Positions 1-64,000 of a stretch of DNA of 64,000 nt are shown here, in pieces. The notes beneath the pieces were generated by a model, which had not been told where the DNA came from, did no database searches, and was given only the letters and a program-made list of their open reading frames with translations. The stretch comes from Neofusicoccum parvum. Taxonomy: Eukaryota > Ascomycota > Dothideomycetes > Botryosphaeriales > Botryosphaeriaceae. Position numbers and translations under genes: made by a program. The stretch spans positions 62,001-126,000 of the forward strand of contig CP087216.1 of assembly GCA_020912385.1 (NCBI GenBank). The letters run 5' to 3'. Every line of letters begins with the position of its first letter. Position 1 is the stretch's first letter.

Positions 1-609
1 AAGGAAATGGCCATCAAGCTGGTCGGCCATTCTGTTTCCAAAGTATTAGTGCAAGTAACTTCATCTGGGTGTGGTCAATGCCCACGATCTGGCGGCCGCT
101 ATGAAGTTTGTTGATTGGTTCGACTAAAAACACCGCCGAGACCTGTCCTTGAATCTGCTGCTCCGAGAACGAAACAATGCGAACAACATCTGAGCCGTCT
201 GTAAATTCCAGGGAGGGATCATCTCGCGATGCTGTATGTCCCAAGACAGGCCGTTATACCAGCCACAAGAGAAAAGAAAAGTAATAACCGTCGTCCACTA
301 CTCTAGGAACCACCCGCTAATCTAGAGGATTCTAATTTAAGCACTATCAAACCGAACTAGGTCGTTTCTTTTAGGTTCTCGACCCGAACATTTTTACACT
401 TACTTCCCCGGAACCATGACACAGTGTGTGTACAAGTCATGTGCCGACTGATTCGTGGTTTCTACGGACCTCGGTTGACGGCGGGGAAGCTTTCCGAGTT
501 CGGGCGTAGTCTGACCGAGCCGCCGACGCGGCTGCAGGCTAAAGAAAGCCCCTCACCTTGCTCTCCCGTCGTCATCAACATTCTCGTCATCCAAGCAGCT
601 GCATCCATC
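1..609. other. Left-edge region without a supported gene
   Basis: Only a 76-codon open frame on the minus strand (14-244) is present. It opens with TTG directly after a stop and has no upstream ATG, so it is at best an exon or relic. The right part is the upstream region of the mutarotase gene at 610. Confidence 0.5.
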
Positions 610-1078
610 ATGTCGTCTGCACAAGAAACATCGTCTCCTCGCCGAATTGGCCAGCTCGTCTATCTCAAGCCGGAATATCTAGAGGAATACAAGAAATGCC
701 ACGCAGCCGTCTGGCCCGACGTGCTTGAGCAGATCAAGGATTCCAACATTGCGGATTGTACGTGGCCATCGGTCGTTATATCCGTTCTTTGCACACAATC
801 TAGAGAAATTCCAGACAGCGTTTGATAGAGGGAGACTGCTCACAGCGAGAACAGACTCCATCTTTTTTGTGGACGAGCCGCGTCCGACGCTCTTTGCATC
901 CTTCAAATGGGTTGGGAAGGACTGGGACGCCGACATGGCACGCATGGCAGCAAACGAGAAGGTAAAAGAATGGTGGGCCATGACAGACAAGATGCAAGAA
1001 AGCCCTCATCCAGGTGCTAAGGGCAGTGCCGCTGGTCCGTGGTGGAAGGTTATGGAGGAGGTCTTCTACGCAGCGTAG
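610..1078 (+). CDS. L-rhamnose mutarotase (RhaM/DUF718 family)
   Basis: Two exons, 610-757 and 855-1078, with a 97-nt intron (GTACGT...ACAG), give 123 residues, the usual size of the family. The splice creates the family core NIADYSIFFVDE, followed by LFASFKWVG and a conserved WW pair near residue 90 (EWWAM) and another at PWWKVMEE. Family members interconvert the anomers of L-rhamnose in the cytosol, which speeds its entry into catabolism. An in-frame upstream start at 424 would add a low-quality extension, so the ATG at 610 was chosen. The neighbouring rhamnogalacturonan lyase releases rhamnose-containing pectin fragments, which fits this role. I see the fold motifs; the substrate is inferred from the family and the neighbour. 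Confidence 0.88.
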
Positions 1079-1470
1079 CCGAGAATTACTGGAAACGGTT
1101 GGCGCAGGGACGTAGCAAGAAATAGATGTTGTGTTTCAAGGGTGCCGCTGCTGCTGCCGCAGCGCTCGCTAAGGGCCGATGGAGGGATTCAGCCAAGCGA
1201 ACCAAGACTCGGCGATAGCAAACAGGCTGTAGAAACATTGGTGGCTGGCGGAGAAATGAGCGGTGTCACTCTCGGGGAATCTCTCACCGAGACATGCAGG
1301 TCCGCGTTCCCCCAGACTTCTCCACAATCTACCCCGGTCTCCCGTATTTGGGATGTTCACTCGCGTTTACCAGAACCGGGGTGCCGGAAATTCAACCATC
1401 ATGCAGTATAAATTGCTTGTGCCCGCCATTCCACAGGGCGCAGGCATCCTCCGGACGTCCGAAACCCCTC
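1079..1470. other. Upstream region of the rhamnogalacturonan lyase gene
   Basis: No coding signal stands out in these roughly 390 bases. The region must contain the terminator of the mutarotase gene and the promoter of the lyase gene, but I could not assign specific elements. Confidence 0.4.
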
Positions 1471-3679
1471 ATGGCGACCCCGGGTCTCCTTCGGGCGCTC
1501 AGCTCCCTGCTCCTTGCACTTCTGGTCTTCAGCCGCGATGTTCTCGCCGTCCTCAACGTCAACGAGACATCGACGAACATCTTCATCGAGAATGACCGGC
1601 TCTATCTAGCATTGGACAAGTCAAAGGGCGTCATCGTTGACCTTGCGCTCGACGAGCAGGACCTTCTCGGTCCCGTCAGCGGCAGCACCGGAATCGGCCC
1701 GTATTTGGACTGCTACTGCACGCCTTCGGGCTTCTATACGCCCGGCAGCATAGCTCCGCAGTACCAGATATTCCAGGATGTGGACTCTGCGGGCGTGCCA
1801 TACGCTGGCGTTGTGATGGGTGAAACCTACCCGGCGACTGGGCAGGTGCTGGAATTCTACTACTTCGTGCGGGAAGGAGAGACCGGCATCCACACGTTCA
1901 GTCGTCTGACGTATTTCAACGAGACAACGCCGTTCCTCAGAAATCTCCAGGAGTTCCGAACCCTGTTCCGTCCCAACACGGCGCTTTGGACTCACCTCTC
2001 GACCAACGAGAAGACCTATGCACCGCTGCCGTCCAAGGATGCCGTGGCAAATGAGGTTGTTGTCCAGGATGCTACGTGGTATCTCGGAAATACACCAGAG
2101 GATCAATATGTTCAGCAGTGGGCCGACTACTTCACGAAGTACACCTTCCAGGCCCAGTGGAGGGACCACAGAGTCCACGGAATGTACTCAGACGGCTCGA
2201 CCAGCACGACCAATGCTACTTTTGGAGTCTGGATGGTAATGAACACCGTTGACACTTACTTCAACGGACCCAAGAACTCCGACTTGACGGTTGATGGCAT
2301 TGTTTACAACTATATTGGTAACAGAGTCTACATTGAGCCATAGAAATGCAAGGCACTAACGAGATGTAGCATCCAACCACCACGGCAATGGTACACCAAA
2401 CATCACCAACGGCTTTGACCGCACATTTGGACCTGTGAGTCTTACATCCCATTGAACCCAAGCTCCGACTAATCTGCTCCAGTTCTACTACCATTTCAAC
2501 AGCGGCAAGCCCGGCACATCCCTACAGGCTCTTCGCGAAGACGCCCTACAGTACGCGGACCCATCATGGAACGCCCAGTTTTACGACGACATAGCTGAAC
2601 ACGTACCGAACTACGTGCCAACCTCGGGTCGCGGGAGCTGGTACGGCGCCGTGACGCTGCCGCAAACAAACAGCACCACCACGTGGAGCAGGCCCATTGC
2701 CATCCTGACCAAGAGCGGCGTCGACTTCCAGGACAACGTCATCGACACCAAAGCGTACCAGTACTGGGCAGACCTGAAAGCTCCCAGCGGCTCCAACGTG
2801 GCTACCGTTGAAATTCCTCGCGTCAAAGCTGGCGAGTATCGTCTAACAGTCTACGCGGATGGCCTGTTCGGGCAGTTTGTGCAGGACGGTATCGTCATCA
2901 CTGCCGGACAGAGGACCCTGACGAATGCATCGTTCATGGAGGAAAGCGCAGGAAAGGAGCTGTGGCGGATCGGTACGCCGGACCGGTCAAGCGGCGAGTA
3001 CAAGCACGGCTTTGAATTGGACCCGTCGAAACCGCTGCACCCAGAGCAGTACCGCATCTACTGGGCCAAGTACGACTTCCCCACCGAGTTCCCCGATGGA
3101 ATTAAGTTCCGTGTTGGCCAGAGCAAGGAGGTCGAGGATTTTAATTATGTGCATTGGAGCTCGTTTGGAGGAAAAGGCAACTCCGTCCGCACGGAGCCAT
3201 TATTTTCCCCAACGATCAGCAACTGGACAATTCTCTTTGATGCGGCAGCAGCGGAGCTGCAACGCAGCCAAAGTGGCAAGAACGAGGCTACGTTCACCAT
3301 CCAGCTTGCTGGTGCAAAGACTGCTGCGGGCAACACAGATGTGTTCAATGCCACCGAGCCTTACTCGAACCTTCCATACGTCGTTACCGTCAATGGCCAT
3401 GAGTTGGAGCCCTGGGTGATCCCGTAAGTCTGAATTTTACCTCACGTAGACCATGTGCTAACAAGATACAGATACTTCCATTCCAGCTCTTGTGCTGTGC
3501 GCTCTTCCGTTAGCTGCTACAACATTGCGCACAAGTTTGTCTTTGAGACCAAGTGGCTCAAGGAGAGCGACAATGAGATCGTCCTTCGGCTACCGGCAGA
3601 TGCTATGGATTATGAGTCTGCGATCTTGCCCCAGCAGGTGTATGTTCAGTACGATGCATTGCGCCTGGAGGTCCAGTAG
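1471..3679 (+). CDS. Secreted rhamnogalacturonan lyase (polysaccharide lyase family 4)
   Basis: Four exons (1471-2317, 2370-2434, 2483-3423, 3472-3679; introns of 48-52 nt) encode 686 residues. The length resembles the longer fungal B-type rhamnogalacturonate lyases. A signal peptide covers about residues 1-26 (hydrophobic LLRALSSLLLALLVF). The spliced core reads SNHHGNGTPNITNGFDRTFGP, typical of PL4, followed by a central fibronectin-like part and a C-terminal carbohydrate-binding-like domain ending VQYDALRLEVQ. Many NxT/NxS sites fit secretion. Family enzymes cleave the rhamnose-galacturonic acid backbone of pectin RG-I by beta-elimination. The gene lies between a rhamnose mutarotase and a Zn2Cys6 regulator. 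The start at 1471 puts the signal peptide at the N terminus; the open frame upstream of it looks non-coding. Confidence 0.92.
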
Positions 3680-3777
3680 TGCGAAGTAGAGTGCAGCACG
3701 AATATAGCAATACAACGCTCTCAACCAAGATGCACATGACTGCTGGACTGAAGACTGTTTCTTTCTACAGGCCCTGC

Positions 3778-5267
3778 TCAAAATCTCTCTCTCCACACTT
3801 CTTTGATCTCTGCTTGAAAAAGATGAACAATTGCGAATCCTTGTTGCCCGATATACTCAAAAGTCTCCATAATTTGTTTCTGTTCTGACGGCTCAGATGC
3901 TCGAGCAGCGGCTACCCGAAGCGGATAGAGAAATAACAAGCCGCAGAGCCTTGTCCGCATGCGTGCAACACTGGTACCCTTCAGTATATATGCAACATGG
4001 GATCGCACGCGATCTCGAGATAGAATTGCCGCTGGAGTAACAGAAAATAAGTGTAAGCGGTAGTCGAAAATGCCGGAAAGGTAGATCGATGTAGCGTGAA
4101 GGAAAACCGATGCGACCAAGTCGTCAGGAGAGTTTGGATCGGGCTCTTCGGTGTCTTGAAGAATGATATCTATCATCAAGCGAAGGCATGCTGCTTCTTC
4201 CAAGATATCGTCCCAGTTCGAGCTGCAGTTGTTCGCACGTTTGAGAAGACTGAAATGCTCAGCATGGTGTAAGGTAGTGATTGGAATGGGAGAACGCACC
4301 GCGCGCACAAATCAGAACACTGCAGCATTATATCCAAAGCAGCTTCTTTAAGGCGTCCGACATCTCCCACCTCTTCGCGGATGGCCTTCGTCAGGGAAGA
4401 CCAAGTCGGCTCTCTCAAGAACGAGGGCTCGTCGTAAATCAGACTTCTCGAGGCCTCAAAGAGGCGGAGGGTGAGGAAAAGCTCTCTTCCAGTGCCCTGC
4501 CTGAAATATTCTGGACCGCAGATTCGCAGTAGATGGGAAGTGCCGTACAGAAAATGGCGGTCCCAATTTTCCGGATTGCATCCTATCATGAGCTGCAGAG
4601 CACGTCAGATGCGAGGTTCGTCTAGCAGGAGGCTGCTCACCTCGAACAACCCGAGGAAGAATGTTGTCCATATCGTATCTTCTGCAACTCCCGGCTGGGC
4701 ATCTAGAGTAGACTTTAAAGTTGTCAGAGATCTCGAGTAGATGCGCAGAGCCTTCTTGTGAAGGGTCAAAGGGCCGCCTGGAGGAGAACACCGAGTCGGT
4801 CTGCGACTGGCGTCCAGAACGGCCACAGCAGTGATCACGTCCCTTAGGGCCGGTGAAGAGTGCAGCAGGGTGTGGAGACTGGGAGTGACTCGAGCCCATG
4901 AGTTGGCCGCAAAGTCGTTGATCTTGAGGAAGGTGTCAAAAAAGTACGCGATGTCCCGGTCATCTCCGGTATTCAGGATCACCGCGCGGGGATCAGCAAG
5001 TGAGACTGCTTTCAGCTGGATCTGTGACTGGGGGCCCTGGTGACCGGAGGGCACGAATGCCAGAGCCTTGCTCTTGGCTGTCGTGTCGCGATGGCAGAAT
5101 TGGCGGGTCTTTTTGCAATATTCGCAGGGCGTAGACCCGACACACTAACACGGTCAGCGCGCCACACACTAGCAGAATTCTGGGCGTACTTTTATTTTTC
5201 GCCTCTGACAAGCAGAACAGCGCCGGACGTTGGTTCGCTTGTCGAAAGGGCCAGCACGGAGAGTCAT
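3778..5267 (-). CDS. Zn2Cys6 transcription factor next to the RG lyase
   Basis: Four exons on the minus strand (5267-5190, 5144-4641, 4592-4300, 4249-3778) give 448 residues with all phases matching. The zinc cluster is split by the first intron: RRCSACQRRKIK is joined to CVGSTPCEYC and QFC, giving the spacing C-x2-C-x6-C-x5-C-x2-C-x6-C near residues 16-42. An in-frame TGA lies just upstream of the ATG at 5267. The rest resembles the fungal-specific regulatory region (GLFELMIGCNPENWDRH...LLRICGP). It probably binds DNA in the nucleus. Its position tail-to-tail with the lyase suggests a pectin or rhamnose regulator, but that is inference from context only. Confidence 0.85.
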
Positions 5268-5594
5268 TCGGTGCGTTCAGTCTCTTCCCAATGCAGGAAC
5301 AGATTGGGCAGAGACGAGAAGGGCGGCGCCGGCGGGTATATGTGCAGCGCCTGCGCCCAGTGGCTTGGCGCAGCTAAGCCAATTGTGGTAACATATGAAC
5401 GCTCTCGGGTGGGGCTGACCGCAGCCACTAAGGCGCCACGGGCCTCCAGCCTCAACCCAGCTGTAATTTTCGGTGCTCGAAGTCCACTCCATGCGGAACA
5501 CACAGGGCGATCCTGGGCCAAACTTTGACTATAAAGATGCCGTCGCCATGCAAGTGTTACCACCCACCAGCAACAACCACTTCCTCTTTCCACC
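5268..5594. other. Shared divergent promoter region
   Basis: These 327 bases separate the divergent start codons of the Zn2Cys6 regulator (minus) and the esterase gene (plus). I see a CTATAAAG box near 5529 that could serve the esterase; nothing else is assignable. Confidence 0.4.
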
Positions 5595-6701
5595 ATGCTC
5601 CTCAAACTTCACCACGCCGCTCTGTTCACCGTCCTCGCCCACGAGGGATATTGTCTCTCTCTTGGCCGCTTCGGCGTTTCCATCAAGACGACGTCCCTGA
5701 CGGATTATTCGCGCCTTGATCCCTTTGCGCCCTCCCCTCAGCCCCGTGAAGTTGTCATCTCGACCTTCCGCCCGGCATCCAACAGCTGCACCACCTTCCA
5801 AGAGACCCCATACATGCCCACCAACACCGCCCGCTTCGAAGGCTCTAAATTTTCTGCCGCCTACGGTCTCCCGGCCTCCATCTTCGCCAACCTCACCATC
5901 TCAACCGCATCGGCATCCTGCAGCGCTTCCGCCGACCACGGCCTGCCTGCTTTGCTCTTTTCTCCTGCCCTTGGCACTTCGCGCCACCTCTACAACCTCC
6001 TCGCCGCCAACCTCGCCAGCCGCGGCTACGCTGTGACCACCATCGACCACCCCTACGATGTCGACGTCGTCGAGTTCCCCAATGGCACCCTCGTCTACGG
6101 CCTCGACTTCAACGATACCCAGATCCCACTCGTTGTGGAGACGCGCGCACAGGACATGCGCTTCGTGCTCGACTCGCTGAGTCGCGCGGCTCTTCATCCC
6201 CGCTGCAACAGCACCAAGGGGACAGCGCCCGTCACGCTGGCGCTCGGACATTCTCTCGGCGGCGCAGCGGCGCTCACTGCAGCAGCCAGGGATTCTCGAA
6301 TGCAAAGTGTGGTCAATATGGACGGCTCCGTGTTCGGGGATGTGTTGAATGCGTGCGTGACGCAGCCTGTGCTGTTCATTGGGCATGAGGGAAAGAACTT
6401 GACCACGGATGAGACCTGGGAGGCCGTCTGGCCGAGGCTGGAGGGATGGAAGGAGCTGTTGATGCTGGAGGGATCCCAACATTACACGTTTTCGGATTTG
6501 CCAGCTCTGGCAGCGTCGTTGGGGTTGGACGTGTCGGATTCCGAGGCCTTGACGGGCATGCTCGGGACGATCAAGGCGACAAGGGCGGTGGAGATTATTG
6601 TGGGAGTCTTGGATAGCTTCGTGCAGTTCGTGGCTGGGAAGAAAGAAGCCAATGGCTTTGATGCTATTCTTCGGGAGTATCCTGAAGCAGAGGTGGTTTA
6701 G
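5595..6701 (+). CDS. Secreted esterase, PAF-acetylhydrolase-like alpha/beta hydrolase
   Basis: A single open frame of 368 residues. The N terminus is hydrophobic (MLLKLHHAALFTVLA) and probably a signal peptide. The nucleophile elbow GHSLGG is at about 218-223, the acid is probably in VNMDGS near 245, and the histidine in GSQHYTFSD near 297, which fits a Ser-Asp-His triad. Upstream motifs PALLFSPALGTSRHLY and GYAVTTIDHPYDVDVVEF match the type II PAF-acetylhydrolase fold widespread in fungi. The substrate is probably a short or oxidised acyl ester, but it cannot be named from sequence. No cofactor or partner is evident. The first Met was used because it gives the hydrophobic leader. Confidence 0.82.
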   Translation: MLLKLHHAALFTVLAHEGYCLSLGRFGVSIKTTSLTDYSRLDPFAPSPQPREVVISTFRPASNSCTTFQETPYMPTNTARFEGSKFSAAYGLPASIFANLTISTASASCSASADHGLPALLFSPALGTSRHLYNLLAANLASRGYAVTTIDHPYDVDVVEFPNGTLVYGLDFNDTQIPLVVETRAQDMRFVLDSLSRAALHPRCNSTKGTAPVTLALGHSLGGAAALTAAARDSRMQSVVNMDGSVFGDVLNACVTQPVLFIGHEGKNLTTDETWEAVWPRLEGWKELLMLEGSQHYTFSDLPALAASLGLDVSDSEALTGMLGTIKATRAVEIIVGVLDSFVQFVAGKKEANGFDAILREYPEAEVV

Positions 6702-7016
6702 TTCAATTCTCCGGGAGAAGAGAGAACCAATATCCAAAAATCAGCTAGCCAAACTCAAGACTCCTCTTAGCAGAACATGATAACTTGGAATGAGAACTGT
6801 AAATCGTGTATCTATGGCACGTGACACCCCCATCACGATAGCCAGTCGTAATAGAAAGCCACACGTCGCTCATCGAAGCAACTGATGAGGGTAATTCCTA
6901 CTGCCTAGCGTAGTTATACAGAATATCATACTGCTTCTTTTCAACAAGGTATTATGTTGTCGTTGGACAGTACTTTGCTTGTTCGCCGGGTAGCTGCGGC
7001 GTGAGTGTGAACAGGG
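6702..7016. other. Convergent intergenic gap
   Basis: About 315 bases between the 3' ends of the esterase gene and the GXWXG gene. I see nothing beyond presumed termination signals. Confidence 0.4.
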
Positions 7017-7791
7017 CTATCGGACGAGGTAAAAGAAGAACAACCCTATGTCCCTGTACATTTTTGCACTCATAATACCGAGAACCACCGTGTCTGATAC
7101 TTTACGAAAATGGTCTATGACAGGATGATTATCGCAGACCAGTGCTGCGGAGACCACACCTCTATACTTTGCTTCGATTACCTGTTCCGGTAAGTTAGCT
7201 CTGGAACCCGAACCATGATTGGATATACCTCTCTCGAATCCCCAGAGATGCATAGCAGGTCTCCAAATTGAGCTCATCGAGACTGAACGGTGAAAGGGAC
7301 TCACCTCGCCGTTACCCCACTCCTCCAACCATTTTCTCCTCGCCCTCCCTTCACCGTCCCTTATCGTGGTTGCGACGACTATCGGTTCCACATCTTCGGC
7401 GCTCCGAAAAGTTATTCCAACCCAGTTGATTGCTTTCAGCCAGCCGTGCACAGGATGGCCAGTGTTGAAGCCGCCGGTGGACCACTCACCGAGGAGTGTC
7501 TCTGGATCAAGCGGTGGGAGTGCGTCGAATAGTGTGAGAAGTTCTGATGGTGATACGAGTGTTGCTGGATTGGCTGCGGCGGCGGCGATAAGGTCGGTGG
7601 TGCGGGAGGATGCGCTTATTTCTCTAGAGGTTGTGGCATGTGCCTAGTCAATTTCTGCTTTGAAATTTGGGACGACCCTATGCTAGCTTTGGTGGCCGAG
7701 ATGGTGCCATACGTACGAGCTGAGTATTTTCCTTGACATCCTCTACAGCGGGCTGATAGAGGCGCGGAGCAGCTATGGCATGCTCGGGCAT
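7017..7791 (-). CDS. GXWXG/DUF4334 domain protein
   Basis: Three exons (7791-7717, 7643-7305, 7181-7017), all in phase 0, give 192 residues. The first intron opens with GTACGT; the second opens with GTGAGT and closes with a GCTAAC branch point just before its CAG. The second intron is open in frame, but removing it restores the family spacing between WGNGE and VIEAKYRGVVSAALV. Signature motifs are LLGEWSTGGFNTGHP (GXWXG domain) and YRGVVSAALVCDNHPVIDHFRKV...LFFFYLVR (DUF4334). The biochemical role of this family is not known to me. It is likely soluble and has no signal peptide. The short N-terminal exon (MPEHAIAAPRLYQP) is the least certain part. Confidence 0.78.
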
Positions 7792-8967
7792 CAGGACCGA
7801 TAAGTGCTGTTTGGAACACGTGTAACAAGGCCAGAGCAGATCAGATGGTGGTATTTCCTAAGAGATGGGCTTCCTCCAGGTGCATTTTCTCCGCAGCCGG
7901 TGAGTCCGGCAACGAAGGATCGCGTTCTTCGGGATGACCTCGCAACTGAGAAGTGCGGCGATGTTCTGGAGCGAACCAGAAGAACGGTGGCCAGAGGAGT
8001 TCTAAAAAAAAACTACGATGACCCACTGTGTTGCTCCGATTGGTTACTTCTCAAGTCTTTATCGACAACATCTAAAGTCATGTCTTATGCGGATAGGCAT
8101 TCTCCGGAGTGCCGCATGACTCGTAAAAGGAAAAGAATTGAGAGTGGAAAGAAAGTAGAGAAATGGTTTATGTAATGTAGTTTCGTGTATCCGTCACGGC
8201 ATCCTCGGTGGTGTGCTGAAATGCGTTATCGTGGTTTCTGGTTGTTGAAATATCTAATTGTAGTGATCTAAGCGCGAGGGTCATTCGAAGCGGGACGAAT
8301 AAGGATGCTTAGTACACGTGGAATCAAGTTCAATAATTTCGGATCTCGTCTCTCTTGTAGACGCTGAATTATGCGGTACAATAAAAGAGGATTATTGAGA
8401 CTCAATATGGACTGCGCATCACAGGATTCACCTCAAAAACATTGATAATTGGAGACGCGTTGCGGTAAGTTTGAGCAGCTGGAGTACGGATGACACGCAT
8501 CCTGATCGCAACACGATCTCCATATAACGGATAGCATCAACTAGCTCTCCCAACGTGGGAATACCCCCTTTATTCGATCAATTAATTATCGTCAAGGCTG
8601 ATGAATCAGCATTGTCCAGGTAAGACTGACCCTGCTTTCAATTGCAGCCCAGATACTACACTCAATTCTAATGGTTATCAACAAACAATGTTTGCTTAGG
8701 CCCATTCACTTGTCATAGTCTTAAACTGATAAGTTTGAATAATATTATACAGGCTTTGAGACTTTAAATATGATCAAATCAAATTATCATTCATCTCCGT
8801 ATTTCTCAGTCAGTTTACTCCTCACACGCTCAAGCGGTCCACCAGAGTGAGCCCCGCTCGCCCCATCCAGCACCCCAACGCACCCAATCTCTTGCGCTCA
8901 AGAGACAACCTACACGGCTGACACCACGAAACTATCTGAGTGCATCCACCCGCAGCTCCTCCGCGCG
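7792..8967. other. AT-richer intergenic stretch, no gene seen
   Basis: Nearly 1.2 kb with no frame that looks coding. An open frame at 7804-8175 on the plus strand has no domain and unusual composition. The part from about 8200 to 8800 is visibly richer in A and T than its neighbours. Confidence 0.5.
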
Positions 8968-9456
8968 CTAAACTCTGGGGATGGCCTTGACCAGATCGCC
9001 GAGCGCTGCGGTCAGGCTGCCGATGGGGTTGCCACCGCCGACACCCGGGATGGCGGCCGTCACGTCCTTCAGAGCTTGGTCGAGCTGGCGCTTCTCCGCA
9101 ACGGCGACGTCTCGCTTCGTGCCGGGAATGGCCTTGACGAGATCGCCAAGAGCGGCGGTGAGGGAGCCGATGGGGTTACCACCGCCGACGACTGGGATGG
9201 CGGCCGTGACGTCTTTGAGGGCCTGGCCGAGCTGGCGCTTCTCGGCGGGGTTCGTGTCGGTGTCCCTCTTTGCGCCGGGAATGGCGTTCACGAGGTCGCC
9301 GAGGGCGGAGGTGAGACTGCCGATCGGGTTGCCGCCCCCAACGACGGGAATGGCAGCGGTGACGTCCTTCAAGGCTTGGTCGAGTTGGCGTTTTTCCGTG
9401 ATAGGTGCTGAAAGGGCTGTGGCCGCGAGGAACAGGATGAGAGCGTGGAAATGCAT
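8968..9456 (-). CDS. Secreted Kex2-processed repeat precursor with three 39-residue peptides
   Basis: A single-exon frame of 162 residues. A signal peptide (MHFHALILFLAATALSA) is followed by PITEKR, then three almost identical units starting at residues 24, 75 and 124. Each unit begins QLDQALKDV or QLGQALKDV, has a GGGNPIGS hinge and ends in LGDLV-AIPG. Units one and two end in KR and are followed by spacers of 10 and 8 residues that themselves end in EKR, so Kex2-type cleavage would release three 39-residue peptides with N-terminal Gln. The two halves of each unit look amphipathic around the Gly-Pro hinge. This is the layout of fungal KEX2-processed repeat proteins. The function of the peptides is unknown; surface-active, signalling or antimicrobial roles are all possible. 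No modifying enzyme is encoded next to it. Confidence 0.85.
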   Translation of the reverse strand: MHFHALILFLAATALSAPITEKRQLDQALKDVTAAIPVVGGGNPIGSLTSALGDLVNAIPGAKRDTDTNPAEKRQLGQALKDVTAAIPVVGGGNPIGSLTAALGDLVKAIPGTKRDVAVAEKRQLDQALKDVTAAIPGVGGGNPIGSLTAALGDLVKAIPRV

Positions 9457-10468
9457 GTTTGGAGAGGATTGAAGAAATGATTTGGTTTAGGTTGAAATGC
9501 TTGCGTCGTTGTGTAGAAAGTAGAGTATAGAAGTGGCAGCTGGTGCAAGAGATTGTCGACTTGGCTCTGACCTGCAGAAGGATGCTGTGGTCAATATGCG
9601 GTGATGCTCTACTTTTATATGTCCATCTCAGGCTTCAGCAGGGTCCAGTCTTCGGTCGGATGAGAACTGTATCGGCCGTAGGCTTTCGATGTTGTACTCG
9701 GATGCTGCGGTTCCGTTGCGGGGCACATTTCCAAGTAGATAAAACAGTGGTTTGCGGTTTCGAGGCTTCCCAGAAGCCGCTGATCCGGCCGCACCACGCG
9801 CCGATTGTTTAGTGTTTATCAGATCCTTCACCACAGCTTCTCGCGTGTGAGTTTCGATTCAGAACTCGGTGAACATTCTGATGCTGTAGCGTCGAATATC
9901 GGCTGTCGGGCTACTGGACAGTGAGGGGCGTTCAGTCTCAGCTAGCGGTATATCATAGAACACTCCCTTCTAGTGCTGTTCTAGAAACTAGAGCTTAGCC
10001 TCCTCGATGTTGTCTTGGTGGTAGTGGTGCAGCAGATCCCAAACGGACCAGGCCCTAAGGCATCAAGTTTCGCGACTGCTGTAAATCGGTTCAAACTAAA
10101 CTCGGGTTTATTAGAAGTCGAAGTTTTCCGAAATAGTGATACTGCAATTCGGGACCGGATGCATCCGAACAAGCGAAGCTTTTGAGCGCAGCGTGGCTGC
10201 CACTAGCCGGCAAAGATACGCCTTGCTTACTGGGAGGTGAGTGGTGACAGTTCAACAAGGTACCATCATTTTGGGCTTGGTTCTCATACGTACCTATTGC
10301 TAAACGATGTCATGTCTCTGCTCCGCGGGGAAAAAAGCGAAAGCTGACTAGTTTGCTCGAGCTGTGTTCGGCGGTTCTGCCCTGCCGGTCGTCTGTCACA
10401 TTGATTTCTTTCGCATTTTACACATAAGTACTGGCATCACTTCTGGAAAGAACAAACTGTCTTTAGCA
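9457..10468. other. Intergenic region upstream of the repeat precursor
   Basis: About 1 kb containing the promoter of the repeat precursor (minus strand) and the 3' flank of the coiled-coil gene. Small open frames on both strands show no coding character. Confidence 0.45.
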
Positions 10469-11617
10469 TCAATCAAAATTGAGTGACACGCTGGCCGAAC
10501 AAATGTTATCCTTCAGCTTGTCCTCCACATTCTTCAATTCCTCCTCTATGTGGTCCCGCAACTCGTCCTTGACCAAAAGCATTTGCTCCTCTATCCTCAG
10601 CTCCGTCTGCTCGCTTGTCTCGTCCCGCAGATCATCCAAATCGATGTGCGTCGCCGTTTCCTCCCTGAGCTGCTCTGCCACTTGGTCAATTCGCTTCTCG
10701 AGCCTCTCTTCCAGCATCACAAGGCGATCCTGCATCTCCTGTCGCATCTCACTTCTGAATCCATCAAAGGCTTTCTTGCACAGCAGGGCGACGTGTTCTT
10801 CCAGAGCAAGCTTCTGTGCATCCAGATCGTCAGGAGCTGGGCCGAGTTTGGCCTTTTTAAAACGGGGGCTTTGGGTGGGTGAGTCAGACAGCCCGGTGGC
10901 TCTGCGTCTGGACCCTTCAGCCAAAACGGGCGGCGGTGACAGGGCGAGCTCATCGTATGATGGCGGGCTGTCAGCTGGTGCGGGTACGTGCAATTCAGCC
11001 CCTTCCACCATCTCAGCGCCGCTCCCGCCATGGAGACTTGCCATGTCGAGCTGACTGGCAATGGACCGCAGGCCTCTGTCACGAGCCAGGTTGCACAGGG
11101 ACGTCAAGCGTTGTCGAGGGAGGTGCTTGCTGGGGAAGTACAGGGTGAGCTCGGTCACCTGGGCAAGGGATTGCAGCATGTTCAATATGTTGCCTGACGT
11201 GGCTGTTGCCGGAGCGAGAGAGGTTGCGGCCGGAACGACGAGGACAGGAGGTTTGGCGAGGGTGAAGTGAAGGCGTGCGATGCGATCGGACGAGGAGCAC
11301 ACATTTGCCTGCACCAACCCCCGGCGCACAGGCTCCGGGACGGTTGCGTCTGCGCCGGGCCGGCCATCGAGGCTGAGGATGCGGTCTGGAAGAATGAACA
11401 CGAAGATGTTTGTTTTCTTGGGGCACGCTTTCAGGGCGACAGGAACGCGGAGCTTGAAAAACGCGGCACGCTCGGACTCCTCGAACCGGATCTCGAGGGC
11501 GGCCTGGCAAGACGGCTTGGGATGCCGATGGCCGAGGAAGGCGGCGGCATTCTGGTCGGGACAGTGCCACTCGGCGAAGGCGGGCGCGAAGGGGACGGGT
11601 CGCGTGGGGTCGGGCAT
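10469..11617 (-). CDS. Conserved fungal protein with C-terminal coiled coil
   Basis: From the ATG at 11617 the frame encodes 382 residues without introns. The N-terminal 200 residues form a compact-looking domain (ALEIRFEESERAAFFKLRVP, TNIFVFILPDRILSL, ARLHFTLAKPP). A low-complexity linker with PPSYDELALSPPP and a basic stretch (PRFKKAKLG) follows, and then about 110 residues of heptad-rich, charged sequence (from LALEEHVALLC to the end) that should form a coiled coil. I do not recognise a catalytic motif; the protein may be nuclear or a scaffold. The open frame continues upstream to 11968, but that part is Ala/Gly/Arg-rich and looks like untranslated leader, so it was left out. Confidence 0.72.
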   Translation of the reverse strand: MPDPTRPVPFAPAFAEWHCPDQNAAAFLGHRHPKPSCQAALEIRFEESERAAFFKLRVPVALKACPKKTNIFVFILPDRILSLDGRPGADATVPEPVRRGLVQANVCSSSDRIARLHFTLAKPPVLVVPAATSLAPATATSGNILNMLQSLAQVTELTLYFPSKHLPRQRLTSLCNLARDRGLRSIASQLDMASLHGGSGAEMVEGAELHVPAPADSPPSYDELALSPPPVLAEGSRRRATGLSDSPTQSPRFKKAKLGPAPDDLDAQKLALEEHVALLCKKAFDGFRSEMRQEMQDRLVMLEERLEKRIDQVAEQLREETATHIDLDDLRDETSEQTELRIEEQMLLVKDELRDHIEEELKNVEDKLKDNICSASVSLNFD

Positions 11618-12828
11618 ATATACAGATCTGCGAGAAGAACCAGTCAGCAGCAGTCGCGGACGGAGTAGATTCCCCTGCGCAGTTTTCATGCGCAGGAAGC
11701 CCGCCCACCCAGGCTTTGCGGGCGTGTTCCAGCCCGGAGCAGCCTTGGCTCCCAGCGCCCACGCCGGCAAACCAGAGCGGCGCGCAGCGGCGGCCACAGA
11801 GACGCAGACGGTAACCGAAGTCCCTACAGACCCCAGGGTGCTCGGAAGAGAGCAGAGCCTGGCAGGCTGGCCTGCTTGCGAGCATCCGCAGCCCCCAGCG
11901 CGCCGTCCAGCAGCACAGCTCGGCTGCTCGGACGAGGCCGAGCACCTATGGAGCAGCCCGATACCCACCCCACCACCCTCCGGGCTCTTGGATTGAGCAG
12001 CCCTGGCTCAGTGCGGACCGAGGAGTTGTTCTGTACCACATGCGGAGAGAAGCCGCTGGGCGGGCTGCGGCTCGGCAGGAGAAGCTGCGTGCGTGCGGCG
12101 ACGCGAGACGGCCGTGGGGCGATGCGACAGACGGTGCGACGGAGGTTGGAGCGATGAGGTGAAGCAGGTGAAGCGGGTGAAGCGGAGGCGGACGAGGTTG
12201 GGGCTTGGCTTCGTCGCGCCGCGGCCCGTGCACAGGCACGTGCCTCCGCGTCTCGCGTCGCGTCTCGCCAGCGCCGTTGCCATCGCGTCCGTGCGTCGCC
12301 CGGCCGCGTCGTTCCTCCGTCCCATCGCCATCACACTCGCTCACCCGTCATCTCAAACGGGGTCGGTCAATGGAACGCTTCGCAGAGTCTGTTTGTCATT
12401 CTCTGCAGCATGGAGTGCGCTGCGCCTGCGCCTGTCTCGTAACCTCAATCCGTCTCGCTCCCACCCGTACAGACACGGGTACTCCGGCACTTTGTATCAA
12501 CAACGGACAGGTGACGGCGGGGAAGACACCAGCAGCTACCCCACAACTTCTTTGTTCCACGCCATCAGCTCACCCGGACGACGCCAGCTGCGCCAGATCC
12601 GCGCACGGCTCCAGGAAGCGGAGGGTTTCAGAGCTGGTCCAGTGATCCAGGATAAACTGAAGCTGAAATGCTGCCGTGCCGAGATCCACCTTCTGGTGTC
12701 CCGTCTGGTTGTAAGCTCGACTGTCGCTGTATGGTATGAGCTCGCACATGCCACCAGCTAGGGATGCTGCTCTTTGCCGAACCGCCGGTCGACTTGCCGT
12801 TGGAAACCAGATCAGGCGGTTATCCGTG
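11618..12828. other. GC-rich intergenic region, no gene supported
   Basis: About 1.2 kb holding the upstream region of the coiled-coil gene and the 3' flank of the next regulator gene. Open frames occur in several phases because of high GC; none carries a domain or repeat. Confidence 0.45.
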
Positions 12829-14627
12829 TCATGGGCGGTTAAAATCAGCAGGCCCCTCAACGCTTGGCAGGTTTTGAGTAGCGCGTGTATGTACGGCCGG
12901 CATCCTCCCACTGAGCAGCTTGCATGTATACAGGATTCCCAGATCACTCCAAAGCCCTGCCTTTTTCGGCTGACGATAGTCCTGGATATCATACAGCGCT
13001 TCCTTGATCCACTCGCGCTGCTTAGAGTCAGCTGCCTCGAACGAGACAATCAGCGGTATGACGAGATAGATGCATTGAAGCGGTTTGGCTCGTCGGGCAA
13101 AGCTGCAAGATAGCCATATGCGACGACTCCACTCAATGTTGCTTTCCCCAAACGTCGGATCCGGGACTGCACCGACCGGTGTCACCAGCTGTTCTACTAT
13201 CCGGTTGATCGAGATGCTGGCCATGGCATGGTGGATGAAGAGCCGCGCCACATCATGCCCCGAGAACTCGTACACCCACGGAAATGGCGATGTTCCGTCA
13301 TTTGGGGCCTCGATGATGTCTCCACGCTGCCTGAGCTGGCTGATGACCACAAGGTCGATATTTTGGAGCCCCTGCGCGACTTCGATTGCTTGGAGAAGGA
13401 GGCCGGGCTCCGATGGCGCTCCGGAAATGCCTTCGTGGATGCGACGCAAAGACTTGACCACGCCGGGCCAATGCAGCATCTGCATCTGCAGCCTGTGCTG
13501 GTATCGAACAATGTCATCTTTGACAATGCCGTTATTCAGCGCAGCATCGAATATCTGCACCCATTCCGGATATGTCAAGAACGGGTCGCGGTCATTAAAA
13601 ATGCAGAATTGTACCTGTGTTGCGTCAGTCATCGGCATCCGTGAAGCAGAGTGGCGCGATTGCATACTAGAAGACCACCTGCCTCGATGCACAGAAGCAT
13701 CTCAAATTCGTCATCCGACTGTGGTAGGCCGCGGCCTTTCATGCATGCATAAATGCCGCCCGCATGCGTGACCCCAAAGTCCATTCTTCCCGCCGCGCCA
13801 AAGGCACCCTTCGATTTGTCAGCGTCGCTCCACGCCTCCAAAGCTAAGTTCTCACCTCCGTCTTCTGCAGGAGCCCTGTTGCCGCAAGTGTATTCGCCAA
13901 ATACCGTTCCTGGGGGTCATCCAGCGCTCTCTGCAGACTTCGCAGCGCTTTCCCGTAACAGCCCGGGTCGATCAAAGACTCCGGCTCCTCTCGGCGCAGC
14001 AGCGCGTCATGCGCAAACAGGAGGCACTCGGTGGCGTCCTGCAGGGCGACGCTCTCAGCAAGCCGCGGCGGGAACTGACATATGCTGGGCCCAACGAATC
14101 GGAGATCATGCCCCGTCCCCTTGCTTGACACTAGCAGTGACACCAGCCTAGCCACGAGCAAGTCGACTCTACCGCCAGGAACCGGTGTCGCCACATGTGG
14201 TTGTTGGGCTTGCTGTTGGCAAATGCGCATCCTGTGGTAACTGCCGCCCTCCAGGAATTGCCTCGACCTGAGGTCCAATACCACACCACCGGAAGTCGGC
14301 ATGTTGGCGTCGATATCCTCTCCAGCTTGTCTGCCATCCTGAGCAGAGCTTCTGCTGCTGCTGCAACCATTGTTGTTGTCGACGAACTTGAGCAGCGACC
14401 GCGGCGGCCCGGAGCATTCGCGCCCCGCTCGGGAACAAGCTCCGCACGTGGGCCATGCTTCATCGCACTACGGGTGGTACACCAAACAAGTAAGCATTGA
14501 CAGCAGAGCAACGCGAATCGTGGACTGGACAGCCGACGGGGAGAGCGGGCTTGATAATTTCTCTGCCTACCTTGACTTTGCGGGATTTGCAGTACGTGCA
14601 CCTCAGGCTTTTCGGCACGCCGACCAT
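12829..14627 (-). CDS. Zn2Cys6 transcription factor with fungal-specific domain (PF11951-like)
   Basis: Four exons (14627-14571, 14467-13856, 13808-13668, 13614-12829), all phase 0, give 531 residues. Exon 1 plus exon 2 build the zinc cluster: RCTYCKSRKVK joined to CDEAWPTCGACSRAGREC, spacing C-x2-C-x6-C-x6-C-x2-C-x6-C near residues 10-37. The second intron uses a less common AAG acceptor after a GCTGAC branch point. The C-terminal region (CIEAGGLLVQFCIFNDRDPFLTYPEW, then LVIPLIVSFEAADSKQREWI) fits the fungal-specific transcription factor domain PF11951. It is expected to act in the nucleus; the target genes are unknown. An alternative C terminus using a different frame at 12570-13049 cannot be fully excluded. 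Confidence 0.8.
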
Positions 14628-15743
14628 GGCAATGTCTCAATCAAGCAGTCGGTGCTGCGGAGCTGCGGGGAGGGCGCCCTTTCTCGAAAGCGTGGCGTGG
14701 GAGAGTATTACCGTTTATGGTGGGTTGTTGCGCGGTGAGCCTCCAACTTTCGAGGTGGGGGTGTCACGTTGCCTTGGCCCCCACCGTCCCGTCACAGGCT
14801 GGCGGCGCGCGCTGTGCCGCAGAGCGGTGCTTGGCGCAGCATCGCGCTTAATCAGAAAACTGACGGCCCAGTATGTAGTCTCGCTATTAGAGAGACCAAT
14901 GATGCTTTGACTGCATCTCGTGCCTTGCGTGGGAACGCCACAGAGCAAGCGGGCTGCTGAACGAAGCCATCACTGCAGTTACCCGGCGAAAGTTGACACT
15001 ACACCGCCATCGGCACTCCAGAAGACACGACCAATGCAGAACATCGCAGACATCGATCAAGAAGGGATGATGACGGTGGAAGAACATTGATAGGGAGCCA
15101 GGTCACTACCTACAGAAGCCGCCCAGTGTTAGCAAGTGCGTACCTACGTGTCGGCCGAGGTAGAACTTCGGGCATGCAATCGGTGTGCGGATTGGTAATA
15201 CGGGCATAACCTACCTGCCTTATTCCTTGATCAGTGTAAATGAAGTCAATATTTGCTAAGAGACTTGACTATATACAGACGGTATGACGCAGCTAAGTAC
15301 TGTGACCGAGGGAGGCAAGTATCTCATCGCCCAAAGGTGTCCCAAATATTGAACATGCTTCCTGAACTATAAGACACATATGGACCCGAGTGATTAGTAT
15401 CTGGGCTGTAATAGCATGGCATTTGCACGGAAATCTATGTTTGTCTCTTGCTGCACAAGGAGTTGACCAAAAATGGCATCATCGATCGCAAAGATCCAAG
15501 CATCACCTCACGCCATATGCAGTATACCAAGACCGATAGCCAGCTTGGCTCAACCCACTGGCCCATCGCACTAGGTTTAAATAATATTGTACACGCGTCT
15601 ATGTACCCCTAACAGATCTCAGGGACTATAAAAGCTTGCTTAGAGTACCCATCAAGGAGTGTCATCATTCAGTGAGCCCATCACACTCGCTTTGAGGATC
15701 ATTCCTACAATCTCCTACGTCCTACCGTACCTAGCCCTTCCAA
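14628..15743. other. Intergenic region before the alcohol dehydrogenase
   Basis: About 1.1 kb shared by divergent upstream regions of the regulator (minus) and dehydrogenase (plus). A TATAAAAG box at about 15627, some 115 bases before the dehydrogenase ATG, is a plausible core promoter. No gene is seen. Confidence 0.45.
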
Positions 15744-17028
15744 ATGGCCTTTAACGTGTCCTCGAACGCCACGATGCGTGGCGTTGTCTACCAAGGAGTG
15801 CCTTTCGAGATGGTCGTCCAGGACCTACCGATGCCAACGATTGGGAACCAGACTGACGCCATCGTCCGCATCACCACGTCGGCCATCTGCGGTTCTGATC
15901 TTCATGTCTACCGTGGCGTTAATGGAGGAACTCCTCCATGGAACATGGTAAGATACGCTCTCACAACGTACAAGCAAGAACTGTGCTTACAACTCCGCCC
16001 ACCAGGGTCACGAGGCTCTCGGCTACATCTCCGAGATTGGAAGTGCCGTTTCATCCCTTTCAGTTGGTGATTACGTTGTTATTCCCGACACCGCCAACCA
16101 CGGTCATCTCGAACTGGAGCCGACATCCTTGGATTTCTTCGGCAACGGCGCGGTTCTGTCCGAGGGTCTTCAGTGTAAGTAAAGATTGCCCGGCTTTGTC
16201 TCTACTGATTTGCAGAGGTTTCCAAAGCAAGTCTCTTCTAAAGAACACCAGCTGATAGCGTTCATAGCCGAGTACGCGCGTGTCCGATTCGCCGACGACA
16301 ACCTCATTCCGATCCCCTTGACACCCGAAACTACCAACAGGTCCATCGAACAGGACTACCTCACGATATCAGACATCTTTGGCACGGCGTGGACATCCCT
16401 TGACTATGCTGGGTTTGAGCCAGGAGATACTGTAGCCGTCTTCGGTGCTGGACCAGTAGGACTCCTCGTTGCTTACTCCGCTCTGCTCCGCGGCGCTTCG
16501 CGTGTCTACTCCGTCGACCACGTTCAGATGCGTCTCGAGCGCGCGGCTTCGATTGGCGCTATCCCCATCGACTTCACGGCCGATGCGGTGACGCAGATCC
16601 TCGAGCACGAACCCAACGGCGTGATGCGGTCGGTCGATGCCGTGGGCATGGAGGCCGTCAACAGCAACCTCGAGCACGAGGATGGAATCGTCATCACGCA
16701 GATGATCGCCGTCACGCATCTCGCGGGCGGCATCGGTATTCCAGGTGTCTACTCCACGCAGGAAAACTCGCCGGGAGCGCCGCTTGGGAGCACTCTCAGC
16801 CCCAACATTTCCATCTCCATGTCGGACTTTTTCAGCAAGGGGTTGTCGATGAGGAGCGGGGCTGTCGACCCGAAGCTTGTGGCTCCCGAGTTGGTTAGCT
16901 TGATCAGTAGTGGCAAGGCGCAGCCGGGGTTTATCAAGTCTGCCGAGATAAGCATCGAGGAGGCACCTGAGTACTACGCCAGATTCAACCGCCAGGAGGA
17001 GCTGAAGGTCTACATCCATTTTGATTGA
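15744..17028 (+). CDS. Zinc-type alcohol/formaldehyde dehydrogenase-like protein (MDR superfamily)
   Basis: Three exons (15744-15947, 16006-16174, 16268-17028) encode 377 residues. The catalytic-zinc motif ICGSDLHVYRG is near residue 50 and GHEALGYISEIG begins directly after the first intron. A Rossmann motif VAVFGAGPVGLLVAYSALLRGASRVYSVD binds NAD(P). The C-terminal half resembles glutathione-independent formaldehyde dehydrogenases. The segment between GDYVVIP and GLQ lacks the four-cysteine structural zinc lobe, so only one zinc is expected. The last intron, about 93 nt with a TAG acceptor, joins GLQ to SEYARVRFADDN. It is a soluble oxidoreductase; the substrate is unknown. No operon-like partner is adjacent. 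Confidence 0.82.
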
Positions 17029-18809
17029 AACGTTGACACTGAGTAATCTACTCGGGAAATCCGTAGAGTTCGGCGATAGCCTTGGCCAGCTCTGTAGTAA
17101 GCATGAGAAAATAGAACAGAAGCCGGTATGAAATGCCTTAGGTGTAGGCCATCTGTGTCCGATCTTCGAGTGAGTACCCGGGTTCAGTAGAGCACCTGTG
17201 ACATCACAGGACTACGCTCTGATAGAGCTTTCTGTGAGCGCTGTATCGTGTAGAGAACCATTGCTCCTGGACCGGACTTTTCCTCGAAAAATATCGTCTG
17301 GAATGATGCGTTCGCAGAAATGCAGTGCCAATAGTCTCAGCTTGCCTTTCGCAGTTTCATATCATGAGGCAGGTCCAGGGTCTGAATTATAGGCGCGAAG
17401 AAATTGGGGTACATGGAGAACAAATAGATTCTATTTCATTGGTGGGCTTTTCCACACCCTTCTCAATGCGGCATAGTATCCGCCTCGGATCTTCCGATTG
17501 CCCTTGCCTGGCTGAAGGAGCACGAGCGCTTACTGGCTCCGTTGAAGATCACCCCTGCGCAAGCCGATGGTTGTTTGCTATTCCGCTGTGCATGGCAAAC
17601 CTTGTCAGCACGATTTTGGGTTTGTTCGAGCCGCGCTTCCCCGGATCGCCAACAGCGATGCCCTGTCCGCAGCCTCACTGCTGGCGCCAATAGGTGCAGG
17701 CTGTGCGTACGTGTCTGCCGTCGTTCATACCTCGGCACACCTTAATCTCAAGGGGCAGTGCAACCCATGCTGTACGGATTAGCTCCTGGAGAATTCCTGC
17801 TGCTTACCGTGGTGTGCGCCAGGGGCTGAGAACACATCGCGGCCAGCCTAAAGGAGTCGCCAGCCGCGTTGGGCGCCAAGGAGAAATCATTCACAGCGCC
17901 TTTAGAGCCTGGATTGAGCTCCTACGATAACGAGCCGTGTATAGTGCTTACTCGAAGGAGATCTTTGGGTGGCAGATCGCACGAGCCCGTGCAACCAGAG
18001 AACGATCGACACGGCGATGCCTCAGCCGCAGATAGTCACAGAGGGCCGCGTACGTATGGCACCCCGGCGATCCGATCCAGATTTCTCTCCCAGATCAAGG
18101 CATGTTCCTGGCTGCGCGCCACATGCTGCCTGCGCCCATCACGTCCATGTTCACGGTCCCTGTGAGGATGAAACGCTGGTCGAGAATCCCGGTGCTTTGT
18201 GGCGTCTGTCTGTAAACCCCGCACTGTCCTCTCGGTCCGTCTGGCGCCGCTTCCGTCAAGACGCGTCCCTTCCGCCCTGCATCCTTTCCGTTTACAGCGC
18301 CAGGGCTATAGGGTGACCAGATTGTAGCAATCGTGCTTTCCGCCCACAGGTCGCAGGCGACTGCTCAATTGAAAACAGATTTCTCGCCTGTGTTCTCTTT
18401 CCAAGGAACGCATAAATGGGTAGGTGTCAAATAACGGCTGTTAACTCCGCGTTAATGACAGGAAAGCTTAAATCGAAAAAGACTTCTGAGCTTTACCGCG
18501 CCAATCTGACCCGCCACATCTGTTAGGGTAGCACGTCTGTCCGTGGGAGCCTATTCCATGTTGGAGGGTTGTGGCGCTACACAGTTCGCGCCGTTTCAAG
18601 CCACCACCTAAATCCTAGCCTCCCTTGCACCCACAGACCACAGCTCCGGCGGCCGGGTCATGGGAGATCAGCTTCCGCGCAGGCTTGATGAATCGTACTT
18701 AAACAGACCCCGGCAAGCACCGCCTCCAGACGCGCTACCTGCAGAATTCAGTTCTTAATCCCCTGGACTCCGTTCGAAAGTCGCCGAGTCAACGCCCACA
18801 GCCTCCAGC
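17029..18809. other. Long gene-free interval
   Basis: About 1.8 kb between two plus-strand genes. Several open frames of 60-115 codons occur but none has hydrophobic, domain or splice features that would support it. I see no repeats or RNA gene. Confidence 0.45.
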
Positions 18810-20176
18810 ATGTATGAGGTCGGCCTCAACAATGTTCCATGGTTCCCGAACCATGGCGTGCAGATTGGGGTGACCGTGGGATACCTTGTTGCTCTCCCCA
18901 TCATGAGCATTATGCTTTACTCGCGTTTTCCCCCTGTCAAGACGTGTCGCGAGATCATCCGCGTATGTGCACCCTGGCTCTGGCCCTCTCTCGTGTCCAT
19001 CACTGATCGTCTCTCGCGTAGTGGAGGATGCCATACTCCAAGATCACCATCCTCATTGCTCTATTCGCAAGCTGGTGCTACATCTTTGTCGGCGGTGTGC
19101 TTAATCTTGGCGTCGGGCTAAGTCAGAGCGTTACCGAATGCTCGCGAGGCATTTTCTTGTGTACGTGGTTCTACACGACCACGAAACTTGGTGTTTATTT
19201 ATTGTGCGCAGCCAGATTTCTCCCTGTCACGCCATGGCTAACAGTCCTGCAGCCTCATGGAGCGAGCCTTCATCGTCCGGGGAGGTGGAATCCGTCTGCA
19301 GTCTTGGCATTACCGGTTCAACTTTTTTCTCATCGCTTGCTGGATCGTTGTATTCGTGCTGCTTGAGGTAAATCCCACGTCTTGGCTGTAGTCGCTCCGT
19401 GCTAACCTTCGACAAAGACTGGCCGTATTTTCGCTCTTCGGGAAGACGGCGTCTGCACCTTTGGCTGGCAATGGTGGGCCCTCATTCCGCTGATGTCACT
19501 CGATGTCTTTGTGAACTGTGAGTCTATCGTCCAGATCTCTTTTGTCGTTCCAGTTTCTAATTGTCGACACAGTGTACCTGCTCGCCATGTTTGTTATTCC
19601 TCTTTTCAAGAACCAGTTCATAAACCACAAGCTTCGCCGTCTTGCCATCAAGTCCCTCTGGACGTCCGTCGGATCTGTCCTCGCGACAATGATAAACCTT
19701 GTCATGCTGATCATGATCGATGCACCTGGCTGGCTGTGTCTCGGGTCCTGCGGCATTGACATTTTTGCCAATGCCTTGCTCCTATTCTACGTACGTGTTC
19801 AGCGGGGCGCACTCTTCTCTGCCGTTGCTAATCTGATCTCTTCTAGATGACTGCCACACTGCGCGCCGATGACAAGGAAGCACATGCAGCATGGACCATC
19901 AACGGATTCCACCACACGGATTCGCGGGCCTCGGGGTCGCGAAGTGCACGGGGACCTGGTAACACCGGCGGCTCCAAGGATCAGTGGACCTCAAAGATTG
20001 GGTCGCACGTTGACGACACAGAGTACGAGCTCAGCGAAAACAACGCTGGAGGGATCACAACGACCGTCCAGGCTCACCGGGCCGCGAGTGAGCCGAGCAT
20101 CGGGGACAACGACAGCGACAGAGAGATTCTGACGCCGTCGGGTATACACGTGAGCCATCGGGTAGATTTCACATAA
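18810..20176 (+). CDS. Multi-pass (about seven-helix) membrane protein, receptor-like
   Basis: Six exons (18810-18962, 19022-19203, 19253-19367, 19418-19517, 19573-19790, 19847-20176) join in phase to give 365 residues. Hydrophobic helices are evident at VGYLVALPIMSIML, ITILIALFASWCYIFV, LCTWFYTTTKLGVYLFL, FNFFLIACWIVVFVLL, WWALIPLMSLDVFVNLYLLAMFVIPLF, VLATMINLVMLIMI and IDIFANALLLFY. A hydrophilic tail of about 100 residues rich in Ser, Thr, Gly and Asp follows. The helix count and the cytoplasm-like tail resemble fungal GPCR-type proteins, but I do not recognise the subfamily. Its 3' end lies about 385 bases from the 3' end of the peptide precursor gene, with which it converges. It could sense something, but that is speculation. 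Confidence 0.72.
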
Positions 20177-20560
20177 CAGAAAGGACTTCTAGCGCTTTAA
20201 AACAGCATTCGACTCGTGTGAAGGCCTAGTGTTGCCTGCTCTGTGGTGCTGGTCGCCCAGTTTGAAGCGGGAGATTTTGATAGAAAACACCATGTGTTCT
20301 CTCGTGAGCCCGGTTAAATTCGACACCGTACATACAATTCTCTGTATCATTCCACAGAACACACTCCATATGGATATTCCAGCAGTCTAGTATAAATCAC
20401 AATTTGAGCCAGTGCTTGCAGAGAGTTCAATCACGGTTTGGATGAAAATGATTCAGATTGCTCGTCTTCTAGATTATCGTAACTCTTTACATACATGAGA
20501 TCAGGTCCGATAGCACCCCGACCATGTTCCTTGGTGTCGTAAGGCTGTCACTCATGTCTC
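20177..20560. other. Convergent gap between the membrane protein and the peptide precursor
   Basis: About 385 bases, AT-richer than the coding flanks, between two converging 3' ends. No gene or repeat seen. Confidence 0.4.
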
Positions 20561-21185
20561 TCAGAAGACAAAGCGCACCTGCGGATCAGCCTCGGGCTCC
20601 GCGTCCGCCAGCGCCTCCCTCGCAAAGACAAACCTGACCTGAGGGTCCGCCTCGGGCTCCGCGTCCGCCTCGGCGTCGCGCGCAAACACGAAGCGCACCT
20701 GCGGATCGGCCTCGGCCTCAGCCTCAGCCTCAGCCTCGCGGACGAAGACGAAACGGACCTGCGGGTCGGCCTCCGCGACGGCCTCCGCGTCCGCCTCGCG
20801 CGCGAACACGAAGCGCACCTGCGGGTCGGCCTCAGGCTCGGGCGCCGCGTCGGCCTCGGCGTCGCGGACGAACACGAAGCGCACCTGCGGGTCGGCCTCA
20901 GGGCTGGCGGCCGCGTCCCGCTTGAAGACGAAGCGGACCTGCGGGTCGGCCTCGGCGTCGGCCTCGGCGACGGGGTCGCGACGGAAGACGAAGCGCACTT
21001 GCGGGCTGGCGTCGCGCAGCTGGAGGTCGCTGATGATGTCGCCGCGCTTGGTGGTGTTGACTGCGAGCGGAGGTTAGAAACAAGAACTCAATGAGGAAGT
21101 CGCTGTGCAAACCGGGAAGCGCAGAGGCGGTCGTCAGGAGGGAAGCGACGCTGAGAAGCTGAGAGAAGAGAGTTGAGAAATGCAT
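20561..21185 (-). CDS. Secreted ribosomal-peptide precursor with eight QVRFVF cores
   Basis: Two exons (21185-21113, 21060-20561; intron GTTTGC...CTAACC...GCAG) encode 190 residues. A signal peptide (MHFSTLFSQLLSVASLLTTASA) is followed by a short leader with a TKR site at 28-30. Then the hexapeptide QVRFVF occurs eight times, at residues 45, 65, 83, 105, 125, 145, 165 and 185, the last copy forming the C terminus. Each internal copy is followed by two residues ending in Arg (RR, KR, VR, AR, VR, AR, AR) and then an acidic spacer of 10-14 residues. Every spacer splits exactly into X-Ala or X-Pro dipeptides, as expected for Kex2 plus dipeptidyl-aminopeptidase maturation. Four UstYa-type genes follow, which makes a dikaritin-like modified cyclic peptide the leading idea. 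An unmodified secreted peptide signal is the main alternative. Confidence 0.88.
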
Positions 21186-21297
21186 CTTGAAGACTCGGTT
21201 GAGGCGCCGCTGGATCTGCTTGAGAAGTCCTGGTTGGTGTTGATGTTTGATTGAGTGTATTGTTGATGTTTTCGACCTTGATATCTACCTGGAAATG

Positions 21298-21306
21298 TCC
21301 GAATTA
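21298..21306 (+). promoter_or_regulatory. Cluster motif TCCGAATTA, copy 1
   Basis: The 9-mer lies 113 bp upstream of the precursor ATG and 212 bp upstream of the first UstYa ATG. The same 9-mer recurs in the other two promoter regions of the cluster. Confidence 0.5.
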
Positions 21307-21336
21307 GTTACTCAGATGATGTTGTGGTGGTTATTC

Positions 21337-21352
21337 CCGAATTGGCGTTCGG
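21337..21352. promoter_or_regulatory. CCG-N10-CGG inverted repeat, candidate Zn2Cys6 operator
   Basis: CCGAA and TTCGG arms flank a 6-bp centre, an everted/inverted CCG...CGG arrangement typical of dimeric zinc-cluster regulators. It sits midway between the two divergent genes. Confidence 0.4.
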
Positions 21353-21517
21353 TGTTAAAGAATTGGTGCAAGAGAATGTCCGTCGGATGATAAACATTCT
21401 CGGAAGTTTTCCATTTGTTGCTAATTGATGTGAGAGAGTCTGTATCTTCTACATCTTTCTCATTTCTCTCTTGGCCCTCGACATCCTCCCGCGCTGCCTC
21501 GTCGTTGATGGTAAGCC

Positions 21518-22502
21518 ATGTCGCCAAGCACTACCAACACGTCTCCCCATGATGCGGAGATGCAACTTCCGTTCTTGTTCAGCTCGGCAGACTCCGAGAC
21601 GGATGAGTATGACGATGGAGGACGCAGTGAAAAGCTGGGCCTCGTTCGCGAGAAGAAAGCCCGCACCAGCACAATCATTCTCAATGCTCTCGCACGATTA
21701 AAATGGCCACTGTTCTTGTGCCTCCAGTCTTGGATCATTGTGCTCTTATATCACTCCCGGAGTGACCATACAGAAGCTGCTACAGATGTCAACGGCATTG
21801 TTCCAAAATGTATAGTCCCATTCCCCAACGCCGCTACTTTGCTGACGTGTCAATAGTGTCCCACCAAAAAATTCGATTCCGCAATCAACTCGATACTTTT
21901 ACGACAAATTTCACATCAGATGCTCAATCATTGGAGGTGAAAAACAGATGGGAAGAATTGCTACCTCGTATGTGTGCCTTGCTCCCAATTTTCTTCGCTC
22001 TTCGTATTCTGATAAGGCCACACCAGGGGGCGGTGGTACCGTACGAATCGATGACTATGAGCGCCATCCCTTCCTCAGTGAGCCTATAAGGGACGCAGAC
22101 AAGGACCGAGGACCATTGTATCAAGTGTCTTGGACTCACCAGCTCCACTGCCTTGTACGTTTAATTCAGATGCAGTGCTGCACGTGACATGAAGGCATAA
22201 GCGCTGACAACCTGGGACATCAGTATGTCATAATGGACTCGTACGACCAGCTCCTCCGCCATGGTCCACAAGGAGATGAAGCCCAAATCACGGCAGGCCA
22301 CCACAGTATTCACACTAGTCACTGTTACGACTATCTCCGGCAGGCTATACTTTGCACGATGGACATGACTTTGGAGGGCAGCATGAACGGACTGAAGACA
22401 GGTACGGATGGATTCGGGCACATGCATGTATGCCGGAGCTATCATGAGGCAGTGGATTGGATAGAGGAGCATAGGGTTTCGGACGATGCACATATTATGT
22501 AA
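21518..22502 (+). CDS. UstYa/DUF3328 family protein A
   Basis: Four exons (21518-21809, 21857-21967, 22027-22154, 22224-22502) give 269 residues. One membrane helix (WPLFLCLQSWIIVLLYH, about residue 64) follows an acidic cytoplasmic N terminus. The family core is restored by splicing: WEELLPRGGGTVRIDDYE, then VSWTHQLHCL, then HTSHCYDYLRQAILC. Both HxxHC motifs, at about 172-176 and 207-211, are intact; in known members they are essential and probably bind a metal. UstYa proteins oxidise core residues of ribosomal peptides and drive ring closure in dikaritin pathways. The gene is divergent from the QVRFVF precursor across 332 bp, which fits a direct role on that peptide. Confidence 0.88.
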
Positions 22503-22820
22503 ATGCCATTTCTTGTCTTATCTGCCCGCATGTTGACTGGTCTTAACGGCACTATTTAATTTTGCTTTATGAAGCTCTGGGTTGAGAATCATTCATTAGT
22601 TTGTCCATCATTCTTCCTACTTGCATAGAAGCTGGGCGTCTCGTTGGGGATGGATACACTTGCAGATTTAACAGAGCGGCAGCAGCCCAAGCTGCATTGA
22701 AACTTCCAATATGTCTTATCATTGTTCATGCTATTCCCAAGACGCTAGAAACTCTGTCAAAAAGAAGTTGGTACAAGTTGCAGCAGATCCCTGCACGCTG
22801 AAATCCCACACCCGTAAGTC
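22503..22820. other. Convergent gap between UstYa A and B
   Basis: About 320 bases between converging 3' ends; AT-richer and without any coding signal. Confidence 0.4.
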
Positions 22821-23519
22821 TCAATGACCCTCAGGATCCTCCACCTGTAATTCCTTCGGCGGTGCTTTTCCAATCGCCAGTGTCGTGTCGAGTGCAGAAA
22901 AGTTTCCATCCGACATTATGACTCTGGAGCAGTGTTGGATATGATGCTCCGAGTCGGACTCTTCTTCCAAGATGGTTCCGGTGATTTTCGTTCGCCACAT
23001 CTTTCTCCAGTAGTACAGGCAGTGCTGCATATGCCACTCATGACTTGTGTGCATCTCCAACCCCGGGACCGCGAATAAGGGAATCCTGGACTTCTCGAGC
23101 TCTACGAGATCATCCCCGATGGCTTCGTAATAGGTCCATGCTCCATCCGGTCCTGGGCCCGCTTTCATAAATTCGGCCGTGAGCTCTTCGTCGATGCAGC
23201 GCGGTTGTAACCACAGAGCGGCAAGCTCATCGAATTTGCATCCTAGCGATATGGCTTCCTCGACTGTATCGCCGCAGTAGCATGATGTGGAAGGTGCTTT
23301 TGCGAGTGATCCGTAAAGTCGATTGGAGAGGTCGAACGCGCCCCACAACGCCGCCAACAGAACGAGAAGGCGCCATGTATATGAGAGGGCTAGAGAAAGC
23401 CAAGAGCGGGTTGGCTTGGGAGTAGGATATGTGCCACCATCGATCAAATGCGCCTCCTCGATGTCTTTATCTGAGGCAGGAATGTAGTCTCTGCGTTTCG
23501 GGAATAAATTCTGCCACAT
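22821..23519 (-). CDS. UstYa-like protein B (two HxxHC motifs, intronless)
   Basis: A single exon of 232 residues from the ATG at 23519. A membrane helix (LLVLLAALWGAFDL, about 51-64) is followed by CGDTVEEAISLGCKFDELA, a hallmark of a fungal family close to DUF3328 with conserved CG...EA...GC...FD and a later C-x-D/E-E-L. HMQHC at 163-167 and HIQHC at 193-197 give the two HxxHC motifs of UstYa proteins. It likely faces the secretory lumen and helps oxidise the peptide, though enzymes of this branch are less studied than classic UstYa. The open frame extends upstream to 23759 but that part lacks a convincing start. The gene is divergent from UstYa C. Confidence 0.75.
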   Translation of the reverse strand: MWQNLFPKRRDYIPASDKDIEEAHLIDGGTYPTPKPTRSWLSLALSYTWRLLVLLAALWGAFDLSNRLYGSLAKAPSTSCYCGDTVEEAISLGCKFDELAALWLQPRCIDEELTAEFMKAGPGPDGAWTYYEAIGDDLVELEKSRIPLFAVPGLEMHTSHEWHMQHCLYYWRKMWRTKITGTILEEESDSEHHIQHCSRVIMSDGNFSALDTTLAIGKAPPKELQVEDPEGH

Positions 23520-23996
23520 TGCGGCTCGGAAAGAGCAGTGAAAATCGGACGTGACGGCAACGACAATGAACCAGTAGTCAGTAATCCAGGCTATGCGCTC
23601 ATGTAAAGCCCGCAAGTTATATGTGTGGGTAGTGCCAAATGCGGGAGTTTTGAACAACGTTCGGAGATACTTGCGACGGAGGTTCTCTTGGCACAAAATC
23701 ACCGAGACAAGGTATACTTCGTTGCACTCAAGAATATTTTCCAGTACTAAATGACGCATTCGTTCTTCATGTCGCTCATGTGAGGCGCCAGTTGTAGCAT
23801 GTCTGGTCTTGGTATCCGTTCCACGGTGTGACTTAAGATCCTTGAGGTGGAAATCCGGGACTAACGACGAAACCTCCGAATTAACCTCAACAATAGAAAG
23901 AGCTGGCCAAATCTTGGACTCGACTCCTCCATATCAATATCGATCTTTTATGGGATATTCGTAACAGCATTGTTAAGCTTTCGCTGAAATTCCAGC
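23520..23996. promoter_or_regulatory. Bidirectional promoter between UstYa-like B and UstYa C
   Basis: A 477-bp interval between divergent genes. It contains TCCGAATTA at 23875-23883 and a CCGTTCCACGG palindrome-like site at 23816-23826. Confidence 0.5.
23875..23883 (+). promoter_or_regulatory. Cluster motif TCCGAATTA, copy 2
   Basis: The same 9-mer as at 21298, here 114 bp upstream of the UstYa C start and 356 bp upstream of UstYa-like B. Confidence 0.5.
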
Positions 23997-24929
23997 ATGA
24001 ATTCTCCAATTAGTAATGACAGGGATGTTGACTGTGGTGCTTCTGAAAGCTTGCTCTCAAATGCCGAGAAAGGATGGTATGTTTGGCTAAAATACACGTG
24101 CTAGAGCTTGCGTTGACTTTGAAATTTTTAGGCACCCTTCAAAGCCAAGCCGACAGAGACTCTCTCATTACTTAATCCCGATGACTGTGCTGGTTTTGCT
24201 GTTGTTGGCTCTCAGCGGCACCTGGAAGCTCGGGCGCCTTAGCGCTGAACTTGACATGTTACGGGCTAACGGCAAGAGAGTTGGATGGGGGGATCCCGTG
24301 TCAAAACTGTGGATGCCCGATGACAGGTTCAATCCCCCCAATCATACCAAAGATAGCGACACTGCCTGGGACACTATCACTGCTCGTGAGTGCGGCCTGA
24401 AAAATACAGCAATTCGGTTGCTGACGAGCAGAAAGGTTATATTGGAATTGAAGATCCAACCAAGGAAGGATATCCGCCTTCGTATCTTGACCCTGACTAC
24501 GGAAACATCACCTCTTATGCCGTCTCTGCATTCCATCAACTGCACTGTCTGTATGTAAAGTCTCTCAAGAAAGCTTCACCCTCTCTCACATAACCGTATG
24601 AGCCATGGGCTAATTTGTACCACAGGAAAGTTATTCGTAGTGCTTGGTGGGCACTCCTTGAGCGGGGTGTGGAGGTCTTGGAAGATCCCACGAACGTTCC
24701 GGAGCATCCAAGCATAATGCCTCTCGTTCCCCACGTTGCTCATTGCTTCGACTTTCTCCGACAAGCTTTGATCTGCTTTGCAGACCCCACTCCGGAGCCG
24801 TATCTTATGGCTGATGGGATTACCATTCAATCTAATGGCTCCAGCGGATGGGGCGTCACACACCAATGCCGCGATTTCAATGCTCTCAGTGCCTGGACTA
24901 CGGAGCATGCTCTCTACGAGGACAGGTAG
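23997..24929 (+). CDS. UstYa/DUF3328 family protein C
   Basis: Four exons (23997-24076, 24132-24385, 24436-24550, 24626-24929) join in phase to give 250 residues. The helix LIPMTVLVLLLLALSGTW near residue 45 anchors the protein. Family landmarks are DTAWDTITA, then YIGIEDPTKEGYPPSYLDPDYG, AVSAFHQLHCL (HxxHC at about 145-149) and HVAHCFDFLRQALIC (about 186-190). The second intron ends in a less usual AAAG acceptor, the only one that keeps the frame. The expected role is oxidative modification of the neighbouring ribosomal peptide. The presence of two classic UstYa proteins (A and C) parallels the UstYa/UstYb pair of the ustiloxin pathway. Confidence 0.86.
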
Positions 24930-25544
24930 CCAACAGCATGTTGAGGCGACAGCACATGATTTTCATGAGCATTGCTGACCCGCCCTTGCTTCCACTCACA
25001 ATTATTGGAGCATGCTGTCCTTCTGAGGCGAATTTGATTGTTGGCTTCGTCATCCTCTTTCTCAGCAGACCACAGTATGCCAGAGAAAACGCATTCACAG
25101 AAGGACAGCGTGGTTAAGCTGAAGGGCCATGTGTAGGCCGGGCGATGTCGACCCGTGTCCAACAAGGAAGCGGTACCAGCCCATTTACTATTTCCATGGG
25201 GAAATCCCGCTGTAAGATTTATTCAGCAAGGACATCCGTGTCAAGCTTCCTTGGACGGCTCCTTGGAGAGGATACTGCTGCTCGACCGCTCTATGGGGCT
25301 GAGAATGGGCTTTGAAACCATGTAGGCAGTGATGGAGAGAAGAGGTCGAGAAGTCTGAGGCCAGTGGGGTGGGCTGCTAGTATACAGTACATTTGCTACA
25401 CCTTTCAAAAGGTATCCACGTTTGTAAATATCCTCGTGGTCATCACTGCATGGGATCCCAAGGAGCATGGTTGAGTAGTACATTAATTGAACTGTTCATC
25501 GCAGTGCACAGGTTTCAAAAGCTAATTTCCGTCTTTGAGAGAGA
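24930..25544. other. Convergent gap between UstYa C and D
   Basis: About 615 bases between converging genes. Short open frames only; no domain, repeat or RNA gene seen. Confidence 0.4.
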
Positions 25545-26210
25545 TCACCGTTTGTGGTGAAGTTCTGTCTGTGGCTCCGCTTTCGCATTCCTCCAACTGT
25601 AGTCGCATACAGGATACTTCGTATACAGATGACTATTGAATTCTTCCGGGTCCAGATCCCACCGGTTCAGGTTCATGGCACAATGCGCGGTGTGCATGTA
25701 ACTTGAGGTCCAGTTTTCCATTGGCCACTCGTTCATCACCGCCCGTTGGTACTTCTTCCAGATCAAGGTGCAATGGGCCAGATGCTGACGCCACGGAACC
25801 CAGGCATCGGTCAGGAGGCCCTTCATGACCTCTTCCGTCGCAATCAAGTCGGTCCCATTGTCGGTCGTTGCAAACCTCCAAGATTCGTCGCGGTCCCATT
25901 CGTCGCTGAGCTCATCGTCATAGCATGCCGCTGGCACCCAGGCGAAGTTGTGGACTTCGAATTTGCAGCCGCGAGACATTGCCTCCTGCGGCGAGCTTCC
26001 GCAGTGCGTTATGCTCGGAGCGTGGGAGTCGTCAGCTGGTCGAGAAAGATCCCAGGCCGTGAGGATGATGCTCGCTATTGCAAGCGCCATGATGATTGCT
26101 CCGATGGGCTTGCTCCATGTCGAATATCGTTTTGGCGAAGCCTCGTTCTTTTCGGGCAATGGTAAATCGGGGTCGGCGGTCTGAAGAGCGATGTATTTTT
26201 GGCCGGCCAT
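25545..26210 (-). CDS. UstYa-like protein D (two HxxHC motifs, intronless)
   Basis: A single exon of 221 residues from the ATG at 26210. A helix (IGAIIMALAIASIILTAW, about 36-53) precedes HCGSSPQEAMSRGCKFE and AACYDDELSDEW, the same signature as protein B. HLAHC at 143-147 and HTAHC at 173-177 complete the two HxxHC motifs. It is therefore a paralogue of B rather than of A and C. It probably acts with them in the secretory pathway on the QVRFVF precursor. The start at 26210 was preferred over the extended frame because it places a short polar tail before the helix, and TCCGAATTA lies 140 bp upstream. Confidence 0.76.
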   Translation of the reverse strand: MAGQKYIALQTADPDLPLPEKNEASPKRYSTWSKPIGAIIMALAIASIILTAWDLSRPADDSHAPSITHCGSSPQEAMSRGCKFEVHNFAWVPAACYDDELSDEWDRDESWRFATTDNGTDLIATEEVMKGLLTDAWVPWRQHLAHCTLIWKKYQRAVMNEWPMENWTSSYMHTAHCAMNLNRWDLDPEEFNSHLYTKYPVCDYSWRNAKAEPQTELHHKR

Positions 26211-27464
26211 GGTTGCGGGCTGCGAATGACGGCCCGGGGCCTTACTGAACGGCACCCGTTTAATTACCAAGCGCCATTGAGCATCGCTGCCTGAGGTTCA
26301 AACAAACAATATTCGGCCAATCCTGTCTCGGGCGTTTCGACAGAAAAGCTCCGAATTATCCCACGTGCGCGGCATGGACCTCGCAAGCCACGAGGCGGAA
26401 ACCGCCGGATAAATCACAGTAGGCAGCCGAGAATTGCCTTAGGTAGTTAACGTCGGAGTGTCATGGAGCAATGGTGACTGAGTAGCTATACGAACGGGGC
26501 TGTGTCGGGATGATAAAGACTCGCCGCCGCCGCTCCATCCCTGCAATGGAACTAGAACCCGGACCGACGCGGGCAACACCAAGCTTGGTTTCTGGGCTTT
26601 CGGAAAAGCGTCGGGAGGGCTAGTGGTCCACAGAGATGAGAATAGAAGCAGCTGACACAAGGAAATCCCCATGTCTTGTATCTTCCAGGTCGGCCGCGAC
26701 CAAGACACCACTTGAGCTACGTTAGGAGCTCGCATTGATCTGCGGACCCGAAAAGGGCCGAGCAACACTCATCGACTTCCTCGGGCTATGGGTGGCCTGA
26801 ATATACCAATGGAGTTGCGGGGGACCAGGCCACACGATAAGACATCGGCTTGGCCGCTACGACCCGGATCGCGACCTTGATTACTTACTGTGGACAGCTG
26901 AGCAATGCCTGCGTTGTACCCTTAGCGGTGCTTTGACCACGACTTTGGAGCCATACGGCGCTACGTGCGCTGAAGAGTCGGTCCTCGTATCTGTTCTGCT
27001 AGAAACTCAGCAAAAGGCTGTTGGTCCTAAGTAGCGGCCCCGAACACTTTTACACAATTAAACGCAGTTGGCACGCGTTTGTCTATACTAAATGCTACAC
27101 TTATATACAGCTTTCCAGCCAATGAAAGCGAATCCAATCCGTGTGCATTGTTTACGAAACTGGCTACTGTGCACACCGCCCTCGTTCACCGACTCGCCTT
27201 GGCCAATCCGAGGCAGATTGCTCGCAACAGTGTCGGAGTATCGACACGTTTCGACACCGACGCAGATCATAGCCATCTGGAAGCGGTACCGACCCCCGCA
27301 TCTCGAATGTGACGATCCAGCCGTATGTGCATCAACAGAGATATAAAGCGGGAAACAGGTCCGGCGCCGCCGGGATGGAACCAGTGCACTCATAGAGCAT
27401 TTCCATTTGGTGGACTCACCTCTCAGATCTTTCTTTTTCTGTTGCTTCTTCGACCCCCTGGAAA
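26211..27464. other. Promoter region of UstYa-like D and of the cluster regulator
   Basis: About 1.25 kb separating two divergent genes. It holds TCCGAATTA at 26350-26358. No open frame in it has coding character. Confidence 0.45.
26350..26358 (+). promoter_or_regulatory. Cluster motif TCCGAATTA, copy 3
   Basis: Third occurrence of the 9-mer, 140 bp upstream of the start of UstYa-like D. Confidence 0.5.
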
Positions 27465-28574
27465 ATGCAAAGACCCAAGCCTTTCGCCAGCGAGGCTGGG
27501 GCTATCAATGCCTGCGATCAGTGCCACCGTCGGAAATTGGGGTGCTCGAAAGGCAAGCCCAAGTGCGGCCGGTGCATTGCGGATGGCAGAATGTGCACAT
27601 ACTCCATGCACCGTGGCGTTGGCCGACCGAAGAAAGAAATAAGAAAGACACAGGCAAGCCATGCTCCTTACTTGCGGCCGCAGCCACATTCACAGACCCG
27701 CTTTGATTTCACGGAGCTTGAGATGGAGAATGGTTTGTGGTCAATGCATTTCCATCCGTAAGTTCTCAACTGACTTGGGTTCTTAGTGTTCCATGATTTC
27801 GATGGCGACGCACTGGGAGCATTCTTACAGAACGGCGCAGCAAGCAAGGAAACACCTTCTGCGCCAACTCCGCCTCCATCAGCCGGCGCGGCTTGCTCGG
27901 ATGTGGAAGCAAATTCGCTCTCCACATCGGATGGATCCCAGCAAAGTGATGTCAGCAGAACACGCTCGGGATCAGCTTCTCAGTCACCTCCACTTCGGAA
28001 CAGCTCGGATGGGGGCTTTCATGATTTTGGCGCCTCGTTAATCATGGATGACTCTCACCAATCACCTGCCAGGAATTCAGAGGACGAGTGTATGAAGATC
28101 GGCAGGGGATTCTCGTGTGGGTGTCTCTCCGCACTTCTTGGCTGTCTCGGCAAACTGGAAGCGACGCCGTTAGATGCTTCGTCGAACGTCGAGCTCGCGT
28201 CCTGCTGCGTCCTGCACATCCGCTCTGCTTTCAGTACCTGCGAGCGCCTCATCATGTGTGACTACAAGCATGAAAGTCTCTCCATCCTGATTGTTCTGGC
28301 AATTCTGCAGAAGGTTGACGACTACTTCTACCGCTTTTCCACCGACAACTTCATGTCTTCGCCGGATTGCCCCAATGCAGATCGTTGGACCACATACATC
28401 GGCGCCTCGACGCTAATTGGCAGGAAAGACATGATGCGCGCCATTATGATTCTGGCCGCATTACGATCCATGGATCAGTCCGAGACCGGGATGGAGACAT
28501 GTTCCTCGCGACCAATGGCAACGTTGGGGGAGTACATCAACCATCTGCAGGGGAACTTCGAGGCCCGTATTTGA
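27465..28574 (+). CDS. AflR-type Zn2Cys6 regulator of the peptide cluster
   Basis: Two exons (27465-27732, 27787-28574; intron GTTTGT...ACTGAC...TTAG) give 351 residues. The zinc cluster INACDQCHRRKLGCSKGKPK then CGRCIADGRMC has the spacing C-x2-C-x6-C-x6-C-x2-C-x6-C at about 18-45, followed by a basic linker (RGVGRPKKE). Downstream is a Ser/Pro-rich region and then CGCLSALLGCLGKLEATP, which resembles the AflR regulatory domain of secondary-metabolite activators. Such proteins act in the nucleus on their own cluster. The CCG-containing 9-mers in the neighbouring promoters are candidate targets. A second donor 25 nt downstream (GTAAGT) would break the frame, so it was rejected. Confidence 0.83.
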
Positions 28575-28895
28575 TTCTCGCAGGGCAAGATAGACTTTGA
28601 AACAAGATAGAATATGTAATAAACGATCTTCAGGTACAGTTTCTTGGGCTTTGCTGTTGATATCGTGTGTTGATTGGCGTTCGGCTGTATTCGCGGCAGT
28701 ATTGCGTCTGGGTAGGTAGTGTGCCAAACTCGGACATTTTTTCGTCTTCGCCCAGAAATCCCCGAGTTTGCGAAACACCCGTGCAGTTAACTCTCACAAA
28801 GTCTTTCTTGCGGTTTGTTAGACAATCGACTGTCCGATGGCTTCCTGAATCCACGTGCTAAAACTTCTCTGCACCTATCTCATTGCTTTCCGGGG
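28575..28895. other. Upstream region of the transporter gene
   Basis: About 320 bases between two plus-strand genes; presumed terminator and promoter, nothing specific seen. Confidence 0.35.
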
Positions 28896-30611
28896 ATGGC
28901 GTCACTTGGAGGTGTCACCGTGGTCATGTCATTTGATGAGAAAGAATTCTCGGCCAAATGGGTAGATAATGTCTTATCTATGTCGGACATGGCCATGTTG
29001 ACTTGCGGTCTTGGGGGGTAAGCCGTTCTTGCTCCGCGGGCCTTGGCATCAATCGCTAACCGCTTACAGCTTGCAACTTGTTTGGAGCACCATCTTTGCT
29101 CATGGGACGGTTTGTGGCCGATAAATCCCTCGGCACGGTTATTCAACTGACAGGTTCCAGGACCACCTCCTGTCACTTGGAATCCCGAAGTCTTTCACTG
29201 CTCTTTTGTGGGCGGTGATTCCCATCTGCGGCACCTTCGTCCAGCCTATTTTTGGCGTTCTTAGTGACCAATCTACATCAAACTGGGGCCGTCGGACACC
29301 CTTCATAGCCGCTGGTGCTGCCGGTGTCACGTGTTCGATGATTGGACTGGCATGGACTGGCAGTTCTGCCACTCGTTTAGAGTGGGTCGCTAGAGCATCT
29401 CACAATAGCCACTCGGCAATACTCGGATCTTTGTCGACCTTCTGGATGTGTGCTCTGAGTGTTGCTGTTCAGCCACTCCAGCTTGGGTTGAGGGCATTAA
29501 TCATCGACAAGTATCCAAGAGAGCACCAGATCAAGGCCAGTGCGTGGAGCAGTGTTTCAATTGGCATAGGAAACACTCTCGGCTACTTGCTTGCCTCGAC
29601 AAAGCTGTCCAATTTCCGGCCTTTCACCACACTCAGCCAGTTCCAAAGCGAGGCCGTTATCGTGTCTTGCTGTTTGCTTCTCAGTGTGGTAGTCACCTGC
29701 GTGGCTGCAAGAGAGGCACCTCTCAAGACTTTGCCCTCTCCAAAGTTGCGGGCCAGTTTATCTAACACAGTCATGCACATGGCTCAATCTACGGGGCTCA
29801 TGGATGGAATCATATCCCGCGTGTTTCAGATACAATTTGTGTCTTGGCTCGGGTGGTTCTCCGTCTTGTTCTATCAGACCATGTAAGCGGTCGCCCAGCC
29901 CATCTTTTGACTGACCACAGGACTGACAAGCGCAGATACTTGACTGACTTATGTGAGTCCCACATCTTGACTACGGAAAGCAATGCTGACTGAGCAGATG
30001 TTTCACCGAAGCTACTCGAACAACCCTGGATACCCCGCTCTGAGGTGGGCAGCATACATCAACGCGGACTTCGTCAAGCAACCTTTTCAGGTCTTGCTTT
30101 TGCAGTCGTATCGATGTCATCAAGCATTTTGATTCCTTGGGTGTTCCGCAGATATTTCCAGCGGCACAGACAAGAGTCGAGACTCAGCGCCGAAAGACCA
30201 GCCCTGGCACTTTGGTGGGCCTTCGGGCATATGTGGTTCGCCCTTTCCATGTTCGCCACCACGTTCATTCGGTCTTTCGGCCAAGGCGCAGTCATGGCTT
30301 GCTTAGTTGGTGTTCCATCTGCGCTCAACACTTGGATCCCATTCGCCATCATTGGATCAGAAGTTGCCGACGCAGAGGACAGCATGGAAGGGAGCGGCGC
30401 TTCTGGCTTTGTCAGCAGTATCCACAATGCCACCATTTCATCGCCTCAAATAGTGGCAGCATTGCTGAGTGCGCTGATATTTTCCGCTGCGGCATCTTTC
30501 GAAAGCGAACGGGCCGTTGTCTGGGTGCTTAACTTGGGCGGTGTGTGGGCCCTGCTGGCGGCGTACAAAAGCCTCGCATTGCGGAGATACTTGGCCGCTT
30601 CAAGGCAATGA
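28896..30611 (+). CDS. Sucrose-transporter-like MFS (GPH type) membrane protein
   Basis: Five exons (28896-29017, 29070-29109, 29161-29882, 29936-29952, 29998-30611) give 504 residues. One exon is only 17 nt, and the splices before and after it restore FYQTIYLTDLYVSPK. Landmarks are LLSLGIPKSFTALLWAVIPICGTFVQPIFGVLSD, RRTPFIAAGA and many hydrophobic helices; these match sucrose/H+ symporter-like proteins of fungi and plants. It resides in a membrane and moves a small solute. Directly after the cluster regulator, it could export the peptide or import sugar; the family favours sugar, so its membership in the cluster is uncertain. The N-terminal exon boundaries are the weakest part. Confidence 0.76.
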
Positions 30612-30786
30612 CAGCATTCGTAGATAGCAGATATGATAAATATGAGCGTTTATGCTTGTGGGCTATGCCCTTTATTAAATTAAATAGAAAATGCAACAAA
30701 GCAACGCAATATGCTACGACAGTCCACTTGATTACAACCTCCACCGCCTCACCACCAACTCGCCTCAACCCCACCCATCCACCACC

Positions 30787-31872
30787 TCACTCCGCTTTAG
30801 CCGCGCGGTTGCACCCGTCACAAGCCTTCGCCACAAGCGTGCCCACGGGCTCGGGCCGCGCCATGGACGGCCGGAAGATACTCGAGGGGAAGGGGAAGTC
30901 GGTCACGGGCTCGTCGTCGCCGCCGTCGTCGCCGTCGCAGCTGCCGAAGTCCTCCTGGCAGCCGTTGCCGCAGTACTGAGCGGAGCTGCCGCAGAAGCCG
31001 AAGCGTGAGCAGCACCGGCCCCACACCGGGTCCGACTGCGGGCACGACGTGAGCGGGATCTCGCCGTGGTCGATGCCGCAGTACGCGTCTCGGCGCGTCG
31101 GCTGGTCGCTGCTCGGCGACGGCGCGAAGGGCGTGGAGGATGACCGCGACGAGCGCGACGGCCGCGGGCCCGGGTACGTGGTCGGCCGGGGTGGGCGGGA
31201 GAAGCTGCCTGAGGAGCGGGTGGACCGGGACAGGTCGGTGAAGGGGGGGCTGGGGAGGCTCGGCGTGGAGGAGCGGATCCCGGGTGGGTAGGGGCGAGAG
31301 GAGGAAGACGGGCTGGGGAGCTCAGAGGGTGTGGGCTCCGGGTCAGGGGAGTCCGTCGACGACAGGATAGGGTCGATGTCCGCAGTCGGGCTCTTCTGCG
31401 CGTAGCAACGGCCGTAGGTGGTGTCATCACCATCCGTGAGGGAGGTAAGGAGGACGCATGGGTGTTCTTTGGTGACATCCCATTGCGCGACGTCGCATAC
31501 GTCCTCGAGCTGGTCGCAGAAGGCTATGCAGTCACCGAAGTCGGTAATCGCTGCGGCGATCAGAGAGATGGCGAACGGCGAAAGTCCATCCTCGGTGGTC
31601 GGAGACTCGCAGGCAACGATATATACCGAGTCGTTGATTGTGTATTCTCCGGGAGGGTAGTTGCTGAGTGCTGTAGCCTCAGCTCCCAATTCCATGGTAG
31701 TAAAGTCACCAGCCTCGAACTCCACGGGGGTAGCGACAGCGGAGAAAATCAGGTCTTCTTCAGCTGTGGTAGTCGAGGTGTCGACATCGTCGGATGCAGT
31801 ATCCTGGCCGTAGCAGGTTTTTGCCAGCAGCAAAGCGGCCAAGGAGAGGCGGACAGGCGCAAAGTTTGCCAT
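30787..31872 (-). CDS. Secreted hevein-type (CBM18) chitin-binding protein
   Basis: From the ATG at 31872 the frame encodes 361 residues. A signal peptide (MANFAPVRLSLAALLLAKTCYG) leads into an N-terminal domain with paired cysteines (CIAFCDQLEDVC near 115-126, PCVLL, GRCYAQ). A long Ser/Pro/Arg-rich linker (about 165-260) and a hevein-like module at 265-312 follow (YCGIDHG, GRCCSRFGFCGSS, YCGNGC), with eight cysteines in the usual order. The tail ends with CDGC. The hevein module should bind chitin in the cell wall or extracellular space, and could shield hyphae or mask chitin. The open frame continues upstream to 32112 but without a signal peptide, so the shorter start was used. Confidence 0.82.
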   Translation of the reverse strand: MANFAPVRLSLAALLLAKTCYGQDTASDDVDTSTTTAEEDLIFSAVATPVEFEAGDFTTMELGAEATALSNYPPGEYTINDSVYIVACESPTTEDGLSPFAISLIAAAITDFGDCIAFCDQLEDVCDVAQWDVTKEHPCVLLTSLTDGDDTTYGRCYAQKSPTADIDPILSSTDSPDPEPTPSELPSPSSSSRPYPPGIRSSTPSLPSPPFTDLSRSTRSSGSFSRPPRPTTYPGPRPSRSSRSSSTPFAPSPSSDQPTRRDAYCGIDHGEIPLTSCPQSDPVWGRCCSRFGFCGSSAQYCGNGCQEDFGSCDGDDGGDDEPVTDFPFPSSIFRPSMARPEPVGTLVAKACDGCNRAAKAE

Positions 31873-32522
31873 TTCTGCAGACTGAAAGGCGAAAGTGTAG
31901 ATGTGCTTGGGGACGAAAATTGCGCGATGCCAGACTTGAACATTAAATAACGGTCTGCAAGTGCACCGCACTAGTGAGGAGCCGCCACTCCGTTGAGTAA
32001 ATTCCTGAAAACATTGTAGCGGCGGGCGGCTTTGGTGCGGCAGGTGCGGCAGGTGCGGACAGGAACGCAGATCGAGGAGAGTTCTCACACATTCCACGAG
32101 GGACTTCATCAAATCTGCATACCCCAGACGGCTAACTCGGAGAATCCGGCACTAATCAAGGGACCTTTGTTGATTTGGTATGGCAGTTCGTTTTTGTTGT
32201 ACGGAAGCAGGTTGAGGCTGGGCATGCCGCCGGACACGGGCAAAGACGCCTTCGTATTCTTTTCTCTCTTGGATGGCCACACGCCACCTCGAAGAATCGC
32301 TCTGATGTTTCTATCACTTCCCATGATGTGCCTTTGCAATTGGACGCTCTGGACGGGAATGACATGTGGGCTGGCATACCATGCGGTCCGTCAATTTGAA
32401 CATTCCGATTCTTCAACATTAATTACGTACAGGCATTAATATGCTTCGCTCAAGGAATCTCAAGTCTAGACTTCTATAATTGAGAATCGAAATACTCATT
32501 CAGAAAATCTTGGCTCCCGTAC
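31873..32522. other. Intergenic region, no gene seen
   Basis: About 650 bases upstream of the chitin-binding gene. It includes a short tandem GGTGCGGCA-like repeat near 32034-32056. No supported gene. Confidence 0.4.
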
Positions 32523-33749
32523 TCATCTCCGCGGCTCTTCTTCAACTTCCATGGCGTAGTACCTCCTGCTCTCTTCATACGATGCTTGTGGTGGAGTCAC
32601 TTGGCCTTCAACATCCTCTTGGAGGTTTTCAGAGCTCGACTGCAACGGCTTTTGCCGTTTCGCCTCCTTGTCTGCTTTCTTTGCTGCCTTCTTCTCCTTC
32701 TTTGCCGCCTTCTTCTCCTTGCGAGAAAGCCTTGGGAACTCACTTTCAGGGCCAACAAGTGAGCGTCCCGGATGAAAGACGACCAGAAGAAGCATGGCAA
32801 CCATCATTGGGAAGGCATCGAGGCTGTATGAATAGGCCTCGTGGAACGGAATAGGATTCGAAGGTTTGACGCCGCCAGCAAACTCGCAGATGCGGTAGAT
32901 GATGCGGACCTTGAGAATCGGAATTAGCCTTGAGACCCAAGCCGGAGATTGACGGAGCACCTACAGTGATGGAAACAAGGGCCCCGTAAAGGGCGTAGAG
33001 CAGCGGGCGCCAGTTGTACTGACGTGGAGCCATCCCGCACACATCAAGCGCTATACCGCGGCGGTGGAACTTGATCATGAGGCCGATGAAGACCAGGATA
33101 AATGCCTCCTGCAAGCCCATTCCGCCCATGTAGACATTGATGCCTATTCTGATGGTATCCGCGCCGGCGCCCGGGGATGCCATCAAGCCTCCGACAGCTT
33201 GCACCAAGAACGAGACGATGTCTGCCCAGACAAAGTATTTCGCCAGCGAGACGCCCTTGACGCGCCAGATCCTCTGCTCGGGAAGGAAGAAGTGCACCAT
33301 GCGGGCGAATGTCATGTAGGCGTATGCGTTGATCCACAAGGGTGCGAGCAGGTAGAGCAGCTGGTGCGCCGTTGCGTATCCGACATTCTGCTGGTCGTGG
33401 GCGCCGAGAGCATGCAGGATGAAGGCGATGGTCTCCCACGTAGCGCCCATGATGATGACCCAGCAGTAGCGCTAATGCAAGACAAACGTTACTCATTGAG
33501 CTTGGCGGCAGAGCTTGGTTCCCGGCTTACCTTTTTGAATACCACTGCCAGAGCCACATGGGCAACGGTGATCAGACCGAAGATTACAGCAACAGCAACG
33601 GCTGGCGCGAACTCGGGGTTGAAGTTGTAGTATGAGTTGCAGGCGTCGAACGGCACATTTCCGTATTTGCCGGGCACCGCTGTTGTGCAGCTTTCTGTGG
33701 GTGCCGCACTGGTTGTCGAGGCCGGCTGGCTGGTCGTGCTGGATGCCAT
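32523..33749 (-). CDS. RTA1-like seven-helix membrane protein
   Basis: Three exons (33749-33531, 33471-32965, 32909-32523), all phase 0, encode 370 residues. An N-terminal Ser/Thr-rich stretch and YNFNPEFAPAVAVAVIFG start the first helix. Motifs typical of the RTA1 family follow: WETIAFILHALG, LLYLLAPLWINAYAYMTFARMV, WADIVSFLVQAVGGLMAS, YALYGALVSITVRIIYRICEFA and HEAYSYSLDAFPMMVAMLLLVVFHPG. The C-terminal tail is highly basic (repeated KKEKKAAKK) and then acidic. Family members sit in plasma or internal membranes and are linked to lipid flipping and resistance to toxic lipids in yeast. No specific ligand can be inferred here. It is close to, but probably not part of, the peptide cluster. Confidence 0.86.
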
Positions 33750-34818
33750 TGCGAATCGTTGGCTTTCGGTGGGTTCGAAGGATCTACACCAGATGGAAAA
33801 GAAGCACACTGATGCACGGAAACAGCACGAGGCCTGCGAATTGAGGCTTTAAGAGAGCACCTCATCGTCACAGCTGAGGCTATTTTGCGGTGTACGACGG
33901 GCTCACAACAACGCGTCCGTGGCGGCTGAGATGCATACGACAACAACACAGCCCTTGGCGGGCGCGGTTTCATGGCTTCCGCTTTGACCGGAAAACGCAG
34001 GACGCTCACCAACCTGTACCTGCGCGCAGGCAAGCAACAGATCCCAGGGGCCGCAGAATACACGTGCAGGATGCGGAGGATTTGCATCCTTGGCGGGCAC
34101 CGCGCTGTGAATGGCCGGTGGCGGTCGCGCTGGCGCAGGAGGAATCGCAGCGCGGGGCGGAGTCAGCGCTGCGGGTAACACTGCCACCTTCAACCGCTGC
34201 TGCCTGCTCTCGCAAGGCGGTCTCGACAATCTCACAACATCTTGAGGATTTATAGTTGTTCACTAGTGGCCCTCTTAACCGCATGAAGCTTTCCTGAGTC
34301 CCAAAAAAGGCTCCTTACCAACTCGCGCCGGCCGCAGAGGCTAGGTCTTCTCGCTTCGCGCGCTAAGTGCGACCTTGCTTCAGAAAACACCAGCGACTCC
34401 AAAGGAATGCAATTTTCCAGGTGCATATTTGCGCGGAGTGAACACGGGACTCGAGCCGGCTTGGAATGTTCTGTATAGCCGTGGTGTTGTGCAGCAAAGA
34501 CTGATCAATGGTTCGCCAAACAGACCATGGCATTTCAAACGGCGCATTATATGATTTTCAGCTTGTACGTATCTTGCTATCTACAAGGCCCGCGTTGCAG
34601 AAAATGAAATTCTGCCCGGAAGTGGATGCTAACATTCCACAAGGTGGAGGCCTTCTGAGTGGCCGTTCGAAAACGTGCAATAATGTTGGTGCAGGTTTTT
34701 CGACGGAGTAGCGCAAACTCTGGGATTTTGCTGCCTCGGATTACTATTTTTGGACTGCATGGGTCCGCTATTCACTGACACCCGACTTGTGGGACGTCAA
34801 TTCCGAAGTGAATCCTCT
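33750..34818. other. Intergenic region, no gene seen
   Basis: About 1.07 kb upstream of the RTA1 gene and downstream of the GMC gene. Open frames are short and lack domain signals. Confidence 0.4.
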
Positions 34819-37137
34819 TCAGCACCCGCTTAGGATCTCGTGGGCAATTTTCTCTGCTAACGCATCTGCAAGGTCAATCTGTTAGCGAGGAACGCCCCGA
34901 AGCTGATATGCGATGTCGGCTTAGGAAGGATGATGACAACACGTGTAAGTTTGCATCCACGGTTGAAGCATTCGTCAAAACGCAACTGTGAAGTTGAGAA
35001 AATGCGGAACCCTTCCGGATAAAGGACGCAGGAAAACGCAAATACGCGTAAAGAGCGAATACTCACAGATTGTGCTTTGCGGGTGACCAGGCAACAAAAA
35101 CGGCAGAGCACTTGCATCCACAACTCTCAGTCCCTTTACCCCGAAAACCCTTCCTTTCGTGTCCACGACTTTCCCCATTGCATTAGTGGCCGATGCATGA
35201 TACAAACCAATCAAGCTGTCTCTGATGACACTCAGTATCTCCTCATCGCTTTGTATTTTCGGGCCAGGGAACACTTCCGACCCTCGCACGATCGACTGGA
35301 CCGAAGGCGTGGAGAAGAACGCACGCGTCCGCTTGAATGCGCCAACGGCAACTTCGACGTCCGTGGGGTGCGTCAACCAGGCCGGGTCAATGACGGGCGG
35401 GTCTGCAGCCGAGGGTGAAGATATGGTGACGTGGCCACGGGAGAATGGAGCGACGAGTGCGACGGACATGCTCGTGTACTGCGCGCCATCACGAGGGCCA
35501 TCCCGGATGTATGCAAGGTTGCGCCTGCAGGTCAAAGGCCTCTCGTCAGCATGTCTGGAGGGAAAGCGGGAGGGGAAGGCTTCAGGTACCCGGTGTAAGC
35601 GGCAAGCGGGAGCCATTCGATGTCGGGCCAGTCGGCGGGGATAGTAGACAGATCTGCTCGAGCGCTAGAGCTGAAGCTAGAGGTGGTTGCGTTTGGCAGT
35701 TTTTCCCAGCCTATATAACAAGTCAGCGGAAGCTTGTACCAACAATTCCGGGTATGCACGGTGCCTTTACCTAAAAAGTCTCCACCAGGGTTGGACAAGA
35801 AGCCGGTTCGGTTGGTTAGATACTGTGCTGTATATGCGTATAGGTTGGGCCCTATTGAAGAAGTGGTTGGAACATCGACTTTGTAATTTATTCCGAAAAA
35901 TACGTGGTCCTGTGGATTGTGAGCTTGCGGCCGGCGTTAAAACTGGTACTCTACAACTTACTTCCATATTTTTTCCTACATCCTCCAGTGCAGAAATGAC
36001 CGGAATATTGAATTTTCCCAGCGTTTCTCGAGGTCCAATACCGGAAACCATCAACAACTGAGGCGATTTGAACTGCTCCGTGTCAGCCCTGTGCGCACAC
36101 TCAGCGCAGATGTATATACTCACAGCCCCTGCGGATAATATGACCTCCTTGTTGGCGGAAATCATAGCAGACTTCCCCCGGGTGTTGATCTCCACCCCTG
36201 TTGCTTTCTTGTTCCCATCAAACAGAACCTTAGTTGCCATTGTCTCCGTGTAAACGATTAGGTTTGATTTCGGATTCACGAGGGCTTCTTTCAGGAAGGA
36301 CGTAGATGCATCGCTCCTCGTTCTTTCCTTTGGATCAATGGTTGCAGCAGACCACTGCGCTCCAAGAAGGTGGCCGCTGGCAAAATCTTGTATAGGGCCT
36401 ACGCCTATCTCCGACAATCCCTTCTGTGCCCACGAACTCCACGGTTGCGGGAAGTTGGGGTAAGAAACGGAGAGCGGGCCACCCGCAGAGCTGAAAACGT
36501 CGGGGTTGTATTGTGCGGTTGCGTTGCGGGGTCGGGCGCGGTTATTGGGTGGAGTGAAGCTCACGCTCTTCTCATAGAAAGGAAGCATGTTCTCGAAAGT
36601 AAATGACTCGTCATTAACTTCTTTGGCCCATTTCTGGAAGGACTGGATGGTGGGGCGCTGGTAGGCCATGTAATTCCTGGCAGAACTTCCACCTAAGGTC
36701 TTGCCCTGGGCGTAGTGGAGAGACCGGTTGTTGGCACCCTATATCTGTTAGCCTTGCACCACGAAGAGAGAGCACGCCGGGCCTACAGCTTGTGGGGTGG
36801 TCACGAAGTCCCAGTCGACCAGGGGGTTGGAGTCGGCCGGATCACCACCGGTGAAGTAGGTGCAGAATGCAGGGATCTGGGTCAAGTTTCCATTGCCAGT
36901 TTCATAGAAGCCGCCAGCTTCAATAACGGCCACCGAAAAGGTACCGTTCTCTGACAGGCGCATGGCCATGGTCAGGCCGGCTGTACCACCTCCCACCACA
37001 ACATAATCAAAGGTTGCGTTCGTCCCCGGAACTCCAAAATTCGACCCGAAGAGCTCTGGCGATCCGTATATGGTCCCAGAGCAGCCCGCGGCCACGACGG
37101 TTGAGGAGAAGAGGAGGGGGGCGAAGAACGAAAACAT
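34819..37137 (-). CDS. Secreted FAD-dependent GMC oxidoreductase
   Basis: Seven exons (37137-36787, 36738-36124, 36072-35962, 35909-35771, 35710-35590, 35524-35067, 34865-34819) join in phase to give 613 residues, the normal GMC length. A signal peptide (MFSFFAPLLFSSTVVAAG) precedes the dinucleotide fold VVVGGGTAGLTMAMRL...VIEAGG. GMC signature 1 is GKTLGGSSARNYMAYQR, signature 2 is GAFKSPQLLMVSGIGP (created by a splice), the catalytic His lies in LYHASATNAMG, and the C terminus reads VVDASALP...HPQSTIYALAEKIA. Family enzymes oxidise alcohols, sugars or aldehydes outside the cell, making H2O2. The last exon is only 47 nt after a 201-nt intron. The substrate is unknown; a role in tailoring the nearby peptide is possible but unsupported. 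Confidence 0.87.
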
Positions 37138-38386
37138 GGCGCAGGATGCTGAGCAGAAAGACCAGAGACGCCGGCTCCATTTATTTGCGGTACTTTCTCA
37201 AGTGCCGGGGTGCAAGATGTAACACCTGCCGGTTGAATCATAGCCCGCTCGCGCCACTGGATCCTAGACGTCAACGCGCAGGATCGGTGGGCTAAAATCG
37301 GGCGGGATCCCATAGCGCATGCGACGGCGGGTGATGGCGTTGGCGCAATGCACTCGGGAAGCTTGCCGGGGACCACATGGCGTCTTTGCCTGCAGGTCCA
37401 CTGCCGCGCCGCACACCCCGTCTCCCGCGGCAGATCACCCGCCCGTTTGGTCCACTGTTGCGATTGGCGAGGTGTTGGTAAGGCGTGGACCCGAACCCAA
37501 AGAATGCGCAAGATGGTGGGGTGCGTGGCCACCCTGGCTCCGGGTGTTTGACGCTGGGATGCCTTACTGCAGTGCCAAATGAGAGGAATCAAAACCAAAC
37601 AGTCGGGCTTTCATTGCTCCTCCCAAGAAACGCTAATGGAATTGCGTCTGTGGAGTAGGATTAAGCATCAACCTTCGTTGCGGCACGCCCGGCGGCACAT
37701 TAATAGTAATCGGGTCGGCATTCGAGCAGTCGCCCGCCCTGAGTGCCTTGCGAGGGCTTGCCAGCGCCGCCACGTCCCGCAGATCATGCTTCATCAGGAC
37801 TGGCAGCAGACGCGAAGAAGGCTCGGTCCATGCTCTTTGCTTTCCATTAGCCCGTTCCTCCAGAAGCCCGTCCGCTCAGGGTCTCTAGCAGGATTACGTT
37901 CGTGTGAACTACCGATCCCTGCCGTGCTGCCGCGAGCCGAGGGAACCTTTTTCGCACCAACGCCAACGTGTCTCGAACAAGCCTCGACGCCAGCTGCTGC
38001 GCCTCCTCCCGACTTTTGTTCAGGGTCTCGGCACCTCCACCCCCGCCTTTCCCGTTGCTGTCTGGTGTCTGGTGCACGCGTCTCCACTGTCACGGAATTT
38101 GCAAGTGCCGAGTAGGATGCGGACATTTCCAGCGGCCGTGCTTCTTAGATTTTGAAGCCGACTCTCGTCCTCCAAGTCTGTTGCTTTGGCTTGATCCTTC
38201 AGCCACCTGCACTGCGAATGTCTCAGAAGAGCCCCTGCAGTTGCCCGTGATGCGGAACACGAGTGCTCCAACTTCCCCCTTTTTTGAGCCCAGCATGACC
38301 ATTTCGCAAGGCCCCGAGTGTGACGCGAGTGTGTCCGCGCCCAAGCCTAGTCAACACAGCACTTCGTGGAACGTCGACAACCTATC
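37138..38386. other. Intergenic region before the retroelement zone
   Basis: About 1.25 kb upstream of the GMC gene. Several open frames overlap in different phases and strands without any domain; I treat them as chance. Confidence 0.4.
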
Positions 38387-39037
38387 ATGTCGGATGTCAA
38401 CAACTTGCCTTGTGTAACTTTCCGCTCTAGCTATACTAGACTCCTACTTTATAATTTGTGTTTTTTTCTTCTTAGATATGTCACCAAGAATACCCCAAAA
38501 AGTCTGCCTCCAAGTCTTAGAAACTCCGATACCGGTACCGAAGTGAATCTGATGGCGCTTAATTATGCTCAAGCAAATAAATTTGCTATCGATTGCAGCC
38601 CTTACTTTCGAGAGACATTGATTCTTGGGAATGGCAAGAAAATTCAGACAGTGGGTGTGGCAAGGCAGCCCTGGTGTTTCAAAGGAAGCGAGCAGGAGTC
38701 CGTCTTGGACTTCTTAGTGCTCAATGAAGCCGAATTCGATGTTACGCTGGGCCAGGACATCCTTTTTCAGAACGGCAAAATCGCAAACTACGTCGAAAAA
38801 ACCAAGCCAGGCACTCGAACACAATGCGTCATCAGCCAGGCATCCGCATCGTTGGTCAATGCCATCCGCCGGGCTCCTTTCTGGAAAAGATGGACACGTA
38901 AGAAAGAAAAGGCCCCATCGGTGCTGGAGCTCGAGGCACTTGCGGAGCAGGAGCGTATCTTGAAGACGCGAACACAGATTGGAGAAATGACAGACTCTAG
39001 CAAGAAAAGAGCAGCTAAGGCTAAGGAAAAAGAAACG

Positions 39038-39107
39038 TGTCAGACAATATAAAGCCTATTAGCACGCACTGGTAACAGTGCGGCGTCGTACTTTTGCCAG
39101 TTCGACA
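39038..39107 (+). repeat. Left 70-bp LTR of the miniature element
   Basis: Identical to the right copy, which suggests a recent insertion. It contains AATATAAAG near its start, a possible TATA-like box. Confidence 0.85.
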
Positions 39108-39375
39108 GTTATGAGCCCGGAAGCACTTGCTGCGGTAGTCTAGTGGTAGACTTGACACTAAATACGCGCATCCTACTTGCACCATGCTGGGGTTTGGTGC
39201 GCCCCACCCAGATGACCTTGTGGTGCCGGGGTCTGTGTCAGTCGTAAGAAGGTTATATGTTCGTATCACAGCAAGATCGAGCATGCCTCACCATAGAGAA
39301 CGACTATTCCTCCACAAAGATATGACGCTGGTTCTCCACCTGTGCCTCAAGCACTTCGCCACAGGTGAGGGGGTG

Positions 39376-39445
39376 TGTCAGACAATATAAAGCCTATTAG
39401 CACGCACTGGTAACAGTGCGGCGTCGTACTTTTGCCAGTTCGACA
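39376..39445 (+). repeat. Right 70-bp LTR of the miniature element
   Basis: I find no difference from the left LTR over 70 bases. It is followed at once by the AAACG target duplication. Confidence 0.85.
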
Positions 39446-39552
39446 AAACGCAGCGGCAGTTTCAGGAGTCATATCGGAAAAAGCAGCAGACCCTATCGAC
39501 GAATGGTTCTCTGAACAGTGTTTCTACGAAATCACCTTTTATGGGTATATGA

Positions 39553-41021
39553 TAGAGTCACTATCAGGATCCAGCTCAGGGGTGCAGGTCTCCGAACCTG
39601 CGCATTGTATTTGAGGAGTATTCGGTCGACTAGCGAACAGCGTCTGGGTCACGTTATACTCAAGTGGCCTTTCTTAGACAGCTATGAAATCTTTCTACCT
39701 AACGGCTCTAAAGTAACCCTCTAAGAATTTGCAATGCATCGAGGAGATTAGCATTAGACAGTTCCTACAAACAGTGCATATTAGATTCTAGAGCTTTCGC
39801 AGCCTTATTTAATTCCTAGAAGAGAAAAAGCCCTACACTAGATCTTATATCAGCACCTGCTCCAATCTAATGCGCCCTAAATTCATCAAATGATCAAAAC
39901 CCCGGGCGCTTCCCGAGTTCAGCGAGCACCTCACCCGCGTGCCTTTTCGAAAGGCCGGTTTCTCGTGGCCACTTCGCCTAGCCATCCAACCCAGAGCATT
40001 CAAGACTCCAAATGGGCGCTTCTTAGTTGGAATTACTTGGAAGCTATGCTCTCAACGTGCTGATTGGCTTTTACTTCACGTGAAGCGTACTTCGAATATA
40101 ACTACCAGACCAACGCAGCGGGCACTAAAGACGGCCCTATTCAATTAATCGACTCGGCAATATACCAGCCTGGACCTCGCATGTGCAACGACTTTCGCGA
40201 TTTTCCAAAACTCTTCTCTAAGTCTTCCAAATACGTAGGTACATATACGAGCGACCTAACGAAGGCATCATCACTGGCAACGAATACGAACATGCTTTAT
40301 GCCACCTCGCAGACGTTCCAAGACCTTACAGATTTATTCATCTCCGTACATTTTTCTTCACTGCTGCGCCAATGGATGACGATGATCGGTGGTTTTAAGT
40401 ACACGCAGAGCTGAAAGTGGCCAAGGGAGACGCCGCTTTGTTCCTAGCTGCTAAAGTTTTTGTTACAAGGGAATGGGACGTATCCGATGAGTCTTGGGGT
40501 TGTGCTGTATGTCGCCACAGAGCTAGTGTTTTTGTGTTGGTAATACGACGGAGCACCTTGCAGTACGGACTGGCCACTGTATCATCTCTTATGAAGACCA
40601 CAATGAGCTTTTGAGGCATGGGCTAGTAGAAGAACGTACGATTCGATTAGGAAAACTTTAGTAATGACAAGCTTTCACCCCGCTTTTAGCCTGGCACGAT
40701 TTTAGAAGCTTAGTGCTGTTCTGTTCCTGATAGCCGTGCCCGAAAACACACGATTCGCAGAGCATCGGAGGCTGACATGCGCGCGTACTGTTTAGTGGGG
40801 GTGGGGACTTAATGCCTTGAAAGGGTTTAGGCTGTGCCCGGGTTATCTGACGCATGCCCCACATCATGATAAACTGGAGACACGCGACCTCCATACTTCT
40901 TCGCCGAAACTGCCTGTCGTTCACTGCAAATTTTCGGCTTTCGCTCTTCCTTAGCCCTTGCGCCAGGCACCGTCTGGCCATCGTTGCTCCATTGTTCATC
41001 TTCTTTTGCTGCATCCCAAGA
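39553..41021. other. Gene-poor, probably decayed repeat sequence
   Basis: About 1.5 kb with many stop codons in all frames, frequent CTAG/TTAG and a locally low GC part around 39720-39890. This looks like old transposon sequence, possibly altered by repeat-induced point mutation. No intact gene seen. Confidence 0.45.
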
Positions 41022-42839
41022 ATGTCTTCCTCCCAGACGGGCACCACTGCAGGGATATGCATCGCCACAAACAACATGAGCGGTGAAGGAGAAATATCGG
41101 GCCGGAGAGGTCGGACAAGGGACGGTTGTTGGACGTGCAGAGACCGGTACGATGCTCTTCCAATCCAGCCCTACGATTAAAAACCAACAAGTAGCAGAAA
41201 GAAGAAGTGTGACAGCACCGAATCTCCGTGTGGGAACTGTAGGAAACTTGGCTTGAGCTGTGACAGGATGATGAGACTTGTCTGGGAGGAAGATACACGA
41301 CGAGTGGGAATGAAGAGAAGGGGCGCGGCAAAGCGCACAAAGGGCGAAGCGAAAAGACCATCAGCCCCCTCACTGAATGCGTCGACCTCAAGAATTGAAC
41401 ACCCTGATGGACTCGTCGTCGATGGTTTCGAAGATCTCGGTGCGCAGTCGTTTAGCACAGGAAACTCTGGTGACGCGGGGTCCGTATCTGTGGAGGATTG
41501 TCAAGTACTTGAAGAGCCTTCGACTGTCGAGCAGCTTTTCAGGTACCAGAGAATTTCATTCCCTCATGCTCTGGGCTCCACAGAGTCACTGTTGCTGGAT
41601 CACTACATTGGGAGGTTCTCAAGAACATACCCTACGTTTTCTGCCCCAACAAATCCCTTCTTGTCAGTCCTTGTTCCCATTGCCATGCAAAGTCGTATGG
41701 TTCTGGACTCCCTACTCACTCTCAGTGGTGCGCGTATCTGGGACTACGGTTGGTCTTCAATGGAACGGGAGACGTTGAAGCTGAGACAACGGGCCTTGAG
41801 CGGGTGCAGGAAGCTGCTGGAACGGTACAGTTCAGACGAATGGACTATCAATTCTACGGTGCAGCCAATGCAGCAACGCCCAACCATGACTCCCGCCCAA
41901 GACCTGGATGCGACTGATCTACTATATCTCCTGACAAGCTCGACCTTGTTCCTGCTTTACGATATGTTGATGGGAGATGGGAGTTTCACACCTCACCTGG
42001 AATTCATTGGCCGGCTCTTCAAAAGACATTCCCACACTTTCACAGAAGGCGCTCAGAAGAACTCAACAGCTTCAGAGGCTTTCCGGTTCCTTCATAACCT
42101 TTTCTTGTACAATGATCTTGTCATGTCCACCTCACTTCGAGTGCCGACGGCTTCTGACTTCTACGTACGAGCTAGTTCTCGTGCATCCGAGAGCCCTTCC
42201 CTTCATGGAACAGCTCATGAACAGCGATCACGGTACTATTTTCCGAGCCTGATAGCCCGAGTCAGTGCCATGGACACCACCGTCACGGAAGCTGACATTG
42301 AAGCCTGGGATGGCAATTTGGACTGGCTCCCCAGCTTCAGCCTGGTTGAGTTCCACGAGGCGGAAGGGCGCACTTCATTCCTCGACGCCATACCAGGCGC
42401 GGGCACCTTGACAGCGAGCACAAGCGAGTATCAGAGGGATCGCGAGATAATCACTCAGCTTTACAGAGTCACAGCGAGCATCTACCGGCGGCAATCTCTA
42501 GGTGGCTCCTCCGACTCTATCACGGCCGATGCGGAATCCTCCAGTTCCCTTGCTTCATTGGCGATCCAGCTCATCCACCACCTCCCGCAAGGATCCCCGT
42601 ACGAGAACGCGCTGCTCTGGCCCATTGGGATATGTGGTCGGGAGCTCACAAGCTACCACGCCTGGGAGAGGCAATACACCATTTTCCGTCTGCAGCTGCT
42701 GGAGAAGCGATTCCGGATGAAGCACTTCCAGCGTGCTCAACAGGTTCTGGCCAACAATTGGAGGAGGAAGGATCAAGAGGCCGTGTATGAATTTGTCGCC
42801 GGGTCACATTGGCAAAGGGACATGATATTACTAGGATGA
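41022..42839 (+). CDS. Zn2Cys6 transcription factor
   Basis: Two exons (41022-41146 and 41198-42839) give 588 residues. The intron falls inside the zinc cluster: GCWTCRDR is joined to KKKCDSTESPCGNCRKLGLSC, giving C-x2-C-x6-C-x6-C-x2-C-x6-C near residues 36-62. A basic segment (GMKRRGAAKRTKGEAKRP) follows. The large C-terminal part (LLLDHYIGRFSRTYPTF, NPFLSVLVPIAMQSRMVLDSLLTLSG, HLEFIGRLFKRH) matches the fungal-specific transcription factor domain of the PF11951 type. It is nuclear, with unknown targets. It ends only 39 bp from the 3' end of the converging 2OG oxygenase gene. Confidence 0.85.
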
Positions 42840-42878
42840 GAAGAGTTTAGGCATCAATGACATTGGTTCCTATCAGAG

Positions 42879-44048
42879 CTACTGTTCAAGGGGTCGCATC
42901 TCAAAGAGAGTCTGCTGGAGGTACACGGTCTGCTCGCGCACCCACTTCTCGACCTCGGCGACGTTGACGGTTTCCACCCGGCACAACCCAGACTTTCCTT
43001 CCTTGTCAGACTCCCTGACATTCTGCGCGTACTTCTCTCGTAGTGCCTCCACCGCGATCCGCGCGCGCTGGGCGAGGACTTCCAGACGGTAGGTGGTCCA
43101 CTGGTAGTACAGTTCCGTCAAGTGGGACTCCTCCCGCACATTCGCGTTGGTGGTCTCGTCGAGAAGAGCAGGGCTCCTGGGCCGGAAGGAGGTGACTACA
43201 GTGATACGCTCGGGCATGTTCGTGGTCGGGAGTGCCGTGTGGCTGATGTACCGGCCCTGGAGGATGACAGCACATCCCTGGCAGCACGTCAATCATCAAG
43301 AGCAATATCACAAAGGTCCACGTTGGCTTACCATCTGTGGCGACTTGACCTTCAACGTCCTTCCGTCGCCGCCCTGCAGCTCCGTCTCGCCGCCCAGCAT
43401 GTTCCTGGCGTCTGACAGCATGACCACGCACACGAAGGGATGCGAGTCTTTGTGCCACTCGATGATAGACTCTGCTCGGCCGGTGCCGTTTTTCGGCTTA
43501 GCTTTTCCCTTGCCGAACTGTGCGATTGCCTCTTCGGTTGCGGCTGGAGGCTCGATTGGCGTGGCTCTGACCCCCTTGATGCCTTCTGGCCCAAGCTGGA
43601 CGTTGGTGTGGGAGATCTCATAGTCCATGGCAGGCACCAAGTCTACACCGGCATTCTCGCTGATGATCCGTAGCACCTCTGGAGAGTGCCAGAACGAGTG
43701 GATGAAGGGTGCGTAGCGCGGTGCCATGCCACGGATCTGCACGGACCCGGGCATGGTGTGGTGCAAGCAGTTGTCGAGCACTTCGGGGTTGAAGATCTCG
43801 CGTCGGTGTTGGAGGACTGCGTCATAAGAGAGCAGGGGGAAGGGCTCAGTGGATGCTACGGGAGAGATTGCTGTCGGCTCCAGTGCCAGATCCTCCATCA
43901 TGAGTGTTCGGGATGGTGGAGAGTACGCGAGGTGTTTGGACGCATCGAATTTGACTGGAGAGGCGGATGGAACATTGGTATCCCTGCCCGCAGACGCAGG
44001 GGACAGGACGCCTGCTGGCGCGGACATGGCAACAGCAGGAACGCTCAT
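42879..44048 (-). CDS. 2-oxoglutarate/Fe(II) oxygenase-like protein
   Basis: Two exons (44048-43332, 43277-42879), phase 0, give 371 residues. The iron triad is visible: WHKD (H199-x-D201) and, after the splice, GCAVILQGRYISHTA (H252), with R263 in PERITVVTSF likely binding 2-oxoglutarate. Upstream are YEISHTNVQLGPEGIKG and a lysine-rich insert. The C-terminal 80 residues form a charged helix (AQRARIAVEALREKYAQNV). Family members hydroxylate proteins or small molecules; this one lacks a signal peptide and is probably cytosolic or nuclear. The start at 44048 follows a long untranslated-looking stretch; a longer N terminus from 44150 is possible. It is tail-to-tail with the Zn2Cys6 gene. Confidence 0.78.
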
Positions 44049-45170
44049 GTTGACGGTTTCTTGCAATGTCTGGACGAATTCGACTGTTGAAGAAGAAATG
44101 TAGAGGACTTTGCAGCGTAGGAGGAGCCATTTCACACTGGCGTTTGGCATGCGTAGATATATGCATCGATACCTGTGCAAGTAGATAACGGAATAGGTAA
44201 TTGAAACCGCCTTGCCAGCGAGCTGCTCAACGAATGCCGCCAAGGCCATGGAGTGGGGTGATGAATGTGGCGCGGCGATCAGCCTTTCCAAAAGTGGCGT
44301 ATTGTAGCCGCCTGGTGCCGCCTTTCCTAAATCGGAGCATTCGAGCCGCCAACGTCTGGATCCAAATTTTCACCGTGAATCGTTCGGAAGCTGCTCTCGA
44401 AACCTCCACTCCTCATCACGGCACATTGGAACCGCGCTTCCCATCAATTCTTCGTGGGATTCTCGCAATTGGATCCCTATCTCGGAAACTGGCCACGCTC
44501 CTCCACACAAGCCAGCTCACGTGGCCCCTGCTCGTAACTCTCTGGGCACTCATGGTCCTGCAAATCTCGATAAGCCGGGGCCGAAAATGCAATATTCTTG
44601 GCGCCCTTATCACGCGCGTCAGAGCTATGTAATAGCGCCCGAGGTGTCACCAGGACTGCGTTATCGCTATCTCGGGACGTCGGCGCGAGTGTTGCTTGCC
44701 GCAAGAAGTTAGGGAACCCTTGCTACCAGACCACAAGTCCTTATCTTGCCAGCAGCAGATCAACCACGCGGCGAGATGTTCCTCTCCCGTCAATCGTCGC
44801 AAGGAGAGAGCTAAGATCAGGAGCACCTCGGTTATCCGCCTCGCAGCGACTCACAACAGGACTCAGTTGTGCTCACACGAGATATGAAACGGTGAAGGGT
44901 GGATATATAGAAGCAGAGCCACTTAGACATCTTCTACGAAGCCTGCAGCTGCTGGATCTGAGTGCTTTGCTCTACGAGTCAAGAAGACCAGCTGCTTATC
45001 GGAGGTTTGTAAGTATGTCCCTCCGGCGCTTCGTATCTGATTGCAAGTTACCAATCAGGTCATGCTCATCATAAATAGTATCGTGTGCACCTTTAGAAAC
45101 CTAGGTATGAATTGGCAAACGACGGGATATCATACAACCTCAATATTGACTCTCCTTCGAAACTTCGAAA
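44049..45170. other. Intergenic region, no gene seen
   Basis: About 1.1 kb. A 158-codon frame at 44598-45074 (plus) has Arg/Ser-rich, non-protein-like composition and was not accepted. Confidence 0.4.
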
Positions 45171-46682
45171 CTAAACAATTGTTGATCCACTAAGCATTCT
45201 CGTCACCTGTGTCTCTGTGACCAGTGTCATCTCCGGGTCTGTTCCATGTCCCACGTGCATTTTAGCCGGCGCCGGGATGATGCTGTCCGCTGCGATGCTA
45301 TCGAGCGAAGGTCGAGTGAGGGGATCACTCCGGCTCATATCAAAAGAGCGGAGGTACCACACGTGTGAAGTAGCACCCTTATGAAGCTTCTCATCCTCCG
45401 TTGGGTGGAAGCCTGTGACCGGGGCTTCGGCGTCCTGTTGAGAACCTGCGCGACGTCTGGAAACGCGGACGACCAGGTAGCGAGAGAAGATCACGAGGGA
45501 TGCGCCGAAGGTGTAGAGGAGAATCTCCACACTGTTGTACATAACGAGCACTGACTCGTACCAATGCAGGTCTTTCTCGGCTTCAGGGAAGCGGCTTTCC
45601 CAGATTCCGTATATTGCGACGGCGCTGAGCATTGCGTTAGCAGCGACAGAGTTGAATGCCAGGAAAGTCTTTACGTTGCGGCTGTGCCTAGCAAGTTTCC
45701 ACAGAAGACTGCATGTAGCACCTTTTTCTCTCGGCCTCTCAATCGTACAAGACGGATGATCTTCATTGGGATGTAGACCAGGGCAACGTCGATACCGATT
45801 GCAATCCCAACCCATGCTAAGCATGATCAGCTAATCTTTTAGCCTCAAGGGAATATCCCAATACCTACAGTATCGCACAGCATTGAAATCGGCGCACCAG
45901 CTCCGTTGTACACCGTAGCTGAAATTGCTCATGAGCGGTTGGCATTGAAAGATCCACACGAAAACAACGGCGAAGCCGAGACCAAGAATGACGAAGCACA
46001 TGGCATAGATGGCCCGGCGAAACAGCTTGTAGTTCTGAGGTACTTGGCCATGTTCAGTCATGGGTCTCAGCTTCTCGACCTTTGGGGTCCTTACTCATTT
46101 GAAGGAGGGTGATGCTCATGGATACCTTCACCATGGCCTCCAGCACGTAAAACGAAGCCCACGGAAGAGTCCACTATCAACTATCAGCATCAAAGGCTGC
46201 GCATCTCGAGAGTGTTGGTCTTACACGCCAGTGAGGGATTCTCCATTCCATTTTTACGTTTCTCATGTGCAACCCAGAGCCGTAGCGGTACATCATCACC
46301 TGCGAGGTCCAGAAAGGGAACACGAGAATAACCTAACGCGTCGAGGTGAGCTCCGAGCAGACCCATCGAGTCGTTGCGGCAAGGTCAACTCACCGCGATC
46401 AAAAGATTCCACCAGCACTCCCTACGGAATTTCGCATACCTCTTCCACTGGGCCACAATCCGAGCGCACATGATGAGAACTACACGACAGAGATTCAGCC
46501 CGCGACTCCCCGCCGCCGACCACACCACCCAGCAGCTTACGAGAAAGCGCATTGCAGACGCAGACCAAGACGATGATGGCATCGTGCCTCACGCGCACGA
46601 CGGGCGCGTCCGGGTCGTACCACTTCCTCGCATCCGTGTGCTCGAGCAGATCGCGGTACTCGGACGAGCTGACAGCGCCCAT
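45171..46682 (-). CDS. Fungal rhodopsin-domain integral membrane protein
   Basis: Seven exons (46682-46541, 46479-46394, 46332-46225, 46173-46095, 46042-45869, 45816-45675, 45624-45171) fit together in phase and give 394 residues. Helices include HDAIIVLVCVCNALS/LLIMCARIVAQW, AVILVFPFWTSQVMMYRYGSGLH, WASFYVLEAMVKVSMSITLL, AIYAMCFVILGLGFAVVFVWIF, WVGIAIGIDVALVYIPMKII, a helix spanning the sixth splice, and VMYNSVEILLYTFGASLVIF. Paired cysteines in FQCQPLMSNF and SWCADFN fit the extracellular loop of this family. A polar C-terminal tail follows. The family (fungal 'rhodopsin' domain, no retinal lysine implied) is widespread and largely uncharacterised. The open frame across the last intron hid the real junction; removing it restores a helix. 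Confidence 0.78.
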
Positions 46683-47820
46683 GGTGAACTGCCGCAACGA
46701 CGAGCGAGAAGAAACGCCCCGTCAGCGCGGAGGGCAGCCATCGGGTATAAAGCGAAGAGCCACCCCACATCGAGCCCAGGCCTCGCCCGCGGATTAGACT
46801 TTGCGGATGGCGTTATGCGCAGCCGACGGCCCGATTGTCCCCCATGACGATCCCCACGCGGCCGCGTTATTGGAGATCTTCCTGCTCGGTTCCAATAGGC
46901 TTCGCGGCGGAGGATTAGAGTTTGCGTGTCGAGTGCCGCTGCCTCCCGCCCGCTGGTTCCGGGTGGACGGGCGTGTGCAAATCCCGGGTGGAGATGATGC
47001 TTTCGATGCCGAGCATGTGGGAGACATGCTTTCCGAACCCGCCTTGGGTTGAAACGGCCTAGCCTTAACTCCGATGGAGAAGCTGGGCTTCATGCTCACC
47101 AGGCATTTGAGGGGTACGGGCATCTCCATTGCGTGAGAGAGAGGTCAAGAGAAGCGAGCAAGGAATAGTCGCTGTAAGCTCTGAGTACGCCTCATAGACG
47201 TACCAGTAGAGATTCTTATTTCTCACCTCTGTATTGACTTTCGCATTGCTTGATGTAGAGGCTGATATTGGCGCCCGTCCGATGTGCCGGTACGAGGCCA
47301 GTTCGAGAAGCATTGCAACAACTTCACACGTGGTAATTCAAGCATGCATCCGGATAGATTTGGTACACCCCTCACCACAAATCCACGTCCAGACAGACGC
47401 TTCAGCTGTCTATGAAGGCATGCGCGGGCTGCAGTACTTTCCGAACCGACCTCGTAAACTCCGACGGCCGATCGAGGACTTCCCTGATCACCGTACTCGT
47501 GTCCCACAGCAGCTAGAGCACGAGGGTAGTTGCATTGCCACGTGCCTGAAGTTTGAGCTCCACCGTCCGTGTCATGATGTTGAAGGGGGTGCCAGCGTTG
47601 CGTGCTCGCGCTTGCGCGGCACCGACCCCTGCATGGGCGGGTGCAGTAGTATGTACATCAGCCGCGCAGTGGCTGCTTACGCCGAGGAGCAAAATCGACC
47701 ACACATCATCAACGTCGAACGGCGAATTGTGGTATTTGAACCTGTGGTACTATTTGAAGGGATTAACTAGATACAATTTGGTGGCCAGCCAACCAGCAGC
47801 CAGCGATTCACGTAACACGC
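46683..47820. other. Intergenic region, no gene seen
   Basis: About 1.14 kb between the rhodopsin-domain start and the metallo-beta-lactamase stop. Overlapping open frames on both strands have no domain, helix or repeat. Confidence 0.4.
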
Positions 47821-48738
47821 TCAAAAAACATGCCCGGGGACATTCAGCGGCACACGCAGCAGCGGTGTGCCGTCGGGAGACGTGCTTGGAGGGCGTCCTG
47901 CGCGGATGTTGAACTGCAAGGACTGGTGGATCAGCCTCGGGTGCGACAGGGACGAGTCGCGCTCGGTGCGCCACTTGATGAAGTCGGCCTCCGTGGTGCC
48001 GTCCTTGACGTGCTTGTTCTGCTTCCGGTGCTCCTCCACCGTGGCGAACGGGCGCGGCTGGCCCTGGCCGCCACCGTGGACGCGGTCGGCGGGCGGGTAG
48101 TCGTGGCCGGTGTAGAGGCGGTAGTGCGGGGGCACCGACAGCAGCCTCCGCATGCTCTGCCACAGGTCGGCGGCGGAGCCCTGCGGGAAGTCGGCGCGGG
48201 CGGAGCCGACGTCCGGGTTGAAGATGGAGTCGCCGCAGAAGACGTTCTCGCCGATCAGGTACCCGACGTGGTCGGGCGTGTGGCCGGGCAGGTGGAGGAC
48301 CTGCGCCTGCAGCGCCCCGATGCCGAACTTCTCGTCGTTGGCGAAGGTGTGGTCGAAGGAGCTGCTCCACTCCTCTTCCGGGATGCCGTACTTGCGCGAG
48401 AAGAGCGCCTGCACCGAGGCGATGCCTTCGCCAATGCACACTTTGGGCGCCGCAGCCTGCTTCTTCTGCAGGCGGCGCTTCAGGTAGTGCGCGGCGGTGA
48501 TGTGATCGGCATGTGCGTGGGTCTCGAGGATGCGATCGACCGTGTAGCCGTGCTCGTCGATCAACGACAAGAGGCGGTCCGCGGAAGATGTTGAGATCTC
48601 GTTCTTCGCCGGGTCGAAGTCCAGCACCGCGTCGATGACCACGGCTTGCTTGCTCTCGGCATCCGCGACAACGTATTGCCAGGTGCCGGTGACGGACTCG
48701 AACACGGTGTGGATGATAGGCTGGGGATCGGAAGACAT
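47821..48738 (-). CDS. Persulfide-dioxygenase-like metallo-beta-lactamase (ETHE1/Blh type)
   Basis: A single exon of 305 residues. The N terminus IHTVFESVTGTWQYVV and DAVLDFDP match the ETHE1/Blh group. The metal motif THAHADH is at 73-79, the next ligands lie in HLPGHTPDHVGY and FCGDSIFNPDVGSARADFP, and the last in LYTGHDYPP. The ETHE1 branch oxidises glutathione persulfide to sulfite, often in mitochondria; no obvious presequence is seen here, so location is open. The C-terminal PGHVF extension is unusual. It faces a YeeE/YedE transporter across 382 bp, which strengthens a role in sulfide or persulfide handling. The start is a clear ATG. Confidence 0.88.
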   Translation of the reverse strand: MSSDPQPIIHTVFESVTGTWQYVVADAESKQAVVIDAVLDFDPAKNEISTSSADRLLSLIDEHGYTVDRILETHAHADHITAAHYLKRRLQKKQAAAPKVCIGEGIASVQALFSRKYGIPEEEWSSSFDHTFANDEKFGIGALQAQVLHLPGHTPDHVGYLIGENVFCGDSIFNPDVGSARADFPQGSAADLWQSMRRLLSVPPHYRLYTGHDYPPADRVHGGGQGQPRPFATVEEHRKQNKHVKDGTTEADFIKWRTERDSSLSHPRLIHQSLQFNIRAGRPPSTSPDGTPLLRVPLNVPGHVF

Positions 48739-49120
48739 GGTGCGAGCTAATGTAGCACGGTGGGGACTAATGGATTCGGTGCAGACTAGAGTTCGGCGGC
48801 GGGCGCTGGATCTTGATCTACTCAGGCACTATCAACGGCGCCTGTCACATCTCTGCTTTTTATTCGAAGTTCATCCGCATGGCTGGATGACGTGCTTGGG
48901 CCAGCGGTTGCACGAACGGAGTGTGTCGGCGACCATGCGGGCGCCTCGGCGACCTCGCGCCCTCGCTTCGGCGACCACATGTTTAAGGAGATGCACGGCC
49001 ATGCAGGTCCCATGGATGCTTGCCGTTCCCGGCCGCCAATCATCGAGATATAAAACATACCTCGTTCTGGGCGGCGGGTCAGCGAGCAGAACCAGCAGCA
49101 AACACGCCAGCACTCCCACC
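48739..49120. promoter_or_regulatory. Bidirectional promoter of the sulfur gene pair
   Basis: A 382-bp interval between divergent start codons of the metallo-beta-lactamase and the YeeE/YedE gene. An ATATAAAAC box at about 49050 lies some 70 bases before the transporter ATG. Shared regulation is inferred from layout. Confidence 0.5.
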
Positions 49121-50236
49121 ATGTCGACCCTCACTGGCGAATTCGGCGCCGGCGCGCTCTTCGGCTCCGCCCTCGCCGCCGCCGGCATCTACTCTCCCGC
49201 CACCATCCAAGCGCAGATGCGCCTGACCGACTTCACCATGCTCAAGACCTTCATCGCGGCCAGCGCGTCCGGCGCGTGAGTTCTCCCGCCTGCCCCCCTC
49301 GCCACTCAACCACCACTGACCCCTCCCAGACTCGCGGTGCACCTCGCGGACCGCACCGGCTTCGCGCCGCTCAAGCCGCGCACACCGCAGCTGCTCGGGC
49401 TCTTCGCCTACGACGGCAACGCGCTCGGCGGCGCGCTCCTCGGCGCCGGCATGGCCCTCACCGGCGCCTGCCCGGGCACGTCGCTGGTGCAGCTGGCGGC
49501 CGGGCTGCGCAGCGGGGTGCTCGTCGTGCTGGGCGGGGCGGCGGGCGGGCTCGCGCACGTCGTGGTCGCGCCGCTGCTGAAGCGGGGCGGTGGTGCGAAC
49601 AACCGGGAGGCGGCGGCGGCGACGTCGGGTTCTCCCTGCGGCGCCGACGAGACCACGCCGCTCAGCGGGTCGGCGACGGATAAGAAGGAGGACACGGTGC
49701 AGGCGTCGTTCAGGCTCAGCGCCAACGCGCTCTTGCTGGCGTGGGAGGTGCTCTGCGTGGTGGTCATCCAGCTGGCCGGCCGGTTTGGCGGCCGGGGTGA
49801 GGGCGACGGGCCGGGACTCGTCAGCCCGGTGGTCGGCGGGTGCTTGATTGGCGCGGCGCAGGCGGCGACCGTGGTGCTGACGAGGCACACGATCGGCGTG
49901 TCGACGGCCTACGAGAACGTCGCCCAGGCCCTCCTGCGCAGGGCGTCCGTCCTCACGCCTTCGGTGCTGTTCGCGGCGGGCATCCTGGCTGGCAGTGCTG
50001 TGGTGACGCGGATGGCGTCCGAGGCGGCGAGGGAGGCGGTCAGAGCGGGGAGTGCGGAAGTGTCGGCCGTGGCGGCTGTGGTTGGGGGGTTTGTGATGGT
50101 GTTTGGGGCAAGGGTGGCCGGGGGTTGCACGTCCGGGCATGGGATCAGTGGGTTGGTGACATTTTCGTGGGCGAGCTTTGTCAGCGTGGCGGCCATGTTC
50201 GGCACTGGTATCCTGACGGCCTATGTCCTTGGCTGA
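49121..50236 (+). CDS. YeeE/YedE (DUF395) sulfur-compound transporter
   Basis: Two exons (49121-49275, 49330-50236) encode 353 residues. The protein has two homologous halves, each with the family signature: ALTGACPGTSLVQLAAG in the first and GARVAGGCTSGHGISGL in the second. The conserved cysteines in ACPGT and GGCTSG correspond to those that line the thiosulfate path of bacterial TsuA. Many glycine-rich hydrophobic helices fill the rest, with a hydrophilic loop around residues 140-175. It should move thiosulfate or a related sulfur species across a membrane. The splice falls in ASASGA|LAVHL. It is paired head-to-head with the persulfide-dioxygenase-like gene. Confidence 0.88.
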
Positions 50237-50405
50237 GGGCAGGGGAGGAGTGGTCTCTTGTCGCCGATCAGGTTGTGTGGGAGTCCCCGTGTTCGGCGAG
50301 GTTCCCCTCCTGTACTTCTATCCTGTAGATAAGTCTTTTTTGATACCCTGCAAGCTTAAAAAGATTAAGCTTGATTTGCCATTGGGCCGTTGGGATCAGT
50401 GAACA

Positions 50406-51287
50406 ATGCGAGTCCGGTCCAAAGTGAAGCTCGGGGGCGGCGCGTTGCGTTGCTTCGCGGACTTCCTGACGCGAGACATCAACGTGCAGTCTCATCTCCT
50501 GGAACTCAATCTCCTTCTCCTTGCTCTTGCCATTGGGATCCAGGATGCGGTCTCGTACCCGGACTTCCAATGCTTCGCATCCAATCAGACGGGTAAGGCG
50601 AAACTCTACGATCCCACCGGTGTGAATAAGAAATGGCGAAGGGGTAACAGTCTCGCAGGCAACACGGTCATGCTCGCGGTCGGGCTGCTGGACGATCGCG
50701 CGAAGACACTGATGCTTTCGGTGCCGACGATCCTCCTGTCGCTGGGACTCTTCCTGGCCGGCGTGCTGGTGTCGGGTCAGTTCGCAAACGCAATCAAGGC
50801 AGTGCGTCAGCGATGGTGGGTTCTGCTCTCCAGCATCCTGCAGACCTGCATGATCGCAGCTGCGGCGATTCTGCAGTACCGGTTCCCCGAAGCGTCGACC
50901 AACAAACACGCGCTGGGCAAGACGGCGCTCGGCTTGCTGGCGTTCTCGGCCGGGGTGCAGGTTGCAATGGTGAGGGCGCTCAAGGTGACGGACATGACCA
51001 CCGCAATGGCAACGGCGGCGTGGGTTGACATCTTCATCGACCCCTGCTTGCTGGCAGGGCCGACCAAGAACCGGAGCCGCAACCGGCGAGCCGGGTTCCT
51101 GCTGGCGCTCGTCACCGGGAGCTTCATCGGGTCGGCGGCGTACAAGGGAGGAGGGTCCGGGTTCGCGCTGGTCATCAGCTGTGTGATCAAAACAGTGGCG
51201 GCGCTTCTGTTCCTGATCAAGGACGACGGCAAAGTCTGGTGTGTTCCCCAAGTTGACTGCGTGCTGGCGAAAACTGACGACACATGA
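50406..51287 (+). CDS. DUF1275 (YoaK-like) membrane protein
   Basis: Two exons (50406-50592, 50659-51287) give 271 residues. Removing the 66-nt intron, although part of it reads open, restores the family motif FASNQTGNTVMLAVG. Other hallmarks are LLLLALAIGIQDAVSY near the N terminus and six hydrophobic helices, ending with a glycine-rich SFIGSAAYKGGGSGFALV. DUF1275 proteins are small multi-pass membrane proteins of unknown transport activity found in bacteria and fungi. The gene lies 169 bp downstream of the YeeE gene on the same strand, so a link to sulfur transport is conceivable but not shown. Confidence 0.82.
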   Translation: MRVRSKVKLGGGALRCFADFLTRDINVQSHLLELNLLLLALAIGIQDAVSYPDFQCFASNQTGKAKLYDPTGVNKKWRRGNSLAGNTVMLAVGLLDDRAKTLMLSVPTILLSLGLFLAGVLVSGQFANAIKAVRQRWWVLLSSILQTCMIAAAAILQYRFPEASTNKHALGKTALGLLAFSAGVQVAMVRALKVTDMTTAMATAAWVDIFIDPCLLAGPTKNRSRNRRAGFLLALVTGSFIGSAAYKGGGSGFALVISCVIKTVAALLFLIKDDGKVWCVPQVDCVLAKTDDT

Positions 51288-53398
51288 TGCGCAACAGAGA
51301 CCGAGAGACAGCCAGCTAGGGACGAAAGGACGGCAGCAGATAGAGACGAGATCTTCGGGTCTCTAAAATGCGGGTGCTTCTAGTGTAAATACGGGAACAA
51401 AATCAGAATGTAGCTGAGGATGCATCCATCTGTGCAGTGAGCAATGAAGTGGCGCTGCACCAGAGCAGCAGAACGCATACGGACAGACTGGACACACGCC
51501 CAGCCAGGCTGAAGCGGCTGACAGGCGATGTGGTGCAGCGTGGACGGGGATGAGTAAGGCGGCGGGTGGACGGGCGAGGCTGAGGGCGCGAAAGTGACGC
51601 GAAACACCAGCCGACCTTGCCGACGGTGCCGATCTACCCGGAGATCATCGCCTTGCCAGCGCCTTTTCTCCCCGCTGCAGCCTCACAACCTCTCTTTCTC
51701 TCTCTTCCTGGGCTCACCACTCTTCAGGTCCCCCCATCTGTCGCTCGCGCGCTGGATCCAGGTCGCGCAAGATCCGTAGCCACGAGCCTCACGCCCGTCA
51801 CTTGGCCAAGGAAATGCTCTCGCGGACCGAGTGCAAGGCTGGCGCCATTATGGTGTCGGCAGTCGAGTCAGATCAGCATGTATATACATGTGAGTGCTAC
51901 TACTACCGAACCACGGAAGGAGAACAGGCCGGTGATGCTTCAACCCAAGCGGCAAGGTTTCTGACCGTCTTGTAGGCGAACCAACCCCCGGCGCGAGGCC
52001 CCAGAAGCAGAAGCTTCCAACCCTGACTCTGTCTTGAGCCTCGCATCTGCCCCCTCCCCCTCCCCCCACTGATAATCCGATGTGTCCGCGCCGTCCGAGT
52101 CCGTCGCACAAAATGCACGAAAGCACAGCCTCCGGTCCGGGGCACCAGTCGTCTTTCGTACCCGGGCGGATACCCAGCGTCCGAACTGATCCAGCGCTCA
52201 TCCAGCTACCTAGCCAAAGATTCCCGTCCGCCTGACCTCGCCTCCGCAAATCCAGTCTCCGCACACCAGGTAGTGCGCCTCCGCCGAGCCGCACTCCAGA
52301 CGCGGCGCTGTCGACCGCGTGCCAGTGCCAGCACCGGCCATGACGACGGTGGCGCAGCATCCGTGGCGCAGCAGCTGTGGCGTCGCCAATCCCCCAACGA
52401 CGACGTCAACGAGAGAGGCGCTCTTTCCTCCAGCACAGCCCGACCCTACCAAGACGGAACTGGCCCAACGAAGAAACCGCCTCGAGTCTCGAACGACCTT
52501 GGCGAGGGGAAAAAAAAAAAAAAAAAAGAAGCCGGCCAGACAAAACGCCCGACGCGACGCCCAACCGGCCAACCTTCTGCTCCGCCCCCATCCCGCATCG
52601 CCTCATCTCGTCTCGCCTCCCCCTTCTGCCCAGTAAAACCCTCTCCTTTCCCGTATTCGGAGGAGAGAAGAGGCAAAAAAAAAAAAAAAAAAAGCCCGAT
52701 CCGCCCTCCAGCCAGGCCCGCTCCGAAACGCGTTGGCAGCCGCCCATCCCCCTTTCCGGCAAGCAAGCATCCCAGCCCTCCCGGGGGTTGACGAGGCTGT
52801 TCTTTCGCCGAGGCTGGGAAAGGAAAGGAGGGAAAAGGGGGGCGCTTGAGGCACAGCCTCGTTCCGGCCCCGATGGAGACTTGGCGGTTTTTTTTTTTCC
52901 CTCCCCGGCCGAACTGTCCTTTCCAGGCGGCAGGCTTGGGGATGGGGTGGGGGGGATGCTGGAACGCCTTGCCCTCTGCGGCATTTCTGACTTGCTTTTG
53001 TCTCGGCGACGCTGGGCTGCGGCGGCGTGACGCTTGCGCGACTCGCCTGGGCGGTGGCAGATCGTGTGGTGACTCTCTGGTGGTGATTCTGTCAGCCGTG
53101 TCAGAAGTCTGCGGGTAGGATGGCATGGGCATGGCTCCGACGACGCTCTTGCGCACTCGGCTGCGCGGCCATGTTGCGACGCAGACAGCCTCCCCAGGTC
53201 AAACGCGAACCGCACTCACTAAAATTCAAAGCGCCAAGGTGATCGAACATGCATATTCAAGCAGTCATTGGGGGTATATCTACAATCTATTGGACGGAGT
53301 TCGTATGATCGCGTAACCAAAAAGGCAGCCGATAAAAAGCCAGTAAACAAAAGGCATCCAAAAACAACAACGCCTAGCAACAAGTGGTCCCGATACAT
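51288..53398. other. Large convergent gap with homopolymer tracts
   Basis: About 2.1 kb between converging genes. It holds A-runs at 52510-52527 (18) and 52675-52694 (20) and a T-run at 52888-52898 (11), surrounded by C-rich sequence. Long open frames in this region are products of low complexity and high GC. No gene is supported. Confidence 0.5.
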
Positions 53399-56300
53399 CT
53401 ACGCCGACCTGGTAGCCTTCTCCGGATCGTCATTTACACGAGCAACATCAGCATCGCTCTCAGCATCCCCACCCTCCTTCTTCCCCCGGCCAAACAACCG
53501 CTTGACCCAGCGGCCGAAGCGGCTGCTCGCGCGGCTGCACGGGCGGTAGACCAGCACGACCGGCCTGCCCACGAACTTTGCGGCGCGCTCGAACCAGGCG
53601 TCGGGGAACAGGCGGACGACGATGGCCCAGGGCAGGCAGAACAGGGCGACGACGATCGAGATGGCCCACTGGGCGCCGTTGATGCGCACGATGCTGAAGG
53701 CCTTGCCGCCGACGAAGGCGATGGCGATCTGGCAGCCGACCATGACGGCGCAGATGGCGATGAAGAACCAGTTGCGGTGCACGCCCGCGAAGATGTTGAA
53801 CTTGTTGTCCAGCCGCCGGTTGTTGAACATGTTGAACACCTGCATCCACACGAAGCAGTTGAACACCACCGACCGCAGCTCCGCGTCCGGGTAGTCCAGG
53901 AACTTGGGCCCACCGAAGTGCAGGATCAGCGTGACCGCGAGCTGGAAGATGGCCTGCCCGATGATCATCTTCCACATGACGATCGAGATGAGCGGCGCCG
54001 ACCGCGCCGGCGGCTTGCGGTTGAGGATTTCCTCCGTGGGTGGGTCGGTGGCGAGCGCGAGCGCGGCGAGAGAGTCCCTGCAGAGAGGAGTCAGCATCTG
54101 CACTCTTCAACAACTTGATTAGGGGGAACTTACATGATGAGGTTGATCCACAGTAGCTGCACCGCGGTGAGCACGGATCTCATCTCGGAGTCGGACACCG
54201 AGGACACGAAGGTCAGGATGACGGCGGTGATGTTGACGGTAAGCTGGAACTGGAGGAACTTGCGGACAGCATCGTTGACGGCGCGGCCCCACATGAGGGC
54301 GGTCAGGATGGAGGCGAAGTTGTCGTCCATGAGGATGATGGCCGAGGCCTCCTTGGCCACTTCGGTGCCAGCAATGCCCATGGAAAACCCAATGTCGGCG
54401 GCCTTCAGCGCGGGGCCGTCGTTGGTGCCGTCGCCGGTCACGGCAACGATGTCGCCCATGGAGCGGAGCTTGGTCACGAGAATGCGCTTGTCCTCGGGAG
54501 ACGAGCGGGCGAGGACCTGCAGGCGGGGGAGAATCTCAGTCATCTTCTCGTCGGAGAGGGTGCGGAAGACCGGGCCCTCCATGACGATGCCGTCCGTGTA
54601 GATGCCGCAGTCAGTGGCAATCGCCTTCGCGGTGACGACGTTGTCGCCCGTGACCATGCGGACACAGACACCGGCGTGCTGGGCCTTAGCGACGGCTTGG
54701 GGAACACCGGGGCGGATGGGATCCTGAATACCAACAACACCAAGAAGCGTCATGTCCCTCAGCAAATCATCGACATTCGCAACGCTGGGGTCTTCAGACG
54801 AGGCGGCTCCTGCCGGGGGCCATTGCGGGAAGTCCTTGGTGACGAGGGCAATGGTGCGCAGCGACTGCTCGGCGTAGTTGTTGATGATGGTCTCGAAGCG
54901 CTGTCTGCGTTGCTGGTCCAGGGGAAGAACCTCGCCGTTGGTGGACTGGAGGGAAGAGCTGAAGCCGAGCAGGATCTCGGAGGCACCCTTCACGAGGAAG
55001 CGGTAGCTGCCGCTGGGAAGCTTCTGGACAGCACCCATGCACTTGCGGCCAGAGTCGAAGGGCATGAGCTGGGCAACCTGGGCGTTGGCACGCTCTTCGC
55101 TGAGAGAGCCCATGCCGAGCACGTTGCGGGCAAACCCGAGCAGCGCGGTCTCGGTCTTAGAGCCCACGAAACCGGCCTCGCCAGCCTCCTCGCCCTCGAA
55201 AGCGGTCGAGTTGATGGCGATGGACTCGATGAGGCATCTCTTCTGCTCCGCAGTCATGTCCTTGGCGAATGCGGCGGAGCGGCGCTCGTCGCCCCGTTGG
55301 TTCTTGTCGTCAAACGAGTCTTCGCCGAAAGTGCCGGTGACGACGGTCATCTTGTTCTGCGTGAGGGTGCCGGTCTTGTCGGAGCAGACGGTGGTGGCGT
55401 TGCCCATGGTTTCGCAGGACTTCAGGATGCGGACCAGGTTGTTGAGCTTGACGAGGCGGGTGGTGGCAAAGGCCAGGGCGAGCGTCACGGCCAGGGGCAG
55501 GCCCTCGGGGACAGCCACGACAATGACGGTGATGGCGACGATGAGAATGTCCATGAACTTGGAGGCCTTCTCGTTCGCCGTCAGCTCGCTGCCGGGCAGA
55601 GTGCCGAGGAAGCGGAACAGCAGCACGAAGAACAGGAAGGCGGCCGCACTGCTGCCCAGCTTGGCGATGGCGCCGGCCAGCCCGTCCAGCTTGACCTGCA
55701 GCGGGGTGGGCTCGGGGTCCTGGCGCATGGCCATGAGGATCTTGCCGTAGCTGGAGTTGACGCCGACGGAGGTGACGAGGTAGGTGCCCACGCCCTCGAG
55801 CACCTTGCTGCCGGAGATGATGAACGGGTCCAGGTCGCCGTGCTTGGCGTGGCCCTGCTCGAGGAGGCGCACCACCTGGTCGCCGCCGGTCTTCTTCATC
55901 TGGTCGGACTCGCCGGTGGCCGACGACTCGTCGCATTTGACGTTGTGGCCGGCGATGAACACGCCGTCGGCGGGCACCAGGTCGCCGGGCTCCAGGTGGA
56001 CCACGTCGCCAACCAGCACGTCGTGCACGGAGAGCTCGAACGACTTGCCGGAGCGGATGACCTTGACCACGCGGTCCTCCTTCTTGGTGTTCAGCCGGAC
56101 GAAGGCGCGCTCCTTCTGGTAGTCGTTCAGCGCGCCCACCATGACCACAATCACAATGGCAATGCAGATGGCGCAGCCCTCGATCCAGTCCACCGGCATG
56201 GGCGCGCCCGGCTCGTGCTCGACGCCAAACGTCTCGTACAGGCCCAGGGCGAGCGAGATGGCGGCGGCCACGGTCAGCAGGATCAGCACCTTGTCGTTGT

Positions 56301-57072
56301 AGGCGAGCCACATGAGCTTCCACAGCGGCGTGGGCTTCTTGGCCGGCAGCACGTTCTTCTTGAACACGCGGATGCGGTCGGCGAAGGCGCCCGAGTCTGC
56401 GTGCGGCTGGTGGGCCGTGCCAGCGATGGCCGTGGCCGTCCCTGCGGCCGTTCCGGGGGTTCCGCCGCGCTCCAGCTCCCACTCCTTCGACGCCGGCTTC
56501 GTCGCCTCGTCGAACGACACGGTGCCCGACAGCGTCGTCTCGTCGATGCTGAGCCCGGCGCTCCGGTCCGACCGCAGGCCGCGTTCGATGCCGGCGAGCC
56601 CGCCCAGCGCCACGAAGGCGGGCAGCGACTTGGGGTTCAGCAGCTTGTTGAGCTGGCCGGACGAGAAGGCGAAGGCGTTGTTGTCGACGTCGAAGTCGGC
56701 CTCTGCGCCGGGATCGGGCCGCAGGGCGTCCTGCTGCTCCTCGTAGGAGAACAGGCTGGCCGAGCTGCTCATGGTGGAGCCTCCGGACGTCTTCGGCGGG
56801 GCCAGGTGCGGGCTGTTGGGGGCCAGCGTGCTGCCGCTCATGGCGCGGTCGCGGTATGCGCCCACGGGCTCGGCGGCCAGGTTGCTGGGAGAGAGGCCAG
56901 TGTCCGGCGAGTCTGCTGCGGGGTGAGGTGAGGTGTTGTGGGTGTTGTGGGAGTCGCCATCCTGGACATGTCAGCTGCGGGTGGGGCGCGGCGAGCGCAC
57001 TGGGGCACGTACGGGAATCTCGATGGTTATCTGCGGCAGGCCGCTGTCGGGGGTGGTGTTTGCGGAAGCCAT
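53399..57072 (-). CDS. P-type Ca2+-ATPase, PMCA/PMC1 type
   Basis: Three exons (57072-57013, 56961-54134, 54077-53399) encode 1188 residues. The start exon has a good context (CACCATGGCT) and encodes MASANTTPDSG. A long Ser/Pro-rich N terminus (to about 190) precedes the pump. Visible motifs: CDESSATGESDQ (actuator), VAVPEGLPLAV (helix 4 Ca2+ site), CSDKTGTLTQNKMT with phosphorylated Asp at about 548, LVKGASEILL (nucleotide site), MVTGDNVVTA and VTGDGTNDGPAL (hinge). Helices 5 and 6 carry NITAVILTF and QLLWINLIMDSLAALALATD, with the second intron splitting IM|D. It pumps Ca2+ out of the cytosol, at vacuolar or plasma membrane. The C terminus is short and basic, without a clear calmodulin site. 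Confidence 0.95.
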
Positions 57073-58306
57073 GGTGGCGGCGCTGACTTGCCAGATCTGC
57101 CTGCACCATCTCTCGGGCTCTGCGGCGTATATCTACGGCTGCTAACGGGGCTGTGCTCGCCCCCCAATCGCGAGCCTCAGCGGAGCAGAAGCGCCGTCGC
57201 GACAAAGCGCGCAACAGCAGGCGCGGCGCCAACTCGCCAGCGGCTGCCAGAGGTGGTGCCAAGGGCGGAGGCCAAGCCCGCGCGTGCAGCCGGCCTGAGC
57301 AGCGCGTCCAGCCCGGCCAGCGCGGCCAGCCCCGGCCTCCGCCCCGCACCCTGCCCGCGAGCTGCGGAGGGGCGCGCCGCGGGTGCCTCCGACCGGCGTG
57401 GTTTCAGCGCGCACATCTGCCGGCGGCGAGAAACAAGGCAGTTTTGCAGCGCAGAGTGTGCCTTCTTGGCGTGGCTGAGCTCCGCTGGCGCAAGAGCCTC
57501 ACCAGCCCGGCGCCGAGCTCGCGGCCGCCAGCCCATCCCAGCACCCCCCAGCACGCTAGAGCGCGGGCGATCCTCGCTGCGTGATTAACTGGCCGCCCGG
57601 GGATGACGTCCGCGGCTTGCGGGGTTGGCCCTTCAAACAGCCCGGACATCGCCCTCTCGTCTTCCTCCCTCCCCGACCTCGATCGATTGCCGCTCCTGCG
57701 AGGCGGATAACTCCCCTCCCCACGCGCCGAGTGCGGGACGGCCATGGCAAATCCATGCGGATAAACTACTCGACTGCCGGCTGCCGTCGTGAGGCCTGCT
57801 CGACTCGCGTCTCGCCGCCGGTTCACTTCGTCTTTGCGGGCGCAGCAACGACGGCGACGGCCCAGGCGACCGCTCTGCCATCAGCGGACGCGCAACGCTT
57901 TATTCCTCGCGCCTTGGTTGCACAGGCTCGCCGGTGCCAGCTGACATCCAGCGGCGACGGCTCTCTGCTGGTCAACAAGAGCCAGCTAAGAGGGGGGAGG
58001 CGGCTGGGCGCAGTGTGGCATTGCTCTTGGCGGCCGTCGTTCTTATGGCCCAGCGCCCTCAGTGCTCGACCTCAGGCGACGAGGCAAGCAGCGGCAAGAC
58101 CGTGGCATTTTCTTCTTTTCTCTGCAGCCTGCCAGCCGTGCCGGAGCGAGCCTGCGCGATCCGGGCCTCCCTGCTCCACCTCCTCCGCCCTCTCCACGCC
58201 GTGCCACCGTGGCGCAGGCCCGCTCTGCGACGCACACGCGACGTGTCCAGGCAAGGCTGAATGGGTGCGACGTCACAGCTGCCCACGCTAGAATGCCCGC
58301 CGTGCG
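57073..58306. other. Divergent promoter region of the Ca2+-ATPase and a regulator
   Basis: About 1.2 kb, GC-rich, between divergent starts. Several overlapping open frames come from base composition. No gene supported. Confidence 0.45.
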
Positions 58307-59765
58307 ATGCGAGCACCCATGAGCTCTCCACCGCCCCAGTCTGAGCCGGGCAGTGCTGACGACGGCACTGGCTCCAGCACCACCATTGCGCGGCCCCTCG
58401 AGCGCCGCGCCACCGTCGGCGAGGCGCCCTCGCCGTCGTGCCATCGCTGGCGTCCCCGGAGCAAGTCGGTGTCCAACGCGTGCGAGCGCTGCAGGCGCAG
58501 GAAGATCCGCTGCGACGGCGAGTCCGGCCCATGCTCCACCTGCATCCGGTTCTGCGTGGCTTGCGTGCGGCCGCCGAAGCTGAAGGACCGCGTGGGAGTG
58601 TAAGTGCTGCTGCTCTGCGCCTCCTTCTCCCTGCTGACCATGGCGACGCAGCGGCGCCCACCGCGCTCTGGCGAGCCGCATCCAGTATCTGGAGGCCCAG
58701 CTGGCCGAGATGGGCGATGTGCAGACGGCTGCAACTCCCGTCTGGCATGAGGACCTGTGGAATTCGACGCCTTCTACGCCCCGGCCAGCTCAGCCGTCTC
58801 TCCACGTGGACACGAGCTTCGAGATGCCCCAGCGCTCGTTCTCCTTTGACTTTGCCCCGTCAACCCCAGCAGAAAGCGCAGCGCAGCCCGACATCCCCAC
58901 CATCGAGATCTCCGACTGTGGAGGACCCTCGCCCACCATGCTCTCGCCTGCGCCGTCGCTGCTCTCTGCAAACTCTCGTTGTTCTACGCCGGAGCCGTAT
59001 TCGATCACTACGCCCATCATGGGCTCTGCGCTGGTGCCGCCCATGTTCGGATCCCCGGTCTCGCCGCCAGTGTCAGCATGCCAACGGCCGCCGTGGGAGA
59101 ACTGCTCTCATGGCGAAGCGAATGAAGGCGGCTACCTCAGCCCCCCTGATCACGGCAAGCAGTCGTTCTCTCGCCGCTCGTCCATCTCCTCGCTCGGCCT
59201 GGACCAGGACTTCAACTCGATCAGCCTGCAGTTTTCCCCGTTCGAAGACGAGCCGCAGTCGCCGGGTGTGTTTCCGGATTCGTTCCGGCCGCAGTCCAGA
59301 GGCTCCCATCACTCGACAACGCCGACGGGACCAGGAACGATGACGCCGAAGATGCCGACCAAGTTCGAGGCGGAAACGCTCTCGGACATCTTCTTCGAAA
59401 AGACGGAGCATGATCGCCGCCCCGTCGAGCATTCCTTCTACCAGACCTGCCTCGACCTGGTCTACGATCTCTCCTCGGACAGCATGCAGAGCCAGGACAC
59501 GAGCCTGGTCGAGCTTCTGATCACACCGTACTCGCTGCGCATGGCCCGGTTCTACGTTTTCATGACGATGGCGGTTGGGATGCGCTTGCGGACCGGAGGC
59601 CGCATGACGGACAACTCCCTGCTCGACACCTGCTACCGGCTAGCCATGCAGCAGACCGAGACGGCGAGCTTCTGGAGCGAGGTGGGCGGCGTGGAAGCGG
59701 CGTCGCTCCTTGCATTGTTCGCGAGAAGCGGCGACCCGCACGCGGTAGATAAGATGGACCATTAA
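58307..59765 (+). CDS. Zn2Cys6 transcription factor
   Basis: Two exons (58307-58599, 58652-59765) give 468 residues. The zinc cluster ACERCRRRKIRCDGESGP then CSTCIRFCVAC has C-x2-C-x6-C-x6-C-x2-C-x6-C spacing near 59-86, and the splice leads into a short coiled coil (ALASRIQYLEAQLAEM) typical of dimeric regulators. A Ser/Pro-rich middle follows. The C-terminal 130 residues (ETLSDIFFEKTE, FYQTCLDLVYDL, RMARFYVFMTMAVGMRLR, LLDTCYRLAMQQTE) look like the beginning of the fungal regulatory domain, so the protein is shorter than many family members or is C-terminally truncated. Targets unknown. An internal Met at residue 5 is an alternative start. Confidence 0.8.
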
Positions 59766-60632
59766 GCGGGCGTTCGCAGAAGACTTGTTGGGGCGTGGTT
59801 ATATTTATCTTGCATTATATCCCTGGACTCGGACCAGAGTCTCCACTGCGGAGGAAGGGCGCTCGAGTGCATCCGAAAACGGCTCCGGCACTGCTGGGGG
59901 ATGTGGGTCTTTTTTTGCAATCTGAAACAGGAGATCTCGTTGGATCTTCGGAAGGCTCTGCCGTGCTGTTCTCCACCTTGCACCTTTCCTCAAGTGTCAA
60001 TGCGATCTGCGTATCCCTATTTTGTTAGCTGCGAGAATGCTATCCTTGCCAGCAGCTTTCTGCAGCAAAGTTGCATTTAGCCATGTGTGCATTGCGTTGC
60101 ATGATCGAATGAATGCCTGGAAACTTGTGACCTGGCGCCGTTGAGATTCGGCACTTGGCGCGGGCGCTTCAACGCTGATAACGGCGGCAAGGAGGCTCTC
60201 CACATCACTGGCGTTGCCCTCGGACAGCGGATCAGTCGTATCCTGAAATTCTACCCCGACGGAAGCTTGCCTCGTTGGGACAAGCTCTGGCGCACGTTGG
60301 CCACGGGTTTCAATGTCCTACCTGAAAGGGGTGGCACCCACGAAAACCCCAAACGTCACTTTCGCAAATGAGGCTCTTGGCAGCGGTTAGGTACTCTCGC
60401 TCCGACGCACCCCCATGGACTTAACTCGTTTCAAACACTTCGGCAATGAACACCAAACAATGCCAAGCGATCGGCAACCCGACGGCAGATCCACTGCCCC
60501 CATCTTGCTCACTATAAACCGCCAGCATGTGCCGAGCACTCGAATCAGCAGCGCACTCCATCACTCTGCTCCTCTTTCTTGTTTTTTCAGTCTGTCGTTC
60601 ACTCGGTTTGATACCTGTTGCACTCCTTCACA
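59766..60632. other. Intergenic region, no gene seen
   Basis: About 870 bases between two plus-strand genes. A CTATAAAC box at about 60512 lies some 120 bases upstream of the DUF1996 start. Confidence 0.4.
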
Positions 60633-61656
60633 ATGCTGGGCATTACCATTTCCATTCTCTCGGCCGTGAGCGCCGCCAACGCCTACACCGTCATTGTGCA
60701 CGAGCAGTTCATGAAGAAAAACATTGACCCTCTTGTCTACCCCGGCGAATACAAGTCCCACATGCACTCTTTCTTTGGCTCCGACGCCATCACCAAAGAC
60801 AAGCCTACCTCTGCAGAGCTCCAGCAGGGCTGCGCATCGGGAGAGAACCCCAACGATCTCTCCGTCTACTGTGAGCACCCTTTCCCGCGTCGCAATCGAA
60901 CGAGCCTAACCATGCTCAGGGGTCCCGACGCTGTACGTCGTCGACGGCAACACCCGCACCGAAGTCCCGCCCATGCGCTTCTCCACCTACTACGAGAACA
61001 TCCTCTACGCCGACGCGCCCATCCCGCAGGACTTCTCCGTGATCGCCGGCTCCGCAACCGCCACCTCCCAATCCGAGCTCTCCTCCGACACGGGGCTCCA
61101 GTGGTTCTGCGAGGGCGACGACGGCGAAGACAAAGACGACGCCGCCTTCCCAACAACGACATGCTCGACGCACCTGCAGACGATCTTCTACTTCCACGAC
61201 TGCGTCGACCCGTCGTCGCTCAACAGCACGTACAGCTCCGGGTCGTACGGCAACTCCAACTACTGCCCGACGGGCTACAACCGCATCCCGCGGCTGCGCT
61301 TCTCCATCCGCTACGACCTGCGCAAGCTGCTGCCGGACGGCTGGTCGGGCGCGCCGCCGCTGGAGCTGGCGTCCGGCCCGTCGTACAGCATGCACGGCGA
61401 CTTCATCAACGGCTGGTTCGAGGACGCCGCCACCTCCATGCTGACCGTCGCCGCCGACAAGCGCGAGTTCGCGCAGGTCGACGGTGAGCACGGCGACGGC
61501 AAGAGCGGCCCGACGTGCGTGGCTGCCGACGCCGATCCGAGCGGCGGGACGGACGATTACGACACCGCCGTGTCGATGATGGGGAAGAAGTTGAGGAGGG
61601 CGCTGAGGAGGGCGAGGAGCGTTATGGATAGGAGGGCGAGGTGGTCGAACTACTGA
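60633..61656 (+). CDS. Secreted DUF1996 domain protein
   Basis: Two exons (60633-60870, 60920-61656) give 324 residues. A signal peptide (MLGITISILSAVSAANA) is followed by the DUF1996 opening DPLVYPGEYKSHMHSFFGSDAI, with conserved His residues. The splice restores VYWVPTLYVVDG. Later motifs are CSTHLQTIFYFHDCVD, CPTGYNRIPRLRFSIRYDL and SMHGDFINGWFEDA, all typical of the family, with paired cysteines suiting an extracellular protein. A basic C-terminal tail (KKLRRALRRARSVMDRRAR) is unusual. Members are common in fungal secretomes; I know of no settled activity, although the fold may bind or cleave carbohydrate. Start: the ATG that begins the hydrophobic leader. Confidence 0.87.
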
Positions 61657-62172
61657 TTTGGTTGGCTTTGGACGGCCATTCCGGGTTGCGTGTCGCCGCT
61701 GTGCTTTTGGTTTTTCTTGTATATAAAAGTAAAGAGTTGAGGGATTTCATGAAGAGATGCATTGTCCATACCTCAACCAAGACGTATTGTTGTTGCCGTG
61801 GTGCCGTGCGAGCAAGAGTGATATTTTCAATTGAACATAAACAAGAACGCATCAAGCTTAACATTTCCCATGTCAAAAGGATTAGCATACTAGGCTCAGC
61901 TGTATTTGATACTACAATATGGAGATTTGAAGATGCGAAAATTCAGAGAGTGGCGTTTACACGCCCGCTACTATCGAAAAATCTCATCATTGCACATTTG
62001 CGCCCAGACGAACACTTCAGGAAGCTCGCAGATCCCAAGGATTGGCCAGATCTTGTAATTACTTTACAAAGTTGTTATTCGAACGTATTCACCGTTACTC
62101 TTCTAGGTCTGGGAACAATGTACTCGGAAGTGAACGAGAGAAAGTGTTACGAGGGATGTTCTACTACAGCGA
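61657..62172. other. Convergent gap, no gene seen
   Basis: About 515 AT-richer bases between the 3' ends of the DUF1996 and HET genes. Confidence 0.4.
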
Positions 62173-64000
62173 TTAAGCCAAGTATATGGTCTTGATATCT
62201 AAATTCCCTTTGCGAGCTTCATCCCACGCAGCTGAGAAAATGCTAGCGACAGCCACACGCTCCGCAACATCCTCAAACCACTGTACAACCAGGCAGTTGA
62301 TGTACGTCTTTTTTCCTCGCAAATGCATACTTGATGTAGGCACTAAGAATAAATCCATCGGAAGAACTTCCGAGATGTTCAAGCCGTACAAGTATCCGCA
62401 GTGATCTCCGTTGTTGTCCTCCATATCAACTTTCTGATAGAAGCTATCATCAATTCCGTAACCCAGATCCTCGTATTGGAATAGCGAAGCTGGTAGTGCT
62501 GCAGAATCAAAGCAGAGAACGTTGTAGGCTCCAACATCCTCCAAGCTTCCTGGATAAATCTCACCATTTTTGGGGAGCTCTCTGCAGTCTTGTAGGGCGC
62601 CCCGACGTGCAAGTCTGAACTCTTTGATCTCATCTTGGAACTTCCAGCTCTCATACGTCCCATCGAGACATTCCATCCACCTGACATTGCTCTTCCATCC
62701 GGCCCATGACCAAGTCGGGAGTGGGGAAGGAACAGATGCGGAAAGATTTTCCGAGGCGCCAATTTGTTCAAGCCTACGCCTTGTAGCTGTTCCGCATGGC
62801 ACCCAGTACAGAGCTATACCAAGCTCACTCCCAGGAAGGCCGTAAGTGAAACCCCATCCCGTTATCGAAGCCACTCGAGACAAGGCTCCCGTGAACGCAT
62901 TGAGAATATCCGATTCGCGAGAAAGCTTCCTTTTCGTATACTGCTCAACAAGGTCTTGGTAAGCCATCTGACCTGCTCCGTGAGCTGTATACAGCCATTC
63001 AGCTTCATCGTCCGGATCGGTCATGCGCTCATCAAGAGTAGCAAGGAAGCCCTCTTCAGCAGCATCAAGGCGTGCGAATGGATTGGGTGTTGTAGTGTCG
63101 TAGTCCACAGATAGGCCGAGGTGCAACTCCGCTTGGCCGCTGTGTGAACACTCGCAGATGACTTCATTGTCGGTGAACACGACGCGTCTTGACGATAGAT
63201 GCTGTTCTTGAAACGTCCAGCCACGTTGCACATATGCGTAATTTTCGTCCACCGTTGCCCCAACAAAGTCTGATCTGTACTCGTAGCTGTAGTCGGACTT
63301 TCTCTTCAACCGGAGAGTCTCCGCGGGCTCCGAGACTTGCTGTTCTCGGGTGCCAGGCCGTATCCCGGGCAACGGGCTATTGCTGTTTTCTCCAGAAGCT
63401 GCAATGATCGTGAAGTACGCATTTGCGTAGATTTCGTCCATCCGCCTGATCCAGTGGCTCTTCGCCTCCCCGTCGTCCTGGATGATGCAAAAGCGGTCCA
63501 CCCAGAGATAGCGCTCACCAACAAGATGTACGAACTCCATGGCATCCTTCACAACAGTCGGAATTTCCGGATTCTCTGATAATGAACCATGCTGTGTCAG
63601 AAATGCCAGTAGGTTGCTTCTGGTCTCGAATTCAGGTCGAATGTTCGATTGGCCCCAGACGTAGCTCAATGTGACGTATCGAGCCGGGTAATTGACCTGC
63701 ACCAGCCTCTTTTCTTCCACATCAATCACCATGAAGGCGAAAGACTCTGGCTCTTCATGTCCAGGTTGGTTCTTGCGGTTGATCCAATCTTTCCCATGAT
63801 CGTGACCACGATCACATTGTTGCAGCCAGCTCTTGACGAATTCAAGATCCAGCACCGACCCATCTCCCATGCGGTCCAAGCGGTTGCAGATCTCCGGGTT
63901 CACGGAAGGGTCCAGCCAGCGGAACCATTCCATGTTGAGCAGCATATCCGGTGAACGCTGGTCGAATCTGGGTTGCACCGATATCTTATCGTCGGAGAAT
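62173..64000 (-). CDS. HET-domain protein, 5' end beyond the window
   Basis: A continuous frame runs from the right edge of the window to the stop at 62173, about 608 residues without introns. The frame is open to position 64000 and begins with no ATG, so the N terminus lies outside. The HET domain is clear: YVTLSYVWGQSN, then VVKDAMEFVHLVGERYLWVDRFCIIQDD, WIRRMDEIYANAYFTIIAASG and later YVQRGWTFQEQHLSSRRVVFTDNEVICEC. The C-terminal part has PLPTWSWAGW, common in such proteins. HET proteins take part in recognising non-self after hyphal fusion and can trigger cell death; many copies per genome have no known role. Confidence 0.9.
   Translation of the reverse strand, partial: FSDDKISVQPRFDQRSPDMLLNMEWFRWLDPSVNPEICNRLDRMGDGSVLDLEFVKSWLQQCDRGHDHGKDWINRKNQPGHEEPESFAFMVIDVEEKRLVQVNYPARYVTLSYVWGQSNIRPEFETRSNLLAFLTQHGSLSENPEIPTVVKDAMEFVHLVGERYLWVDRFCIIQDDGEAKSHWIRRMDEIYANAYFTIIAASGENSNSPLPGIRPGTREQQVSEPAETLRLKRKSDYSYEYRSDFVGATVDENYAYVQRGWTFQEQHLSSRRVVFTDNEVICECSHSGQAELHLGLSVDYDTTTPNPFARLDAAEEGFLATLDERMTDPDDEAEWLYTAHGAGQMAYQDLVEQYTKRKLSRESDILNAFTGALSRVASITGWGFTYGLPGSELGIALYWVPCGTATRRRLEQIGASENLSASVPSPLPTWSWAGWKSNVRWMECLDGTYESWKFQDEIKEFRLARRGALQDCRELPKNGEIYPGSLEDVGAYNVLCFDSAALPASLFQYEDLGYGIDDSFYQKVDMEDNNGDHCGYLYGLNISEVLPMDLFLVPTSSMHLRGKKTYINCLVVQWFEDVAERVAVASIFSAAWDEARKGNLDIKTIYLA

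Follow-up and report, generated by a model that had tools for sequence, protein, structure and literature searches.

The window, a stretch of 64,000 nt of DNA of the grapevine-canker fungus Neofusicoccum parvum, carries seven genes that most probably make up a dikaritin-like pathway for a ribosomal peptide, in which the precursor is trimmed in the manner of a pheromone and a divergent UstYa-like partner takes part; the product would be an oxidatively modified hexapeptide. The initial annotation had proposed a UstYa-associated ribosomal-peptide cluster in this region, and this proposal is well supported by the gene content and by a sister locus found on contig C15 of the same genome.

The precursor gene and its QVRFVF repeats

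The secreted precursor (190 aa) is encoded on the minus strand by a two-exon gene (21185-20561) with eight copies of QVRFVF. Eight in-frame matches coding for this hexapeptide were located between 20564 and 21001 on the minus strand; shuffling the window 100 times produced no such match. Exon 1 (21113-21185) is modelled to contain the start codon and the signal peptide region, the top hydrophobic 19-residue stretch being residues 5-23; the signal peptide emerges, and is linked to the repeat frame, only when a 52-nt phase 1 intron (21061-21112) is taken out. Exon 2 (20561-21060), defined by the gene model and by parsing of the repeats, encodes a pro-region, eight QVRFVF cores and eight spacers, one ahead of each core, and the stop codon directly follows the last core. 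The exon models of the precursor and of the UstYa genes A and C described below were predicted from sequence alone.

All seven variable nucleotide sites among the eight core copies are synonymous, and Tyr is absent from QVRFVF as well as from QKLKVD, the core of the sister precursor. Both the secreted eight-copy precursor and the Tyr-free core of the initial annotation are borne out. A genome-wide pattern search found a ninth QVRFVF match, which stands alone on contig C3; the pattern in reverse, used as a control, matched twice.

A protein-database search with the whole precursor scored 7,995 candidates, none at E<=0.01, and a search with residues 1-56 gave six candidates, none at E<=10. The precursor gene itself was also missing from the results of both searches, which would carry little information: a sequence so repetitive and rich in Ala and Glu probably receives lowered scores, and annotation of the gene may be lacking. 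QVRFVF was not found in the literature searched, nor did a literature search reveal pheromone precursors from Botryosphaeriaceae.

Spacer grammar and Kex2-type sites

The spacers have a feature missed in the earlier reading: all eight are of even length and composed exclusively of X-Ala/X-Pro dipeptides, the signature of STE13 trimming, so that the STE13-cleavable spacers of Ascomycota alpha-pheromone precursors are found here in 8/8 cases. The 25 spacers of the QKLKVD precursor follow the same rule in the same register (25/25). In 50,000 shuffles that kept the composition, at most 3/8 (QVRFVF) and 14/25 (QKLKVD) spacers conformed to this grammar. The available text of PMC6339444 ties the dipeptide signature to alpha-pheromone precursors and reports it absent from the Ascomycota cyclic-peptide precursors of ustiloxin, phomopsin and epichloecyclin.

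As in the dikaritins, the precursor is secreted, multicore and provided with Kex2-type sites, only two of the seven inter-core sites being dibasic (KR or RR); the other five are Ala-Arg or Val-Arg, and Leu-Arg is the site ahead of the first core. In the sister precursor, KR or RR precedes 25/25 cores. A domain search of the genome gave one match to the Kex2-type P-domain and three to DPPIV_N, apparently from two genes. QVRFVF itself contains an internal Val-Arg, where Kex2 might cut too.

UstYa genes, regulator and transporter

Four neighbouring genes, A to D, each encode two HxxHC motifs, as first described, and such pairs were rare in shuffled sequences (12, 5, 1 and 3 per 100,000 shuffles of A, B, C and D, respectively). 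The further claim that all four are UstYa-type proteins held for A and C, which pass the Pfam UstYa (PF11807) cut-off of 25 bits, but B and D exceeded no Pfam cut-off. Gene A (plus strand, 21518-22502; exons 21518-21809, 21857-21967, 22027-22154 and 22224-22502) encodes 269 aa with HQLHC and HTSHC (83.2 bits), and gene C (plus strand, 23997-24929; exons 23997-24076, 24132-24385, 24436-24550 and 24626-24929) encodes 250 aa with HQLHC and HVAHC (91 bits). UstYa/DUF3328 genes with the double motif are thus located beside the precursor, as in dikaritin clusters.

The Zn2Cys6 nature of the AflR-type regulator proposed initially was confirmed on the plus strand (27465-28574; frames 27465-27761 and 27774-28574, presumably separated by an intron), its Zn_clus domain (PF00172) scoring 34.6 bits against a cut-off of 21. 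The assignment of an MFS-type transporter to 29125-30611 (plus strand; frames 29125-29886 and 29994-30611) is likely from Pfam matches and a C15 homologue, although the first frame is below the cut-offs for MFS_1 (28.1 bits; cut-off 33.4) and MFS_2 (24; 27) and above that for PUCC (22.1; 21). The second frame had no Pfam match, and the gene probably has a further 5' exon upstream of 29125.

No peptidase or tyrosinase domain was detected by Pfam among the ten proteins scanned in or beside the cluster. A membrane protein with many hydrophobic stretches, encoded at 18810-20176 by a gene whose 3' end faces that of the precursor gene, may be the receptor of the peptide, but this idea found no support: the protein has only a sub-threshold domain match, to DUF6611 (E 0.02), and the only STE2 match of the genome is on contig C3.

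A divergent UstYa-like family

B (minus strand, 22821-23759; the start may be 23519) is a 312-aa open frame with HMQHC and HIQHC, related to D (minus strand, 25545-26210), which encodes 221 aa with HLAHC, HTAHC and one N-terminal membrane helix. We refer to these proteins as D-type. When compared with the protein database, D matched eight proteins, among them P0001 of N. parvum, of equal length and start and differing by one residue, P0002 of Periconia macrospinosa, with 67% identity across 67% of D, and P0007 of Colletotrichum liriopes.

Profile searches placed the family at the edge of detection. B and D matched no Pfam family at E<=0.1, and six D-type members matched no NCBIfam model at E<=1. 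In a profile scan of eight members, three (L010, L012 and L014) matched UstYa below threshold across the motif region (E 0.017-0.052), and P0003 and P0005-P0008 did not match it. Alignment of a D-type profile with UstYa by hhalign had a probability of 4.7%, yet both HxxHC motifs were aligned; a fold search of the PDB gave no match at E<=0.001. In an alignment of 13 D-type sequences H146, C147, H173 and C177 are invariant, and H143 and H176 nearly so.

The structure model of D (mean pLDDT 75; ten-residue means 79-95 across residues 71-210) has a membrane helix at 33-55, motif 143-147 inside helix 140-160 and motif 173-177 inside helix 171-181. In CctR, a DUF3328 protein, the HxxHC motif binds two coppers and the motifs lie in two helices (PMC12435403); the layout predicted from the model of D alone agrees with the helix and motif positions described for CctR.

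All six D-type hits in the genome (E<=0.1) have PF11807 hits no more than about 5 kb away. D-type genes occur at 4/5 UstYa loci with a repeat precursor vs 0/5 without (one-sided Fisher 0.024, a post hoc comparison in a small sample); no D-type hit at E<=0.1 was obtained at two UstYa loci, C10:1.47 Mb and C13:1.68 Mb. Judged by sequence, the D-type proteins appear to be a divergent UstYa-like family overlooked by the Pfam model.

A sister cluster on contig C15

The sister locus (C15:1.074-1.085 Mb) contains the same seven gene types as the window cluster: a precursor with 25 copies of QKLKVD, the variable core sites of which are synonymous (5/5), two UstYa genes, two D-type genes, and Zn2Cys6 and MFS homologues. 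Gene C and its C15 homologue share 56% identity over 127, 59% over 44 and 35% over 79 (N-terminal) columns. The regulator is matched at C15 over 61 residues of its DNA-binding part only, the remainder finding nothing there, and the identity of the MFS homologues is modest (33% and 28% for the two frames). When ten UstYa loci were compared (the window and nine others), only the window and C15 matched the Zn2Cys6 and MFS frames of the window at E<=1e-4. Co-conservation of the precursor with UstYa-type genes, proposed initially as a check to be made in related genomes, was thus observed within one and the same genome. Repeat precursors near UstYa genes are also present on C10, C11 and C1; a STE13 register was not evident by eye in these.

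Proposed pathway and its alternatives

We infer the enzymatic steps, the copper, the product, its modification (Phe or Arg included) and its role as follows. The secreted precursor would enter the ER and Golgi, where Kex2 would cleave after the Arg following each core and a Kex1-type carboxypeptidase would trim the C-terminal side. A STE13-type dipeptidyl aminopeptidase would strip the X-Ala/X-Pro spacer two residues per step, until the Gln that begins QVRFVF becomes N-terminal; this Gln may subsequently cyclise to pyroglutamate. The calculated [M+H]+ is 795.451 for linear QVRFVF and 778.425 for its pyroglutamate form, and 730.446 and 713.419 for the corresponding forms of QKLKVD. Oxidation of the core would fall to the membrane-anchored A and C (UstYa) together with the divergent UstYa-like B and D, their paired HxxHC motifs binding copper in the Golgi lumen. 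Because the core has no Tyr, this oxidation would most likely hydroxylate or crosslink Phe, Val or Arg. Export of the product may be the task of the MFS protein, and control of the cluster that of the Zn2Cys6 protein. For a plant pathogen the usual guess at a role is host interaction or antagonism; signalling is possible.

The product is quite unlikely to be a signalling peptide that stays linear and unmodified, or an alpha-factor-type mating pheromone, with the UstYa-type genes serving something else. Such a peptide would account for the complete dipeptide grammar, the secretory signal and the stop codon right after the last copy, and the accessible part of PMC6339444 regards precursors that combine repeats with STE13 signatures as good hormone candidates. 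The genome also has a STE2 receptor match, and DNA-pattern searches did not find the true alpha-pheromone: no multicopy gene stood out among the matches listed, two WC...CW patterns giving 660 and 47 places vs 293 and 25 for the reversed controls and C..PGQ.C giving 23 vs 13, all about twofold over control. However, the STE2 match sits on another contig, a second precursor, with another core, is surrounded by the same set of neighbours, and Dothideomycete alpha-pheromones are reported, in the same portion of PMC6339444, to have two Cys or a PYGxPxG core, neither of which is found in QVRFVF. Moreover, 98.6% of 216 putative fungal pheromones had no DUF3328 neighbour, according to the available text of PMC7329392.

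It is unlikely that B and D are membrane proteins of unrelated origin in which the HxxHC motifs arose by chance, leaving the precursor, A and C as the active pathway. The Pfam, NCBIfam, hhalign and PDB results would be expected of such proteins; the four invariant motif residues, the adjacency of all six genome hits to UstYa genes and the sub-threshold UstYa matches in 3/8 members argue against it. A real but decaying or silent cluster, its Kex2 sites drifted to monobasic and with little or no product, could explain Ala-Arg or Val-Arg at 5/7 inter-core sites vs KR or RR at 25/25 in the sister precursor. This is very unlikely, given that the core copies differ only synonymously, all four UstYa-type gene models read open and the spacer grammar is intact.

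Significance

The preferred reading, a modified hexapeptide trimmed in pheromone style, unites in one gene the two purposes that Kex2 repeat precursors are known to serve, as sources of pheromones and of modified peptides. This bears on the hypothesis, stated in the accessible part of PMC7329392, that linear mating factors gave rise to the modified repeat peptides. Surveys of repeat peptides, as described in the available portions of PMC7329392 and PMC6339444, use dibasic Kex2 sites and neighbours with Pfam DUF3328 as search criteria; the QVRFVF precursor has few dibasic sites, and genes B and D are missed by the Pfam model. We suggest, tentatively and with considerable doubt, that the two clusters represent an extant stage between the precursors of alpha-pheromones and ribosomal peptides of the toxin type, in which the UstYa and D-type families jointly modify Tyr-free hexapeptides. 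If this were true, the D-type proteins would add a new branch to the copper peptide oxidases and provide a new marker by which such clusters could be found. The sister cluster with its different core is a natural two-substrate experiment on enzyme recognition.

Comparison with known systems

UstYa proteins with HxxHC motifs modify multi-core, Kex2-processed precursors in the ustiloxin, phomopsin, asperipin and victorin pathways. The victorin core, GLKLAF, is a Tyr-free hexapeptide ending in Phe, and positions 2-6 of QVRFVF resemble it in residue class (in order: aliphatic, basic, hydrophobic, aliphatic and Phe). The available text of PMC9233826 describes for Cochliobolus victoriae, placed in the class Dothideomycetes in the accessible part of PMC12048977, a multicore precursor, probably Kex2-processed, and cyclisation via the C-terminal Phe side chain. 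The likeness thus extends to the multicore precursor and to a Dothideomycete plant pathogen as the producer; the core sequence is different, and the sister core QKLKVD has no Phe.

With ustiloxin and phomopsin the cluster shares a signal peptide, repeated cores, Kex2-type sites and nearby UstYa genes (PMC7329392 and PMC9233826, in the portions available). The Tyr crosslinked in the ustiloxin, phomopsin and asperipin cores is found in neither QVRFVF nor QKLKVD. The cluster differs further in the STE13 spacer grammar (reported absent there in the available text of PMC6339444), in the absence of tyrosinase and peptidase domains from the scanned proteins, and in its two D-type partners. In CctR, the cyclochlorotine hydroxylase, one membrane helix, a luminal domain and a HxxHC pair on two helices resemble the layout predicted for D, but the CctR substrate is a non-ribosomal peptide and CctR belongs to DUF3328, a family below whose Pfam threshold B and D fall. 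Ascomycota alpha-pheromone precursors, as far as described in the same portion of PMC6339444, share with the QVRFVF precursor a multicopy peptide with a Kex2 site and X-Ala/X-Pro dipeptides, but here UstYa-type genes stand alongside and two cores are distributed over two sister clusters.

The QVRFVF precursor gene

Eight QVRFVF-coding sites were found at 20564-21001 on the minus strand of the window (C11:62001-126000 of a 44.0-Mb genome in 18 contigs), and none in 100 shuffles. The gene spans 21185-20561 (minus strand) and codes for 190 aa: once a 52-nt GT-AG intron is spliced out, the repeats are in frame with a signal peptide, which bears out the secreted eight-copy precursor described in the initial annotation. 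A stop codon directly follows the last QVRFVF, which argues for a core of six residues over a longer unit. A six-exon gene for a membrane protein (18810-20176, plus strand) lies tail to tail with that of the precursor; the protein had no family match over cut-off.

All seven variable nucleotide sites among the eight copies are synonymous, as are all five among the 25 copies of QKLKVD, the core of a sister precursor on contig C15. The expected synonymous share of possible single changes is 0.22 for QVRFVF and 0.19 for QKLKVD, about 1/5, taking sites as independent and equally mutable; both encoded hexapeptides therefore look maintained. Gene conversion can also hold copies alike, but alone would not favour synonymous differences.

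UstYa proteins and a divergent partner family

Of the four UstYa-type neighbours initially described, A (21518-22502) and C (23997-24929), both four-exon models, scored over the Pfam UstYa cut-off (PF11807, DUF3328); B and D, which are single-frame genes, had no Pfam match at E<=0.1. Six members of the family of B and D (D-type), these two included, gave no NCBIfam match at E<=1. Protein D differs from a Neofusicoccum parvum database protein (P0001) at 1 residue in 221, which places the source in that species or very near it. Searching the genome with D (E<=0.1) returned six places: D, B, two on C15, C10:220 kb and C11:47 kb. Each of the six has a PF11807 match no more than about 5 kb away; two are the window's own, and independent support for this proximity comes from four matches at three loci.

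In an alignment of 13 D-type sequences, H146, C147, H173 and C177 were invariant, and H143 and H176 almost invariant. The member at C10:220241-220978 (L025 8242-8979, minus strand) lacks one His from each motif, YVAHC and HTDAC replacing the HxxHC pair, and is possibly a non-catalytic partner. Sub-threshold PF11807 matches were obtained for three of the eight members scanned (E 0.017, 0.020 and 0.052), and hhalign paired both HxxHC motifs of D-type and UstYa at a probability of only 4.7%; we take these results as evidence for a putative distant relationship.

The AlphaFold2 model of D (eight sequences; mean pLDDT 75, pTM 0.61) has a membrane helix at 33-55 and the HxxHC motifs within helices 140-160 and 171-181. 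This predicted layout agrees with that described for CctR, in which a membrane helix is combined with a pair of helices bearing the HxxHC motifs, and each monomer holds two coppers (PMC12435403). Solved structures searched with the model showed no resemblance at E<=0.001. In sequence searches of the PDB, the D-type profile had no relative at E<=0.1, and the UstYa profile gave one unconvincing light-chain match (E 0.082).

A sister cluster and other UstYa loci

Nine UstYa loci besides the window were read, in 19 stretches (C10:1.47 Mb and C13:1.68 Mb left out). Frames of at least 50 aa in which a four-residue word recurs and KR/RR occurs three or more times were judged by eye, a screen that can miss single-core or spliced precursors. 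Precursors were found at four of the nine: C15 (25 x QKLKVD), C10:223 kb (3 x VQAWGGDLNAIDFK), C11:42-44 kb (11 x ADPPWYRDSAAS) and C1:191 kb (13 x EAAPAYVWASSAK). At C18, C10:634 kb, C13:1.99 Mb, C5 and C9, the frames listed by this screen, if any, were not precursor-like by eye. Counting the window, a precursor is present at five of the ten loci read. D-type genes occur at 4/5 of these loci vs 0/5 of the others (one-sided Fisher 0.024, post hoc).

Besides the QKLKVD gene, three repeat precursors with Trp- or Tyr-containing repeats adjoin UstYa genes (L027 6392-7876, minus; L026 1077-1364, plus; L031 4778-5965, plus). Another secreted Kex2-type repeat precursor with a signal peptide lies at 8971-9486 of the window (minus strand), about 11 kb from the QVRFVF gene; its three repeats start QLDQALKD or QLGQALKD, with EKR ahead of each.

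The QKLKVD gene (C15:1084260-1085345; L024 4261-5346) codes, when spliced, for 340 aa. The signal peptide is followed by a phase-1 intron, here of 65 nt, the last core ends at the stop and the core has no Tyr; in these respects it resembles the window gene, apart from the intron length. Among the nine loci, C15 alone has homologues of the window Zn2Cys6 and MFS frames (tblastn, E<=1e-4): 38% over 61 columns for the DNA-binding part of the regulator, the remainder having no C15 match in this search, and 33% over 247 and 28% over 223 columns for the MFS frames. A C15 UstYa protein is identical to C at 56% over 127 columns and 59% over 44, with a more N-terminal stretch at 35% over 79; a second UstYa and two D-type genes are also present. 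From these precursor, PF11807, D-type, Zn2Cys6 and MFS matches, the two loci have the same gene set (a precursor, a Zn2Cys6 and an MFS gene, and two genes each of the UstYa and D-type kinds), in different order and on different strands. A frame inside the sister cluster (C15:1075606-1076055; L023 5607-6056) resembles a GNAT acetyltransferase by eye; no counterpart was seen in the window cluster.

The comparison with C15 argues that the window cluster would run from the precursor to the MFS gene, in keeping with the extent originally drawn (20561-30611). Flanking genes encode a polysaccharide lyase, an esterase-like protein, RTA1, a GMC oxidoreductase and a further Zn2Cys6 protein. The ten proteins scanned from gene models of 20561-30611 showed no peptidase or tyrosinase domain.

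Spacers and predicted trimming

From basic residue to next core, the spacers of the window precursor are, in order, DASP, DPVAEADAEADP, DAAASPEADP, DAEADAAPEPEADP, EADAEAVAEADP, EAEAEAEAEADP, DAEADAEPEADP and EALADAEPEADP. X-Ala/X-Pro pairs account fully for all eight; in 50,000 within-spacer residue shuffles, at most 3/8 were in this register. The QKLKVD precursor has 25/25 spacers in register. Judged by sequence, the window spacers match the description of the STE13 signature in PMC6339444. That account presents the signature as generally dedicated to Ascomycota alpha-pheromones, does not predict STE13 processing for ustiloxin and phomopsin precursors, and gives epichloecyclin precursors as lacking the signature. 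There is some precedent for finding the signature together with DUF3328 neighbours: PMC7329392 reports such neighbours for 17 out of 76 repeat precursors similar to the STE13-type precursors of basidiomycetes, and 15, 12 and 2 genes away from three pheromone-annotated Ascomycota genes.

The seven inter-core residue pairs of the window precursor are RR, KR, VR, AR, VR, AR and AR, with LR ahead of the first spacer; on C15, KR or RR precedes every core's spacer. Kex2 is described as having almost always Arg at P1, a preference at P2 for Lys, then Arg, Thr, Pro, Glu and Ile, with considerable variation, and Leu or another aliphatic residue preferred at P4 (PMC8528282); P4 at the window sites is Val. 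Given these preferences, Kex2 could plausibly cut the inter-core sites, though five of the seven are likely to be cut less efficiently, and Val-Arg within the core is a possible off-target site. Trimming enzymes of both kinds are present in the genome, which has one match to the Kex2-type P-domain and three to DPPIV_N (apparently two genes). STE2 gave a single match, on C3.

Comparison with known systems

The cluster proposed in the initial annotation is real. New to that account are the C15 sister cluster, the STE13 spacer grammar and the unrecognised D-type partner family; the cluster falls short of it in that its product is predicted only and its Kex2 sites are odd. Trimming would work like the pheromone route, through STE13-type spacers, and modification like the dikaritin route. 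The cluster would thus be a dikaritin in the broad sense (UstYa with a multicore precursor), lacking the Tyr feature. QVRFVF shows a positional likeness to what we take to be the victorin core, in the sequence initially given for it. Since Tyr is present in 65.6% of the repeats that have DUF3328 neighbours (PMC7329392), Tyr-free cores, about a third, are a minority and not an exception in that set. Victorin, reported to be cyclised via the C-terminal Phe and an internal Leu (PMC9233826), is the nearest precedent for the window cluster.
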